From Streptomyces sp. NBC_01476 (GTDB taxonomy: Bacteria; Actinomycetota; Actinomycetes; Streptomycetales; Streptomycetaceae), in the NCBI RefSeq assembly GCF_036227265.1, contig NZ_CP109446.1:1873501-1937500 (forward strand): 64,000 bases of DNA, given 5' to 3'. The notes under the pieces were generated by a model, which ran no database searches, was not told where the DNA came from, and saw only the letters and a list, made by a program, of their open reading frames with translations. Made by a program: the position numbers and the translations under genes. Shown in pieces: positions 1 to 64,000 of this stretch; position 1 is the first letter of the stretch, and the number at the start of each line of letters is the position of its first letter.

Positions 1-254
1 TGCAGCCGCTCGCTGGCGGCGGTCCAGTCCTTGCGGTAGGCGTAGTCGTTCCACTCGGGGATGAGGTTCCCGAGCGGACAGCCGTTGTGGCAGAAGGGGA
101 TGCCGCAGTCCATGCAGCGGCCGGCCTGGTCGCTGATGATCGGCAGCAGGCCGCCGGGAACGTAGACCTCGTTCCAGTCCTGCCTGCGCTCCTCCACCGG
201 GCGGGTCGGGTTGTTCTCACGCGGGGTGGTGAGGAAGCCCTTGGGGTCAGCCAT
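1..254 (-). CDS. gltD: Glutamate synthase small subunit (N-terminal part)
   Basis: This is the first ~84 codons of the NADPH-dependent glutamate synthase beta subunit. It runs off the left edge of the window. The subunit passes electrons from NADPH through Fe-S clusters to GltB. The visible protein begins [13 protein letters not shown] and contains the cysteine cluster [19 protein letters not shown], typical of the Fe-S-binding N terminus of this family. The ATG overlaps the gltB stop by 8 bp, so the two genes are translationally coupled in one operon. The identification is firm. The C-terminal FAD/NADPH domains lie outside the window. Confidence 0.95.
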
Positions 255-3200
255 TTGCCGCCTCCATCATCTTCGCGGTGGTCTCGGACTCCGAGAGTCC
301 GGCCTGCTCGGCGGCGTTCTTGGCGGCGAGCACTGCCTTGTAGTCCCTCGGCATGACCTTGCCGAAGCGGGTGAGGGCGGCGCCCCAGTCGGCGAGCAGC
401 CGCTCGGCGACGGTGGAACCGGTCTCCTCCAGGTGGCGGCGCACCACATCGTGCAGCCACGTGATGTCGTCGGCGGCCAGCGGCTCGATCGCGACCATGC
501 CGGGGTTGACGGCCGCCGGGTCCAGGTCGAGGACGTAGGCGATGCCGCCGGACATGCCGGCCGCGAAGTTCCGCCCGGTGGAGCCGAGCACCAGGGCCCG
601 GCCACCGGTCATGTACTCGCAGCCGTGGTCGCCGACGCCTTCGGCGACCACGGTGGCGCCGGAGTTGCGGACGCAGAAGCGCTCGCCGGTACGGCCGCGC
701 AGGAAGAGTTCGCCGCCGGTGGCGCCGTAGGCGATGGTGTTGCCGGCGATGGTGGAACCCTCGGCGAGGTGGTCGGCGCCGCGGTCCGGGCGGACGATGA
801 CCCGGCCGCCGGACAGGCCCTTGCCGACGTAGTCGTTGGCGTCGCCTTCGAGCCGCAGGGTGATGCCGCTGGGCAGGAAGGCGCCGAAGGACTGGCCGGC
901 CGAGCCGGTGAAGGTGATGTCGATGGTGCCTTCGGGCAGGCCGGCGCCACCGTACTTCTTGGTCACCTCGTGGCCGAGCATGGTGCCGACGGTCCGGTTG
1001 ACGTTGCGGATCGGCACCTGGGCGCGGACCGGGGCGCCGGTCTCCAGCGCCTCGGCGGCGAGCTGGATCAGCTCGTTGTCCAGTGCCCGGTCCAGGCCGT
1101 GGTCCTGGCCGGTGATGCGGTGCAGGGCCGCGCCTTCGGGCAGTTCCGGCACGTAGAGCAGCGGGGCGAGGTCCAGGCCCTGCGCCTTCCAGTGGTCGAC
1201 CGCGCGGCCGGCGTCGATCAGCTCGGCGTGGCCGACGGCCTCCTCCAGGGTGCGGAAGCCCAGCTCGGCGAGGAGTTCGCGGACCTCCTCGGCGATGAAC
1301 TCGAAGAAGTTCACCACGAACTCGGGCTTGCCGCTGAAGCGGTCGCGCAGCACCGGGTTCTGGGTGGCGACACCGACCGGGCAGGTGTCCAGGTGGCAGA
1401 CCCGCATCATGATGCAGCCGGAGACCACCAGCGGAGCGGTGGCGAAGCCGAACTCCTCGGCGCCGAGCAGTGCGGCGATGACCACGTCCCGGCCGGTCTT
1501 GAGCTGGCCGTCGGTCTGCACCACGATCCGGTCCCGCAGCCCGTTGAGCAGCAGCGTCTGCTGGGTCTCGGCCAGGCCGAGCTCCCAGGGTCCGCCGGCG
1601 TGCTTGAGCGAGGTGAGCGGGGAGGCGCCGGTGCCGCCGTCGTGGCCGGAGATCAGCACCACGTCGGCGTGCGCCTTGGAGACGCCCGCGGCGACGGTGC
1701 CGACGCCGACCTCGGAGACCAGCTTGACGTGGACCCGCGCCTTGGGGTTGGCGTTCTTCAGGTCGTGGATCAGCTGGGCGAGGTCCTCGATGGAGTAGAT
1801 GTCGTGGTGCGGCGGCGGCGAGATCAGGCCGACGCCGGCGGTGGAGTGCCGGGTGCCGGCGATCCACGGGTAGACCTTGTGGCCGGGCAGCTGGCCGCCC
1901 TCGCCGGGCTTGGCGCCCTGGGCCATCTTGATCTGGATGTCGTCGGCGTTGACCAGGTACTCGCTGGTGACGCCGAACCGGCCGGAGGCGACCTGCTTGA
2001 TGGCGCTGCGCCGGGCCGGGTCGTAGAGCCGGTCCGGGTCCTCGCCGCCCTCGCCGGTGTTGGACTTGCCGCCGAGCTGGTTCATCGCGATGGCGAGCGT
2101 CTCGTGCGCCTCGCGGGAGATCGAGCCGTACGACATCGCGCCGGTGGAGAAGCGCTTGACAATCTCGCTGACCGGCTCGACCTCCTCGACCGGGATCGAG
2201 GGGCGGTCGTTCTTCAGCCCGAACAGGCCACGCAGCGTCATCAGCCGCTCGGACTGCTCGTTCACCCGGGAGGTGTACTGCTTGAAGATGTCGTAGCGCC
2301 GGGTGCGGGTGGCGTGCTGGAGCCGGAAGACGGTGTCCGGGTCGAAGAGGTGCGGTTCGCCCTCACGGCGCCACTGGTACTCGCCGCCGATCTCCAGCCG
2401 GCGGTGCGCGGCGGCGATCCCGGAGACGGGGTACGCCTTGGCGTGCCGGGCGGCGACCTCCTGGGCGATGACTCCTATGCCGGCGCCGCCGATCTTGGTG
2501 TCGGTGCCGTGGAAGTAGGTGTCCACGAATTCGGTGTCGAGGCCGACGGCCTCGAAGACCTGGGCGCCGCGGTAGGAGGCGACGGTGGAGATGCCCATCT
2601 TCGACATGACCTTCAGGACGCCCTTGCCGAGCGCCTTGATCAGGTTCTTGATCGCGGTCTCGGACTCCACCCCGGGCAGGAAGGTGCCGGCCCGCACCAG
2701 GTCCTCGACGGACTCCATGGCGAGGTAGGGGTTGACGGCGGCCGCGCCGTACCCGATCAGCAGAGCGACATGGTGCACCTCGCGGACGTCGCCGGCCTCG
2801 ACGATCACGCCGACCTGGGTGCGCTGCTTGGTGCGGATCAGATGGTGGTGCACCGCGGAGGTGAGCAGCAGCGAGGGGATCGGGGCGTGCTCGGCGTCGG
2901 AGTGCCGGTCGGAGAGCACGATGACGCGGGCGCCGTCCTCTATGGCGGCGTCGGTCTCCGTACAGATCTCGGCGAGCCGGGCGGCCAGTGCCTCGCCGCC
3001 GCCGGCCACCCGGTAGAGGCCGGAGAGGGTCGCGGCCTTCATGCCGGGCATGTCGCCGTCGGCGTTGACGTGGATGAGCTTGGCCAGCTCGTCGTTGTCG
3101 ATCACCGGGAAGGGCAGGGTGATGTTGCGACAGGACGCCGGGCTGGGCTCCAGCAGGTTCCCGGACGGGCCGATGGTGGAGATCAGCGAGGTGACGAGCT

Positions 3201-4794
3201 CCTCGCGGATGGCGTCCAGCGGCGGGTTGGTGACCTGCGCGAAGAGCTGGGTGAAGTAGTCGAAGAGCAGCCGGGGGCGTGCGGACAGGGCGGCGATCGG
3301 CGAGTCGGTGCCCATCGAGCCGATCGGCTCGGCGCCGGTCCTGGCCATCGGGGCGAGCAGCACCCGCAGTTCTTCCTCGGTGTAGCCGAAGGTCTGCTGG
3401 CGGCGGGTGACCGAGGCGTGGGTGTGCACGATGTGCTCGCGCTCGGGCAGCTCGGCGAGTTCGATCAGGCCGGCTTCGAGCCAGTCGCTGTACGGGTTCT
3501 GCGCGGCGATGCCGGCCTTGATCTCGTCGTCCTCGACGATGCGGTGCGAGACGGTGTCGACCAGGAACATCCGGCCGGGCTGCAGGCGGCCCTTGCGGAC
3601 GATCTTCGCCGGGTCGATGTCGTGCAGCACGCCGGACTCGGAGGCGAGCACGACCAGGCCGTCGTCGGTGACCCAGTAGCGGCCGGGGCGCAGACCGTTG
3701 CGGTCGAGCACCGCGCCGACCACGGAGCCGTCGGTGAAGGTGACGCAGGCCGGGCCGTCCCAGGGCTCCATCAGGGTGGAGTGGTACTGGTAGAAGGCGC
3801 GCCGGGCCGGGTCCATGGAGGCGTGGTTCTCCCACGCCTCGGGGATCATCATCAGCACGCTGTGCGGCAGGGACCGGCCGCCGAGGTGCAGCAGCTCCAG
3901 CACCTCGTCGAAGGAGGCGGTGTCGGAGGCGCCGGGCGTGCAGACCGGGAAGATCCGCTCCAGGTCACCGCCGAAGAGCTCACTGCTCAGCTGCGACTCG
4001 CGGGCCCGCATCCAGTTGCGGTTGCCCTTGACGGTGTTGATCTCGCCGTTGTGCGCGACGAAGCGGTACGGGTGGGCCAGCGGCCAGCTCGGGAAGGTGT
4101 TGGTGGAGAAGCGGGAGTGGACCAGCGCGATGGCGGTGGCGAACCGCTCGTCGGACAGGTCGGGGAAGAACGGCTCCAGCTGGCCGGTGGTGAGCATGCC
4201 CTTGTAGACGATGGTCCGCGCGGACAGCGAAGGGAAGTAGACCTCGGCCTCGCGTTCGGCGCGCTTGCGCAGCACGAAGGCGGGCCGGTCGAGGTCGATG
4301 CCGGAGCGCTCGCCGGCCGCGTCGGCGACGAAGAGCTGCGAGAAGTACGGCATGGTGGAGCGGGAGGTGGAGCCGAGCAGGTCGGGGTCGACCGGGACCT
4401 CGCGCCAGCCGAGGACGGTCAGGCCCTCTTCGCCGGCGATCCGCTCGATGGCGTCCACGGCCTTGGCGCGGTCGTCGGGCTCGACCGGCAGGAAGGCGAG
4501 GCCGACCGCGTACCGCCCGGCGGCCGGCAGGTCGAAGGCCGTAGTGGCTTGCAGGAAGGCGTCCGGGACCTGGAGCAGGATGCCCGCGCCGTCGCCCGAG
4601 TCGGGCTCGGCACCGGTGGCACCGCGGTGCTCCAGGTTGCGCAGGACGGTGAGCGCCCGGTCGACGAGCGCGTGGCTCGCCTCACCGGTGAGGGTGGCCA
4701 CGAAGCCGACACCACAGGCGTCGTGCTCGTTGCGGGGGTCGTACATCCCCTGCGGGGCGGGGCGCCCGTCCATGAACGCGGAACGCGAACGCAT
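247..4794 (-). CDS. gltB: Glutamate synthase large subunit (GOGAT alpha)
   Basis: GltB transfers the glutamine amide nitrogen to 2-oxoglutarate, giving two glutamates. With GltD it completes the GS-GOGAT route in the cytoplasm. With a start at 4794 it has 1515 residues, normal for the family. Cys27 in DACGVGF is the expected N-terminal nucleophile left after propeptide removal, followed by the class-II amidotransferase domain. The FMN/Fe-S synthase domain carries [15 protein letters not shown] near residue 1125, and the C terminus has the glycine-rich beta-helix GXGXG region. The start is chosen because GGGAGA lies just upstream. The reading frame stays open to 5079, and the inner ATG (MDGRPAPQG) is an alternative. 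Confidence 0.96.
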
Positions 4795-4874
4795 GGCTCT
4801 CCCGTCGTCGTCTTTGGCTGATATGCATCGCCTGTCATAGGCATGCGCAACAGGGACGACGTTGGCCCTCTGCG

Positions 4875-4890
4875 ATTTCGTGCAGGTTAC
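4875..4890 (-). promoter_or_regulatory. Possible GlnR-type half-box upstream of gltB
   Basis: Reading the minus strand, GTAAC, six bases, then GAAAT occurs about 80-96 bp before the gltB start. Streptomyces GlnR boxes are known to follow GTnAC-n6-GAAAC. Only one pair is seen and its last base departs from consensus, so this is a weak candidate. The rest of 4795-5110 shows no gene and no clear terminator. Confidence 0.3.
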
Positions 4891-5110
4891 ATGATGACCG
4901 AGTGTTCGAGAAGCGGATAACTGATTCCAGCATGTGGACATACCGGAGATCCTGGGGGTCATTTCAGGCCAGCATGCATGAGGGGGTTGCGATGGTTCCT
5001 GAGGCGCGGCCTGGCAGCTCTGCCGACGCGTTACCGAGTGATGCCCCGTGTGGGGGTATCCGAAACGAGCGGGAAACACGAGGCTTCGATCACGCCCCGG
5101 ATCACCTCGG

Positions 5111-5857
5111 TCAGCCGACGGCAGTACCGATCAGGGCTCCCAGTACGAAGGTAACCCCGCCGGCCGCCGCACCCAAGGCCAGCTGCCGCAGTCCGCCGTA
5201 CCACCAGGAGCGGGCGGTGACCCGGGCCACCGCCGCACCGCAGCCGAAGAGGCCGGCCAGCGCCAGCACCGCGGCGGGCCACAGGGTGCCGGCGCCCAGC
5301 AGATACGGCAGCAGCGGCAGCAGCGCGCCCAGCGCGAACGACACGAAGGAGGAGGCCGCGGCCACCACCGGGGAGGGCAGGTCGGCCGGGTCGACGCCGA
5401 GCTCCTCGCGGGCGTGGATCTCCAGCGCCTGCTCGGGGTCGGCGGACAGCTGCCGCGCCACCTCGTGCGCGAGCTCCGGCTCCACCCCGCGCGAGACATA
5501 GAGCGCGGCCAGCTCCCGCAGCTCGTCCTCGGGGTGCCGGTGCAGTTCGGTCCGCTCGACCGCGAGCTCGGCCTCCACCAGCTCCCGCTGGGAGGCCACC
5601 GAGGTGTACTCGCCGGCCGCCATCGAGAAGGCACCGGCCGCCAGCCCGGCCAGCCCCGTCACGACGACGGTACGGGTCGACACGTCACCGCCGGCCACGC
5701 CGGTCATCAGGGCGAAGTTCGACACCAGGCCGTCCATCGCGCCGAACACGGCGGGCCGCAGCCAGCCGCCGCTCACATCACGGTGGACGTGGTGGGGCAC
5801 GTGGTACGGGATCGCCGCCGCGGATGTGGCTGTGGTTGCGTCGACCGCGGTGGACAT
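5111..5857 (-). CDS. VIT1/CCC1-family transporter (Fe/Mn type)
   Basis: A 248-residue membrane protein of the VIT1/CCC1 family, whose members move Fe(II) or Mn(II) across membranes. The N-terminal part has [20 protein letters not shown] followed by [12 protein letters not shown], the family signature. Next comes the cytoplasmic helical region ([14 protein letters not shown], with many Glu and His) that binds metal in characterised members. Three hydrophobic segments fill residues ~165-248. The start is supported by GGAGGGG six bases before the ATG. A strong hairpin separates it from lgt upstream, so it is probably its own unit. The actual metal is not shown by the sequence. Confidence 0.88.
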
Positions 5858-5967
5858 GTGGCACCCCTCCCCCGGACAGCACGTTGCCGTCCGCTCCAGT
5901 GGAACGGTTCGACCGTACGCGCGAATTCCTGCCCCCGCCAGCAAGGAAAGGCTGCCCTGACCTGCAA

Positions 5968-5993
5968 GAACGCCCCTCCGAAGAGGGGCGTTC
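5968..5993 (-). terminator. Hairpin terminator downstream of lgt
   Basis: GAACGCCCCTC, a four-base loop CGAA, then GAGGGGCGTTC gives a perfect 11-bp stem starting 8 bases after the lgt stop. It has no long U tract, as is common in high-GC actinobacteria. Confidence 0.8.
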
Positions 5994-6000
5994 CGTGGGC

Positions 6001-7029
6001 TCAGACGCTCTTGGAGGCGCCTTCGGGTTCGTCCGCGGGTTCGTCCGCGGGCCCGGCCCCCGCAGGGGCGGCCGACGCGGCAGGTTCCGTCGCGGCCGGG
6101 GGTTCGTCCGGGTCGGGCGGAGGTGTGGCGCTGCCGTCCCCGGCATCGTCCGGGACAGCGTCCGGTGCGGTGACGGGGGCGCCGGCCGGTGCGGTCAGCA
6201 CTGCCGGGTCCGGCTCCACGGTCTCCTCGCGGCCGGGGTGGCGGCGGGCGGAGAGGACGAAGTAGAGGACCGCCCCGGCGAAGACGACGATCGCCGTCCA
6301 GTCGTTCAGCCGCAGACCCAGGATGTGGTGGGCGTCGTCCACCCGCATGTACTCGATCCAGAACCGGCCCACCGTGTACGAGGCGACGTACAGCGCGAAG
6401 GCACGGCCGTGGCCGAGCCGGAAGCGGCGGTCCGCCCAGAGCACGAGCAGCGCGACGCCGACGCACCACAGGGACTCGTACAGGAAGGTCGGGTGGTACG
6501 TGACGACGTCCGGTGTCGCGTCCGGCCGGTGTGCGGGGTCGATCTTGAGCGCCCACGGGAGGTCGGTGGGCCGCCCGTACAGCTCCTGGTTGAACCAGTT
6601 CCCCCAGCGCCCGATCGCCTGCGCGAAGGCGATCCCCGGGGCGATGGCGTCCGCGTGCGCGGGCAGTGCGATGCCCCGGCGGCGGCAGCCGATCCACGCG
6701 CCGAGCGCGCCGAAGGCGATGGCGCCCCAGATGCCGAGGCCGCCCTGCCAGATCTTGAAGGCGTCGACCCAGTCCTTGCCGCTGGTGAAGTACAGCTCGT
6801 AGTCGGTGATGACGTGGTAAAGCCGGCCGCCGACCAGGCCGAACGGCACCGCCCAGACGGCGATGTCCGCCACCGTCCCCGCTTTGCCGCCGCGGGCGAT
6901 CCAGCGCCTGCCGCCGAGCCATACGGCCACGAAGACGCCGATGATGATGCAGAACGCGTAGCCGCGCAGCGGGATCGGTCCGAGGTGGACGACACCCTGC
7001 GAGGGGCTGGGAATGAATGCGAGGTCCAT
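6001..7029 (-). CDS. lgt: Prolipoprotein diacylglyceryl transferase
   Basis: Lgt moves a diacylglyceryl group from phosphatidylglycerol to the lipobox cysteine of prolipoproteins. It is the first step of lipoprotein maturation, at the outer face of the cytoplasmic membrane. The 342-residue protein shows the family landmarks in order: PIPLRGYAFCIIIG, GGRLYHVITDY, GGLGIWGAIAFG and GRWGNWFNQELYG, the last two matching the Lgt catalytic region. Seven or so membrane segments end near residue 265. A Pro/Ala/Asp-rich tail follows, as is usual in Streptomyces Lgt. The start MDLAFIPSP matches the family N terminus. There is no good Shine-Dalgarno, and a -10-like TAGCGT lies 11 bases upstream. lspA, two steps later in the pathway, is at 45 kb. 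Confidence 0.95.
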   Translation of the reverse strand: MDLAFIPSPSQGVVHLGPIPLRGYAFCIIIGVFVAVWLGGRRWIARGGKAGTVADIAVWAVPFGLVGGRLYHVITDYELYFTSGKDWVDAFKIWQGGLGIWGAIAFGALGAWIGCRRRGIALPAHADAIAPGIAFAQAIGRWGNWFNQELYGRPTDLPWALKIDPAHRPDATPDVVTYHPTFLYESLWCVGVALLVLWADRRFRLGHGRAFALYVASYTVGRFWIEYMRVDDAHHILGLRLNDWTAIVVFAGAVLYFVLSARRHPGREETVEPDPAVLTAPAGAPVTAPDAVPDDAGDGSATPPPDPDEPPAATEPAASAAPAGAGPADEPADEPEGASKSV

Positions 7030-7040
7030 GGCAAGGACCG

Positions 7041-7071
7041 ACGCTACCCTGCCGGGCGGGTGTATCGGCAA
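7041..7071 (-). promoter_or_regulatory. Candidate lgt promoter
   Basis: On the minus strand TTGCCG and TAGCGT are separated by 19 bp. TAGCGT ends 11 bases before the lgt ATG, so the mRNA leader would be only a few bases. The match to a vegetative streptomycete promoter is moderate. Confidence 0.4.
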
Positions 7072-7150
7072 CCCGCCCGGCCACGTATGGATAACTTCCG
7101 TCACTGTCAGCAGGTGCCACGAAAGGCCCCGCAGAGCCGTGTGAGGCACG

Positions 7151-7230
7151 CTGACGTGCCCTGAGGTGCGCTGAGGCGCTCTGAGCTGCTCTGAGCTGCT
7201 CCGAGGTGCTCTGAGCTGCTCTGAGGTGCC
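7151..7230. repeat. Eight tandem copies of a 10-bp unit
   Basis: Eight consecutive decamers all resemble CTGAGSTGCT: three copies are exactly CTGAGCTGCT and the other five differ at one to four positions. The block fills most of the space between the DsbA-like gene and lgt. The 10-bp period is close to one DNA helical turn, so identical faces would align. It lies ~80-160 bp upstream of the lgt promoter candidate. Confidence 0.9.
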
Positions 7231-7248
7231 GCAACGCTTCAGGAGGCG

Positions 7249-8073
7249 TCAGGAAGGGGTGGCGGTGACCTTCCCCGGCTGCTTGCCCTTGTTCGCCTGC
7301 TTCACCATCTGCTTCAGCGAGTCCGGGGTGAGTGCCGCGCTCTGGCTGCCGTAGATGTTCTTGCCGTTGAGCAGCACGGTGGGGGTGGAGTTGAAGCCCG
7401 AGGAGTTGAACGCCTGGTCGGACTTCTTCACCCAGCTGTTGTGGGTGCCGTTGTTCACGCAGGCGGTGAAGGCGGGCGTCTTGAGACCCTGGACCTGGCC
7501 GGCCAGGTCCAGCAGGGTGTTCTTGTCGGCGAACTTGTCGTCCTGCTCGTCGGGCTGGTTGCTGTACAGGACGTCGTGATAGGCGCGGAACTTCCCCTGG
7601 TCCTGGGCGCACGCGGCGGCGTTCGCGGCGGTCAGCGAGCCGGAGCCGCCGAGGTTGCCGTCAATGAGCGTGACCAGGTGGTACTCGGTACGCAGCTGCC
7701 CGTCGTTCTCCAGGCTGTGGATCGTCGGCGTGAAGGCCTTCTCGAAGGCGTCGCAGGCCGGGCAGCGGAAGTCCTCGTAGATCGTCAGCGTGGAGGGCGC
7801 GTCGGCGGCGCCGACCGGGATCACCAGGCCGTCCTTGCCGGTGGCCCCCTTGGGCGTGCTCACCGCGCCCGCCGAGTCGGTATCGCCCGAGCTGCCGCCG
7901 CTGTCGTTGTCGGCGACCACCACGCCGATGACGGCGCCGATGACGAGCACGCCGGCCACCGCGCCCGCGACGACCAGGGTCCGCTTCCGTCTGGCCTGGT
8001 TCTTCTCCTTCGCCCGCTGTTCCTGGAGCGCCTCGCGGGCGCTGCGCTTCCTGTCACGGTTCTTCTCGCTCAC
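7249..8073 (-). CDS. Membrane-anchored DsbA-like thiol-disulfide protein
   Basis: A 274-residue protein with a charged cytoplasmic N terminus (~30 residues), one membrane segment at ~32-53, a Ser/Gly/Asp linker, and a thioredoxin-fold domain outside the membrane. The active-site motif CPAC is at 104-107 in YEDFRCPACDAF, and the cis-proline loop STPTVLLNG is near the end. This is the DsbA/DSBA-like thioredoxin_4 family, which oxidises or isomerises disulfides in exported proteins. The GTG start is the only sensible one in frame, although AGAGG sits very close to it. It lies downstream of trpA, behind a strong hairpin. A paralogue with the same layout is at 39497-40294. Confidence 0.85.
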   Translation of the reverse strand: MSEKNRDRKRSAREALQEQRAKEKNQARRKRTLVVAGAVAGVLVIGAVIGVVVADNDSGGSSGDTDSAGAVSTPKGATGKDGLVIPVGAADAPSTLTIYEDFRCPACDAFEKAFTPTIHSLENDGQLRTEYHLVTLIDGNLGGSGSLTAANAAACAQDQGKFRAYHDVLYSNQPDEQDDKFADKNTLLDLAGQVQGLKTPAFTACVNNGTHNSWVKKSDQAFNSSGFNSTPTVLLNGKNIYGSQSAALTPDSLKQMVKQANKGKQPGKVTATPS

Positions 8074-8142
8074 GCCTCTGGCAACGGTGCGGGGAGTCGC
8101 TGGGCGTCTGCCCGCACCGTTTTTCGCCCTGTGGGGTGACAA

Positions 8143-8185
8143 GAATCCGTCCCCGGAGTGACGCCGTGCGACCGGGGACGGATTC
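8143..8185 (-). terminator. Hairpin terminator downstream of trpA
   Basis: GAATCCGTCCCCGG pairs perfectly with CCGGGGACGGATTC (14 bp) around a 15-base loop, 46 bases after the trpA stop. It should end the trp transcript before the DsbA-like gene. Confidence 0.8.
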
Positions 8186-8231
8186 GTGGTGGAGGAGCGC
8201 GGTCCGTGGTGGAGGAGCGGGGGCGGGAGCG

Positions 8232-9046
8232 TCAGCCGCGCTTGCGGACGCCCTCGGCGAGTTCGGCGGCCAGCGCCCGTACCGCGGCGACACCGGCGGC
8301 CAGGTCGTCGCCGTGGTCGAGCAGCCGCTTGACGAAGGCCGAGCCGACGATCACACCGTCGGCGAAGCCGGCCACCTCGGCGGCCTGCGCCGCGTTGGAG
8401 ACGCCCAGGCCCACGCAGACCGGCAGTTCGGTGGTGGCGCGGGTCCGCCGCACCAGGTCGGCGGCCTGCGCGCCGACGCTGGTACGGGTGCCGGTGACGC
8501 CCATCAGCGAGGCCGCGTAGACGAATCCGGAGCCGGCCGCGGTGATCCTGGCCAGCCGCTCGTCGCGGCTGGAGGGGGCGACGACGAAGACGGTGGCCAG
8601 CCCGTGCTGCTCGGCCGCCTTCCGCCACAGCTCGGACTCCTCGACCGGCAGGTCGGGCAGGATGCAGCCCGCGCCGCCCGCCTCGGCGAGCTCGGCGGCG
8701 AAGCGCTCAGGACCGTAGCGGTCCACCGGGTTCCAGTACGTCATCACCAGGACCGGCTTGCCGGACGCGGCGTGCCCCTCGCGCACGGTGCGCAGCACGT
8801 CCACGATCCGCACGCCGTTCTTGAAGGCGATGTCGTCGGCGGTCTGGATCACCGGGCCGTCGAGCACCGGGTCGCTGTGCGGCAGGCCGACCTCGACGAT
8901 GTCGGCGCCGCCCTCGAAGGCCGCCCGGACGGCTTCCACGCCGCCGTCGATGGTCGGGAAGCCGGCCGGCAGATAGGCGATGAGCGCGGCCCGGCCCTCG
9001 GCCCTGGCAGCGGCAAGGCTCTGGTCGAGCAGTTGGATGTTCCCGG

Positions 9047-9050
<4 letters not shown>
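8232..9050 (-). CDS. trpA: Tryptophan synthase alpha subunit
   Basis: TrpA cleaves indole-3-glycerol phosphate to indole and glyceraldehyde 3-phosphate and channels indole to TrpB. It has 272 residues, the normal length for this TIM barrel. The catalytic acids are visible: Glu53 in [11 protein letters not shown] with Asp60 beside it, then the loop ILPDLPVEE. The phosphate-binding end is present as CVGLGVSN and [10 protein letters not shown]. The ATG overlaps the trpB stop by 4 bp (ATGA), so expression is coupled to trpB. A strong hairpin follows. Confidence 0.97.
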
Positions 9051-10318
<1,268 letters not shown>

Positions 10319-10430
10319 GGGGTGGTGCCTTTGCCCTTGGCAGGTGGGTGGGAGGGGACGGGGAGGGCACGGCGGGGCGTACGGCGTCGGCTCTCGCCTT
10401 GTACGTACGCTGCCGGCCGGTGGTCGCGGG

Positions 10431-10574
10431 TCAGCCGCGCCGCCATCGCCTGCCGTTCACCTGGCCGGGCTCGCACCCGATCACGTACCGCACCCGCCGC
10501 CCGAGCACCCGGCGCGCCGGCGCGCGGCAGCCGCGGGGGCGGCAGCCGGGGGCGAGGCGGGAGGAGATGGGCAT
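10431..10574 (-). CDS. trpM: TrpM-like small protein
   Basis: A very basic 47-residue frame, [20 protein letters not shown] followed by an Arg-rich stretch, [13 protein letters not shown] and a WRRG end. It lies between trpC and trpB, where S. coelicolor carries trpM, a small gene reported to modulate tryptophan synthesis and differentiation. The core sequence agrees with my memory of that family, but this version is shorter than the 63 residues I recall. No convincing Shine-Dalgarno precedes the ATG, so the start is uncertain. Three cysteines and 14 or so arginines suggest a nucleic-acid or protein-binding peptide, but that is inference. Confidence 0.6.
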
Positions 10575-10643
10575 GGGCGTGATTCTACGGGCCCCTGCGG
10601 GGTGGCCGCACCAGCCCTCCCCGGGGTGCCCCACCCCGTCCCC

Positions 10644-10980
10644 CTCGCGCAGTTCCCCGCGCCCCTGAGGGGGTGCCCCCTCCGGACGGTTGGCATGCTG
10701 CCGCCGGGTCGTGGCTCGTCGCGCAGTTCCCCGCGCCCCTGAGGGGGTGCCCCCTCCGGACGGTTGGCATGCTGCCGCCGGGTCGTGGCTCGTCGCGCAG
10801 TTCCCCGCGCCCCTGAGGGGGTGCCCCCTCCGGACGGTTGGCATGCTGCCGCCGGGTCATGGCTCGTCGCGCAGTTCCCCGCGCCCCTGGGGGGGTGCCC
10901 CTTCGGGCGGGTTTGCAGACTGCCGCCGGGTCATGGCTCGTCGCGCAGTTCCTCGCGCCCCTGGGGGGGTGCCCTTTCCC
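10644..10980. repeat. Tandem array of a 74-bp unit (about 4.5 copies)
   Basis: The marker AGTTCC inside GCGCAGTTCCCCGCGCCCCT recurs at 10651, 10725, 10799, 10873 and 10947, exactly 74 bp apart. Copies two and three are almost identical. Copies four and five have drifted in the TTGGCATGCTGCC half. Each unit holds GAGGGGGTGCCCCCTC, which can fold into a 7-bp hairpin. The array occupies most of the trpC-trpM gap (10575-11113), and no gene was recognised there. The unit length is not a multiple of three, so it is unlikely to be coding. Confidence 0.92.
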
Positions 10981-11016
10981 GGGACGGTGTCCACTAGGGG
11001 CGCGGGGAACTGCGCG
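10942..11016. repeat. 21-bp inverted repeat at the trpC end of the array
   Basis: The arm at 10942-10962 (CGCGCAGTTCCTCGCGCCCCT, one mismatch) is the reverse complement of 10996-11016, with a 33-base loop. The sequence AGGGGCGCGGGGAACTGCGCG is, from memory, a motif scattered through many Streptomyces intergenic regions. It lies ~100 bp after the trpC stop and could act as a terminator or attenuator between trpC and trpMBA. Confidence 0.75.
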
Positions 11017-11113
11017 GCCTGCCGAGACGGCGCGGAGGGCCCCCGCGGGGGTCGGGGCACGGCGGGGGGAAGGCAGGAGGAAGAGGTGGGGTGCTTCGGG
11101 GCCGGGGTAGAAG

Positions 11114-11923
11114 CTAGTCGCGGCTGTTGCGGAGGGCGGGGTGGGCGCCGGCTGCTACGAGGTCGGCGACGGCCGTGCGGGGGTCCTTGCCGGTGACGAG
11201 GGACTCCCCCACCAGGACCGCGTCCGCGCCGTCATGCGCGTAGGCGATGAGATCGTGGGGCCCGCGGACCCCGGACTCCGCGACCTTGACGATACGGTCC
11301 GGAATCTCCGGCGCGACCCGCGCGAACGTACCGCGGTCGACCTCCAGCGTCTTGAGGTTGCGCGCGTTGACGCCGATGACCCGCGCCCCCGCGTCCACCG
11401 CCCGCTCGACCTCTTCCTCGTCGTGCACCTCGACCAGCGGGGTGAGCCCGATCGACTCCGCCCGCTCGATCAGCGAGACCAGCGCCGGCTGGTCCAGGGC
11501 CGCGACGATCAGCAGCGCGAGATCCGCACCGTACGCCCGGGCCTCCCAGAGCTGGTACGCGGTGACGATGAAGTCCTTGCGGAGCACCGGGATGTCGACC
11601 TTGGCCCGTACCGCCTCAAGGTCGGCGAGCGACCCGCCGAACCGGCGCTGCTCGGTGAGCACGCTGATCGCGGCCGCCCCGCCCGCCTCGTAGTCGGCGG
11701 CGAGCCCCGCGGGGTCGGCGATCGCCGCGAGCGCCCCCTTGGACGGACTGGACCGCTTGACCTCGCAGATCACCGTGACGCCTTCGCCGCGCAGCGCGGC
11801 CACCCCGTCCTTGGCGTCCCGGGCGCGGGCCGCCCGTTCCTTGAGGTCGTCCAGGCTGACCCGGGTCTGCCGCTCGGCGAGGTCGGCTCGGACTCCGTCG
11901 ATGATCTCGTCGAGCACACTCAC
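11114..11923 (-). CDS. trpC: Indole-3-glycerol-phosphate synthase
   Basis: TrpC closes the indole ring, giving indole-3-glycerol phosphate from CdRP. It is a 269-residue TIM barrel. The catalytic region [13 protein letters not shown] is intact, as are [20 protein letters not shown] and the phosphate-binding [10 protein letters not shown]. The GTG start at 11923 follows AAGGGGAG with seven-base spacing, which decides it over longer open-frame options. The downstream gap to trpM is unusually long because of the 74-bp array. Confidence 0.96.
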
Positions 11924-12094
11924 GCGAGAACTCCCCTTCCGGCCGGGCCGAGCAGCGAAATGATCAAGCCAGCGGCGGAACCCGCCGGCACTCCCGATGG
12001 TATCGGCCGGTGGCCGAAGTGCCCGCATCCGGTCGATCGCGGTCCCACCACCTGGACATACGTCCCTGCGTAGCCGTCCGGGGACGGCCCGGAT

Positions 12095-12553
12095 TCACGG
12101 TGCGAGCGCCGCCCCGAAGGGCAGATTCCGGACAACGGTGAAGACGACAAGCAGCGCGACCAGCGCGTGGCGGTGCACCGGCCGCAGCGCCGGCGCGAAG
12201 GGCCGGCCGCGCACCGCCCGGCAGAACCAGACCGCCCAGCCGGCCGCGAAGAGCAGGTATCCGGCCACCGCGAGCGCGTTACAGCCCAGTGCGGTGATGA
12301 CGTCGCCGTGGGCGAAGGCGTACGCGCTGCGCAGACCGCCGCAGCCGGGGCAGTCCAGGCCGGTGAAGTACCGCAAGGGGCAGAGCGGGTAGTGCCCCGG
12401 GGCGTTCGGGTCGACCGCGGCGACGTAGCCGAAGGCGCCGACGACGCCGCCGAGCAGGGCGAGCGGCGCGGCGGTACGGCGCAGGGCGCCACGGTACGCA
12501 CAGGGCGCGGTCCGGTCCGCGGCGGCGGTCACGGCCTCGGGGGGCGGGGTCAC
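12095..12553 (-). CDS. DUF2752 membrane protein
   Basis: A 152-residue protein with three to four hydrophobic segments and the DUF2752 signature YFTGLDCPGCGGLRSAYAFAHG near the middle, including the conserved cysteines and HGD. The function of the family is unknown. It sits in the trp cluster with the same orientation as trpC, in the position I recall for S. coelicolor. The GTG start has no Shine-Dalgarno, but CAGAAT lies seven bases before it, suggesting a leaderless transcript. Confidence 0.85.
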   Translation of the reverse strand: MTPPPEAVTAAADRTAPCAYRGALRRTAAPLALLGGVVGAFGYVAAVDPNAPGHYPLCPLRYFTGLDCPGCGGLRSAYAFAHGDVITALGCNALAVAGYLLFAAGWAVWFCRAVRGRPFAPALRPVHRHALVALLVVFTVVRNLPFGAALAP

Positions 12554-12560
12554 ACCGCTG

Positions 12561-12566
12561 ATTCTG
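12561..12566 (-). promoter_or_regulatory. Candidate -10 hexamer of a leaderless DUF2752 mRNA
   Basis: CAGAAT on the minus strand ends seven bases before the GTG at 12553, placing the expected transcription start at or next to the start codon. No clear -35 was seen. Confidence 0.35.
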
Positions 12567-12644
12567 CCCGCGGACGCGCGAAGGCGCAGCGCGCGGACGG
12601 CGGGGTCCTGCGGCTGCGCCCTGGGTTGCGTCAGCGGGTGGCGG

Positions 12645-12914
12645 TCAGGCGTTCGCGGGGGTGCGGGGCTCGTGCTGCTGGGCCGCGGCGTCCTCGCGGG
12701 CGGCCTTGATGTACGGCTCTTCCTTGGAGCCGAAGCCCATCAGCTTCATCACGCCGCCCACGAGGGGGCCGAGCAGGATGACGCCCATGCTCACCCAGAA
12801 GGGGACCGGCTCCGCGGCGACCATGAAACCGCCCGCGGCGCAGAAACCGACGAAGGAGATGATCACGCCGGTCCAGGCGGCAGGCGTGTGTCCGTGGTCG
12901 TGCGTGGCCGCCAT
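12645..12914 (-). CDS. HGxxPAAW-type small membrane protein
   Basis: An 89-residue protein beginning MAATHDHGHTPAAW, the motif that names this actinobacterial family, followed by two membrane helices (~16-36 and ~41-62) and a charged C terminus. AGGGAG lies six bases before the ATG. Its conserved place beside trp genes suggests a role near the membrane, but no function is known to me. Confidence 0.88.
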   Translation of the reverse strand: MAATHDHGHTPAAWTGVIISFVGFCAAGGFMVAAEPVPFWVSMGVILLGPLVGGVMKLMGFGSKEEPYIKAAREDAAAQQHEPRTPANA

Positions 12915-13053
12915 GAGTGCTCCCTGATGCTCTCGGTCTGTCGTAGGAGACGGCTTCCGCCGCCTGCTTCGTCCTCCATTGTTGCGCGTGCGCCGGGTGC
13001 CCCGCGCACTGGGGGTGGTCCGGCGGGGCGGGCCGGATGGCGTGGCGGGAGGG

Positions 13054-13851
13054 TCAGCGGGCGGCCGGCTCGGTGGGGTCCTCGCCGCGGTCGATGGCCT
13101 TCCACAGGTCCTCCGCGCGGTCCGGGTCCACCGGCACGGGGGCGGCGCGGCGCGGTCCTGCGGGGCCGGCGCCGCGGTCGTAGCGGCTGGACATGGCGGG
13201 CCAGGCGGGGCCGTAGCGCAGCGCGAGCGCTCCGGCGATCAGCAGCAGGAGGCCGCCGGCCACCGCGACCAGCGGCCAGGACGTGGTGGTGACGTGGGCG
13301 GCGGTGGCGTGGGTGAGGCCGGTGGCGCGGGCCGCGGCGGAGTTCACGGCGCCGTGGTCGCCGCGGCGGGCGACGGCGATCGCGATGACACCGGCGCCGC
13401 TGAGGGCGAGCAGCCCGGAGACCGCGTACCGGCCGATGCTGCGGACCGCGAAGACCGCGACCAGTGCGGCGAGTCCGACCAGGGCGAGGGCGCCGGGCAG
13501 GGCGGTGGTCTGGCTCCCGGTGGCGTGCACCGGCACCCCGCGACCGCCGAAGGCGGCGGTGCCGTGCGTCCATGCCTTGCTCATGCCGAAGAGCACGAGT
13601 GCCGAGCCGAGGGCGCCCACCGGCAGCGCGAGTGCCAGTGCCCGCATCGCCGTGCGCCGTGCGGCGGACCGCCCGTCCGTGGTGACGGCCGGCGCCGGCG
13701 TCCCGGCATCCGTGACCGCCGCTTCCCCGCCGGCCGGCTCCGCCGCGGTTGCGCCGGCGCCCTCGGGGGCCGTGCCCGGCTCGGCGAGGCGCTGCGCGGC
13801 GGGCTGCTCGGTCAGCGTGCGGGTGTCGGGGATATCGGGGATACCGGTCAC
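13054..13851 (-). CDS. Trp-biosynthesis-associated membrane protein
   Basis: A 265-residue membrane protein resembling the Trp_oprn_chp family (TIGR02234). It has an Ala/Pro/Glu-rich N-terminal region (~60 residues), four hydrophobic segments (roughly 68-88, 117-137, 142-162, 190-211), and a basic tail with SSRYDRGAG. The family recurs beside trpE/trpC in actinobacteria, but its biochemical role is unknown. The GTG start follows GATGGAGC closely. In this genome a protease gene now separates it from trpE. Confidence 0.82.
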   Translation of the reverse strand: MTGIPDIPDTRTLTEQPAAQRLAEPGTAPEGAGATAAEPAGGEAAVTDAGTPAPAVTTDGRSAARRTAMRALALALPVGALGSALVLFGMSKAWTHGTAAFGGRGVPVHATGSQTTALPGALALVGLAALVAVFAVRSIGRYAVSGLLALSGAGVIAIAVARRGDHGAVNSAAARATGLTHATAAHVTTTSWPLVAVAGGLLLLIAGALALRYGPAWPAMSSRYDRGAGPAGPRRAAPVPVDPDRAEDLWKAIDRGEDPTEPAAR

Positions 13852-14020
13852 CGCTCCATCATCGCCCCTGCGGGGACGGGGCCTTCCGGCGGGGCCGAAG
13901 GTAAAGCGGAGGTATAGATTCCGGTACCCCTCCTTGTTGTCGTGTGCTCGTCAGCATACGTTCGCTGGCGTCCCGTTCGTCACTCCACGTAGCAGGAGGA
14001 TCACAGGTCCCACACGTCAC

Positions 14021-14070
14021 CTTCACACTCTCCTCCTATCCCCCTTTTCTCTCCCCACTTCCCCCCACCT
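14021..14070 (+). promoter_or_regulatory. G-free pyrimidine-rich leader before the protease
   Basis: Fifty bases contain no G and only five A, ending just before AGGAGG. Such an unstructured C/T leader is striking at this GC content. A second AGGAGG-like site lies at ~13993-13999. Confidence 0.55.
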
Positions 14071-14086
14071 ACAGGAGGCAGTTGTT

Positions 14087-15310
14087 TTGCGTTTCACCCT
14101 CTCCCCGGCAGCCCGCCGCAGCGGGCTCGCCCTCACCGCGGCGGCAGGACTCGCCCTCACCGGCCTGAGTCTGGCCCCCACCGCGGGCGCCCAGTCCACC
14201 CCCCACCGGCTCAGCACCGAGCGCTCCTGCGCGGTCAGCAGCACGCCCGGCTCGATGGCGTGTCTGGCCCTGAAGGTCACCGCGGGCGCCAACACCCTGG
14301 CGAAATCGACCGGTTCACGTGCCGCGGCCGCCCCCTCCGGCTACGGCCCGGCCGACCTGGCCAGTGCCTACAGCCTCCCCGCCGACGGCGGCGCGGGCGC
14401 GACCGTGGCCATCGTCGACGCCTACGACGACCCCAGCGCCGAGGCGGACCTGGCCACGTACCGCGCCAACTACGGCCTGCCCGAGTGCAGTACCGCCAAC
14501 GGCTGCTTCCAGAAGGTCGGCCAGGACGGCAGCGCCTCCTCGCTGCCGGCACCCGACCAGGGCTGGGCGGAGGAGATATCCCTCGACCTGGACATGGTCA
14601 GCGCGGTCTGCCCGCAGTGCCACATCCTGCTGGTCGAGGCGTCCTCCTCGTCCATCGCCGACCTGGGCACCTCGGTGAACACCGCCGTCTCGCTGGGCGC
14701 GAAGTACGTGTCCAACAGCTACGGCGGCGGCGAGTCCTCCTCCGACCCCTCCTTCGACAGCCAGTACTTCGACCACCCGGGGGTGGCGATCACCGTCAGC
14801 GCGGGTGACGCCGGTTACGGCGTGGAGTACCCGGCGGCCTCGCAGTACGTCACCTCGATCGGCGGCACCTCGCTGACCCGGGCGGGCAGCGGCTGGAGCG
14901 AGTCGGCGTGGACCGGCAGCGGCTCCGGCTGCTCGGCGTACGACCCGAAGCCGGCCTGGCAGCAGGACTCCGAGTGCTCGGGACGGACCGTCTCCGACGT
15001 GTCCGCGGTCGCCGACCCGGCGACCGGCGTCGCGGTGTACGACACCTACGGCGGCGACCCGGGCTGGGAGGTCTTCGGCGGCACCAGCGTGGCCTCGCCG
15101 ATCGTCGCCGCGGTCTACGCGCTGGCCGGCACGCCGTCCGGCGGCTCCTACCCGGCGTCCTTCCCGTACGCCCACCCGACCGCGCTCACCGATGTGACCA
15201 GCGGTTCGAACGGGTCCTGCGCGGGGTCGTACCTGTGCACCGGGGCGGCGGGGTACGACGGCCCGACCGGCCTCGGCAGCCCCGTCGGTGTGACGGCCTT
15301 CCAGGGCTGA
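14087..15310 (+). CDS. Secreted sedolisin-type (S53) serine protease
   Basis: A 407-residue exported endopeptidase. AGGAGG lies eight bases before a TTG that starts LRFTLSPAARR. A hydrophobic signal peptide follows and ends near PTAGAQ (~36). The mature part has AIVDAYDDPSAEADLATYR, WAEEISLDLDM with the Glu-x3-Asp pair of sedolisins, the oxyanion Asp in SAGDAGYG, and the nucleophile region FGGTSVASP. It lacks the long pro-domain of kumamolisin, so it is a compact member, and subtilisin-type S8 annotation is also common. It is convergent with trpE, sharing a hairpin, and divergent from the Trp-associated membrane protein. It looks inserted into the trp cluster. Confidence 0.88.
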   Translation: MRFTLSPAARRSGLALTAAAGLALTGLSLAPTAGAQSTPHRLSTERSCAVSSTPGSMACLALKVTAGANTLAKSTGSRAAAAPSGYGPADLASAYSLPADGGAGATVAIVDAYDDPSAEADLATYRANYGLPECSTANGCFQKVGQDGSASSLPAPDQGWAEEISLDLDMVSAVCPQCHILLVEASSSSIADLGTSVNTAVSLGAKYVSNSYGGGESSSDPSFDSQYFDHPGVAITVSAGDAGYGVEYPAASQYVTSIGGTSLTRAGSGWSESAWTGSGSGCSAYDPKPAWQQDSECSGRTVSDVSAVADPATGVAVYDTYGGDPGWEVFGGTSVASPIVAAVYALAGTPSGGSYPASFPYAHPTALTDVTSGSNGSCAGSYLCTGAAGYDGPTGLGSPVGVTAFQG

Positions 15311-15360
15311 CCCGGAACCGGGCCCGGCCCCACCCGGGCCCGGAGCGTCCGCCCGGAACA

Positions 15361-15392
15361 GGGCGGGGCGGCCGTCGGTGGCCGCCCCGCCC
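15361..15392. terminator. Bidirectional hairpin between protease and trpE
   Basis: GGGCGGGGCGGCC pairs perfectly with GGCCGCCCCGCCC (13 bp, six-base loop), midway between the two convergent stop codons. Confidence 0.8.
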
Positions 15393-15407
15393 GCCCGCGC
15401 GCTGCCG

Positions 15408-16952
15408 CTACTTCCCGCTCATCGCGTTGGCGGTCGCCACCGCCCTGAGCACCGCCGCCGCCTTGTTGCGGCACTCGGCGTCCTCCGCGTCCGGGTCGGA
15501 GTCGGCGACGATCCCCGCGCCCGCCTGGACGTACGCGGTCCCGTCCCGCAGCAGCGCGGTGCGGATCGCGATGGCGGTGTCGGAGTCGCCGGCGAAGTCC
15601 AGATAGCCGACGCAGCCGCCGTACAGGCCGCGCCGTACCGGCTCCAGCTCCTCGATGATCTGCATGGCCCGCGGCTTGGGCGCACCGGACAGGGTGCCGG
15701 CCGGGAAGCACGCGGTGAGCACGTCGAAGGCGGTGTGACCGGCGGCGACCGTGCCGGTGACGGTGGAGACGATGTGCATGACGTGCGAGTAGCGCTCCAC
15801 CGACATGAAGTCCACCACCTCGACGCTGCCCGGCTCGCAGACCCGGCCCAGGTCGTTGCGGCCGAGGTCGACCAGCATCAGGTGTTCGGCGCGCTCCTTG
15901 GGGTCGGCGAGCAGTTCCCCGGCGAGCGCGGCGTCGGCCTGCGGGGTGGCGCCGCGCGGCCGGGTGCCGGCGATCGGATGGAGCATGGCCCGGCCGTCCT
16001 CGACCTTGACCAGCGCCTCGGGGCTGGAACCCACCACATCGAAGGGGCTGCCGCCGTCCTGGCCGGGGAAGCGCAGCAGATACATGTACGGACTGGGGTT
16101 GGTGGCCCGCAGCACCCGGTAGACATCGAGCGCGCTCGCCTCGCAGGGGGTCTCGAACCGCTGCGAGGGCACCACCTGGAAGGCCTCACCGGCCCGGATG
16201 CGCTCCTTGATGTCCTCGACGGCGGCCTTGAAGTCGTCGCCGCCCCACCCCCAGGTGACCGGGAAGTCCACCGGCTCCGGGAGCGCGGCGGGGGCGATCG
16301 CGGCCGGCTTGGCGAGGTCGGCCTCCATCGCGTCGAGCCGGGCCACCGCGTCGGCGTACGCCTCGTCGACGCCGGTCGCCTCGTCGTTGTGGTTGATCGC
16401 GTTGGCGATCAGCAGCACGCTGCCGTCCCAGTGGTCGAGCACCGCGAGGTCCGAGGTGAGCAGCATGGTGAGTTCGGGCAGCCGCAGGGCGTCGTGGCCG
16501 TGCTCGCCGATCCGTTCCAGCCGGCGCACGATGTCGTAGCCGAGGTAGCCGACCATGCCGCCGGTGAAGGGCGGCATGCCGGCCGTCAGGTCGCGCGGGG
16601 TGTGCAGGGCCTCGACGGTGGCGCGCAGCGCGGCCAGCGGGTCGCCGTCGAGCGGGACGCCGGCCGGCGGGGTGCCGAGCCAGTGCGCCTGCCCGTCCCG
16701 CACGGTCAAGGTGGCGGCGGACCGCACGCCGACGAAGGAGTAACGGGACCAGGACCTGCCTCCCCCGCCGCCCACGGTGTGGGAGGAGCCGCCGTCCGCC
16801 GATTCCAGCAGGAAGGTGCCCTCCCGCTCGCCCGCGAGCTTGCGGTAGAGGCCGACGGGGGTGTCGCCGTCCGCGAGGAGGCGCCGGCTGACCGGGATGA
16901 CCCGGCGGTCGACCGCGAGTTTGCGGAAGGTTTCGAGGTCCATGACGTCCAT
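15408..16952 (-). CDS. trpE: Anthranilate synthase component I
   Basis: TrpE makes anthranilate from chorismate, using ammonia from a glutaminase partner that is not in this window. The 514-residue protein has the tryptophan feedback motif LLES at 48-51, then the chorismate-binding domain with [14 protein letters not shown], the segment [13 protein letters not shown] and [11 protein letters not shown], and ends with [13 protein letters not shown]. All family blocks are present. The ATG at 16952 is preferred because TAGTCT lies eight bases before it with no Shine-Dalgarno, consistent with a leaderless mRNA. A second ATG three codons in is an alternative. No Trp-rich leader peptide was found upstream. 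Confidence 0.95.
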
Positions 16953-16960
16953 GGTGGCTG

Positions 16961-16966
16961 AGACTA
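16961..16966 (-). promoter_or_regulatory. Candidate -10 hexamer of trpE
   Basis: TAGTCT on the minus strand ends eight bases before the trpE ATG. It matches the streptomycete TAGnnT -10 form and predicts a leaderless transcript. Confidence 0.5.
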
Positions 16967-17084
16967 TCCGGGCCGCGCGGCCGGCCGCGGCGCGCTGCCC
17001 GGCCAGGCGGCGGGTGGGCAGATGCGCTCGGCGGTGGGCGGGCAAATCGCACCCGGCGGCGGCGACAGCGCGGGCCCGCAGGGG

Positions 17085-17450
17085 TCAGGCGACCCCGGCC
17101 GGCTGGGAGAGCAGCACGTCCGCGTCGAAGCAGGTCCGGTCGCCGGTGTGGCAGGCCGCGCCGACCTGGTCGACCTTGACCAGTACGGTGTCGCCGTCGC
17201 AGTCCAGGGCGACCGCCTTGACGTGCTGGACGTGGCCCGAGGTGTCGCCCTTCACCCAGTACTCCTGGCGGCTGCGGCTCCAGTAGGTGCAGCGGCCGGT
17301 GGTGAGCGTACGGTGCAGTGCCTCGGCGTCCATCCAGCCGAGCATCAGCACCTCGCCGGTGTCGTACTGCTGGGCGATGGCGGGCACCAGGCCGTCGGGG
17401 TTCCGCCGGAGGCGGGCGGCGATGGCGGGATCGAGTGAGAGTGCGGGCAT
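17085..17450 (-). CDS. hisI: Phosphoribosyl-AMP cyclohydrolase
   Basis: HisI opens the adenine ring of phosphoribosyl-AMP, the third step of histidine synthesis. The 121-residue enzyme contains [20 protein letters not shown], plus the metal-binding aspartate and cysteine region LDCDGD...[12 protein letters not shown]. It stands apart from the hisD-hisF operon, separated by two plus-strand genes, and leads toward trpE with the same orientation. The ATG at 17450 matches the family length. Confidence 0.95.
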
Positions 17451-17575
17451 GTCACCATTCTGCCGCCGATCTCCACCAACGAGAAAAGCCGCATTAACTG
17501 CCAAACGGGGCAAGAGAGTTGTCCGTCATCCGGCGTTCGCTCGCCGATGTCACCCGTATGGGGCATCCTGCCTCC

Positions 17576-18571
17576 ATGGGTTTTCCTCCGCCGCCGCCGA
17601 ATGGTCCGCCGCCGCCTCCTGACCAGGGTGGCGGCTACGGCCCGCCGCAGGGCTTCGGCCCCCCGCCCCCGCCGCAGGGTGACAGCGGTTACGGACAGCC
17701 CCAGCCGGGCGGTCAGGGCTACGGCCGGCCGCCGCAGCAGGGTGGTTACGGACAGCCGCAGGGCGACCAGGGCTACGGCTATCCGCAGCAGGGGAACCCG
17801 GACTACGGCTACCCGCAGGAGCAGGGCGGCGGCTTCGGCCCGCCCGGCCCCCCGGCGCCGCCCGGACCGTACGGCGGCCAGCCCGACTACGGCTACGGCT
17901 ACCCGCAGCAGGGCGGCCCCGGCGGCTACCCGCCGCCGCCGAAGCACACCAAGCGCAATGTGTGGATCGCGGTCGCGGTGATCGTGGTGGTCGGCGCGAT
18001 CATCGGCGGCGCGGTCGCGGCCACCGGCGGCAGCGACAAGAAGGACACCGCCGACGGCAAGCCCAGCGCGTCCGCCACGCTGCCCAGCGGCCTGCCCTCC
18101 GACCTCTCCGTGCCCTCGCTCCCGACGCCGTCCTTCGACATACCCTCGGACGACCCGTCGTTCGACCTGCCGACCGATCTGCCCACCGACGACGCGACGC
18201 CGTCCGACGGCACGAAGCTGGTCCCGTACGTGGAACTGGCGCCGGGCAAGTGCTTCGACGCGCCCACGCTGACGAAGACGGTGGACAAGGTCACCACCCG
18301 CTCCTGCTCCTCGGCGCACGACGCCCAGGTGGTCGCCAACGAGACGCTGACCGGCACCTTCGACAGCGACCTGGACATCCAGACCAAGGCGCTGGACCTG
18401 TGCACCGCCGACGCCCGCAAGCACCTGCCGGCCGACGGCAAGGAGTACTACCCGTACGCGCTCTTCCCCAAGCTGGTCACCTATCAGCTCCAGGGGAAGA
18501 AGACCGTCACCTGCTCGCTGACCCGCAACGACGGCAAGAACGGGGTCAAGCTCTACAGCAAGCTCGGCTGA
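17576..18571 (+). CDS. Single-pass membrane protein, Pro/Gly/Tyr-rich, septum-formation-like
   Basis: A 331-residue protein. The first ~120 residues are a low-complexity Pro/Gly/Gln/Tyr region with repeated GYGQPQ and YGYPQQ motifs. A membrane helix follows (~124-147, NVWIAVAVIVVVGAIIGGAV), then a Ser/Pro/Asp linker and an extracellular domain with PGKCFDAP, TRSCSSAHDAQVV, LDLCTADA and TVTCSL. The paired cysteines and C-x-D resemble the Septum_form family, but I hold that loosely. The start MGFPPPPPNG is typical of actinobacterial membrane proteins of this build. CATCCT lies six bases upstream and there is no Shine-Dalgarno, so it may be leaderless. Confidence 0.72.
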   Translation: MGFPPPPPNGPPPPPDQGGGYGPPQGFGPPPPPQGDSGYGQPQPGGQGYGRPPQQGGYGQPQGDQGYGYPQQGNPDYGYPQEQGGGFGPPGPPAPPGPYGGQPDYGYGYPQQGGPGGYPPPPKHTKRNVWIAVAVIVVVGAIIGGAVAATGGSDKKDTADGKPSASATLPSGLPSDLSVPSLPTPSFDIPSDDPSFDLPTDLPTDDATPSDGTKLVPYVELAPGKCFDAPTLTKTVDKVTTRSCSSAHDAQVVANETLTGTFDSDLDIQTKALDLCTADARKHLPADGKEYYPYALFPKLVTYQLQGKKTVTCSLTRNDGKNGVKLYSKLG

Positions 18572-18613
18572 ACCTTCTCCGGCGGGAAGCGGACGTCCGG
18601 GCCGCCGGGGAAC

Positions 18614-18619
18614 TAGCCT
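18614..18619 (+). promoter_or_regulatory. Candidate -10 hexamer of a leaderless gene
   Basis: TAGCCT ends six bases before the ATG at 18626. There is no ribosome-binding site. Confidence 0.45.
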
Positions 18620-18625
18620 GGCGGT

Positions 18626-19258
18626 ATGTCGAATCATGCGCAGCGTGAACGTCTGCTCCTCGCCGACCTGCTGGAGCGGTCGGGGCCCGACGCCCCGACG
18701 CTGTGCGAGGGGTGGCGGACCCGGGACCTGGCGGCGCACGTGGTGGTGCGCGAGCGGCGCGGCGACGCGGCGGCGGGACAGCTGATCCCGCAGCTGGCGC
18801 GCCGGCTGGAGCGGGTGCAGAAGGAGTTCACCGCCAAGCCGTACGAGGAACTGATCCAGCTGATCAGGACCGGGCCGCCGCGGCTGTCGCCCTTCGCCGT
18901 CAAGCAGCTGGACGAGATCTCCAACACCGTGGAGTTCTACGTCCACACCGAGGACGTACGGCGGGCCGCCCCGGACTGGACCCCGCGCTCGATCGACCCG
19001 GTCTTCGCCGACGTGCTGTGGAGCCGGCTGGAGCGCGGCGCCCGGCTGATGGGGCGCCGCTCCCCGGTGGGCCTGGTACTGCGCCGGCCGAACGGCCAGA
19101 CGGTGGTGGCCCACAAGGGCTCCCCGGTGGTGACGGTGACCGGCGAACCCTCCGAGCTGATCATCTTCCTGTCCGGCCGTCAGGCCGCCGCGACAGTGCA
19201 GACCGAGGGCGACGAGGACGCGGTGGCAAAACTGACCGCGGCCAAACTGGCCGGCTAG
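18626..19258 (+). CDS. TIGR03085-family DinB-like protein
   Basis: A 210-residue protein with the DinB/maleylpyruvate-isomerase-like pattern of the TIGR03085 family: LCEGWRTRDLAAHVVVRERR near the N terminus, DEISNTVEFYVHTEDVRRA in the middle, and a C-terminal domain with PSELIIFLSGRQ. The two histidine-containing motifs suggest the metal site of the DinB fold. Its reaction is unknown. A mycothiol-dependent activity has been proposed for relatives. It is convergent with hisF. Confidence 0.8.
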   Translation: MSNHAQRERLLLADLLERSGPDAPTLCEGWRTRDLAAHVVVRERRGDAAAGQLIPQLARRLERVQKEFTAKPYEELIQLIRTGPPRLSPFAVKQLDEISNTVEFYVHTEDVRRAAPDWTPRSIDPVFADVLWSRLERGARLMGRRSPVGLVLRRPNGQTVVAHKGSPVVTVTGEPSELIIFLSGRQAAATVQTEGDEDAVAKLTAAKLAG

Positions 19259-19397
19259 GCGCCCGGCTCTGCCGGACCGGGTGCCGCCGAAGTCCCGCTC
19301 GCGCACGACCTGGCGGTGCTGATCTGTGCCCGCCGCACCTGAGGGACCGGACGGAGCAGGCGGCGGCGCGGGACGCACCCGGGCCCCCGGCGGAGTT

Positions 19398-20153
19398 CTA
19401 GCGCACCGGGTGGCCGGCCTGCCGCAGGGCCGCCTTGACCTCGCTGATCCGCAGATCGCCGAAGTGGAAGACCGACGCGGCCAGGACCGCGTCGGCGCCC
19501 GCGGCCACCGCGGGCGGGAAGTCGGCGAGGCGGCCGGCGCCGCCGGAGGCGATCACCGGGACCGTCACATGCTTGCGCACCGCGGCGATCATCTCGGTGT
19601 CGTAGCCGTCCTTGGTGCCGTCGGCGTCCATCGAGTTGAGCAGGATCTCCCCCGCACCCAGCTCGGCCGCGCGGTGCGCCCACTCCACCGCGTCGATACC
19701 GGTGCCCTGCCGGCCGCCGTGGGTGGTCACCTCGAAGGTGCCGGCCGGGGTGCGGCGGGCGTCCACCGACAGCACCAGCACCTGGCGGCCGAACCGCTCG
19801 GCGATCTCCTGGATCAGCTCGGGCCTGGCGATGGCCGCGGTGTTGACCCCCACCTTGTCGGCGCCGGCCCGCAGCAGCTTGTCGACGTCCTCGGCGCTGC
19901 GCACCCCGCCGCCGACGGTCAGCGGGATGAAGACCTGCTCCGCGGTGCGCCGGACCACGTCGTACGTGGTCTCCCGGTCGCCGGAGGAGGCGGTGATGTC
20001 CAGGAAGGTCAGCTCGTCCGCGCCCTCGGCGTCGTAGAGCTTGGCCATCTCCACCGGGTCACCGGCGTCGCGCAGATTCTGGAAGTTGACGCCCTTCACC
20101 ACTCGCCCGGCGTCCACGTCCAGGCACGGGATGACACGTACCGCGAGGGTCAC
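19398..20153 (-). CDS. hisF: Imidazole glycerol phosphate synthase, cyclase subunit
   Basis: HisF uses ammonia from HisH to turn PRFAR into imidazole glycerol phosphate and AICAR. The 251-residue TIM barrel has the catalytic Asp in [16 protein letters not shown] and the second acid in [14 protein letters not shown], with phosphate-binding GGGVRS and ASGGAG. The GTG start follows AGGAGC with good spacing. It is the last gene of the his operon here and overlaps ridA by 4 bp. Confidence 0.97.
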
Positions 20154-20575
20154 TGTGCGGCTCCTGACTCGCCGGAGGGCGCCCGATACGCCTCGATCTC
20201 CACCTCGACCGCCACCCGGGAGTCGCTGAACCCGGCGACCACCACCATCGTGGCGGCCGGCCGTACCGCCCCGAACAGCTCCCGGTGGGCCCGGCCGACC
20301 TCGTCCACGTCCCTGGCGTGGCTGAGGTACATCCGGGTGCGGATCACGCTCTCCACACCCAGGCCGAACGGCTCCAGTGCCGCGATCGCGCTGCGGAAGG
20401 CGCTGAGCGTCTGCTGGTACGGCTCGTCCTCGCCGGGCACCGCGCCGTCCGCGGGGTCCGGCATCATCCCGGCGACGATCACCCGGTCCCCGGCCGCCAC
20501 CGCACGTGCCGAGCCGATCGCCTCTTCCCACGAACTGCCGGACTGCTCACGGCGCACACCAGGGTTGCCGGTCAT
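20150..20575 (-). CDS. RidA/YjgF-family protein
   Basis: A 141-residue RidA-like protein. Members hydrolyse reactive enamine/imine intermediates released by PLP enzymes, protecting other enzymes. It has [10 protein letters not shown] near the N terminus, [18 protein letters not shown] and the closing [10 protein letters not shown]. The key arginine of true RidA is plausibly in VIRTRMYLS. It sits between priA and hisF with 4-bp overlaps on both sides, so it is translated with the his enzymes. HisC is a PLP enzyme in the same operon. The exact subfamily is unsure. Confidence 0.88.
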
Positions 20576-21297
20576 CGTGACACTGCCTCCAGGGCCTCTT
20601 CGAGGGTGAACGCCTTCGCATAGAGCGCCTTACCGACGATGGCACCCTCCACACCCACCGGGACCAGACCCGCGATGGCCCGCAGGTCGTCCAGGCTGGA
20701 GACGCCGCCGGAGGCGACGACCGGCTTGTCGGTGGCCGCGCACACGTTACGCAGCAGATCGAGGTTGGGCCCCTGCAGGGTCCCGTCCTTGGCGATGTCG
20801 GTGACGACGTACCGCGCGCAGCCCTCGGCGTCGAGCCGGGCCAGCGTCTCGTACAGGTCGCCGCCGTCACGGGTCCAGCCGCGGCCGCGCAGCGTCGTGC
20901 CGCGTACGTCGAGGCCCACCGCGATCCGGTCGCCGTGCTCGGCGATCACCTTCGCCACCCACTGCGGGGTCTCCAGCGCGGCGGTGCCCAGGTTGACCCG
21001 GGTGCAGCCGGTGGCCAGGGCCGCGGCGAGGGTGTCGTCGTCCCGGATGCCGCCGGAGAGCTCCACCTTGATGTCCATGGTCCGCGCCACCTCGGCGATC
21101 AGCTTCCGGTTGTCGCCGGTGCCGAAGGCCGCGTCGAGGTCCACCAGATGCAGCCACTCGGCACCCGCCTGCTGCCAGGCCAGCGCGGCGGCGAGCGGCT
21201 CGCCGTACGACGTCTCGGAACCGGACTCGCCGTGCACCAGGCGTACGGCCTGGCCGTCGCGGACGTCGACGGCGGGGAGGAGTTCGAGCTTGGTCAT
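20572..21297 (-). CDS. priA: Bifunctional HisA/TrpF isomerase
   Basis: PriA is the actinobacterial enzyme that isomerises both ProFAR (histidine) and phosphoribosyl anthranilate (tryptophan). The 241-residue beta/alpha barrel keeps catalytic Asp11 in [15 protein letters not shown] and Asp171 in VTDIAKDG, plus GGIRDD and the phosphate loops. No trpF is seen among the trp genes in the window, which agrees with PriA covering that step. It overlaps ridA by 4 bp. The spacer to hisH is 58 bp and its own Shine-Dalgarno is weak. Confidence 0.96.
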
Positions 21298-21355
21298 CGG
21301 GATGCGGTTTCCTCGGTCCTGAAGAGAGGTGCGGACGGGCGGGCGGCGTGCGGGA

Positions 21356-21991
21356 CTAGAGGGTGCCGAGCCAGTTGGCCAGCAGTTGTGCCCCCGCGTC
21401 CCCGGACTTCTCCGGGTGGAACTGGGTGGCCCACAACGGGCCGTTCTCCACCGCGGCCACGAACGGTTCGCCGTGCGTGGTCCAGGCGACCTTGGGGGCG
21501 GCGATGGAGTTGTTGTGCGTGGCGAGGTCCCAGTCGCGTACGGCGTAGGAGTGCACGAAGTAGAAGCGCGCGTCGTCGTCAAGACCGGCGAACTGCCGGG
21601 AGTCCTCGGGGGCCTTGACGGTGTTCCAGCCCATGTGCGGTACGACCGGGGCGCGCAGCGGCTCCACCGTACCGGGCCACTCGTCCAGGCCCTCGGTCTG
21701 CACCCCGTGCTCGATGCCGCGGGCGAAGAGGATCTGCATGCCGACGCAGATGCCCATCACCGGGCGCCCGCCGGCCAGCCGGCGGCCGACTATCCACTCG
21801 CCGCGGACCGAGCGCAGCCCGGCCATGCAGGCGGCGAACGCGCCGACGCCGGGCACCAGCAGGCCGTCGGCGTTCATCGCCCGGTCGTAGTCGGCGGTGA
21901 TCTCCACGTCGGCGCCGGCCCTGGCCAGGGCTCGCTCGGCGGACCGGATGTTGCCGAACCCGTAGTCGAGCACCACCACGCTCTTCGTCAT
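21356..21991 (-). CDS. hisH: Imidazole glycerol phosphate synthase, glutaminase subunit
   Basis: HisH hydrolyses glutamine and passes ammonia to HisF. The 211-residue class-I glutaminase has its nucleophile Cys82 in [10 protein letters not shown] and the catalytic His-Glu in [10 protein letters not shown]. It also has the N-terminal DYGFGNIRS and VPHMGWN signatures. It is in the his operon, 13 bp after a 50-aa membrane peptide gene. Confidence 0.97.
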
Positions 21992-22004
21992 GCGTGCACG
22001 CCCC

Positions 22005-22157
22005 TTACAGCTGGAGCAGCCCGGCGCCGATCGCCATCACCGACCCGATGGCCAGGATCGCGATCAGGGACTTGGACTGCTTCTGCTTCCAGAAGGAGTA
22101 GACCCCGCCGAGGAGGAAGAGCCCCAGCAGGATGAAAAGAGTGGATCCCTTGCTCAC
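22005..22157 (-). CDS. 50-aa membrane peptide in the his operon
   Basis: A short frame from GTG at 22157 encodes [20 protein letters not shown], then [18 protein letters not shown] and a hydrophobic end [12 protein letters not shown]. It forms two membrane helices joined by a basic loop. GC-rich third positions and clean spacing between hisB and hisH argue that it is real. I recall small membrane genes at this place in other streptomycetes. Function unknown. It may be an assembly or regulatory peptide, or unrelated to histidine. Confidence 0.72.
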
Positions 22158-22242
22158 AGTTGTCGTCCGTTCGCTTCTCCGCCCGCGCGGCAACCGCTCG
22201 CGCCGAGCCCTGACTGCGGCCATGTGGCCTTGCGTGCGCCGC

Positions 22243-22836
22243 TCACAGCGCGCCCTTCGTCGACGGCAGGATTCCGGCGGCGCGCGGGTCGCGCTCGCTC
22301 GCGTACCGCAGCGCCCGGGCCAGCGCCTTGAACTGGCACTCCACGATGTGGTGCGCGTTGCGCCCGTAGGGGACGTGGACGTGCAGCGCGATCTGCGCCT
22401 GCGCGACGAACGACTCCAGGATGTGCCGGGTCATCGTCGTGTCGTACGACCCGATCATCGGCGCCATGTTCTCCGGCTCGTTGTGCACCAGATACGGACG
22501 GCCGGACAGGTCCACGGTCACCTGGGCGAGCGATTCGTCCAGCGGGACCGTGCAGTTGCCGAAGCGGTAGATGCCCACCTTGTCGCCGAGCGCCTGCTTG
22601 AAGGCGGCGCCGAGCGCGAGGGCGGTGTCCTCGATGGTGTGGTGGGTGTCGATGTGCAGGTCGCCCTCGGTCTTCACACTGAGGTCGAACAGCCCGTGCC
22701 TGCCCAGCTGGTCGAGCATGTGGTCGTAGAAGCCGACCCCGGTCGACACCGCGACCTGACCCGTGCCGTCCAGGTCGATCTCGACGACGGTGGACGTCTC
22801 CTTGGTGGTGCGCTCCACGCGGCCCACGCGGGTCAT
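22243..22836 (-). CDS. hisB: Imidazoleglycerol-phosphate dehydratase
   Basis: HisB removes water from imidazole glycerol phosphate to give imidazole acetol phosphate. The 197-residue protein shows the duplicated metal-binding motifs of the family, [14 protein letters not shown] and [19 protein letters not shown], with [14 protein letters not shown]. It is monofunctional: no phosphatase domain is fused. It overlaps hisC by 4 bp. Confidence 0.97.
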
Positions 22837-24002
22837 GCGGACTCCTCAATGCCGGGTTCAATGCCAGGTTCAGTGCCGGGCGCCGTCCCCGGCTCGTTGA
22901 CGTGCAGTTCCTTGAAGACGGTCCGGGCCGCGTCCAGGAAGGCGTCGTTCTCCGCCGGAGTGCCCGCGGAGACCCGCAGCCAACCCGGCACGCCGTTGTC
23001 GCGGACCAGCACCCCGCGGTCGAGGATCGCCTGCCAGCCGGCGTGGCTGTCGGCGAACCGGCCGAACTGCACGAAGTTCGCGTCCGACTCGGTGACGTCG
23101 TAGCCGGTCGCGCCCAGCTCGGCGACCAGCCGGTCCCGTTCGCTCTTCAGCTGCTGGACGTAGCCGAGCAGCGTTTCGGTGTGCTCCAGAGCGGCCAGCG
23201 CAGTCGCCTGGGTGACCGACGACAGGTGGTAGGGCAGCCGGACCAGCTGGACCGCGTCGACCACCGCCGGGTCCGCGGCGAGGTACCCGAGCCGCAGTCC
23301 GGCCGCCCCGAACGCCTTGGACATGGTCCGGGTGACCACCAGGTGCGGCCGGCCCTCGATCAGCGGCAGCAGCGACGGCCGGTGCGAGAACTCGCCGTAC
23401 GCCTCGTCCACGACGACCATCGAGGGCCCGGCGGCCTGCGCGGCCTCGTAGAGCGCCAGGACGGTCTCGGCGGCGACCGCCGTGCCGGTGGGGTTGTTCG
23501 GCGAGCAGATGAAGACCACGTCGGGCCGGTGCGCGGCGATCTCGCGGGTGGCGGCCGCCCCGTCGATGGTGAAGTCGGCGTTGCGCGGCCCGGAGAGCCA
23601 GCCGGTGCCGGTGCCGCGGGAGATCAGCGCGTGCATCGAGTACGACGGCTCGAAGCCGATCGCGGTACGGCCGGGGCCGCCGAAGGTCTGCAGCAGCTGC
23701 TGGATGACCTCGTTGGAGCCGTTGGCGGCCCACACCTGCTCGATGCCCACGGTGTGGCCCGCGGTCCGGCTCAGATACGCGGCCAGGCCGGTGCGCAGCT
23801 CGACCGCGTCCCGGTCCGGGTAGCGGTTGAGGTGGCGGGCGGCCTCGGCGACCCGCTCCGCGATCCGGGCGACCAGTTCCTCGGGCAGCGGGTAGGGGTT
23901 CTCGTTGGTGTTCAGCAGCACCGGCACGTCGAGCTGGGGGGCGCCGTACGGGGACTGGCCGCGCAGCTCGGCGCGGATCGGGAGGTCGTCGATGCGGGTC
24001 AT
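22833..24002 (-). CDS. hisC: Histidinol-phosphate aminotransferase
   Basis: HisC transaminates imidazole acetol phosphate with glutamate. The 389-residue PLP enzyme has NENPYPLP, the [10 protein letters not shown] loop, VVDEAYGEF, and the PLP lysine Lys229 in [17 protein letters not shown]. The last ~20 residues are an odd repetitive tail built from [17 protein letters not shown], encoded by imperfect 12-bp-type repeats near 22850-22890. It overlaps hisD and hisB by 4 bp each, so the three are coupled. Confidence 0.96.
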
Positions 24003-25309
24003 GCCCGGCCCCCGAACCTGATGCTGACCGCGGCGCCGTGCGCCGGCAGGTCTTCGGCCCCGGCGAGGGTCACCACGTGGTGGGCGACCTCGGCCAGCGC
24101 GTTGCGGGAGTAGTCCACGACGTGGATGCCGCGCAGGAAGGACTGCACCGACAGGCCCGAGGAGTGGCAGGCGCAGCCGCCGGTGGGCAGGACGTGGTTG
24201 GAGCCGGCGCAGTAGTCGCCCAGCGAGACCGGGGAGTGCGGCCCGACGAAGACCGCGCCCGCGTTCCGTACCTGCGCGGCGACCTCGGGTGCGTCCTCGG
24301 TCTGGATCTCCAGGTGCTCGGCCGCGTAGGCGTCCACCACGTCCAGGCCCTGGGCGAGGCTGTCGACCAGCACGACCGCGGACTGGCGGCCGGACAGGGC
24401 GGCGGTGATCCGCTGCTGGTGCCGGGTGGCGGCGACCTGGGAGGCCAGTTCCTTGTCGACGGCGTCCGCCAGCTCGACGGAGGTGGTGACCAGGACGGCC
24501 GCGGCCAGCGGGTCGTGCTCGGCCTGGCTGATCAGGTCGGCGGCGACGAAACCGGCGTCGGCGGTGGCGTCGGCGAGGATCGCGATCTCGGTGGGCCCGG
24601 CTTCGGCGTCGATGCCGATCCGCCCCTTGAGCAGGCGCTTGGCGGCGGCGACATAGATGTTGCCGGGGCCGGTGACGAGGTCGACCGGGCGGCACTCGTC
24701 GGTGCCGTAGGCGAACATGGCGATGGCCTGGGCGCCGCCGGCCGCGTACACCTCGGTCACGCCGAGCAGTGCGCAGGCGGCGAGGATGGCCGGGTGCGGT
24801 GCCCCGCCGAAGTCCTTCTGCGGCGGTGAGGCGACCGCGATGCCGGTCACGCCGGCCTCCTGGGCGGGCACCACGTTCATCACCACGGAGGACGGGTAGA
24901 CCGCGAGGCCGCCGGGCACGTAGAGCCCGACCCGGCCGACCGGCACCCAGCGCTCGGTGACGGTGCCGCCGGGGACGACCTCGGTGGTGATGTCGGTGCG
25001 GCGCTGCTCGCGGTGGACAAGGCGGGTCCGGCGGATCGACTCCTCCAGGGCCGCGCGCACCTCGGGGTCGAGGCCGGCCAGCGCGTCCTGGAGAGCCTGC
25101 TCCGGCACCCGGAGCCGGTCGAGCCGCACTCCGTCGAACTGCTCCCCGTAGTCGATGACCGCCTGCGTCCCGCGATGGCGTACGTCCTCGCAGATGGGCC
25201 GCACCGTGTCCAGGGCGGCTTCCACGTCGAACTCGGCACGGGGCAGCAGGTCGCGGTCGATCCCGCCCTCCGGGAAGGCGGTACCGCGCAGATCGATTCG
25301 GGAGATCAC
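23999..25309 (-). CDS. hisD: Histidinol dehydrogenase
   Basis: HisD oxidises histidinol to histidine in two NAD-dependent steps. The 436-residue protein contains the family signature [15 protein letters not shown], the zinc/catalytic region AEHLEIQ, and [15 protein letters not shown]. It is the first gene of the his operon. The GTG start at 25309 has no Shine-Dalgarno, but TACACT ends seven bases before it, so the operon mRNA is probably leaderless. The frame stays open further upstream without a better start. Confidence 0.96.
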
Positions 25310-25316
25310 GCTGCCA

Positions 25317-25322
25317 AGTGTA
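25317..25322 (-). promoter_or_regulatory. Candidate -10 hexamer of the his operon
   Basis: TACACT on the minus strand ends seven bases before the hisD GTG. No good -35 was recognised. Confidence 0.45.
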
Positions 25323-25418
25323 GAGACCTGGTCATGCCGGACGTTCCGTGGTCCCACTCCGTGATACGCCGTGCGGCCCGCCCGGCGCCTGCCCGGCGCA
25401 GGTCCTCGCCCGCCCGGC

Positions 25419-25451
25419 GGGCGGGGCGGGCGGGGCGGCGGGCGGGCGGGG
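25419..25451 (+). other. G-run tract with quadruplex potential
   Basis: Seven runs of three or four G, separated mostly by single C, occur on the plus strand within 33 bp. The tract lies between divergent hisD and the membrane-protein gene at 25549. Confidence 0.6.
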
Positions 25452-25548
25452 CCGGCGCGGCGGGCGTGCGTGCCGGGCACCGCCTGCCTGCCGGACGGCG
25501 GTTGCCGGACAGGCGCTAGCGTGTGGCCCCGACACGGGGAGGGTCGAG

Positions 25549-27129
25549 GTGGCCGAGTCGGGTGAGCACGCGCCGCCGCCGGAGTGGACGGCGGTCGAGC
25601 AGCGGATGTGGCGGGCCTTCCGGGAGGGCCGGACGTGCGATCTGCGGACCGGTCGGCCCGCGGAGGACGATCCGCTGGAGGGGCCGGCCTGGCCCGCGGC
25701 GCGGACCGTACGGGCCAGGACGGTGGCCCAGCTGCTGCTGGACCCGCCCCCGGCGGCGCCCGGCCGGGTGGCCGCGCTGAAGCTCACCGGGGTGCGGGTC
25801 AGCGGCCGGCTCTCGCTGGCCGGCGGCACGGTCACGCCGTACGTGCAGCTGACCGACTGCCGCTTCGACGAACAGGTGCTGATGCAGGAGTGCCGGGCCG
25901 GCAGCATGCGGCTGGTGCGCTGCCTGCTGCCCCGGCTGGAGGCGGCCCGGCTGCAGGTCACCGGCGACCTGCACCTGCCGCAGTGCGTGGTGACCGGCGG
26001 CATCCGGATGACCGACGCGCAGATCGGCACCGATCTGCTGCTGAACCAGCTGACCGTGCGGCGGGACCGCAACAGCCGGGCGGTGGCCGCCGACGGGCTG
26101 ACCGTCGGCCAGGACGTCGACGCCGAACTCATCGACGTCACCGGCGAGTTCAGCCTGCGCAGCGCGCGGATCGGCGGCCGGCTGAGCCTGCGGGGGTCGC
26201 TGCTGCGCAATCCCTACGGCCGCTACGCGCTCAACGCCGCCCGGGTCAGCATCGAGCACACCCTCTACCTCAGCGCGGGCTGGAACACCATGGAGGGCGG
26301 CGCCGGGGACACCCGCCCGCCGGCCGGCGCCGAGGTGCGGGACTTCGTCTGCGAGGGCGGCCTGCGGCTGGACGACGGGCGGGTCGGCAACGCGGTGATC
26401 ATCAGCCGCGCCCGCTTCCGGCTGGTGGACGAGCAGCAGGTGTCACTGCGCCGGCTGCAGACCCCGGAGCTGCGGTTCACCCCGGGGGCACCGCCGGAAG
26501 GACCGGTGATGCTCTCCGGCGCGCGGGTCGGCAAGCTGGTCGACCGGCGCGACAGCTGGCCGGCCGCCGGGCAGCTCGATCTCTCCGGCTTCGGCTACGA
26601 CGAACTGGACTCGGCGGACGACTTCCCGCTGCGGGCCAGGATCGACTGGCTGCACGCGGCCACCCCGGAGTACAGCCCGGGTCCCTACGAGCGCCTCGCG
26701 GCGGCCCTGCGCTCCGGCGGTGAGGACGCCGAGGCGCGTGAGGTGCTGCTGGCCAAGCAGCGCCGCCGGCGGGAGTCGCTGCCGGTGGCCGGGCGGGTCT
26801 GGGGCTTCCTCCAGGACGTCACCGTCGGCTACGGCTACCGCCCCGGCCGGGCCGCCGTCTGGATGGCCGTCGTGTGGGCGCTGGGCGCGGTCTACTTCGC
26901 CGCCCACCGCACCCCGCCGCCCACCGACAGCGGCGGCTACCACCCGCACTGGAGCCCTGCCCTCTACGCCCTCGACCTCCTGCTGCCGGTCATCGACCTC
27001 GGCCAGGACAACGCCTGGCGGGAGACCGGCGTCAGCCAGTGGGTGGCCTCGGCCATGACCCTCATCGGCTGGATGCTCGCCACCACCGCGGCGGCGGGCG
27101 CGTCCCGCCTCCTGCGCAGGGGGACGTAG
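25549..27129 (+). CDS. Beta-helix-like membrane protein (oxidoreductase-annotated family)
   Basis: A 526-residue protein. Residues ~80-370 carry a repetitive pattern of short strands ([53 protein letters not shown]) that looks like a right-handed beta-helix. The C-terminal ~100 residues contain a basic helix ([10 protein letters not shown]), GYGYRPGRA and two to three membrane segments with [11 protein letters not shown]. Similar streptomycete proteins are often annotated as membrane-associated oxidoreductases, but I see no cofactor motif to support that. GGGGAGG six bases before GTG fixes the start. Pentapeptide-like scaffolds are an alternative description. Confidence 0.75.
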
Positions 27130-27214
27130 GCGGCGGGACCCCGCGGGCCGCGGCTGCCCGGTCCGGGAGCACCGCAGGTGGCCGCGCGGGTGACGGACCG
27201 GGGTGCCGTGCCCG

Positions 27215-27220
27215 TACCCT
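27215..27220 (+). promoter_or_regulatory. Candidate -10 hexamer of a leaderless gene
   Basis: TACCCT ends eight bases before GTG 27229. GTGACG lies 19 bp further upstream as a possible -35. No ribosome-binding site is present. Confidence 0.42.
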
Positions 27221-27228
27221 GGCTCACT

Positions 27229-27948
27229 GTGAACGATCGCCTTCCGCTGTTCCCGCTGGGTTCCGCCCTGTTTCCCGGGCTGGTGCTGCCGCTGAACGTC
27301 TTCGAGGAGCGGTACCGCGCGCTCGTCGGCGACCTCCTGGCGCTGCCCGAGGACGCGCCCCGGCGGTTCGGCGTGGTGGCGATCAAGAACGGGCGCGAGG
27401 TGTCGCCCACCGGCCAGGAGGGCCTGGCCACCGGCCCGATGGCGGGGCTCGGCGACGACCCGATGACGGCGCTGTACGGCTACGGGTGCATCGCGGAGGC
27501 CGCCGGGATCGCCGAGCACGACGAGGGCGGCGGGTACGAGCTGGTGGCGACCGGCACCGTACGCTTCCGGCTGCTCTCGGTGGACACCTCCGGCGAGTAT
27601 CTGACCGCCGAGATCGAGGAGATCCCGGACGAGCCGGGCAGCGGCGCGGGCGCGCTCACCGCGGAGGTGATGCGGGTCTTCGCCACGTACCAGAAGCGGC
27701 TGGCCGGAGCGCGGGAGCGGACCCTGGCGGCGCAGGAGCTCCCGACCGACCCGAGTGTCCTGTCGTATCTGGTGGCCGCCGCGGTGATCGCCGAGGTCCC
27801 GGTGAAGCAGCAGTTGCTGGAGGCGACCGACACCGCGGCCCGGCTCACCGCGGAACTGCGCCTGCTGCGGCACGAGACCGCACTGATCGAGAAGCTGCCC
27901 TCGCTGCCGGCCGTGGAGCTCACCTCCGCGCCGACCTGTGCGAACTGA
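27229..27948 (+). CDS. Lon-protease substrate-binding (LON N) domain protein
   Basis: A 239-residue protein consisting of a Lon N-terminal-type domain without ATPase or protease parts. LPLFPLGSALFPGLVLPLNVFEERYR at the start is the diagnostic block, followed by YGYGCIAEA and GTVRFRLLSVD, then a helical C-terminal half. Stand-alone LON domains are thought to bind proteins or peptides, but the partner is unknown. Its stop overlaps the ybaK start (TGATG), so the two are coupled. Confidence 0.9.
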   Translation: MNDRLPLFPLGSALFPGLVLPLNVFEERYRALVGDLLALPEDAPRRFGVVAIKNGREVSPTGQEGLATGPMAGLGDDPMTALYGYGCIAEAAGIAEHDEGGGYELVATGTVRFRLLSVDTSGEYLTAEIEEIPDEPGSGAGALTAEVMRVFATYQKRLAGARERTLAAQELPTDPSVLSYLVAAAVIAEVPVKQQLLEATDTAARLTAELRLLRHETALIEKLPSLPAVELTSAPTCAN

Positions 27949-28448
27949 TGGCCAAGAAGAGCCGCGCGGGCGGCGGTACCCCGGCCACGGTGGCCCTGGA
28001 GAAGGCGGGCGTGGCCTTCACCGTGCACGCCTACGAGCACGATCCCGCCGCCGGTCTTTCCTACGGCGAGGAGGCGGCACGCGCCCTGGGCACGGCGCCG
28101 GAGCGGGTCTTCAAGACCCTCGTCGCCGAGGTGGACGGCGCTCTGACGGTGGCGGTCGTCCCCGTCTCGGCGACCCTCGACCTGAAGGCCCTCGCCGCCG
28201 CGGCGGGCGGCAAGCGCGCGGCCATGGCGGACCCCGCAGCGGCCGAGCGCACCACCGGCTACGTCCTCGGCGGCATCTCCCCACTCGGCCAGCGGCGCCG
28301 GCTCCCCACGGTCGTCGACGCCTCGGCCCCGGCCTTTCCCACGGTCTTCGTCTCCGCGGGAAAGCGCGGCCTCGAACTCGAACTGGCCCCGGCGGACCTG
28401 ACCACGCTCACCGGAGCGACGACGGCCGCGATCGCGAAGACGCAGTAG
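27948..28448 (+). CDS. ybaK: YbaK/EbsC-type aminoacyl-tRNA deacylase
   Basis: A 166-residue YbaK-family enzyme, which hydrolyses mischarged Cys-tRNA(Pro). It shows TPATVALEKAGVAFTVHAYEHD, the catalytic lysine region RVFKTLVAEVDG, GYVLGGISPLGQRRRLPTVVD and VFVSAGKRGLELELAP, the full family set. It starts within the stop of the LON-domain gene. It is convergent with the DUF2567 gene, with a 77-bp GC-rich gap that holds a repeated GGTGGGCCCGGCGCG. Confidence 0.92.
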   Translation: MAKKSRAGGGTPATVALEKAGVAFTVHAYEHDPAAGLSYGEEAARALGTAPERVFKTLVAEVDGALTVAVVPVSATLDLKALAAAAGGKRAAMADPAAAERTTGYVLGGISPLGQRRRLPTVVDASAPAFPTVFVSAGKRGLELELAPADLTTLTGATTAAIAKTQ

Positions 28449-28525
28449 AGGACGCAGTAGCCGCGGCAACCGGCGCGCGGGCGGGTGGGCCCGGCGCGGG
28501 GGGGGTGGGCCCGGCGCGCAGGAGG

Positions 28526-29134
28526 TCAGCCCCAGTGCGCGGGCGGTGCCTCGGGCGCCGGCTCCTTCGGCCCGAAGGCGGACGTCAGGCAGAGGTGCGC
28601 CAGCATCGCCGCCGCCGGAAGGGCCACCAGGGCGCTCTTCGCCCGCAGTTCCAGCGGCCCGTCGAACACCACCTTGGGCCCGACCTGCTTGGCGTGCGCG
28701 ACGATGTCGGTGGGCGGTCCCAGCCATACGCCGATCCGCCACCCCACCACCGCGGCGAGCGCGGCGCCGGCCGCCAGGCCCACCACGACCGCGATCCCGC
28801 CGGTCCGGCACCGCCAGAAGACCAGCAGCGCGCTGACGATCCCGACCCCCGCCGAGATCAGCACGAAGGTGCCGTCCCCGCCGATCGCCTCTTCTCCCTC
28901 GGTGTCCTTGAGGTAGACCGCCTGGCCGTCGGAGACCATCGGGATCCGGGGGGAGAGCCACAGCCACAGCAGCCCGAGCGCGACTCCGCCGAGCGTGACG
29001 AGGACCGCGATCAGCGCGCCCTTGCCGAGTTCGCGGACGAACCGCTCGCGCCCGCCCCTGGCGTCGCCGGGCGCGGGCTCGCCCCCGGGGTAGGGCGGGA
29101 AAGGCGGCTCGTGCGGAGTCAGGGGTGCTGTCAC
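28526..29134 (-). CDS. DUF2567 membrane protein
   Basis: A 202-residue membrane protein matching the actinobacterial DUF2567 pattern. It has a Pro-rich N terminus, a helix at ~37-60, LWLSPRIPMVSDGQAVYLKDTEGEEAIGGDGTFV, then two more helices and a fourth near residue 170. Function unknown. The GTG start is preceded by CACGAT six bases upstream rather than a Shine-Dalgarno. Confidence 0.82.
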   Translation of the reverse strand: MTAPLTPHEPPFPPYPGGEPAPGDARGGRERFVRELGKGALIAVLVTLGGVALGLLWLWLSPRIPMVSDGQAVYLKDTEGEEAIGGDGTFVLISAGVGIVSALLVFWRCRTGGIAVVVGLAAGAALAAVVGWRIGVWLGPPTDIVAHAKQVGPKVVFDGPLELRAKSALVALPAAAMLAHLCLTSAFGPKEPAPEAPPAHWG

Positions 29135-29168
29135 CCGCCCATCGTGCCAGGTGTGGCCGCGGGGCGCG

Positions 29169-29983
29169 TCACCGGCAGGCCGCCCTGCGGTAGGCCCAGG
29201 TGGCGACGGCCAGCGAGACCACGCCGACGGCCGCGCACACCGACAGATCCGCGCCGACCGCGGCCCAGTGCGTACCGCCGCCGTCGAAGGTGCGGGCGAG
29301 GGCTTCCACGCCGTATGTGGACGGCAGCAGGTCACGGACCCAGGAGATGGGCGCGGGCATGTGCGAGGCGGGCAGCACGCCGAGCAGCAGCGCCGCCGAC
29401 ATGCCGAGCTGACCGAGCAGGGTGGCGATCTCCTGCCGGGGCGCGAGCAGCCCCATAGCGGCGCCGAGGCCGGAGAGCGCGGCCCCGGCGAGCGGGATCA
29501 CCACCAGCAGCACCCAGAGGTTCACGAAGGTCAGATGGAACAGCACGCAGCCGGTGACCGCGGTGACCAGCGTGCCGGGCACCGTGAAGGAGGCGTAGGC
29601 CGCGGCGGCGCCGAGCACCACGGCGGCCGGCGGTACGGGAAGCGTGGCATAGGTGTCCAGGCCGCCGGAGGCGCGGAGCTGGCCGAAGTACTGGGCGAGC
29701 AGGTTGAGCGCCACGAAGGCCACCACGAGCACGCTGGAGCCGGCCACGACGGCCCGTGCCGCCTCGCCGTCGCCGGCGTGCACGACGCCGCGCAGCATGA
29801 CCATGATCCCCACCGACTGGAAGGTGGCCACGAAGAGCAGCGGGATCCGTGCCACCCGGGCCCGCGACAGCTGTGCCCGGTAGACGGCCCCGAACGCGGG
29901 CCACAACCGTGCCCGTGGTGCCAGCGGAGCCGCGGCGGCCTCCGCCACGGCGATCCGTCCGGGCACCGGCCGCAGAATGACCG

Positions 29984-29987
<4 letters not shown>
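29169..29987 (-). CDS. ABC transporter permease (ABC-2 type)
   Basis: A 272-residue integral membrane protein with six hydrophobic segments and the ABC-2 layout: RLWPAFGAVYRAQL at the N terminus, QYFGQLRASGGLDTYATLPV in the centre, and LPASHMPAPISWVRDLLPSTYGVEALAR before the last helix. It is the membrane half of an exporter with the ATPase directly upstream, overlapping it by 4 bp (GTGA). The substrate cannot be read from the sequence. Relatives include drug and lipid exporters. Confidence 0.88.
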
Positions 29988-31027
<1,040 letters not shown>

Positions 31028-31035
31028 GAGGCCCG

Positions 31036-31041
31036 AGCCTA
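31036..31041 (-). promoter_or_regulatory. Candidate -10 hexamer of the ABC operon
   Basis: TAGGCT on the minus strand ends eight bases before GTG 31027, predicting a leaderless mRNA. Confidence 0.45.
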
Positions 31042-31141
31042 CGCGCAATCGGCCGGGCCCGGCCGGGCGGGTCGTCCGTGCCCGGCCACCTGGTCCTGGC
31101 CCCTTCCCCGGTTCTTCCCCGCTGCCCGCCGCGGACAGCGC

Positions 31142-32389
31142 CTACGGGGAGTCGGACTCGGCGGGCGCACGGCCTTCGACCTCGCGCCAGAAGCCCGCCC
31201 GGATCGCGTACCGGTCGTGCTCGTCGATCTGGTCGTCCTTGTGGGCCAGCAGGCCGAAGCGGGCCGCGTAGCGGAGGAGTTCACCGTCGATGCGGTGCGG
31301 GACGCGCGGGTAGTGGGTGGACAGGTGCTGGAGTTGGGCCAGGTCGTTGACGCGGGCGATCCAGCGGCGGGCGAAGACCTGGCCGACCTCGTACGGGTCG
31401 CCGCTGACCGCGGTGATGTCGGCCTCGCGGTCGGCCCAGCGCTGCTCGGCGGTGGTGACCTGCGCGAGCGTGGGCAGGCCGCTGGTGTCGGGGAGGTCGG
31501 TGCCGGTGCCCCGGTCGGTCCAGCCCTTGTCGGACGACCAGCGCAGGGTGGCGCTGGGCGCGGGCTGCGGGGGCGGCGGGGCGGCGGCATGGGTCCGGCC
31601 GAGGCCGGCCAGGTCCTTGGGGGTCGGTACGGCGCCGGCCTTGCCGGGGAGCGGGACGGGCGTGGCGCCGGCCTCGGGTCCCGAGCCGTTCTTCACCGAC
31701 GGGTCGGGCTGCGCGGGGTGCGGGGCGTGCCGCTCCTCCGGAGGCGCCCCGGCCGACTCGGGCAGCGGCGCGGAGAGGATCGCGGCGATCTCCGGGCGGA
31801 CGTCGGGGCGCGGCCCGGGCGGCGGGCACGCCCCGCTGATGTCACGGGCCCTGATCGCGGCGGTGATCCACTCCCGGTCCAGCACCCGCCGCTCGTCCGC
31901 CTCGGCGACCAGGTCCTCCGACTGGTTGTAGTCGCCGTCGGCGGCCTGGACGGCCCACAGGTGGACGGCGACACCGTGTTCCTTCGCGGACATCATGCCG
32001 GGCAGCAGATCGCCGTCACCGGTGACGAGGACGACGTCGGAGCAGGCCCGGTTACGGGCCAGTTCCGAGAGTTCGGCGTGCATAGCAGCGTCGACGCCCT
32101 TCTGCGCCCAGCGGCCGTCCGTCCGGGTGAGCGCGCCGAGCCGTACCGTCACCCGGGGCATCACCCGCAGTCTGCGGTGTTCCGGTTGCGGAACCCGGTC
32201 GGGTGCGCCGTCGAACCAGTAGATCCGCAGCAGGGGTTGTCCGGTCTCCGCTTCGGCGCGTTTGCGCAGGCCGGCGACTACGCCGGCATGATCCACCAGG
32301 ATCCGGGAACGCGACGGCTCACCTGCCAGCAGACTCGCCGCTGCGCCCAGCAGGTATCCGGCGTCCACCAGGACGACGCAGCGGTCCAT
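31142..32389 (-). CDS. NYN-domain protein (PIN-like nuclease fold)
   Basis: A 415-residue protein. Residues 1-190 form a NYN/LabA-like domain: MDRCVVLVDAGYLLGAA with the first acidic residue, QKGVDAAMHAELSELA, and VLVTGDGDLLPGM, the acidic set expected for metal-dependent RNA cleavage. A ~110-residue Pro/Ala-rich linker follows, then a C-terminal domain with TAEQRWADREADITAVSGDPYEVGQVFARRW and YPRVPHRIDGELLRYAA. GAAGAGG before ATG supports the start. RNA processing or decay is a family-based guess. Confidence 0.85.
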   Translation of the reverse strand: MDRCVVLVDAGYLLGAAASLLAGEPSRSRILVDHAGVVAGLRKRAEAETGQPLLRIYWFDGAPDRVPQPEHRRLRVMPRVTVRLGALTRTDGRWAQKGVDAAMHAELSELARNRACSDVVLVTGDGDLLPGMMSAKEHGVAVHLWAVQAADGDYNQSEDLVAEADERRVLDREWITAAIRARDISGACPPPGPRPDVRPEIAAILSAPLPESAGAPPEERHAPHPAQPDPSVKNGSGPEAGATPVPLPGKAGAVPTPKDLAGLGRTHAAAPPPPQPAPSATLRWSSDKGWTDRGTGTDLPDTSGLPTLAQVTTAEQRWADREADITAVSGDPYEVGQVFARRWIARVNDLAQLQHLSTHYPRVPHRIDGELLRYAARFGLLAHKDDQIDEHDRYAIRAGFWREVEGRAPAESDSP

Positions 32390-32657
32390 GTTGCACCTCT
32401 TCCAGTCGCCCCCCGGCGCTTTGTCCTACCCAGGGCTCTCCCCGCGATGTCCCCCGAGTCTGCCCGAATGCTCGGACGTTATGACCTCGAACCCGATCTT
32501 CGGCGTGGCGGTGGTCACGATTTCCGCGGGGACTCCGGGACGCCCGGAGCGAATTGCCCGAAATGCGATGTTTGCCGTCCCGTGTGAATCTGATGGCGGC
32601 CATCGGCCCGCAAACGGCCGGTCGGCCTCAACACCCCCACACCAGGAAGGCACGACC

Positions 32658-32834
32658 GTGGCGAAGAACAAGAACAACCAGAACCGTCAGCGTGACCAGC
32701 GCGAGCAGCGGTCCGGCGGCCAGGGCGCGGAGCCGCAGGAGACCGAGCGCGGCATGATGACCGAGGAGCAGCACGGGATGCCGGCCGCCACGCAGGCGCC
32801 GCGCAAGCAGAAGCAGCGCTTCGGCCACAACTGA
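32658..32834 (+). CDS. Small hydrophilic protein, Lys/Gln/Arg-rich
   Basis: A 58-residue peptide from GTG at 32658, MAKNKNNQNRQRDQREQRSG then a Gly/Glu/Gln middle with two to three methionines and KQKQRFGHN at the end. It has no membrane segment and is probably disordered. AGGAAGG upstream and a clear hairpin downstream support a real gene. I recognise no domain. The composition resembles small stress-related peptides, but that is a loose comparison. Confidence 0.7.
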   Translation: MAKNKNNQNRQRDQREQRSGGQGAEPQETERGMMTEEQHGMPAATQAPRKQKQRFGHN

Positions 32835-32879
32835 GGCCACAACTGCTCTGCCGCTCCTGCGGATCGGCTGACAGTTCGC

Positions 32880-32909
32880 GCGGGGGTGCCCTTCACAGGG
32901 CGCCCCCGC
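32880..32909 (+). terminator. Hairpin terminator after the small gene
   Basis: GCGGGGGTGCCCT and AGGGCGCCCCCGC form a 13-bp stem with one U-G pair and a four-base loop, 45 bases after the stop and well before dnaE. Confidence 0.75.
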
Positions 32910-33078
32910 GTTCGCGTCCGCCCCGACGCAACGCCGCGCGCGGTTCGCCGCGTTGACGCGCGCTGCCGGCCGCGACCGGGTTTTCCGCCCGGCGCGGACC
33001 GCGGGGCGTCGCCTCGCAGGGGGGTGGTCTGGGACTAGAGTGGAGGCTTCGCCGAGCTCGTCCTGGAGGTATCTCCCG

Positions 33079-36000
33079 GTGTCCAAAAGCTTCGTTCACC
33101 TGCACAATCACACCGAATACTCGATGCTCGACGGTGCGCAGCGGCTCAAGCCGATGTTCTCCGAGGTGGCCCGGCAGAAGATGCCCGCCATCGCGATGAG
33201 CGACCACGGCAACATGTTCGGAGCGTACGAGTTCCAGCAGGTCGCCAAGGGCTTCGAGGGCGTGAAGCCGATCATCGGCATCGAGGCGTATGTGGCGCCC
33301 TCCTCCCGGCGCTACCGCAAGCAGGAGTTCTGGGGCCCCGGCGGGCAGCGGGCGATGTCGGACGACGGCGAGGGCAGCAAGGACGTCTCCGGCGGCGGCC
33401 GGTTCACCCACATGACGATGTGGGCGCGGAACGTCCAGGGCCTGCGGAACCTGTTCTACCTGTCGACCGAGGCGTCCTACACCGGGCAGTTCCCGTCCGG
33501 CAAGCCCCGGATGGACATGGAGCTGATCTCCGAGCACGCGGACGGGATCATCGCCACCACCGGCTGCCCCTCGGGCGCGATCCAGACCCGGCTGCGGCTG
33601 AACCAGTACGACGAAGCGCGCAAGGTCGCCGCGTCCTACCAGGACATCTTCGGCAAGGAGAACTACTTCCTGGAGCTGATGGACCACGGCCTGGACCTGG
33701 AGCGGAACGTCCGCGGCGACCTGCTGCGGCTGGCCAAGGACCTGGACATCCCGCTGCTGGCGACGAACGACGCCCACTACGTGCTGGAAGAGCACGCCGA
33801 CGCGCACGACAACCTGCTGTGCATCGGCGTGGGCAAGAACAAGGACGACCCGGCCCGCTTCAAGTTCAACGGCACCGGTTACTACCTCAAGACCGCCGAG
33901 CAGATGCGGGAGCTGTTCGCGGAGCTCCCGGAGGCGTGCGACAACACGCTGCTGATCGCCGAGCGCATCGAGCCGTACGACGAGGTCTTCAACCTCAAGG
34001 ACGAGATGCCGCAGTTCCCTGACGTCCCCGAGGGCGAGACCCAGGAGTCGTGGCTGCGGAAGGAGTGCCTCAAGGGCCTGGCGATGCGGTACGGCGACCC
34101 GATCCCGGCCGAGGTGCTGGAGCGGTTCGAGACCGAGATGACGGTCATCGGCCCGATGGGCTTCTCCAGTTACTTCCTGGTGGTCGCCGACATCTGCAAG
34201 TACGCCCGTGACAACAAGATCCCGGTCGGCCCCGGCCGTGGTTCCGCGACCGGTTCGATCGTCGCGTACGCCACCCGGATCACCGAGCTGTGCCCGCTGG
34301 AACACGGCCTGCTCTTCGAGCGGTTCCTCAACCCCGAGCGCATCAACCCGCCGGACGTCGACCTCGACTTCGACGACCGCAAGCGCGACCAGATGGTCCG
34401 CTACGTCGTCGACAAGTACGGCGACGAGTACACCGCGATGGTGAACACCTTCGGCAAGCTGAAGGCCAAGAACGCGATCAAGGACACCTCGCGCATCCTG
34501 GGGTACCCCTTCGCGCACGGCGAGCGGATCACCAAGGCGCTGCCGGCCGACGTGATGGGCAAGAGCATTCCCATCGACGGCATCTTCAACTCCGAGCACC
34601 CGCGGTACGGCGAGGCCGGCGAGATCCGGCAGCTCTACCAGAACGAGCCGGATGTCAAGAAGGTCGTCGACGGCGCCAAGGGCGTCGAGGGGCTGATCCG
34701 CAACACCGGTGTGCACGCGGCCGCGGTGATCCTCTCCAAGACCCGGCTGACCGAGCGCATCCCCTTGCACATGCGCAAGGACGGCGCGAAGATCACCGGC
34801 TTCGACTACCCCTCATGTGAGAACATGGGCCTGGTCAAGATGGACTTCCTGGGTCTGCGGAACCTGGGCGTCATCGACCAGGCGATCCAGAACGTACGGG
34901 AGAACCGCGGGGTCGACCTCTCCACCGAGAACATCCCGCTGGACGACAAGAACACCTACGCGCTGCTCGCCCGCGGTGACACCTTCGGTGTCTTCCAGCT
35001 CGACGGCGGCGGCATGCGGACCCTGCTCAAGCTCATGGAGCCCAGCCGGTTCGAGGACATCGCGGCGGCGCTCGCGCTGTACCGGCCGGGCCCGATGGCG
35101 GCCAACGCGCACACCAACTACGCGCACCGCAAGACCGGCCGCCAGACGATCGAGCCGATCCACCCCGAACTCAAGGACGCGCTGGAGCCGATCCTCGGCA
35201 ACACCTTCCACCTGCTCATCTACCAAGAGCAGATCATGGCCATCGCCCGGCAGCTGGCCAACTACACCCTCGGCGGCGCGGACCTGCTGCGCCGCGCGAT
35301 GGGCAAGAAGAAGCCGGAGGTGCTGGCCGCCGAGTGGGAGAAGTTCCATGGCGGCATGCGGGACAACGGCTACTCGGAAGAGTCGATCAAGGCTCTGTGG
35401 GACGTCATGCTCCCGTTCTCCGGGTACGCGTTCAACAAGTCCCACACCGCCGGCTACGGGCTGGTCTCCTACTGGACCGCGTACCTCAAGGCCAACTACC
35501 CGGCCGAGTACATGGCGGCCCTGCTCACCTCGGTCGGTGACGACAAGGACAAGGCCGCCATCTATCTGGCGGACGCCCGCAAGAGCGGCGTCAACGTCCT
35601 GCCGCCGGATGTGAACGCCAGCGTCGCGGAGTTCACCGCCGTCGGCGAGGACGTGCGGTTCGGACTGAAGTCGGTCCGCAATGTGGGCGACGGGGTCATC
35701 GAGGCGCTGATCGCGGCCCGGAAATCCAAGGGGAAGTTCACCTCGTTCCCCGATTTCCTCGACAAGGTCGACATCCCGGTGCTCAACAAGCGGGCCGTGG
35801 AATCCCTGATCAAGGCCGGCGCCTTCGACTCCCTCAACCACACCCGGATGGGACTGTCGGCGGTCTTCGAGGACGCGATCGACGCGATCATCCCGGTGAA
35901 GAAGGCCGAGGCGTACGGCCAGGACGACCTCTTCGCCGGCCTCGGCGGCGGGGACGACAACGCACCCGCCTTCGGCCTGGACTTCGCCATCCCGGAGAAC

Positions 36001-36639
36001 GAATGGCCCCGCAAGCAACTGCTCGCCATCGAACGGGACATGCTCGGCCTCTATGTCTCCGCCCACCCGCTGGACGGCACCGAGCACATCCTGTCCCGCA
36101 ACCGGGACACCACCCTGGCGGAACTGCTCTCCAGCGGGGTGGAACGGCCGGTGAAGGTCGCCGGACTGATCAGCGGCGTCGACCGGAAGATCACCAAGCA
36201 GGGCAACACCTGGGCGGCCGTGCAGTTCACCGACCGTGACGCCACCATCGAGGTCTGCTTCTTCCCCGCGACCTACCAGCTCGTCGGGCACGCCCTCGTC
36301 CCCGACAGCGTCGTCTCCATCACCGGCCGCGCCCAGGACCGCGACGGCACGATGAACATCATCGGCTCGGAACTGGTCGAACTGGACGTCACCTCCGCCG
36401 AGCACGGCGGCAAGCCGCCCGTCCAGCTCGCCTTCCGCGCCCACAAGGTCCGCGAGCCCCTGATCAAGGAGCTCAAGCGGATCCTGGTCGCCCACCCCGG
36501 CGAAAGCCCGGTCCGCGTCCAGGTCAAGAGCCCCGACAAGACCACCGTCTACGAACTGGGCTTCCTCGTCGACCCCACCTCCGTCGCCTCCGACATCAAG
36601 GGGTCCTTCGGCGCCGAAGCCTGGCTCGGCGTCGCGTGA
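33079..36639 (+). CDS. dnaE: DNA polymerase III alpha subunit
   Basis: The main replicative polymerase (DnaE1 type), 1186 residues. It has an N-terminal PHP domain (FVHLHNHTEYSMLDG), the catalytic palm with PDVDLDFDD at ~425-433, the finger region with GGADLLRRAMGKKKPEVL and FSGYAFNKSHTAGYG, helix-hairpin-helix parts, and a C-terminal OB fold (VKVAGLISGVDRKITKQGNTW). No intein is present. TGGAGGT eight bases before GTG decides the start. Confidence 0.97.
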   Translation: MSKSFVHLHNHTEYSMLDGAQRLKPMFSEVARQKMPAIAMSDHGNMFGAYEFQQVAKGFEGVKPIIGIEAYVAPSSRRYRKQEFWGPGGQRAMSDDGEGSKDVSGGGRFTHMTMWARNVQGLRNLFYLSTEASYTGQFPSGKPRMDMELISEHADGIIATTGCPSGAIQTRLRLNQYDEARKVAASYQDIFGKENYFLELMDHGLDLERNVRGDLLRLAKDLDIPLLATNDAHYVLEEHADAHDNLLCIGVGKNKDDPARFKFNGTGYYLKTAEQMRELFAELPEACDNTLLIAERIEPYDEVFNLKDEMPQFPDVPEGETQESWLRKECLKGLAMRYGDPIPAEVLERFETEMTVIGPMGFSSYFLVVADICKYARDNKIPVGPGRGSATGSIVAYATRITELCPLEHGLLFERFLNPERINPPDVDLDFDDRKRDQMVRYVVDKYGDEYTAMVNTFGKLKAKNAIKDTSRILGYPFAHGERITKALPADVMGKSIPIDGIFNSEHPRYGEAGEIRQLYQNEPDVKKVVDGAKGVEGLIRNTGVHAAAVILSKTRLTERIPLHMRKDGAKITGFDYPSCENMGLVKMDFLGLRNLGVIDQAIQNVRENRGVDLSTENIPLDDKNTYALLARGDTFGVFQLDGGGMRTLLKLMEPSRFEDIAAALALYRPGPMAANAHTNYAHRKTGRQTIEPIHPELKDALEPILGNTFHLLIYQEQIMAIARQLANYTLGGADLLRRAMGKKKPEVLAAEWEKFHGGMRDNGYSEESIKALWDVMLPFSGYAFNKSHTAGYGLVSYWTAYLKANYPAEYMAALLTSVGDDKDKAAIYLADARKSGVNVLPPDVNASVAEFTAVGEDVRFGLKSVRNVGDGVIEALIAARKSKGKFTSFPDFLDKVDIPVLNKRAVESLIKAGAFDSLNHTRMGLSAVFEDAIDAIIPVKKAEAYGQDDLFAGLGGGDDNAPAFGLDFAIPENEWPRKQLLAIERDMLGLYVSAHPLDGTEHILSRNRDTTLAELLSSGVERPVKVAGLISGVDRKITKQGNTWAAVQFTDRDATIEVCFFPATYQLVGHALVPDSVVSITGRAQDRDGTMNIIGSELVELDVTSAEHGGKPPVQLAFRAHKVREPLIKELKRILVAHPGESPVRVQVKSPDKTTVYELGFLVDPTSVASDIKGSFGAEAWLGVA

Positions 36640-36644
36640 GACAA

Positions 36645-36679
36645 CCGGCGGGCGGGGCCGTAGTGGCCCCGCCCGCCGG
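36645..36679. terminator. Bidirectional hairpin between dnaE and the stress protein
   Basis: CCGGCGGGCGGGGCC pairs perfectly with GGCCCCGCCCGCCGG (15 bp, loop GTAGT). It lies between convergent stops. Confidence 0.82.
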
Positions 36680-36721
36680 GAATGCGCTGCCAACCACCCG
36701 CCGGCGTGCCGGCGAGGGGCG

Positions 36722-37165
36722 TCAGACGGTGGCGCCGCTGCGGACCAGGAGGACGGAGACCGGGGCGGCCTTGGCCACGCCGCGGCTCACGCTGGTGTGC
36801 AGCAGAGCGGCGATGCCGCTGTAGTGGCCGGGGCCGACCGCGATCAGGTCGCTGCCGAGAGCCGCGGCACGCTCCACGAGGATCCCGGCGAGGTCCTCCT
36901 TGAGGCCCTCGTCCACCTCGCCGTCGGCGGTGATGCCGGCCGCCCGCAGCCGGGCCAGCGCGTCGTCCACGACCTGCTGGGCCTCGGCGGCCTCCTCGAC
37001 CGTGAAGACGGTGCCGCCGGTGAGCCCGCCGGCGATGATCTGCGACGGCCGGATGTGGATGACGTGCACGGCCGCCCCGGTCAGCTTGGCAAGGGACGTC
37101 ACCTCGTCCAGCACCGCGCTGCCGTGGGCCGAGCCATCGACGGCGGTGAGGATGTTCTTGTACAT
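36722..37165 (-). CDS. Universal stress protein (UspA family)
   Basis: A 147-residue single-domain Usp. MYKNILTAVDGSAHGSAVLDE gives the N-terminal strand and Asp, and VGPGHYSGIAALLHTSVSRGVAKAAPVSVLLV gives the nucleotide-binding G-x2-G type loop in a slightly altered form. Such proteins bind ATP or act in stress adaptation. The ATG at 37165 follows AAGGAAG at nine bases. It is divergent from the DUF2252 gene. Confidence 0.9.
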   Translation of the reverse strand: MYKNILTAVDGSAHGSAVLDEVTSLAKLTGAAVHVIHIRPSQIIAGGLTGGTVFTVEEAAEAQQVVDDALARLRAAGITADGEVDEGLKEDLAGILVERAAALGSDLIAVGPGHYSGIAALLHTSVSRGVAKAAPVSVLLVRSGATV

Positions 37166-37286
37166 GCGATCAACTTCCTTGTCCAAAGGGGGGTCTCACG
37201 GACGGACGCCCTGCCGTAGAGGACAAGCTCCGGCAGGCCGCGATCAGTTCCCCGTTGCGGAGTGAAAATCGTCACTCCCGGCGCCG

Positions 37287-37292
37287 TAGTCT
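37287..37292 (+). promoter_or_regulatory. Candidate -10 hexamer of the DUF2252 gene
   Basis: TAGTCT ends seven bases before GTG 37300. No Shine-Dalgarno is present. Confidence 0.42.
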
Positions 37293-37299
37293 CCCTGAT

Positions 37300-38657
37300 G
37301 TGGCAGACATCACAACCAAAAGCACCGCGGCCGGTCCCGGTGACGCGTCCCGCGGCCGGTGGATCCTCTCGGTGTTCGACACCGCGTTCGGCGACCTGCT
37401 GGCCGCTGACCCCGCCGCGTTCCGGGTGAAGTTCCGCAAGATGGCCGCCTCGGCCTTCGCCTTCTACCGGGGAACCGCGTGCCTGTACTACGCCGACCTG
37501 GCCGAGCGGGGCGTCGGCACCGGATCCGCCGGCCGCTATCTGACCGACCGCACCTCCCGGGTGTGGATCCACGGCGACCTGCACGCCGAGAACTTCGGCA
37601 CCTACCTCGACGCCAACGGCCGGCTGATCTTCAACGCCAACGACTTCGACGAGGCGTTCGTCGGCCCGTTCCTGTGGGACCTGCAGCGCTTCGCCGCCTC
37701 CGTGGCGCTGATCGGCTACGGCAAGGCCCTCGCCGACGACGTGATCTCGCACCTGGTGACGGTCTACGCGACCGCCTACCGCGAGCGCGTCCGGCTGCTG
37801 GCCGGCGGCCAGGCGATGCCGCCGCTCACCCTGGACACCGCGCGCGGCCCGCTGCTGGACGCGCTGCACACCGCCAGGACCAGGACCCGGGTGGGCCTGC
37901 TGGACGCGGTCACCGAGATCGAGGAGTACGACCGGCGGTTCTCCCCCGGCGGCGGCGCGTTCACCCTGGACGGGGCGACCCGCGACAAGGTGCTCGCCGC
38001 CTTCGCCGCGTATCTGGAGACGCTCCCGGGGTCCTCGCTGATCCGGCCGGACAGCCACCGGGTCAAGGACGTGGTGGGCCGGCGCGGGATCGGCATCGGC
38101 AGCGCCGGCCTGCCCTCGTACAACCTGCTGCTCGAGGGCACCACCGACGCCCTGGAGAACGACGTGGTGATCCACCTCAAGCAGGGCCAGACCCCGGCGG
38201 TGGCCCGGCACATCACCGACCCGCGGATCCGCGGCTACTTCCGGCACGAAGGGCACCGCACCGCGATCTCGCAGCGGGCCCTGCAGGCGCACGCCGACCC
38301 GTGGCTGGGCTGGACCGAGCTGGACGGGGCCGGGCAGCTGGTCGCCGAGGTGTCGCCGTACGCGGTGGACCTCGACTGGTCGGACCTGGACGACGTGGCA
38401 CAGATCGAGGCGGTGGTCGCCGACCTGGGCCGCGCCACCCCACCATGCACGCGGCGGCGGACGACGAGAGCGGCCACGGCCTGGTCCCCTTCTCCACCGA
38501 GACGGCGATCGACGAGGCGATCGGCGCCGGCCCGGACGACGAGGCCGCCTTCGCCGCGACGCTGGTGGACTTCGCCCACGCCTACGGTGCCCGGGCCCGC
38601 GCGGACCACCAGATCTTCGTGGACCTCTTCCGCAACGGCCGTATCCCGGGCCTGTAG
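37300..38657 (+). pseudogene. DUF2252 protein gene with a one-base frameshift
   Basis: The first ~380 residues read as a DUF2252 protein (SRVWIHGDLHAENFGTY, FNANDFDEAFVGPFLWDLQR, GIGSAGLPSYNLLLEG, DVVIHLKQGQ). At the C run 38438-38441 the frame breaks. Reading on in the next frame restores HAAADDESGHGLVPFST and FAHAYGARARADHQIF, then VDLFRNGRIPGL and a stop at 38657. Adding one C would give an uninterrupted 452-residue protein, the usual length of the family. Otherwise the original frame runs on into non-family sequence. It may be a real mutation, a slippage site or a sequencing error. The family is kinase-like in some predictions, and its function is unknown. Confidence 0.75.
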
Positions 38658-38761
38658 ACCGGACCCACCGGGCGCCCACCGGGCCCGTCGCGGCCCGCTG
38701 TTCCCATCCGTTACCCGGCCTTTAGGCCACACCTACGCCCTCCCGTGGCACACTCTGCGCC

Positions 38762-39442
38762 ATGGAGGAGATACGACCGCGGCTGAGGGCGCTGCGCGCT
38801 GCCCTCTTCGCCGCACTCTGCGTCACCCTCTCCTCCACCTCCCATGTGCTGATGGCGCACGCCCCGCTGCCGCTGACCGTGGTCGGCGGGGCCTTCGCCG
38901 CCGTCTTCGCGCTGGCGTACCTGCTCGGCGGCCGCAAACGCGGCTTCTGGTCGATCGCGGCGCTGATGGTGCCGCTGGAGCTGACGGTGGACACCTTGTT
39001 CACCTCCGGCCGGCAGTCCTGTTACGGCCCCTCCGGCGGCCCGGTGACCGGCTCCTGGCGGTCCTTCCACGAAGTGGTGCTCTGCCACGGCGGCGAGGTC
39101 GGCGGCGGCCTGGCGTCGGTGCCGGGCGGCGCCGCCGCGGCCCAGCAGGTGCCGTCGGTGGCCCTGCCCTGGCTGCTGCTCGCTCTGCATGTCACGGTCG
39201 GCCTGCTGGCGGCCTGGTGGCTCGGCCGCGGTGAGGCCGCGCTGCACCGGGTGCTGGGCGCGATGGCCACCGCCGCCTTCCGCCCGCTGCTCTTCGCCGC
39301 CGCCGCGGCCCGCGCCGCGGTGGCGCCGCTGCCGCGCCGGATATCCCCGGCCGCCGGCCGCGCCGCCGCGGGCCCGCTCGCCGCCCGGCCGCTGCTGCAC
39401 GCCGTCGTACGCCGTGGTCCGCCGGTCCTGGTCGCGCTGTAG
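38762..39442 (+). CDS. Integral membrane protein, unknown
   Basis: A 226-residue protein with about five hydrophobic segments (residues ~11-30, 37-56, 62-78, 134-154, 160-190), an extracytoplasmic loop with two cysteines (SCYGPSGGPV, VLCHGGEVGGG), and an Ala/Arg-rich end. The pattern is like small streptomycete membrane proteins of unknown role. CACACT ends seven bases before ATG, so it may be leaderless. The next gene encodes a disulfide-active DsbA-like protein, and the loop cysteines make a link possible but unproven. Confidence 0.72.
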   Translation: MEEIRPRLRALRAALFAALCVTLSSTSHVLMAHAPLPLTVVGGAFAAVFALAYLLGGRKRGFWSIAALMVPLELTVDTLFTSGRQSCYGPSGGPVTGSWRSFHEVVLCHGGEVGGGLASVPGGAAAAQQVPSVALPWLLLALHVTVGLLAAWWLGRGEAALHRVLGAMATAAFRPLLFAAAAARAAVAPLPRRISPAAGRAAAGPLAARPLLHAVVRRGPPVLVAL

Positions 39443-39496
39443 TCCGCACCACGACCGGCACCACCTCTGACGCGTACACCCACGGAGAACTCAGCC

Positions 39497-40294
39497 ATGA
39501 GCAACAGGAACAGCAAGGCCAGCAAGGAAGCCGCCCGCGAGCGGCTGCGGATCCAGCGGGAGAAGGAAGCCAAGCGCGCCAAGATCCGCCGCCAGTTGAT
39601 GGTCGGCGGCGGCGTGGTCGCGCTGCTGGTGGTGGCGGGCGGTGTGGCCGTCGCCGTCAACCAGGCGAACAAGCCCAGCTACTGGTCGGCCGCGGCGAAG
39701 GACCCGCTGGTCAAGCCGGCCAACACCACGGGCACCAACGGAACCACCATCACCATCGGCGACCCGAAGAACAAGAACACCGTCGCCGAGTTCGAGGACC
39801 TGCGCTGCCCGGTCTGCGCTGCCTACGAGCAGGCGGCCGGCGACGCGGTGCTGAAGGGCGCCGAGGACGGCAAGTACAAGATCACGTACACCTTCGGCAC
39901 CTTCCTGGACGCCGGCAACGGCGGTTCCGGTTCGAAGAAGGCACTGAGCGCGCTCGGCGCCGCACTGAACGTGTCCACCGACGCGTTCAACCAGTACCAC
40001 ACGCTGCTCTACTCCAAGGCCGTCCACCCGGACGAGAAGAAGGACGAGTTCAACAACGCCCAGCACCTGATCGACCTGGCCCAGAAGGTGCCGGCGCTGA
40101 AGGGCAACGCCAAGTTCTCCGACGCGGTGAACAAGGGCACCTTCGACAAGTGGGCGCTGACGATGAGCAGCTCCTTCGACGCCAGTGGCGTGAACCAGAC
40201 GCCGACCATCAAGGTCAACGGCAAGGACGTCGCGGTCTCCGGCCTGTCGTCCGCCGACGTGATGAGCGCCTTCGAGGCGAACCTCACCAAGTAG
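39497..40294 (+). CDS. Membrane-anchored DsbA-like thiol-disulfide protein
   Basis: A 265-residue protein with the same design as 7249-8073. It has a very basic N terminus, a membrane helix at ~34-54, and an outside thioredoxin-fold domain with CPVC at 104-107 (FEDLRCPVCAAYEQ) and the cis-proline region GVNQTPTIKVNGKDV. It probably acts on disulfides of exported proteins. GGAGAACTC upstream gives a good start at 39497. A hairpin overlapping the end of the next, convergent gene follows. Confidence 0.86.
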   Translation: MSNRNSKASKEAARERLRIQREKEAKRAKIRRQLMVGGGVVALLVVAGGVAVAVNQANKPSYWSAAAKDPLVKPANTTGTNGTTITIGDPKNKNTVAEFEDLRCPVCAAYEQAAGDAVLKGAEDGKYKITYTFGTFLDAGNGGSGSKKALSALGAALNVSTDAFNQYHTLLYSKAVHPDEKKDEFNNAQHLIDLAQKVPALKGNAKFSDAVNKGTFDKWALTMSSSFDASGVNQTPTIKVNGKDVAVSGLSSADVMSAFEANLTK

Positions 40295-40308
40295 CCGCGC
40301 CGCGGACT

Positions 40309-40340
40309 CCTCCGGGACCCCGGGTCACAGGTCCCGGAGG
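40309..40340. terminator. Bidirectional hairpin overlapping a gene end
   Basis: CCTCCGGGACC pairs with GGTCCCGGAGG (11 bp, ten-base loop). One arm covers the last codons of the hydrolase gene. Confidence 0.65.
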
Positions 40341-40891
40341 AAGTCCAGCGCCACCGCCCAGGTCCGCTTCGCGGCCTGGGCGTCGTAGTCCGGCAGGCCG
40401 GGGTCGGTGTAGAGGTGCCCGGCGCCGTGGTAGCGGTGGATCTCCACGTCCGCGCCCGCCTTCCGCATCCGCAGGTACCAGGCGTTCAGCCAGTCCTCGG
40501 TCTCGAACGGGTCCGGCTCCGCGACGTGCAGCTGCACCGGGATGCCGGTGGCCGCGTCGTCGGTCATGTCCGAGGTGCCGTGCAGGAGCAGCAGCCCGCG
40601 GGCCCGCTCGTCGCCGAGGGCGAGATTCTGCGCCACCGAGCCGCCGAAGGAGAAGCCCGCGTAGACCAGGCCCCGCTCGCTGTACGGGGCCGCGGCGAGC
40701 ACCGCCCGGCGCAGCAGTTCGTCCCGGCCGATCTCGTCCCGGATCGCCAGGCCGTCCTCGACCGTCTCCGCGGTCCGCCCGTCGTAGAGATCGGGTACGC
40801 GGACCTCGTGTCCGGCCTCCCGCAACCGGTCGGCGGCAGCGTACACCGCAGGCCGGAGGCCGTAGGCGGAGTGGAACAGGACGATCGTCAC
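40325..40891 (-). CDS. Dienelactone hydrolase family protein
   Basis: A 188-residue alpha/beta hydrolase of dienelactone-hydrolase type. TIVLFHSAYGLRPAV is at the N terminus. The nucleophile elbow is GFSFGGS, with Ser where classical enzymes have Cys. Later come LLLHGTSD and the histidine in YHGAGHLYTD. The substrate is unknown. GAGGAAG seven bases before GTG fixes the start. It is divergent from the mechanosensitive channel gene. Confidence 0.85.
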   Translation of the reverse strand: MTIVLFHSAYGLRPAVYAAADRLREAGHEVRVPDLYDGRTAETVEDGLAIRDEIGRDELLRRAVLAAAPYSERGLVYAGFSFGGSVAQNLALGDERARGLLLLHGTSDMTDDAATGIPVQLHVAEPDPFETEDWLNAWYLRMRKAGADVEIHRYHGAGHLYTDPGLPDYDAQAAKRTWAVALDFLRDL

Positions 40892-40992
40892 AGGCTTCCT
40901 CGCATCCGTTCGGGTACGTGTCCATGGTGCCTTACCGTGAGGCACGGACCCCCGCGTGCCGCACACGCTGACGTCGACGGATCGAGGTGACG

Positions 40993-42102
40993 ATGGACGG
41001 CGCACTGCGCCCGGTGCTCGTGGTCAGCGTGGCCGTGGCGTTCTCGCTGATCGCCGGCTGGGTCGTGGACCGCTCCCTGCGCCGGGTGGACGCCCGGCAC
41101 CCGGAGACACCGCTGTGGCACCTGCTGCGCCGCTGCGGGATACCGCTCCAGGTGGTGATCCTCAGCGCGATCCTGCGCGGCGGCTACCGCTCCGCGCACT
41201 TCGCCGACGCCCACGCGGCGGACATCGGCCAGGTCCTCGTCCTGGTGCTGATCGGCGCCTCGGCCTGGCTGGTCATCCGGGTCGCCGCCGCCGTCATCGA
41301 CTCCTCCTACGCCCGGTACGCGGCCATCTCGCACGACGTGCCGAAGATCCGCCGGCTGCGGACCCAGCTGACCTTGATCCAGCGGGTGTTCACCGCGGTG
41401 GTGATGGTGATCGCGGTCGCCTCGATGCTCTTCACCTTCCCGGCGATGCGGACCGTGGGCGCCTCGGTGCTGGCCTCTGCGGGCATCATCGGCATCGTCG
41501 CCGGTGTGGCCGCCCAGTCCACGCTGGCCAACCTCTTCGCCGGGCTGCAGATCGCCTTCGGCGACATGGTGCGGATCGGCGACACGGTGGTGGTGGAGGG
41601 CGAGTGGGGCGTGGTCGAGGAGATCACCCTGACCTTTCTGAGCGTCCGCACCTGGGACGAGCGCCGGATCACCATGCCGGTCTCGTACTTCACCAGCAAG
41701 CCGTTCGAGAACTGGTCGCGCGGCGACCCGCGGATGACCGGCACGGTCTTCTTCCACCTGGACCACTCCACACCGGTGGACGCGATGCGCAAGCGGCTGC
41801 TGGAGATCCTGGAGCAGGCCGACGAGTGGGACCGCAGGGCGTGGGGCCTGGTGGTGATCGACACCACACCGACCACCATCCAGATACGGGCACTGGCCAC
41901 CGCCAAGAACGCCGACGACATCTTCAACCTGCGCTGCATCGTGCGGGAGCAGCTGATCGACTGGCTGCGCTGCGAGCACCCGTACGCGCTGCCCCGGATC
42001 AACACCGCGGCGGCGCCCGGCCGCAGGGACGAGGGCCAGGACCGGGGCCGGGCGCCGATGCCCGACTCCAAGGACCTGGGACCGGGGCCCGGCGCCCGCT
42101 GA
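40993..42102 (+). CDS. Small-conductance mechanosensitive channel (MscS family)
   Basis: A 369-residue membrane protein. Four N-terminal helices end in the pore helix ASAGIIGIVAGVAAQSTLAN. The MscS beta domain follows with GLQIAFGDMVRIGDTVVVEGEWGVVEEITLTF and RRITMPVSYF, then a C-terminal alpha/beta part and a disordered tail. It relieves turgor on osmotic downshift. The ATG follows GAGGTGACG. A GTG two codons earlier is an alternative start. Confidence 0.9.
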   Translation: MDGALRPVLVVSVAVAFSLIAGWVVDRSLRRVDARHPETPLWHLLRRCGIPLQVVILSAILRGGYRSAHFADAHAADIGQVLVLVLIGASAWLVIRVAAAVIDSSYARYAAISHDVPKIRRLRTQLTLIQRVFTAVVMVIAVASMLFTFPAMRTVGASVLASAGIIGIVAGVAAQSTLANLFAGLQIAFGDMVRIGDTVVVEGEWGVVEEITLTFLSVRTWDERRITMPVSYFTSKPFENWSRGDPRMTGTVFFHLDHSTPVDAMRKRLLEILEQADEWDRRAWGLVVIDTTPTTIQIRALATAKNADDIFNLRCIVREQLIDWLRCEHPYALPRINTAAAPGRRDEGQDRGRAPMPDSKDLGPGPGAR

Positions 42103-42154
42103 GCCACGAGCGCGGGCCCCGACCCGGACCACGGGCCACGGGCCGCAGGTGTTC

Positions 42155-43747
42155 TTACAGTCCGCGCATCGACCGCAGATCCAGGTGCCGCAGCACCCGG
42201 TCGACGATCTCCGGGTCGTTGCCCGGCTCGCTGCGGGCGGCCAGCACCTCGTGCCGGGCCGCGGAGAGCATGTCCTCCTGGATGCGGCGCAGCGCCTTGA
42301 GCCGGGCCAGCCGCCGCGCGTGACTGCCGCGGCGCTCCTCGTCCACGATGTCCGGCGAGATGCGGGCGCCGACCTCCAGCGCCCGGCGGTAGAGCATCTC
42401 GATCAGCTCCTCGTCCAGTTCCTCATCGCGCTCGATCTGCTTGAGCCTGCTCCTGGCAGCGGTCATCGCCCGTACCGCCAGGGCCCGTTCCAGGTCGTGC
42501 TCGGCCTCGATGTCGCTGCGCACGCCCAGCCGCTTGACCAGCCAGGGCAGGGTGAGCCCCTGCACGACGAGGGTGGCGAGCACCACCGCGAAGGCGATGA
42601 AGAGCAGTTCCTCGCGGGCCGGGAAGCGCCCGTCGTGGTCGGTGGTGAGCGGGATCGCCAGCGCCAGCGCCACCGACGCCACCCCGCGCATCCCCGACCA
42701 CCACATGATGACGGTCTCCCGCCAGGTCATCGGGATGTCCTCGTCCATGTCCCGGAGCGTGTGCAGCCGTCTGGCCACCCATGAGGCCGGCAGCAGATAG
42801 AGCAGCCGCACCCCGACCACGACGGCCACCACCAGGCCCGCGTGCTGCAGCATCTCCCCCCGGTAGCCGGCGCCGACGTTGAAGACGGTGTGCAGTTCCA
42901 GGCCGATCAGGCCGAACGCGATACCGGTGATGAGGGTGTCCACGATCTCCCAGAAGGTGTTGCCCACCAGCCGGGCCTGGACGTCGTCGGCCTCGAAGGC
43001 GTGCTCGGCCAGGAAGAGCGCGGTGGTGAGCACCGCCAGCACCCCCGAGCCGTGGAACTCCTCGGCGAGCGCGTAGGAGGCGAACGGCACCAGCAGCGAC
43101 AGGCCGATCTGCAAGGTGGCGTCGCCGACCACGCCCATCAGCTTGTTGGCGGCCCAGCCGAGCGCCAGCCCGACGGCGACCGCGACCACCGCGGACAGCA
43201 GCAGCTCAAGCGCCGCGTGCGGCAGCGAGAACTCGCCGGAGACCGCCGCCGCGACCGCCACGTGGTAGAGCACGATCGCGGTGACGTCGTTGAAGAGCCC
43301 CTCGCCCTCCAGGATCGAGATCATGCGGCGGGGCAGCCCCAGCGCGCCGGCCACCGCGGTGGCGGCCACCGGGTCGGGCGGCGCGACGAGCGCGCCCAGC
43401 GCGCAGGCGGCGGCCAGCGAGATCCCGGGCACCACCGCGTCGGCGACCGCGGCCACCGCCGCGGTGGTGACGAAGACCAGCCCCACCGCGAGCAGGAGGA
43501 TGGCCCGCTTGTTGGCCGCGAACTGCCGCCAGGAGGTGCGCTGTACGGCCGCGTAGAGCAGCGGGGGCAGCAACAGCGGCAGGATCAGGTCCGGGTCGAT
43601 CCGTACGTTCGGCACGAACGGGATCAGCGCCAGCACACCGCCGAGCAGCGTCATCAGCACCGGCGCCGGCAGTTTCAGCCGGTCGCTGAGCGGCACCACG
43701 ACGATGGCCGCGAGCATGAGCACAAAGAACAGGGCGAGCTGATCCAC
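42155..43747 (-). CDS. Na+/H+ antiporter (CPA1/NhaP type)
   Basis: A 530-residue antiporter with ~12 membrane helices and the CPA1 signature PPDPVAATAVAGALGLP, followed by ILEGEGLFNDVTAIVLY, which holds the ion-binding Asn-Asp. The cytoplasmic C terminus (~395-530) is a long charged helical region (AARSRLKQIERDEELDEEL, RHEVLAARSEPGND) likely to be regulatory. It exchanges protons for Na+ or K+. The GTG start at 43747 lacks a Shine-Dalgarno. CACCCT lies six bases before it. Confidence 0.92.
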   Translation of the reverse strand: MDQLALFFVLMLAAIVVVPLSDRLKLPAPVLMTLLGGVLALIPFVPNVRIDPDLILPLLLPPLLYAAVQRTSWRQFAANKRAILLLAVGLVFVTTAAVAAVADAVVPGISLAAACALGALVAPPDPVAATAVAGALGLPRRMISILEGEGLFNDVTAIVLYHVAVAAAVSGEFSLPHAALELLLSAVVAVAVGLALGWAANKLMGVVGDATLQIGLSLLVPFASYALAEEFHGSGVLAVLTTALFLAEHAFEADDVQARLVGNTFWEIVDTLITGIAFGLIGLELHTVFNVGAGYRGEMLQHAGLVVAVVVGVRLLYLLPASWVARRLHTLRDMDEDIPMTWRETVIMWWSGMRGVASVALALAIPLTTDHDGRFPAREELLFIAFAVVLATLVVQGLTLPWLVKRLGVRSDIEAEHDLERALAVRAMTAARSRLKQIERDEELDEELIEMLYRRALEVGARISPDIVDEERRGSHARRLARLKALRRIQEDMLSAARHEVLAARSEPGNDPEIVDRVLRHLDLRSMRGL

Positions 43748-43804
43748 GCCCGTAGGGTGCCATGTCCATTACGGATGAGGGGCCGTCAATCGCCGGACGG
43801 ACGG

Positions 43805-44341
43805 CTATTTCGTCGCGGCGGTCGCTTCGCTGTCCCGGTTCGTACCGGAGCGCGGCTGCGGGCCGTCCGCGGGGCCGCGGCTGAACTCCCGCCGCATCGC
43901 CCGGTGCACGATCCCGGCGTCCATGAACTCCGGCCCGTAGGCGGTGTACCCGAGCCGCTCGTAGAACGGCAGGGCGTGCACCTGCGCCTCCAGGTAGATC
44001 CCGGCAAGGCCGAGCCGGCCGGCCTCCTCCTCAAGGGCCCGCACCAGCCGGGCGCCGACACCGCCGCCGCGGGCCGCCTTGAGCACGGCGAGCCGGCCGA
44101 GCACCGCCAGCCGCGGGTCGCCGCCGTTCTTCCCGGCGGCGTCCTCGCCGAGCAGCAGCCGGCCGGTGCCGGCGCCTTCGGCCAGCGCGTGCACGGCCCG
44201 GTCGTCCTTGCCGTCCCACTCCAGGTCCGGGGGTACGTCCTGCTCCACCACGAAGACCTCGTGCCGGATCGCGTGCACCTCGGCCATGCCGGCCGGCTCG
44301 TCGGCCGGCACGATCCGCACCACCGGAAAACCGCCGCTCAC
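43805..44341 (-). CDS. GNAT-family N-acetyltransferase
   Basis: A 178-residue acetyltransferase like E. coli ElaA-type proteins: [21 protein letters not shown], the acetyl-CoA motif [20 protein letters not shown], and [19 protein letters not shown] near the end. A ~25-residue disordered tail follows. The substrate is unknown. The GTG start overlaps the rluD stop by 4 bp, so it is coupled to rluD. Confidence 0.88.
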
Positions 44342-45279
44342 TCGCTGTCCGCGCGCACGACGTCCAGCGCGTGCTGGAGGTCGGCCGGATAGCCGCTGGC
44401 GAACTCGACCCACTCGCCGTCGGCGGGGTGCTCGAAGCCGAGCCGTACCGCATGCAGCCACTGCCGGGTCAGGCCCAGCCGCTTGGCCATGGTGGGGTCG
44501 GCGCCGTAGGTGAGGTCGCCGACGCACGGGTGCCGGTGGGCGGACATGTGCACCCGGATCTGGTGGGTCCTGCCGGTCTCCAGCTTGATGTCGAGCAGGC
44601 TGGCCGAGCGGAACGCCTCGATCAGGTCGTAGTGGGTGACCGAGGGCTTGCCGTCGGCGGTGACCGCCCACTTGTAGTCGTGCTGCGGGTGCCGGCCGAC
44701 GGGCGCGTCGATGGTGCCGCTCATCGGGTCGGGGTGGCCCTGGACCAGGGCGTGGTAGCGCTTGTCCACCACCCGGTCCCGGAACTGTGCCTTGAGCAGG
44801 GTGTACGCCCGCTCCGACTTGGCCACCACCATCAGCCCGGAGGTGCCGACGTCCAGTCGGTGCACGATGCCCTGGCGCTCGGCGGCGCCCGAGGTGGAGA
44901 TCCGGTAGCCGGCCGCGGCCAGGCCGCCGATCACGGTGGTGCCGGTCCAGCCGGGGCTGGGGTGGGCGGCGACCCCGACCGGCTTGACCACGACGACCAC
45001 GTCGTCGTCGTCGTGGATGATCTCCATGCCCTCGACCGGCTCGGCGACGATCCGGACCGGTTCGGCCGGCGCGGGCATCTCGACTTCGAGCCACGCGCCG
45101 CCGTGCACCCGCTCGGACTTGCCCGCGGCGGAGCCGTCGATGGAGACCTTGCCCGCAGCGGCCAGCTCGGCGGCTTTGGTCCGCGAGAAACCGAACATAC
45201 GGGCGATGGCGGCGTCGACGCGCTCGCCTTCGAGGCCATCGGGAACGGGCAGGGAACGGACTTCGGGAACGGTGCTCAC
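44338..45279 (-). CDS. rluD: Ribosomal large subunit pseudouridine synthase, RluD type
   Basis: A 313-residue RluA/RluD-family synthase. The N-terminal S4 domain ([25 protein letters not shown]) is followed by the catalytic domain with [17 protein letters not shown], whose Asp is the nucleophile, and [23 protein letters not shown]. It modifies uridines in 23S rRNA helix 69 in characterised members. It is in an operon lspA-rluD-GNAT, 18 bp after lspA. Confidence 0.93.
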
Positions 45280-45297
45280 CTGATCGAGTATGGCGCC

Positions 45298-46101
45298 TCA
45301 GCCGTGCTGCTTGGTGCCGTCCGGGTCCACACCGCGGAAGGAGAGCAGCACGATCAGCACACCACCGCAGCAGATCGCCGAGTCCGCGAGGTTGAAGACC
45401 GCGAAGTGCTCGGGCGCGATGAAGTCCACCACCCGGCCCTGGAAGCCGCCGGGAGCGCGGAAGACGCGGTCGGTGAGGTTGCCGAAGGCGCCGCCGAGCA
45501 GCAGACCGAGCGCGACCGCCCAGGGCATGCTGTACAGGCGGCGGGAGAGCCGGACGATGACCGCGATGACCCCGACCGCGATCACCGTGAAGACGATCGT
45601 CATGCCCTGGCCGAGACCGAAGGCGGCGCCGGCGTTCCGGATCGCGTCGAAGCGCAGGTAGTGCCCGAAGACATCGATCGGGTCGTGGTGCTCCAGGCTG
45701 TGCACGACCCAGAGCTTGGAGAGCAGGTCGAGGAGGTAGGCGAGCGCGGCGACCCCTATCAGGACCGCGATCCGCCGCCGGCGGGCGGCCGGGTCACGGC
45801 GGGCGCCGCTGCCGGCGGCCTGCTCGGCCCCGAGGCCGCCTCCGTCGGTGCCCGCGGCGGTGTCCGAACCGGCGTTCTCGGACGGGTCCTCGGCGGCGTC
45901 CCCCGCGGCGTCCGCGCCGGCGGCTCCGGACGGACTGCCCGCCCCGGACCGTGCGGCGGCTTCCGAGGCGCTTTCCGGAGCGGGTTCCGGAGCGCTTTCC
46001 GGGGCGGCTTCCGGAGTGGCGGCGTACGGCGACGGGTCGGTGCGCCCCGCCGCCTCGTCCGGCGTGCCCGGTGTGGTGATGGTGCGCTCCGCTTCCGTCA
46101 C
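45298..46101 (-). CDS. lspA: Lipoprotein signal peptidase II with long N-terminal extension
   Basis: LspA removes the signal peptide from diacylated prolipoproteins. The catalytic core occupies ~110-255 with four helices, [24 protein letters not shown], and the two aspartates in [12 protein letters not shown] and [12 protein letters not shown]. Before the core are ~105 residues rich in Ala, Pro, Glu and Ser, with repeats of the type [14 protein letters not shown]. The GTG at 46101 has a good AGGAA site, so the extension seems to be translated. Usual LspA is ~160-200 residues. Confidence 0.93.
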
Positions 46102-46199
46102 GTGAGTTCCTCAGCCGTCGTGCTCCGTACCCGCCAGGCCGAATCCTGACTGCTGACGAGGGTACGGCACAGGCGCGCCGGGGGTCCGCCCGCGGGGTT

Positions 46200-46997
46200 T
46201 CAGCGGCGCTCCTGCCGCTGCTTGTCGTCCAGGCAGAGGACGGCCCGCGGGAACGCCTGCATCCTGGCCTTCCCGATCGGGTTCCCGCACACCTCGCAGA
46301 GACCGTACGTGCCCTCGTCGAGCCGCTGCAGGGCATGGTCGGCCTGGCTCAGCGTCTCGCGGGTGTTGGCGGCCAGCGCCAGCTCGTACTCGCGGGTGAT
46401 GTTCTTGCTGCCGGTGTCGGCCTCGTCACCCGTGCTGTCCCCCGAGTCCCGCATCAGGCCCGCGACGGCTGCCTCGGACGCGACCAGCTCGGACTTCAGC
46501 CGCTCGACCTCGGCCAGCAGGTCGGACCTGGCCTCCTCCACCTCCTCGGGCGTCCAGGGGTCCTCGCCGGGGAGGACGGCCAGGGTGCCCGGTTGCGCCG
46601 CGATACGGGCGGCGGGGACCGGGGACCCCGATGTCGCGGCCGAGTCGGCCACGGTCTTCTTCGCTGCCACCTTGCGGGCTCCTGTCTTCTTCGCGGCCGC
46701 GGCTTTCCCGGCCGCGGCCGTCCTGGCCGGCGCCTTCTTCGCTGGCGCCTTCTTCACGGCCTTCTTGGCCGTGTCCTTGCGGGCCGGACTCCGCCGGCCC
46801 GCGCCGGTGCCGGCCGGGCTCGTCGTCGAGCCGTCGGCGGCCGGTCCGGCCCCGGCGGCCTCGGCCTCCGTGCCGGACCCGGCGGTCCTGCCCGCCGGTT
46901 TCCCGCCCGCGGCGTTCGCCGCGGGTTTCTTCCGCGCCGCCTTCGCGGCCGGCGCCTTCTTCTTCGTCGCGCCCCTCACCGTCTTCTCTGCGGCCAT
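46200..46997 (-). CDS. DksA/TraR-type zinc-finger protein with altered finger
   Basis: A 265-residue protein. Residues 1-~115 are a Lys/Ala-rich tail (AKKAVKKAPAKKAPARTA) like histone H1 or HupS tails, able to bind DNA. A coiled-coil segment follows (VEEARSDLLAEVERLKSEL), then a DksA/TraR finger with Cys234, Cys237 and Cys255. The position expected for the fourth cysteine (258) is Asp (LCLDDKQRQERR). DksA relatives act on RNA polymerase, and a role in transcription or nucleoid binding is likely. It is divergent from ileS and upstream of lspA. Confidence 0.85.
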   Translation of the reverse strand: MAAEKTVRGATKKKAPAAKAARKKPAANAAGGKPAGRTAGSGTEAEAAGAGPAADGSTTSPAGTGAGRRSPARKDTAKKAVKKAPAKKAPARTAAAGKAAAAKKTGARKVAAKKTVADSAATSGSPVPAARIAAQPGTLAVLPGEDPWTPEEVEEARSDLLAEVERLKSELVASEAAVAGLMRDSGDSTGDEADTGSKNITREYELALAANTRETLSQADHALQRLDEGTYGLCEVCGNPIGKARMQAFPRAVLCLDDKQRQERR

Positions 46998-47255
46998 GGC
47001 GGCGACCCCTTCACCTCGGTGATCTTGTTCGCGAATCGTGCCGGAACGGTAAATCGGCCGTGGACCCGCGGCAACGGGGGCACGCTGCCTGGCCGACCCG
47101 GCCGCCCAGGGGCAGACAGGTCTCCATCCGTTGTGCCCAGCTCACCGTGAGGTATTCCGGCCCGCCGCCCGGACCATGCCGGAAAGCCGCCATTCGGGTC
47201 TGCGGGCCACCCCGGGCGGCCGGACAAGCGGTCGGCCGCGACGCGTCCGGCGCCG

Positions 47256-47261
47256 TACACT
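47256..47261 (+). promoter_or_regulatory. Candidate -10 hexamer of ileS
   Basis: TACACT lies a few bases before the first conserved T-box sequence (AGCGAAAGGCATGGATGGGA). No good -35 was found. Confidence 0.5.
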
Positions 47262-47266
47262 GACCC

Positions 47267-47545
47267 GTAGCGAAAGGCATGGATGGGACGAGTAGTGCCG
47301 CACGCAGCCAAGAGCGACCCGGGGACGGTGGAAGCCCGGGGGTGTGCGCGGTGCGAAGATCACCCCGGAGCCGCCGGAAGAAAGCCCCCGGGCGAGTAGA
47401 ACCGGCTTCGCGGCCCCTAATGAGGGGGCGGCGCGCGTCCGCGAGGACACCGAGCGCCGCCAAGGAGGGTGGTACCGCGGGAGCACCTCGCTCTCGTCCC
47501 TCCGACGGAAGTACGCGACAAGCGACAAGCGTCCGCCGGAGGAAT
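47267..47545 (+). promoter_or_regulatory. T-box riboswitch (isoleucine), translational type
   Basis: The leader holds GATGGGACGAGTAG of stem I, the specifier codon ATC in GAAGATCACC (47359-47361) and the T-box AGGGTGGTACCGCG (47466-47479). CCCTCC at 47498-47503 can pair with GGAGGG at 47464-47469 (antisequestrator). The overlapping CCTCCGACGG (47499-47508) can instead pair with CCGCCGGAGG (47533-47542), which contains the ileS Shine-Dalgarno. Uncharged tRNA-Ile should favour the first fold and open the ribosome site. There is no terminator-like U run, so control is probably on translation, as known for actinobacterial ileS. Confidence 0.92.
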
Positions 47546-47554
47546 CAGGTCCCG

Positions 47555-50500
47555 ATGAACACCCCGAGCCAGCCGCAGTACCGCCAGGTGCCCGCACAGG
47601 TCGACCTGCCCGCCCTCGAACACGAGGTGCTGGCGCTGTGGAACGAGCGCAAGACCTTCGCCCGCTCGGTCGAGCAGACCGAGGGCCTGCCGGACTGGGT
47701 CTTCTACGAGGGCCCGCCCACCGCCAACGGCATGCCCGGCGCCCACCACATCGAGGCCCGCGTCTTCAAGGACGTCTTCCCGCGCTTCAAGACGATGCAG
47801 GGACACCATGTGACCCGCAAGGCCGGCTGGGACTGCCACGGCCTGCCGGTCGAGCTGGCCGTGGAGAAGGAGCTGGGCTTCACCGGCAAGCAGGACATCG
47901 AGGCGTACGGCATCGCCGAGTTCAACGCGAAGTGCCGCGAGTCGGTGACCCGGCACACCGACGCCTTCGCCGAGCTGACCGAGCGCATGGGCTACTGGGT
48001 GGACCTGGAGGACGCCTACCGGACCATGGACCCCTCCTACATCGAGTCCGTGTGGTGGTCGCTCCAGCAGATCTTCGGCAAGGGCCTGCTGGTCCAGGAC
48101 TACCGGGTGGCCCCCTGGTGTCCCCGCGACCAGACCAGCCTCTCCGACCACGAGCTGGCGCAGGGCTACGAGAACATCGTCGACCCGTCGGTCTATGTGC
48201 GCTTCCCGCTGACCTCGGGCCCGCTGGCCGGTCAAGCGGCACTGCTGGTGTGGACCACCACCCCCTGGACGCTGGTCTCCAACACCGCGGTGGCCGCGCA
48301 CCCGGACGTCACCTACGTCGTCGCCACCGACGGCACCGAGCAGCTGGTCGTCGCCGAGCAGCTGGTCGGCAAGGCGCTGGGCGAAGGATGGACGCCGACC
48401 GGGCAGACCTTCACCGGGCGCGAGATGGAGCGCTGGACATACCAGCGGCCGTTCGCCTTCGTCGACATCCCGGACGCGCACTATGTGCTCAACGCCGAGT
48501 ACGTCACCACCGAGGACGGCACCGGTCTGGTCCACCAGTCCCCCGCCTTCGGCGAGGAGGACCTCAAAGCCTGCCGCGCCTACGGCCTGCCGGTGGTCAA
48601 CCCGGTGCGCCTGGACGGCACCTTCGAGCCCGAGGTGCCGCTGGTCGGCGGGGTCTTCTTCAAGAAGGCCGACGAGGCGCTGGTCGCCGAGCTGGCGGCC
48701 ACCGGACGGCTCTTCCGGCACGTGCCCTACGAGCACAGCTACCCGCACTGCTGGCGCTGCCACACCGCGCTGCTCTACTACGCCCAGCCGTCCTGGTACA
48801 TCAGGACCACCGCGGTCAAGGACGCGCTGCTGCGGGAGAACGAGCGGACCAACTGGTACCCGGAGAACGTCAAGCACGGCCGCTACGGCGACTGGCTCGA
48901 CAACAACGTCGACTGGGCGCTGTCCCGCAACCGCTACTGGGGCACCCCGCTGCCCATCTGGCGCTGTGCCGACGGCCACCTGACCTGCGTCGGCTCGCTC
49001 ACCGAACTCTCCGAGCTGACCGGCGCCGACCAGTCCGGGCTCGACCCGCACCGCCCCTTCATCGACGCGGTCACCTTCCCCTGCCCGACCTGCTCGGCCA
49101 CCGCGACCCGGGTACCCGAAGTGATCGACGCCTGGTACGACTCGGGCTCGATGCCGTTCGCGCAGTGGGGCTACCCGTACCGCAACAAGGACGTCTTCGA
49201 GCGGACGTACCCGGCGCAGTTCATCTCCGAGGCGATCGACCAGACCCGCGGCTGGTTCTACACGCTGATGGCGATTGGCACGGTGGTCTTCGACCGGTCG
49301 TCGTACGAGAACGTGGTCTGCCTCGGCCACATCCTCGCCGAGGACGGCCGCAAGATGTCCAAGCACCTGGGCAACATCCTGCAGCCGATCCCGCTGATGG
49401 ACCAGCACGGGGCCGACGCGGTCCGCTGGTTCATGGCGGCCGGCGGCTCCCCGTGGGCGGCCCGCCGGGTCGGCCACAACACCATCCAGGAAGTGGTCCG
49501 CAAGACCCTGCTCACCTACTGGAACACGGTCGCCTTCCAGGCGCTGTACGCCCGCACCGCGGGCTGGGCGCCGAGCGCGGCCGACCCGGCGCTCGGGGAG
49601 CGCCCGCTGCTCGACCGCTGGCTGGCCGGTGAGCTCAACGTGCTGGTGCGGGACGTCACGCAGGCGCTGGAGTCCTTCGACACCCAGCGCGCCGGCAAGC
49701 TGCTCTCCGCCTTCGTGGACGACCTCTCCAACTGGTACGTGCGCAGGTCCCGGCGGCGGTTCTGGCAGGGGGACGCGGCGGCGCTGCGGACCCTGCACGA
49801 CGTGGTCGAGACGGTGACCCGGCTGATGGCGCCGCTGGTGCCGTTCATCACCGAGCGGGTCTGGCAGGACCTGGTGGTCCCGGTCGTGCCGGACGCGCCC
49901 GACTCCGTGCATCTGGCCTCCTGGCCCGAGGTGGCGGCGGACCGGATCGACCCGGCGCTGTCCGAACGGATGCATTTGGTGCGGCGGCTGGTGGAACTGG
50001 GCCGCGCGACCCGGGCGGAGTCCGGGGTCAAGACCCGGCAGCCGCTGTCGCGGGCGCTGGTCGCCGCGGCGGGCTTCGGGGAGCTCTCGGAGGAGTTGCG
50101 GGCGCAGGTCGCCGAGGAGCTGAACGTCTCCACGCTGGCCTCGCTCTCCGAGGTGGGCGGTTCGCTCGTCGACACCTCGGCGAAGGCGAACTTCCGGGCG
50201 CTGGGGAAGCGGTTCGGCAAGGGGGTCCAGGCGGTCGCCGCGGCGGTGGCCGCGGCGGACGCGGCGGCGTTGTCGGCGGACCTGCGCGAACACGGCAAGG
50301 CGACGGTCACCGTCGACGGGGACGTGGTGACTCTCACACCGGACGAGGTGATCATCACCGAAACCCCGCGCGAGGGCTGGTCGGTCGCCTCCGACTCCGG
50401 CGCGACGGTCGCCCTCGACCTGGACATCACCCCGGCCCTCCGCCTGGCGGGCCTGGCCCGCGACGCGATCCGGCTGATCCAGGAGGCCCGGAAAAACTCG

Positions 50501-50701
50501 GGGCTGGACGTAGCCGACCGGATCGCGGTGCGCTACGGCGCGGCGAGCCCGGAGCTGGCGTCGGCCCTGTCGGCCCACGCGGGCCTGATCGCCGAGGAGG
50601 TCCTCGCCACCGACTTCGCCGAGGGCGCCCCCGCCCCGGACTTCGGGCCCGCCTTCACCGACGAGCCGCTGGGCCTCACCTTCCACCTCCGCAAGTCCTG
50701 A
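47555..50701 (+). CDS. ileS: Isoleucyl-tRNA synthetase (type-2-like)
   Basis: A 1048-residue class-I synthetase that charges tRNA-Ile. The HIGH-type motif appears as PPTANGMPGAHHIEAR (~54-69) and the KMSKS loop as GRKMSKHLGN (~598). Both forms resemble the eukaryote-like type 2 IleRS, which is often mupirocin-tolerant. The editing domain with TTPWTLVSNTAV and the tRNA-binding C-terminal half are present. ATG 47555 lies 12 bases after GGAGG, which is the strand hidden by the T-box. A 16-bp hairpin terminates it. Confidence 0.96.
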   Translation: MNTPSQPQYRQVPAQVDLPALEHEVLALWNERKTFARSVEQTEGLPDWVFYEGPPTANGMPGAHHIEARVFKDVFPRFKTMQGHHVTRKAGWDCHGLPVELAVEKELGFTGKQDIEAYGIAEFNAKCRESVTRHTDAFAELTERMGYWVDLEDAYRTMDPSYIESVWWSLQQIFGKGLLVQDYRVAPWCPRDQTSLSDHELAQGYENIVDPSVYVRFPLTSGPLAGQAALLVWTTTPWTLVSNTAVAAHPDVTYVVATDGTEQLVVAEQLVGKALGEGWTPTGQTFTGREMERWTYQRPFAFVDIPDAHYVLNAEYVTTEDGTGLVHQSPAFGEEDLKACRAYGLPVVNPVRLDGTFEPEVPLVGGVFFKKADEALVAELAATGRLFRHVPYEHSYPHCWRCHTALLYYAQPSWYIRTTAVKDALLRENERTNWYPENVKHGRYGDWLDNNVDWALSRNRYWGTPLPIWRCADGHLTCVGSLTELSELTGADQSGLDPHRPFIDAVTFPCPTCSATATRVPEVIDAWYDSGSMPFAQWGYPYRNKDVFERTYPAQFISEAIDQTRGWFYTLMAIGTVVFDRSSYENVVCLGHILAEDGRKMSKHLGNILQPIPLMDQHGADAVRWFMAAGGSPWAARRVGHNTIQEVVRKTLLTYWNTVAFQALYARTAGWAPSAADPALGERPLLDRWLAGELNVLVRDVTQALESFDTQRAGKLLSAFVDDLSNWYVRRSRRRFWQGDAAALRTLHDVVETVTRLMAPLVPFITERVWQDLVVPVVPDAPDSVHLASWPEVAADRIDPALSERMHLVRRLVELGRATRAESGVKTRQPLSRALVAAAGFGELSEELRAQVAEELNVSTLASLSEVGGSLVDTSAKANFRALGKRFGKGVQAVAAAVAAADAAALSADLREHGKATVTVDGDVVTLTPDEVIITETPREGWSVASDSGATVALDLDITPALRLAGLARDAIRLIQEARKNSGLDVADRIAVRYGAASPELASALSAHAGLIAEEVLATDFAEGAPAPDFGPAFTDEPLGLTFHLRKS

Positions 50702-50712
50702 TCCACCGAACG

Positions 50713-50751
50713 CAGCTGGGCCCCCCGGGGAGAAACCGGGGGGCCCAGCTG
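50713..50751. terminator. Bidirectional hairpin between ileS and divIVA
   Basis: CAGCTGGGCCCCCCGG pairs perfectly with CCGGGGGGCCCAGCTG (16 bp, seven-base loop) between convergent stops. Confidence 0.85.
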
Positions 50752-50782
50752 GGGTGGTGCGGGCGGCACCGTGGTCGAACGG

Positions 50783-52012
50783 TCAGTTGTCGTCCTCGTC
50801 GATCAGAAATCCCCGCATCGGGGTCGGCGCCTGCTGCAGCGGCGCGGGCCCCTGCGGCCGTACCGGCGCCATCGGCTGCGTCATCGCCGGGGACATCTGC
50901 TGCTGCCCTCCGTATGTGGGCCCGGGGCCGTGCCCCATGCCCTGACCGCCGCCGTACGACGGACCCGACCCGTTGTGCCCCATCGCCCCGGCACCCGCGG
51001 GAGCCATCCCGCTCATGGAGTTGCCCCCCATGGAACCGGTCATCGAAGAAGCGGAGGGCAGCGACGGCGCCGGCGGCGGCGTCGTCCGCGGCGGGGCGAG
51101 CGAATCGTCCGCCTGGTTCTCCAGCTGGCGCAGCTGGGACTCCAGGTAGGACTTCAGCCTCGTCCGGTACTCCCGCTCGAACCCGCGCAGATCCTCGACC
51201 TTGCGCTCCAGGGTCGCGCGAGCGGACTCCAGCGAGCCCATCGCGACGCGGTGCTTCTCCTGCGCGTCCCGCTCCAGTGCGTCCGCCTTGGCGCGGGCGT
51301 CCCGCTCCAGGCCCTCCGCGCGGCTGCGCGCCTCACCGACGATCTTGTTGGCCTCGGACCGCGCCTCGGCGATGGCCTGGTCCGCGGTCTGCTGGGCGAG
51401 CGACAGGACGCGGGCGGCGCTGTCGCCACCGGGGCCCTGCTGCTGCATGGGGTGCTGGCCCATGGGGCCGGGACCCTGCTGCTGCATCGGGTGCTGGCCC
51501 ATCGGACCGGGACCCTGCATACCGGGCGGTCCCTGCATGGGATGACCCTGCTGCTGCATCGGGTGCTGGCCCATCGGCCCCTGCTGCTGCATACCGGGGC
51601 CCATGCCGCCCTGCTGCATCGGGTGACCCTGCTGCTGCATCGGGTGCTGGCCCATCGGACCGGGACCCTGCTGGCCGCTCGGCCCCGGCGGCAACTGCGG
51701 TGCACCACCGGGCAGCTGGGGCGGCCCCATCTGCTGCGGCATCTGCTGCTGCACCGGCTGCGGTCCGGATATGGCGGCGGGCACCGGCCGGTCCTGTTGT
51801 TCCGGCTTGCGCATGCCCTGCTGCTGGTTCTGCGCGGCGGCTCGCGTCGCGGCGGCCAGCTTGGCCCGCAGGTCCTCGTTCTCGCGGAGCAGTCGGGTCA
51901 GCTCCGCCTCCACCTCGTCGAGGAAGGCGTCGACCTCGTCCTCGTCATAGCCCTCTCGGAGGCGGACGGTCGTGAACTGCTTGTTCCGAACGTCCTCGGG
52001 GGTCAGCGGCAT
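50783..52012 (-). CDS. divIVA: Polar growth protein DivIVA
   Basis: DivIVA directs tip growth and branching in streptomycetes. The 409-residue protein has the lipid-binding N-terminal domain ([20 protein letters not shown], then [21 protein letters not shown]), a ~110-residue Gln/Met/Pro/Gly insert with repeated [10 protein letters not shown] (~85-195), a long coiled coil (~197-305, starting [20 protein letters not shown]), and a low-complexity Gly/Met/Pro tail ending [21 protein letters not shown] precedes ATG. It is on the same strand as yggT, sepF and the fts genes. Confidence 0.95.
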
Positions 52013-52058
52013 CTCTTCACCTCAACGTGATCGTCGACATATCAGTAGCCCGCACCAG

Positions 52059-52349
52059 TCATCCTCGCAAGCCCCCCAGTACTTGAAGCAGGATGAGCAC
52101 GATGATCATCAGTACAAAGAAGGACAGATCGAGCGCCACGCCCCCGAGACGCAACGGCGGGATGAACCGCCGCAGAAGCTTGAGTGGCGGGTCCGTGACA
52201 GTGTAGGTGCCCTCCAGGACGACGACCATCGCCTTCCCAGGGTGCCATGAACGGGCGAACTGGAAGACGTAATCCATCACCAATCGGAAAAGCAGGACAG
52301 CGAAGAAGCACGCAAGTGCGATCCACAGCACTTGGAGTGCGATGTCCAT
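52059..52349 (-). CDS. YggT-family membrane protein
   Basis: A 96-residue protein with two membrane helices: MDIALQVLWIALACFFAVLL at the N terminus and LDLSFFVLMIIVLILLQVLG at the C terminus. Between them is the conserved block YTVTDPPLKLLRRFIPPLR, diagnostic of YggT. These genes lie next to sepF and ftsZ in Gram-positives and may support division or membrane integrity, mechanism unknown. Confidence 0.93.
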   Translation of the reverse strand: MDIALQVLWIALACFFAVLLFRLVMDYVFQFARSWHPGKAMVVVLEGTYTVTDPPLKLLRRFIPPLRLGGVALDLSFFVLMIIVLILLQVLGGLRG

Positions 52350-52408
52350 CGCGCTTCCCTCTCCCCTGATCGTTGCCGTTCCCGACTGGTCCTGCGGTCG
52401 CGTGCTGT

Positions 52409-53023
52409 TCAGCTCTGGTTGAAGAACCCACCCTCGGCGATCCGGGCTTTGTCCTCCGCCGTGACATCGACGTTAGCAGGCGAGAGCAGAAAGACCTTCT
52501 GCGTCACCCGCTCGATGCTCCCATGAAGACCGAAGACCAGACCCGCCGCGAAGTCGACAAGTCGCTTTGCGTCCGTATCGTCCATCTCCGTCAAGTTCAT
52601 GATCACCGGCGTACCTTCACGGAAGTGTTCCCCGATGGTACGGGCTTCGTTGTAGGTCCGGGGGTGGAGAGTCGTGATCCGGTAGGGCTCTCGCTCTGAG
52701 ACGACCTTGGGCATGATCACCGGTGCGTTCTTCTCCAGGGTGTGACGTTCGGGTGTGATGGATGCCACTGGGGCAATCCGCGGTTCGCGGGGGGCCGGGG
52801 CGTGAATGAGCCGGGGCGGCTCGTCCTGCGGCGGCTGGTGCTGGACCGGCGCCGGGACGTGCTGACGCCGAGGAACGCGCTCGGGCTCGGGGACGGTTCG
52901 GCCGCTGGGCGGCGCCGCCATCTCCGGTTCGAACTCGTCATCGGGGTCGAAACCCGGTCCGTCGTATCCGTCGTCCTCCACGAGGCCGAGGTAGACCGCC
53001 ATTTTGCGCATCGCGCCGGCCAT
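52409..53023 (-). CDS. sepF: Cell division protein SepF
   Basis: SepF anchors FtsZ filaments to the membrane. The 204-residue protein begins [18 protein letters not shown], the amphipathic membrane-targeting helix, then has a Pro/Glu-rich linker (~30-105) and the SepF core ([60 protein letters not shown]). The start at 53023 matches the conserved N terminus. It lies between yggS and yggT. Confidence 0.95.
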
Positions 53024-53117
53024 GCTCTGCGTCCTCTCAGCGGGGTTGCGGTCCTGGGCCGCCGTTGGGACGGCCGCCACACCATATTTATGCTGTGGTC
53101 CGACTTGTTCGGTGACG

Positions 53118-53849
53118 TTACCGGAGCCGCGGACGGACTCCGAGCACCGCCGTACCGACGCGTACATGTGTCGCTCCGGCCGCCACCGCGTGCTCGAGGT
53201 CCTGGCTCATCCCCGCCGAGACCATGTTCGCAGCCGGATGAGTCTCCCGCAGCCGGGATGAGATATCCATCAACCGATCGAATGCCGCTCGGGGTTGCCC
53301 GGCGTACTCGCCGGCCAGCGGTGCTACCGTCATCACCCCGTCGATGCGCAGTCCGGCCGCGGCCGCGATGGCGTCGGCGAGTTCGCCGACCGCGTCGGGT
53401 GCCACCCCGCCGCGTTCGCCCCGCTCGCCGGATCCGGCGTCGAGGGCGACCTGGACCAGGCAGCCGACCTCCCGTCCCGCGGCGGTGGCCGCGGTGGAGA
53501 GGGCGCCGACCAGCCGGAGCCGGTCGACGGAATGCACATGATCAGCGTATCCGACCACGCTACGGGCCTTGTTGGTCTGCAACTGGCCCACGAAGTGCCA
53601 GCCCAGCGGGAGATCGGCGCACTCGGCCGCCTTGGGGGCGGCCTCCTGGTCGCGGTTCTCCGCCACTTCGCGCACGCCGAGGCCGGCCAGCAGCCGGACG
53701 TCGCTCGCCGGGTAGGTCTTGGTGACCACGATCAGCGTGACGTCCTTGCGGTCCCGGCCGCCGGCTTCGCAGGCGGTGGCGATCCGCTCCTCCACCCGGG
53801 CCAGGTGCGCGGCGAGTTCCGCTGCCCGGGCAGCGCGGGGGTCGTTCAC
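53118..53849 (-). CDS. yggS: PLP-homeostasis protein, YggS/PLPBP family
   Basis: A 243-residue PLP-binding protein of the YggS family, which balances vitamin B6 and amino-acid pools. The PLP lysine is Lys44 in [16 protein letters not shown], with [21 protein letters not shown]-type ending ([13 protein letters not shown]) and the phosphate-binding [11 protein letters not shown]. It overlaps pgeF by 4 bp and is part of the sepF-ftsZ neighbourhood, as in most Gram-positives. Confidence 0.93.
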
Positions 53850-54583
53850 CGGAGTCCGTCCAGCCAGACATAGCCGGCGAGCCGGCCGGTGGCACGGTCC
53901 CGGCGGTACGAGAAATGATCGGCGGACTCCAGCGTGCAGACCGCCGGAGCCTGTGTCACCCGCACGCCGCAGCGCGCGAGTTGAGCGCGTACGCCGGCGC
54001 TCACGTCGACCGCGGGCGTACCCCGGCTCGTCTCGGCGTACGCCTCGGGTACGACGGCGGCCACGTCGTCACGCATCGCGGCGGGCACTTCGTAGCACTT
54101 GCCGCAGACCGCGGGGCCGAGCACGGCGGTGATCCGGGCCGGGTCTGCGCCCTGCGCCACCATCGTCCCAACGGCGGCGGGTACCACCCCGGCGACCAGT
54201 CCCGGCCGCCCCGCGTGCGCCGCGGCCGCCACCCCGGCCGACGGGTCGGCGAGCAGCACCGGTACGCAGTCGGCGGTGAGCACCGCGAGGGTGAGATCGG
54301 TTCTGCGGGTGACGAGCGCGTCCACCGCGGGGACCGGGTCCGTGCCCCAGGGGGCGTCGACCACCGCGACGTCCCGGCCGTGCACCTGGTTCATCCACAC
54401 CACCCGGGCGGGGTCGCGGCCGAGCGCGCCGGCGGCGAGGTCCCGGTTGGCGTGCACGGCGGCCGGGTCGTCGCCGACCGCGCCGCCGAGGTTGAGGCTG
54501 TCATGAGGAACGGCGCTCACCCCGCCCCACCTGTCGGTGAAGGCGAAGTGCGCGCCGTCCACTGCTGTGCGGTGCCCTATCAC
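53846..54583 (-). CDS. pgeF: Peptidoglycan-editing factor PgeF (YfiH/laccase domain)
   Basis: A 245-residue YfiH-family protein. VVWMNQVHGRDVAVVD, LTADCVPVLLADP, AAAHAGRPGLVAGV and LGPAVCGKCYEVP carry the histidine and cysteine zinc ligands. Characterised relatives remove misincorporated serine from UDP-MurNAc precursors, and older work called it a multicopper oxidase. It lies 10 bp after ftsZ and overlaps yggS by 4 bp. Confidence 0.92.
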   Translation of the reverse strand: MIGHRTAVDGAHFAFTDRWGGVSAVPHDSLNLGGAVGDDPAAVHANRDLAAGALGRDPARVVWMNQVHGRDVAVVDAPWGTDPVPAVDALVTRRTDLTLAVLTADCVPVLLADPSAGVAAAAHAGRPGLVAGVVPAAVGTMVAQGADPARITAVLGPAVCGKCYEVPAAMRDDVAAVVPEAYAETSRGTPAVDVSAGVRAQLARCGVRVTQAPAVCTLESADHFSYRRDRATGRLAGYVWLDGLR

Positions 54584-54593
54584 TGCCGGGCGG

Positions 54594-55814
54594 TCACTTC
54601 AGGAAGTCCGGGACGTCGAGTTCCTCGGCGGCCGAGTCCTGGTAGGGGCGGGCCGGCGGCACCACGGGCTGGTGCGTCGGAGTGGGGGTCTCGGCGACCG
54701 GCTCGGTCTCCCGCTCCGGCTCGGCCGGGGCAAGCGGCAGGTCGCCGATGCGCGGGTAGGAGGGCGCCGGCCGCGGGCTGTCGTTCCGTACGTCGCCGGC
54801 CGGGGCGGCCTCGTCGCGGGCCGGGTACGGGTTGAGCACCCGGTCCCGGGAGCCCTTCGGCGGCGGCTGCCCGCCGTCGAAGCCGGCCGCGATGACGGTG
54901 ACCCGGACCTCGTCGCCGAGCGCGTCGTCGATGACCGCGCCGAAGATGATGTTGGCCTCGGGGTGCGCGGCCTCGCTGACCAGTTGGGCGGCTTCGTTGA
55001 TCTCGAACAGGCCGAGGTCGGAGCCGCCGGAGATGGAGAGCAGGACACCGCGGGCGCCGTCGATCGACGCTTCGAGCAGCGGCGAGGAGATCGCCATCTC
55101 GGCGGCCGCCACCGCCCGGTCGTCGCCGCGGGCCGAACCGATGCCCATGAGCGCGGAACCGGCCTCGGACATCACCGACTTGACGTCGGCGAAGTCCAGG
55201 TTGATCAGACCGGGGGTGGTGATCAGATCGGTGATGCCCTGCACACCGGAGAGCAGCACCTGGTCGGCGGAGCGGAACGCGTCCAGCACGCTGACCTGGC
55301 GGTCCGAGATGGAGAGCAGACGGTCGTTGGGGATGACGATCAGAGTGTCGACATTCTCCCGCAGTCCGGCGATACCGTCCTCGGCCTGGTTGGCACGGCG
55401 ACGGCCCTCGAAGGTGAAGGGGCGGGTGACCACACCGATGGTCAGCGCACCCAGTGAGCGGGCGATGTTGGCGACCACCGGGGCGCCGCCGGTGCCGGTG
55501 CCGCCGCCTTCGCCCGCGGTGACGAAGACCATGTCGGCGCCCTTGAGCACCTCTTCGATCTCCTCACGGTGGTCTTCGGCGGCCTTGCGGCCGACATCGG
55601 GGTTGGCGCCCGCGCCGAGGCCACGGGTCAGTTCACGGCCGACGTCGAGCTTGACGTCGGCGTCGCTCATCAGGAGGGCCTGTGCATCGGTATTGATCGC
55701 GATGAACTCGACGCCCTTGAGACCGACCTCGATCATCCGGTTGATGGCGTTGACACCACCGCCGCCGATGCCGACGACCTTGATGACTGCGAGGTAGTTC
55801 TGGGGTGCTGCCAC
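54594..55814 (-). CDS. ftsZ: Cell division GTPase FtsZ
   Basis: FtsZ is the tubulin homologue that builds Z-rings, and in Streptomyces the ladders that make spore septa. The 406-residue protein has the GTP-binding loop GGGTGTG at 103-109, the T7 region [10 protein letters not shown], and the C-terminal peptide DVPDFLK that binds partners such as SepF. A Pro/Glu/Arg linker (~320-398) precedes that peptide. The GTG start follows GAGAGGG. It has a 260-bp upstream region with promoter-like and hairpin elements. Confidence 0.98.
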
Positions 55815-55881
55815 GTCGAAGCCCTCTCGCCTCGATTACGAATCGTGTGGGACGGTCGATGGCCCGCCGGTTGCCGTTCTG

Positions 55882-55973
55882 AACCCTAACCGTGAGGTTT
55901 AGGGTTACCAGTATGCCTGTCCCACGTGTTCTCTTGGGACAGGACACTAAGTCGACAAGCGGTAGCGGTTCAA
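55882..55973 (-). promoter_or_regulatory. ftsZ: ftsZ upstream region: promoter candidate and two hairpins
   Basis: On the minus strand TTGAAC (55968-55973) and TAGTGT (55944-55949) are 18 bp apart, a plausible promoter. Downstream are two inverted repeats: CCTGTCCCA/TGGGACAGG (55916-55924 and 55935-55943), and AACCCTAACC with GGTTTAGGGTT (55882-55891, 55896-55906, one bulged base). Streptomyces ftsZ is known to use several promoters, including a sporulation one. Which element does what here is not shown. Confidence 0.5.
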
Positions 55974-56074
55974 CGAACACGCCGAACCTACCGTTTTTCT
56001 TTTCACCCTATGTGATCACGCCATCGACCGACGAGCCAGGGTCGCACACCTCGCGGACCCCGTCGGACCACGCG

Positions 56075-56860
56075 TCAACTCCCTGACGCGGCAGGGGCGG
56101 TGGGGGCACTGACGTCGTAGTGGCCGGCGTGCGGCTCGGCCTTCATCAGCGCTGTGAGCACGGCGGCCTTCCGCGATCCCTCCTGCGCGCTCCCCCACAC
56201 CACCTCGCGCCCGCGGTTCAGTTCGACGGTGATCCCGTCGTAGGAACGTACCCGGATGGCCGTCGCCTGGCCCCGTACCGAATCGGGAAGATCGCCGGCG
56301 ACCGCAATCGCCGACTGCAGCAGGCGCGTTGTTCCGAAATGGAGAAGGCTCGCGGACTGCACCGGAGTCAATTGCACCAGCGGTACTCCGGCAGGTGCCC
56401 GGCCGACGGTGGCGAATCGCACTCCGGCACGGTCGACTTCGGTGAACTCGGAGCCGCTTCGGAGTACCGCGGAAGGCGTTCGCTCGGTCACTTTCACCGT
56501 CACGGTGTGCGGCCAGGAGTGCCCGACCTGGACGGCGCCGATCCGGGGCAGGGCCTTGAGCAGCCGTTCGCGCACCGCGCCGTTGTCGACGGAGAAGAGC
56601 GGGCCGCCGAGCGGTACGGCGGCGGCCCGCTTGATCTGATCGGTGGTCAGTTCGCGGTTGCCGCTGACCGAGACGGTGGTGGCCGCGAAGAGCGAGGAGC
56701 CGTACACCGCCCAGGTGCCGCCGCCCACCAGCACGCTGAGCACGACGAGCCCGGCCAGCACCAGCCGTCCGCGCGGTGTCCCGCCCCGCCGCCCGGTCCC
56801 GGCCGCCCCTGCCGGGGCGGTGGACCGGGCGGAGGGGGCTGCGGTCGCTGGTCGGGGCAC
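56075..56860 (-). CDS. ftsQ: Cell division protein FtsQ
   Basis: FtsQ links cytoplasmic and outer division proteins. The 261-residue protein has a ~30-residue cytoplasmic basic/Ala-rich N terminus, one helix (~31-52), a POTRA domain (~58-127, FAATTVSVSGNRELTTDQIK) and the FtsQ domain with HTVTVKVTERTPSAVL and DGITVELNRGREVVWG. GGGAGG before GTG supports the start. It is 69 bp after murG. Confidence 0.94.
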   Translation of the reverse strand: MPRPATAAPSARSTAPAGAAGTGRRGGTPRGRLVLAGLVVLSVLVGGGTWAVYGSSLFAATTVSVSGNRELTTDQIKRAAAVPLGGPLFSVDNGAVRERLLKALPRIGAVQVGHSWPHTVTVKVTERTPSAVLRSGSEFTEVDRAGVRFATVGRAPAGVPLVQLTPVQSASLLHFGTTRLLQSAIAVAGDLPDSVRGQATAIRVRSYDGITVELNRGREVVWGSAQEGSRKAAVLTALMKAEPHAGHYDVSAPTAPAASGS

Positions 56861-56929
56861 GTCGGCCTCCCGTGTGTTGACGCCCCGGGGGGGCTGTTGC
56901 CGTCGGCTCCGGTCGAGTCCGGTCGTCCC

Positions 56930-58024
56930 CTATCGTGCCCGGTTGGCCGCGACCGCCTCGTACACCATGCCGAGCAGCAGCTCGTCGGCGTCACGGCGGC
57001 CGAACTCAGCGGCGGCGCGCGACATGTCGTACAGGCGGTGCGGGTCGGTGAGCACCGGCAGCACATTGCCGAGCACCCAGTCGGGGGTCAGCTCCGCGTC
57101 GTCCACCAGCAGACCGCCGCCGGCCTTGACCACCGGCTGCGCGTTGAGCCGCTGTTCGCCGTTGCCGATCGGCAGCGGCACGTACGCGGCGGGCAGGCCG
57201 ACCGCGGAGAGTTCGGCGACGGTCATGGCGCCGGCCCGGCAGAGCATCATGTCGGCGGCGGCGTACGCGAGATCCATCCGGTCCAGGTACGGCACCGGGC
57301 GGTACGGCGGCATACCGGGCATGTTGTCGGACTGCGGCAGTTCGTTCTTCGGGCCGACCGCGTGCAGGATCTGGACGCCGGACTGCTGGAGCCGCGGGGC
57401 GACCGTGGTGACCACCTCGTTGAGCCGGCGGGCGCCCTGGGAGCCCCCGGAGACCAGCAGGGTGGGCAGGTTCTGGTCGAGTCCGAGGACATGCCGGGCC
57501 TCCGGGCGGGCCGCGGCCCGGTCCAGGGTGGCGATGGTGCGCCGCAGCGGGATGCCGATGTAGCGGGCGTCGCGCAGCTTGCTGTCCGGGGTGGAGACGG
57601 CCACCGCGTGCGCGTACCGGGAGCCGATCTTGTTGGCCAGGCCGGGGCGGGCGTTCGCCTCGTGCACCACGATCGGCACGCCGAGCCGCTTGGCCGCCAG
57701 ATAGCCGGGCAGCGCCACGTAACCGCCGAAGCCGACCAGGCAGTCGGCCTTGGTGCGTTCCAGGATCTGCTCGGCGGCCTTGATGGTGCCGCGCAACCGG
57801 CCCGGCACGGTGATCAGTTCGGGGGTCGGCCGGCGTGGCAGCGGAACGGCGGGGATCAGGGCGAGTTCATAGCCGCGTTCGGGCACCAGCCTGGTCTCCA
57901 GGCCGCGTTCGGTGCCCAGTGCGGTGATTCCCACCGTCGGGTCCTGCCTGCGCAGGGCATCGGCGAGCGCGAGCGCCGGCTCGATGTGGCCGGCGGTCCC
58001 CCCACCGGCGAGTACGACATGCAC
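56930..58024 (-). CDS. murG: MurG (lipid II synthase glycosyltransferase)
   Basis: MurG adds GlcNAc to lipid I, giving lipid II, at the inner membrane face. The 364-residue GT-B protein has [16 protein letters not shown] from residue 7, [28 protein letters not shown], and [14 protein letters not shown], the nucleotide-binding loops of the family. [17 protein letters not shown] follows near the C terminus. The GTG start is 6 bp after the ftsW stop, so translation is probably coupled. Confidence 0.96.
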
Positions 58025-58030
58025 CGAAAT

Positions 58031-59497
58031 TCACCGCTCTCCGGACGGCCGCCTTCCGGCGTGCCGTCGCATCGTCCTTCTCACAGCCCCGGTCAGGGGG
58101 TTGGTCCGCCTCTTCCGCCCCCGCACGGCGAGTGCCGCTCGCGCCGCGGGCTCGCTCCTGGCGAAGGAGATCAGCAGCCCGATCGCGAACATGGTCGGCA
58201 GGATGGCGGAGCCTCCGTAGGAGAACAGCGGGAGCGGGACTCCGGCGATCGGCAGCAGGCCGAGCACCGCACCGATGTTGATCACGGCCTGCACCGTGAT
58301 CCAGGTGGTCACGCCACCCGCTGCGAACCTGACGAAGGGGTCCTCCGTACGACCGGCCACGCGGATACCCGCGTAGCCTAGTGCCGCGAAGAGGGCCAGG
58401 ACCGACAGTGTCCCCGCAAGGCCCAGTTCCTCCCCGGTCACGGCGAAGATGAAGTCGGTGTGCGGTTCCGGGAGTTCACCCCATTTCTCCACACTGGCCC
58501 CGAGGCCGGAGCCGAACCAGCCGCCGGACGCGAGGGCGTAGATGCCGTGCACGGCCTGCCAGCAGCCGTGGTCGGGGTCGGTGGCGGCGATGCAGTGCAG
58601 CCGGCTCATCCGGTTGGAGTTGGTGCCGATGGCCAGGGCGCCCAGCGCGGCGGCGCCGGCCAGTACGCCGGAGAAGAGCCGGGTGGGGGCGCCGGCCAGC
58701 CAGAGCATGCCGAACAGGACGGCGGTGAGGATCATGGCGGTGCCCATGTCGCCGCCGAGCATGATCAGGCCGAGCAGCAGGACGGCGACCGGGACCAGCG
58801 GGACGAGCAGGTGCTTCCACTGGACCAGCAGGTTCTTGTCGCCCTTGCGGGCCAGCAGGTCGGCGCCCCACATGGCGAGGGCGAGTTTGCCGAACTCGCT
58901 CGGCTGGAGCTGGAAGGGGCCGCCGATGGAGATCCAGTTGGTGTTGCCGTTGACCGTCTGCCCGATTCCCGGCACCTGTACGAGCACCATCAAGAACACC
59001 GCGCCGAGCAGCAGTGGGTAGGCCAGCGCGCGGTGCAGCTTGACCGGCAGCCGGGCGGCGGCCCAGAGCAGTACGGCGCCGATGGCCACCGCGAGGAGTT
59101 GCTTGCGGAAGTAGAACGTGGAGGGCAGTCCGTTCTGCAGTGCGACGATCTGGGAGGCGGAGTAGACCATCACCAGGCCCAGCACGGTGATCAGCAGTCC
59201 GGCGCCGAGGATCACGTAGTAGGCGGTCAGCGGCCGGTCCCATGCCTCGCGCAGCCGCTGCGGAAGGCGGGCGGCGCCGCGCCGCGCGCTGCCCCGCGGG
59301 GCGGCTTTCCGGCCGGGCAGCGACAGCCCGGGCACGGCCCGCGCCCCGGCGCGGCCCGCCGGTGCCCTGTCCGCGGGCGGGCGCGCCACCCCGGGCGCGG
59401 CCCGTCCGGCGGCCTGCACGTCCGCCGGGCGGCGCCGGGCCGGGCTGCCGGACGCGGCTCCCGGCCGCCCGCCCGCCGCGGGCCGGTCCGCGCTCAT
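58031..59497 (-). CDS. ftsW: FtsW, SEDS-family peptidoglycan glycosyltransferase
   Basis: FtsW polymerises lipid II at division sites together with a class-B PBP. The 488-residue protein has a ~85-residue Ala/Arg/Pro-rich cytoplasmic N terminus and about ten membrane helices. The SEDS landmarks are YSASQIVALQNG, GGPFQLQPSEFGKLALAMW, LGGDMGTAMI, HGIYALASGGWFGSGLGASV, LPEPHTDFIFAVTGEELG and PLPLFSYGGSA. GGGGAGAGG before ATG 59497 supports this start, though the frame stays open upstream through a repeat region. Confidence 0.95.
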   Translation of the reverse strand: MSADRPAAGGRPGAASGSPARRRPADVQAAGRAAPGVARPPADRAPAGRAGARAVPGLSLPGRKAAPRGSARRGAARLPQRLREAWDRPLTAYYVILGAGLLITVLGLVMVYSASQIVALQNGLPSTFYFRKQLLAVAIGAVLLWAAARLPVKLHRALAYPLLLGAVFLMVLVQVPGIGQTVNGNTNWISIGGPFQLQPSEFGKLALAMWGADLLARKGDKNLLVQWKHLLVPLVPVAVLLLGLIMLGGDMGTAMILTAVLFGMLWLAGAPTRLFSGVLAGAAALGALAIGTNSNRMSRLHCIAATDPDHGCWQAVHGIYALASGGWFGSGLGASVEKWGELPEPHTDFIFAVTGEELGLAGTLSVLALFAALGYAGIRVAGRTEDPFVRFAAGGVTTWITVQAVINIGAVLGLLPIAGVPLPLFSYGGSAILPTMFAIGLLISFARSEPAARAALAVRGRKRRTNPLTGAVRRTMRRHAGRRPSGER

Positions 59498-59865
59498 ACG
59501 CCTCTCCCCCCGCCCCACGGTGCCCCCACCGGTCCGGGTGAGCCGCTCCGCACCCGGCGTCCGCCCGGCAAGACCGCCGCCGGCAGGAAGACCTGGGCAA
59601 GCGGACCCGCCGCCCGTCCACCGCCCGGCCGTGAGCACCGCGCTGGGTCGTACGCGCCCGGCTGGGTGCGGGAACACCAGGCTCGGCCGCATGCATCCGG
59701 CTGGGTGCGGGAACACCACGCCCGGCCACATGCACCCGGCTGGGTGCGCGAGCACCGCGCCCGGCCGTATGCGCCCGGCTGGGGCGTATGCGGCCTCGTG
59801 GGGCCGGGCGCCGGGGGTGGTGGTGCCGGTGCCGCCGGGCGGGCGGCGGGGCGGTGTGCCGTCAT
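59494..59865 (-). CDS. Possible 123-aa Cys/Trp repeat protein between murD and ftsW
   Basis: A frame from ATG 59865 (GGAGGGG three bases upstream) ends with a stop that overlaps the ftsW ATG by 4 bp (ATGA), the junction used elsewhere in this cluster. After a Pro/Ala-rich start the product has about four 13-residue units of the type QPGACGRAWCSRT. A Gly/Arg/Pro tail follows. GC at third positions is only ~78%, lower than in neighbouring genes, and the same repeat is open in other frames, so it may be non-coding. I recognise no family. Confidence 0.3.
   Translation of the reverse strand: MTAHRPAARPAAPAPPPPAPGPTRPHTPQPGAYGRARCSRTQPGACGRAWCSRTQPDACGRAWCSRTQPGAYDPARCSRPGGGRAAGPLAQVFLPAAVLPGGRRVRSGSPGPVGAPWGGGRGV
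59634..59791. repeat. 39-bp tandem repeat, about four copies
   Basis: Units start at 59658, 59697, 59736 and 59775 (the last partial), with a partial unit before 59658. The constant core is CCGGCTGGGTGCG. The period is 13 codons, so every frame keeps its phase. It lies in the 415-bp murD-ftsW gap, where related genomes as I recall them have little or no spacer. Confidence 0.9.
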
Positions 59866-59912
59866 GATCCCCTCCATCGGTGCGCTGTGCCGGCGCCCGC
59901 GCGGAGGCCCGG

Positions 59913-61343
59913 CTAGCGGGGCTGGTCGGTCGGGACCGAGAGGGTCTGGACCGCCGCCGCGAAAAGATCCCCGCGCTGGTTGTAGTTGGTGAACATGTCC
60001 ATCGACGCACAGGCCGGGGCGAGCAGTACGGTGTCGCCCGGCCGGGCCAGCTCCCGGGCCGCGGTGACGGCGGCGGACATCGCCCCAGTGTCGGTCCGTT
60101 CCAGCTCGACGACCGGCACCTGCGGGGCGTGTCGCGCCAGGGCTTCCCGGATCAGTGCCCGGTCCGCACCGAAGAGGACCACCCCGCGCAGCCGGTCCGC
60201 GGCCCGGGCGGCGAGTTCGTCGAACTCGGCGCCCTTGGCGAGGCCGCCGGCCAGCCAGACGACGGAGTCGTACGCGGCCAGTGACGCCTGAGCGGCATGG
60301 GTGTTGGTGGCCTTGGAGTCGTCCACGTAGGTCACCCCGTCCACCACCGCGACCTCGGCGATGCGGTGCGCGTCGGGGCGGAAGGCCCGCAGTCCCTCGC
60401 GCACGGCGGCCGGTTCGACCCCGTAGGCGCGGGCGAGGGCCGCCGCGGCCAGCGCGTTGGCGATGTTGTGCGGTGCCGGCGGCTGGACGTCGCCGGTCCC
60501 GGCCAGCTCCTGGGCGGTGCCCTGCCGGTCCGGGACGAACGCCCGGTCCACCAGCAGGCCGTCCACCACGCCGAGTTCGGAGACCCGGGGCGCTTCGAGG
60601 GTGAAGCCGATCGCCCGGCAGCCCTCTTCCACGTCGGCTTCGCGGACCAGCCGCTCGGTCTCCGGGTCCGCGGTGTTGTAGACGCAGGCGACTTGGTTGC
60701 CGTGGTAGATCCGGCCCTTGTCGGCCGCGTACGCCGCCATCGAGCCGTGCCAGTCCAGGTGGTCGGGCGCGAGGTTGAGCACCGCCGCGGAGTGCGGGCG
60801 GATGCTGGGCGCCCAGTGCAGCTGGTAGCTGGAGAGCTCGACGGCGAGCACGTCGTACTCCTGCTCGCCGAGCACCGCGTCGAGCAGCGAGACGCCGATG
60901 TTGCCGACCGCGGCGGTCCGCAGCCCGGCGGCGGTCAGGATGGCGGCGAGCATCCGGGTGGTGGTGGTCTTGCCGTTGGTGCCGGTGACCGCGAGCCACG
61001 GCGCCGCGGCCGGGCCGCGCAGCCGCCAGGCCAGTTCGACGTCGCCCCAGATCTCGACGCCCCGCTCGGCGGCGGCGGTGAACAGCGGGCTGTCCGGCCG
61101 CCAGCCGGGGCTGGTGACGACCAGCTCCGTACCGTCCGGCCAGGAGTCGCCGTCACCGAGGCGTACGGCGATGCCGAGGGCTTCCAGTTGCGCCGCCTCG
61201 GCCTGCTGCTTCTCCCCCGCGGTGCCGTTGACCACCGTGACGTGGGCACCCAGGGCGTGCAGCGCCTTCGCCGCGGGCACCCCGGAGACGCCGAGGCCGG
61301 CGACGGTGACCGCGGTGCCCTTCAGTCGCTGCGCCGCCGTCAT
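59913..61343 (-). CDS. murD: UDP-MurNAc-L-alanine--D-glutamate ligase
   Basis: MurD adds D-glutamate to the growing peptidoglycan stem peptide. The 476-residue Mur ligase has an N-terminal Rossmann domain ([17 protein letters not shown]), the ATP loop [15 protein letters not shown] (~117), [26 protein letters not shown] and the C-terminal [13 protein letters not shown] with [19 protein letters not shown]. It overlaps mraY by 4 bp. Confidence 0.97.
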
Positions 61344-62404
61344 GAGGCGGCCACCCACCCGGCGTAGAAGATGCCCAGGCCCACGGCCATGCACATGCCC
61401 TGGACGATCCAGAAGCGGACCACCACCAGGACCTCGCTCCACCCCTTGAGTTCGAAGTGGTGCTGGAGTGGCGCCATCCGGAAGACCCGCTTGCCGGTGA
61501 GCCGGAAGGAGCCGACCTGGATGATCACGGACATGGTGATCAGGACGAAGAGGCCGCCGAGGATGGCCAGCAGCATCTCGGTGCGGGAGCAGATCGCCAG
61601 GCCGGCGAGCGCGCCGCCCAGCGCCAGCGACCCGGTGTCGCCCATGAAGATCTTGGCCGGTGAGGTGTTCCACCACAGGAAGCCGAAGCAGGCACCCATC
61701 AGTGCCGCGGCGACCACCGCCAGGTCGAGCGGGTTGCGTACCTCGTAACAGGCGCCGTTGGCGCTGACCGGGGCGCCGCACCACTGGCCGTACTGCCACA
61801 CGCCGATGACCGTGTACGCGGCGAAGACCATCACCGAGGCGCCGGTGGCCAGGCCGTCCAGGCCGTCGGTGAGGTTCACGCCGTTGGACATGGCCAGGAT
61901 CATGAACAGCGCCCAGATCACGAAGATCACCGGGCCGATCGACCAGCCGAAGTCCGTGGTGAAGGAGAGCTTCGTCGACGCCGGGGTCTGGCCGCGGGAG
62001 TCGTGGAAGTTCAGCGCCAGGATCGCGAAGGTGATGCCGACGATCAGCTGGCCTGCCATCTTCGCCTTGGCCCGCAGGCCGAGGCTGCGCTGCTTCACGA
62101 TCTTGATGTAGTCGTCCAGGAAGCCCACCAGGCCGAGGCCGGCGGTGAGGAACAGCACCAGCACCCCGGACATCGTCGGCTTGTCGCCGGTGATCAGCTT
62201 GGTCGCCGCGTAGGCGATCAGGGTGGCCAGGATGAACGCGATCCCGCCCATGGTGGGGGTGCCGCGCTTGCTGTGGTGGGCCTTCGGGCCGTCGTCCCGG
62301 ATCATCTGCCCGTAGCCCTTGCGGGCCAGCAGGCGGATCAGCAGCGGTGTGCCGATCAAGGAGAGGAAGAGTCCCAGGACGCCGGAGACGAGGATCTGCT
62401 TCAT
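61340..62404 (-). CDS. mraY: Phospho-MurNAc-pentapeptide translocase
   Basis: MraY transfers the MurNAc-pentapeptide to undecaprenyl phosphate, making lipid I. The 354-residue membrane protein has ~10 helices and the conserved loops [57 protein letters not shown] and [15 protein letters not shown]. It has 4-bp overlaps on both sides (murF, murD). Confidence 0.97.
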
Positions 62405-63852
62405 CGGACGGCACCCTCGCGGCCCGTTCCGCCGAGGTCGCCACCGGGGGCCGCCTCGATCAGCGCCAAGGCGACGGACTCCAGCCCGACCGACCTCGAT
62501 GCCTTGACCAGAACGACATCGCCCGGGCGCACCTCGCTGCGCAACAGGTCGATCGCCGCCTCCGCGTCGGACACGTGCACCGACTCCTCACCCCACGAAC
62601 CCTCGTTATAGGCGCCCATTTGCAGCCAGGCGGCTTCAGTACCGCCCACGGCCACGAGCTTGCTGACGTTGAGCCGGACGGCCAGCCGCCCCACCGCGTC
62701 GTGCTCGGTGAGCGCTTGCTCGCCGAGTTCGGCCATCTTGCCCAGCACCGCCCACGTACGGCCCCCCCGAGCCTGGGCGGGCCGGCCCATCGCGGCCAGT
62801 GCGCGCAGAGCAGCCCTCATGGATTCGGGGTTCGCGTTGTAGGCGTCGTTGACGACCGTCACGCCGTCGGGCCGCTCGGTGACCTCCATCCGCCAGTGCG
62901 AGAGCGAGCCGGCCCGGGAGAGCGCGGAGGCGATCTCCCCGACAGGCATGCCTAGTTCACCGGCAACGGCGGCCGCGGCGAGCGCGTTCGACACGTGATG
63001 CTCACCGTACAGGCGCAAGGTCACGTCGGCGCACCCGGTGGGTGTTCGCAGGCTGAAGATCGCCTGTCCCCGGTCGCTGAGCCGGACATTCTGTCCCTGA
63101 TAGTCGGCTTCTGCGCTCTCTCCGAAGGTCACCACCCGGGCCCGGGTGCGCTCGCGCATCGCGATCACCAGCGGGTCGTCGGCGTTGAGCACCGCGATGC
63201 CGCCGTCCGCGGCGGCCGGCAGCGCTTCGACGAGTTCGCCCTTGGCCTGGGCGATCTGCTCCTTGCCGCCGAATTCGCCGATGTGCGCGGAGCCCACATT
63301 GAGCACCAGGCCGATCCGCGGCGGGGTCAGCCCGGTCAGGTAGCGGATGTGGCCGATGCCACGGGCGCCCATCTCCAGCACCAGGTGCCTGGTGTCCTGG
63401 TCGGCGGTGAGCGCGGTGAGCGGCAGCCCGATCTCGTTGTTGAGCGACCCGGGGGTCCACACGGTGGGCGCGGCCTGCTGCAGCAGTTGGGCGATGAGGT
63501 CCTTGGTGCTGGTCTTGCCGGCCGAGCCGGTGAGGGCCACCACGGTGACGCCGAGGCGCTCGATGACGTGCTGGGCGAGCGCGCCGAGCGCCGTCTGGAC
63601 GTCGTCCACCACGATCGCGGGTGCGCCGACCGGGCGGGCGGCCAGCACCGCGACCGCGCCGTCGGCGACGGCCTTGGCGGCGAAGTCGTGGCCGTCCACC
63701 CGCTCCCCGGCGAAGGCCACGAAGAGCGAGCCGGGCACCACCTCGCGGGAATCGCGGACCACGGGCCCGGTGACCTGGACATCGCTGTCCGGTATGTCGT
63801 GCGTACTCCCGCCGACCGCGCGTGCGACCTCGGCGAGGGAAAGGGGGATCAC
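62401..63852 (-). CDS. murF: UDP-MurNAc-tripeptide--D-Ala-D-Ala ligase
   Basis: MurF completes the UDP-MurNAc-pentapeptide. The 483-residue ligase has [19 protein letters not shown] at the N terminus, ATP loop [12 protein letters not shown] from ~108, [20 protein letters not shown] and [15 protein letters not shown]. The GTG start overlaps the murE stop by 4 bp (GTGA). Confidence 0.97.
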
Positions 63853-64000
63853 GGTTGTTTCTGGTCCTTCTGGATCGCGGCGCGCAGCACCTCACGGTCG
63901 TCGAAGGGGCGTACCTCTCCGGCGATGTCCTGGCCCTGCTCATGGCCCTTGCCGGCGACCACCACGATGTCACCTGGCCGCGCCTGGGCGACGGCGGTGG
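63849..64000 (-). CDS. murE: UDP-MurNAc-tripeptide synthetase (C-terminal end)
   Basis: The last ~49 codons of a Mur ligase: [20 protein letters not shown] and [11 protein letters not shown], the MurE C-terminal signature, ending QKDQKQP. MurE adds the third stem-peptide residue, LL-diaminopimelate in Streptomyces. The gene runs off the right edge and overlaps murF by 4 bp. Confidence 0.93.

Follow-up and report, generated by a model that had tools for sequence, protein, structure and literature searches.

REP sequences are imperfect palindromes that are preceded by a conserved tetranucleotide. In E. coli, palindromic units are combined in inverted as well as direct orientation into mosaics called BIMEs, which are situated mostly 3' of genes and have been linked to gyrase and IHF. 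MITEs are short non-coding elements with inverted ends that occur in many copies. The Streptomyces repeat reported here resembles the BIMEs in its mosaic organization and 3' placement, but differs from them in sequence. Likewise, it is short, non-coding and present in many copies with inverted ends as known for MITEs; however, tandem arrays of half units, as found here, are unusual for such elements. The comparison with the REP/REPIN class, as described in the available text of Bertels and Rainey 2011 (PMC3116915), revealed that both types of repeats are short, extragenic and multi-copy, and that both exist as single copies, as inverted doublets and in tandem arrays with even spacing. However, the core is different, and the inverted unit of Streptomyces is longer, with its cores being 107 bp apart. 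A description of this repeat family was not found among the papers listed by searches of the open literature; subscription journals were outside this search, hence the family may have been described. Of the stem-loop surveys of 40 genomes, the word Streptomyces is absent from the available text of PMC2267715 and appears only once, in the references, in that of PMC1590033.

The described counterpart of the locus itself is the trpCXBA/TrpM region of Streptomyces coelicolor. According to the available parts of PMC5036795, trpCXBA was termed polycistronic, trpBA could be expressed independently of trpM, and a trpM mutant was complemented by a fragment including the region upstream of trpM, on which a putative promoter upstream of trpX/trpM was located. 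The gene order is identical in our window, i.e. the whole analysed stretch of 64,000 nt from the 8.4-Mb chromosome of Streptomyces sp. NBC_01476 (G000), but unlike the window, the S. coelicolor locus is described in these parts of the source without mention of a repeat array. On the minus strand of the window, trpE is followed, with a plus-strand gene in between, by genes for a TIGR02234 Trp-associated membrane protein, an HGxxPAAW protein and a DUF2752 protein, and then by trpC, trpM, trpB and trpA. The gene calls came from our own simple codon-bias caller and not from the annotation, and very short genes such as trpM are missed by it; trpM matches NF047334, and the placement of the array between trpC and trpM in the preliminary description is correct. 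We consider it likely that this array represents a dispersed REP-like repeat that was multiplied locally behind trpC and is mostly passenger DNA, while trpMBA is probably transcribed from a promoter of its own. The features of the locus are as follows (window coordinates):

8232 to 9050, minus strand: trpA
9047 to 10318, minus strand: trpB
10431 to 10574, minus strand: trpM, 47 aa, NCBIfam equivalog NF047334
10582 to 10587, minus strand: candidate -10 box TAGAAT of the leaderless type, 7 nt before the trpM ATG and downstream of the array
10645 to 10974, no strand assigned: tandem array (TRF: period 74, 4.5 copies, 96% matches, no indels)
10647, 10721, 10795, 10869 and 10943 (starts), plus strand: five direct cores
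10944 to 11016, minus strand: hairpin predicted from facing cores, with an RNA folding energy of -45.5 kcal/mol and z -5.40 (all of 200 shuffles fold less well), no T-run
10997 to 11015, minus strand: inverted core, within a perfect 21-bp arm (10996-11016)
11114 to 11923, minus strand: trpC

As stated in the preliminary description, five GCGCAGTTCCYCGCGCCCC cores at a spacing of exactly 74 bp and one inverted core are indeed present in the trpC-trpM gap. The length of this gap is 539 bp. Only the core starting at 10943 deviates, with T replacing C at core position 11, and the 21-bp arms at 10646-10666 and 10996-11016 show 100% complementarity. Taking a 55-nt spacer plus the core as one unit (74 nt), there is no difference over 74 nt between the two units that end in cores 2 and 3, whereas identity amounts to 98.6% for the third unit and to 86.5-87.8% for the fourth. 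Neighbouring array spacers are alike at 100, 98 and 85%, which led us to reject a CRISPR array, since it needs unique spacers; the sequence preceding the first core shows no relationship to the array spacers (29%). In contrast, the spacers of other exact core copies in the genome match the array by 77% at best (median 59%). Hence, the array spacers are closer to each other than to any other exact genome copy and the units arose on the spot, which is in agreement with the recent expansion that had been proposed from the near-identity of two units. Within the genus, G031, whose TrpB is 95% identical and which belongs to the two closest genomes by this protein, carries an array at the same trp place and in the same direction, with a period of 67 and three copies, which can be aligned with that of the window (79% over 183 nt). 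Outside trp, direct neighbours less than 100 bp apart show periods of 68-90 bp, and their spacer identity is only 53 to 91%, thus not all of them need be local duplicates. Near-evenly spaced core copies were also found in another genus (G215, G348). Two tandem repeats of other types were noticed in the window: a 10-bp unit repeated approximately 8 times at 7151-7229, in the gap between genes called at 6001-7029, presumably lgt-like as judged by eye, and at 7249-8073, and a repeat with a period of 39 bp at 59657-59783 (3.3 copies, 87% matches).

The genome-wide search for the core, which the preliminary description had proposed, revealed a dispersed and not a trp-specific element. The exact core exists in 127 copies, and all 127 are placed between genes predicted by our caller, where they are distributed over 68 gaps. 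Allowing up to one mismatch resulted in 132 matches compared to 0 for the reversed pattern, which excludes chance. The copies occur as singlets, as inverted pairs of approximately 126 bp and as tandem arrays; among adjacent copies that share a gap, 24 are direct, 18 facing and 17 head-out. The spacing of the head-out pairs is almost invariable (exactly 107 bp in 14, 108 in 2 and 102 in 1), and a core spacing of 107 bp gives the 126-bp element, of which 24 could be aligned from G000 and G028. In the latter genome, 78 of 78 exact cores are intergenic as well. GTGGCTGNTC-like letters precede the core, with GTGG itself in 53 of the 127 copies. As a side observation, a second palindrome, TGGGGGYACCCCCGGACGAAGTCTGGGGGA or near to it, interrupts the core at the same point in 22 places of the G000 loci and the window (among those listed L010:2692 on the plus strand, L012, L013, L014, L016, L018 and L021), which represents either an element inserted within another or an alternative form of the repeat.

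The short, extragenic and multi-copy nature corresponds to REP sequences and the inverted doublets of fixed spacing correspond to REPINs, for which a genomic RAYT, i.e. a Y1 transposase, is also expected. However, its domain PF01797 was not found in the window's own genome, and of the 23 other genus members that bear the core, 22 were likewise negative. Hence, despite the matching layout, the repeat is REP-like, a variant of the REP/REPIN kind, and is not called a REPIN. Across the genus, PF01797 occurs in one of 24 core-bearing compared to six of 10 core-free genomes. A RAYT as mobiliser was rejected given the negative searches in the own genome and this inverse association (Fisher p 0.001, although with only two phylogenetically independent pairs the comparison has no power). 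The combination of a REPIN layout with no RAYT found alongside makes the mode of spread a testable question. One reading, which we regard as less likely than not, is that a REPIN-like family, with members in 63% of the genomes sampled from the window's family, might have spread free of RAYT via an unrecognised mobilising enzyme or host process and might, due to its 3' placement, reshape transcript ends at recurrent sites such as trpC-trpM.

The family in question is the one to which the window belongs, the Streptomycetaceae. There, the exact core was detected in 177 of 281 sampled genomes, with 1 to 1,039 copies per core-bearing genome and several single-copy cases. Over the whole order sample, this amounts to 177 matching genomes out of 293, with 0 of the 12 from other families, while the reversed control gave one match each in five genomes. 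The phylum sample comprised 396 genomes, and the 13 that matched all belong to the same family, with 0 of the 376 outside it; combining both samples, the core was found in 0 of 388 genomes outside the family. Hence, the repeat is restricted to one family in these samples. This family was taken to be the Streptomycetaceae, because the best named relatives by TrpB are Streptomyces and the core is also found within trp loci of named Streptomyces and Streptacidiphilus. Within the genus, 24 of 34 genomes including our own carry exact cores, and the same 24 result from a presence threshold of at least 20 copies with up to two mismatches; at that tolerance the remaining ten showed 0-7 matches compared to 0-3 for the reversed control. 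On a tree built from TrpC and TrpB (45 rows, of which the 34 genus genomes were scored), repeat presence requires at least 4 changes. A function at the DNA level, such as protein or gyrase binding or chromosome organisation, has been proposed for enterobacterial BIMEs, and by analogy the strictly intergenic position of this highly repeated core could be read in the same way. Nevertheless, ten of 34 genus genomes do without the exact core. This speaks against an essential role in the chromosome, and we consider a DNA-level element improbable.

The position of the repeat relative to genes is biased towards 3' ends. Of the occupied gaps, 46 lie between genes in tandem, 14 between convergent and 8 between divergent genes, whereas 87 tandem, 9 convergent and 40 divergent gaps were counted in the background (gaps from the same loci that are free of the core and 100 bp or longer), which means depletion of divergent (p 0.005) and enrichment of convergent gaps (p 0.0045). 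In tandem gaps, the cores are nearer to the upstream stop in 38 of 46 cases, at a median of 80 nt past it. Similar distributions were obtained for G028 (20 tandem, 15 convergent and 3 divergent gaps, tested against the G000 background; 14 of 20 tandem ones nearer to the upstream stop) and for the 34 facing pairs of G004 (15, 14 and 5; 13 of 15). Moreover, some sites are shared: in 8 of the 68 occupied gaps both flanking genes are common to one of the 38 occupied G028 gaps, and 14 gap pairs of the two genomes share at least one flanking gene, both being raw counts uncorrected for chance. This 3' bias with its depletion of divergent gaps raises the possibility that the repeat is a selected, orientation-independent device at 3' ends, in which hairpins of facing cores terminate transcription or shield the mRNA, and that it was retained behind trpC for insulating trpMBA. 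The partly shared occupied sites, together with the occupied trp gaps in 9 of 23 other core-bearing genus genomes, make a selected 3'-end role possible. However, the avoidance of promoters accounts for the 3' bias equally well.

The folding at trp speaks to the same idea. The preliminary description stated that each unit can form a hairpin. This is true only in a trivial sense, since a complete unit of 74 nt does not fold better than shuffled versions of it (z -0.47 on one strand and +0.59 on the other, with 52 and 133 of 200 shuffles folding as well), although a short stem can be drawn by eye within a single core. Two units together reached z -1.32. Among four stretches folded singly, a significant hairpin was predicted only for the inverted pair, the first core of which starts at a distance of 98 nt from the trpC stop. 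The whole trpC-trpM gap gave z -2.89, with 0 of 100 shuffles being as good. The strong predicted hairpin shortly behind trpC counts in favour of a 3'-end device. Nevertheless, an intrinsic terminator, i.e. a G+C-rich hairpin followed by a T-run, was not found in 10400-12100. In S. lividans, a U-rich motif was present at only 194 of 1,640 Term-seq 3' ends, as given in the available text of PMC6742748, hence a hairpin free of T-runs could still mark a 3' end.

In G004, the facing pairs (L202-L235) are of near-constant length. Between their cores, a GAGGGTGAGC-like stretch is situated with a T-run behind it in 29 of 34 pairs; this run has at least 4 T at one loop end and lies behind a stem seen by eye. 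This is again in line with a 3'-end device, but among the 15 tandem cases the T-run is oriented with transcription in 6, against it in 7 and absent in 2, thus we rejected a directional intrinsic terminator in these loops. A conserved C-A mismatch in the facing hairpins was likewise dismissed: it is present in 17 of 22 pairs of G000 and G028, but nearly all listed G004 pairs are C/C.

The presence of the repeat at trp is variable. The trpB gene was recovered from 34 of 35 genus genomes, the missing one being 71% complete, and the length of the trpC-trpM gap ranges from 4 to 705 bp. With up to three mismatches the core occurs in this gap in ten of the 34 genomes (G000, G031, G022, G016, G009, G028, G032, G004, G030 and G023), in different copy numbers and orders, and seven have an exact core; it was not found in the gaps of the other 24. 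This occupancy requires at least 6 changes on the tree. Among 14 further trp loci from named records, of which 11 were measurable, Streptacidiphilus fuscans has the core in the trpC-trpM gap, while in four Streptomyces it is situated between trpM and trpB instead. Hence, the trp cluster is repeatedly occupied, yet the trp genes do not need the repeat, given its presence in a minority of gaps and the number of changes on the tree. The 24 gaps in which no core was found, down to one of 4 bp, also weaken the idea of a 3'-end device, which we regard as possible but rather doubtful.

The claim that the array must influence read-through, stability or dosage of trp was not supported, because the core resides in 67 other gaps of the genome and was not found in most trpC-trpM gaps of the genus. 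These numbers also count against a trp-specific regulatory array, i.e. an attenuator-like or dosage device with selected copy number. Its position inside the trp cluster, its recent expansion and the finding that trp belongs to the sites shared between genomes would fit such a device, but close direct neighbours exist elsewhere in the genome and near-evenly spaced copies in another genus. Furthermore, the Rfam search gave four matches, all below gathering scores and taken as chance, and the only one over the array was an animal microRNA model. We therefore regard a trp-specific device as very unlikely. What had been supposed to be a trp regulator thus turns out to be one member of a repeat family that is abundant in the main bacterial producers of antibiotics. 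According to the favoured reading as locally multiplied passenger DNA, one copy of the dispersed extragenic palindromic repeat of Streptomycetaceae would have landed behind trpC, in the trpC-trpM gap, and slippage or unequal exchange would have multiplied it in place to the 74-bp array, which may be mainly tolerated. The hairpin closest to trpC may set the 3' end of the trpC mRNA or protect it, acting as a roadblock or nuclease shield, and may lower the read-through into trpMBA, which would be made chiefly from a leaderless-type promoter below the array.

For this promoter, candidate evidence exists. The -10 element of S. lividans is TANNNT and approximately 20% of its ORFs are leaderless (available text of PMC6742748). 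A TANNNT ending 6-7 nt before the trpM start was found in 27 of 34 genus genomes, and 5 of 13 other loci have one at a distance of 6-8 nt. As background, such a box occurs at 21 of 334 starts predicted by our caller and in 0.8% of intergenic windows chosen at random; however, the trpM start was chosen among in-frame codons favouring the box and the background was counted without such freedom, hence this comparison leans towards trpM. A -35 element was not evident, as 3 of the 27 have 4 of 5 positions of TTGAC, and a generic promoter scan of the locus found no promoter. Nevertheless, the frequent leaderless-type box suggests that trpMBA probably has its own promoter and forms an independent leaderless transcription unit, which the preliminary description had named as a situation that makes the array irrelevant; at the level of sequence, it points in this direction. 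Read-through from trpC into trpMBA is possible, since trpCXBA of S. coelicolor was termed polycistronic. A dependence of insertion on the trpM promoter was considered and dropped: the box is present in 10 of 10 occupied compared to 17 of 24 unoccupied genomes (p 0.08), but all 7 genomes without the box are also without the repeat family; in one of them, G021, the trpM start may be misplaced. With regard to tryptophan genetics, the -10 box that is conserved in front of trpM represents a more useful lead than the array. In G003, G011 and G027 (L140, L146 and L148), the TAG stop codon of trpC is at the same time the first half of the trpM -10 box.
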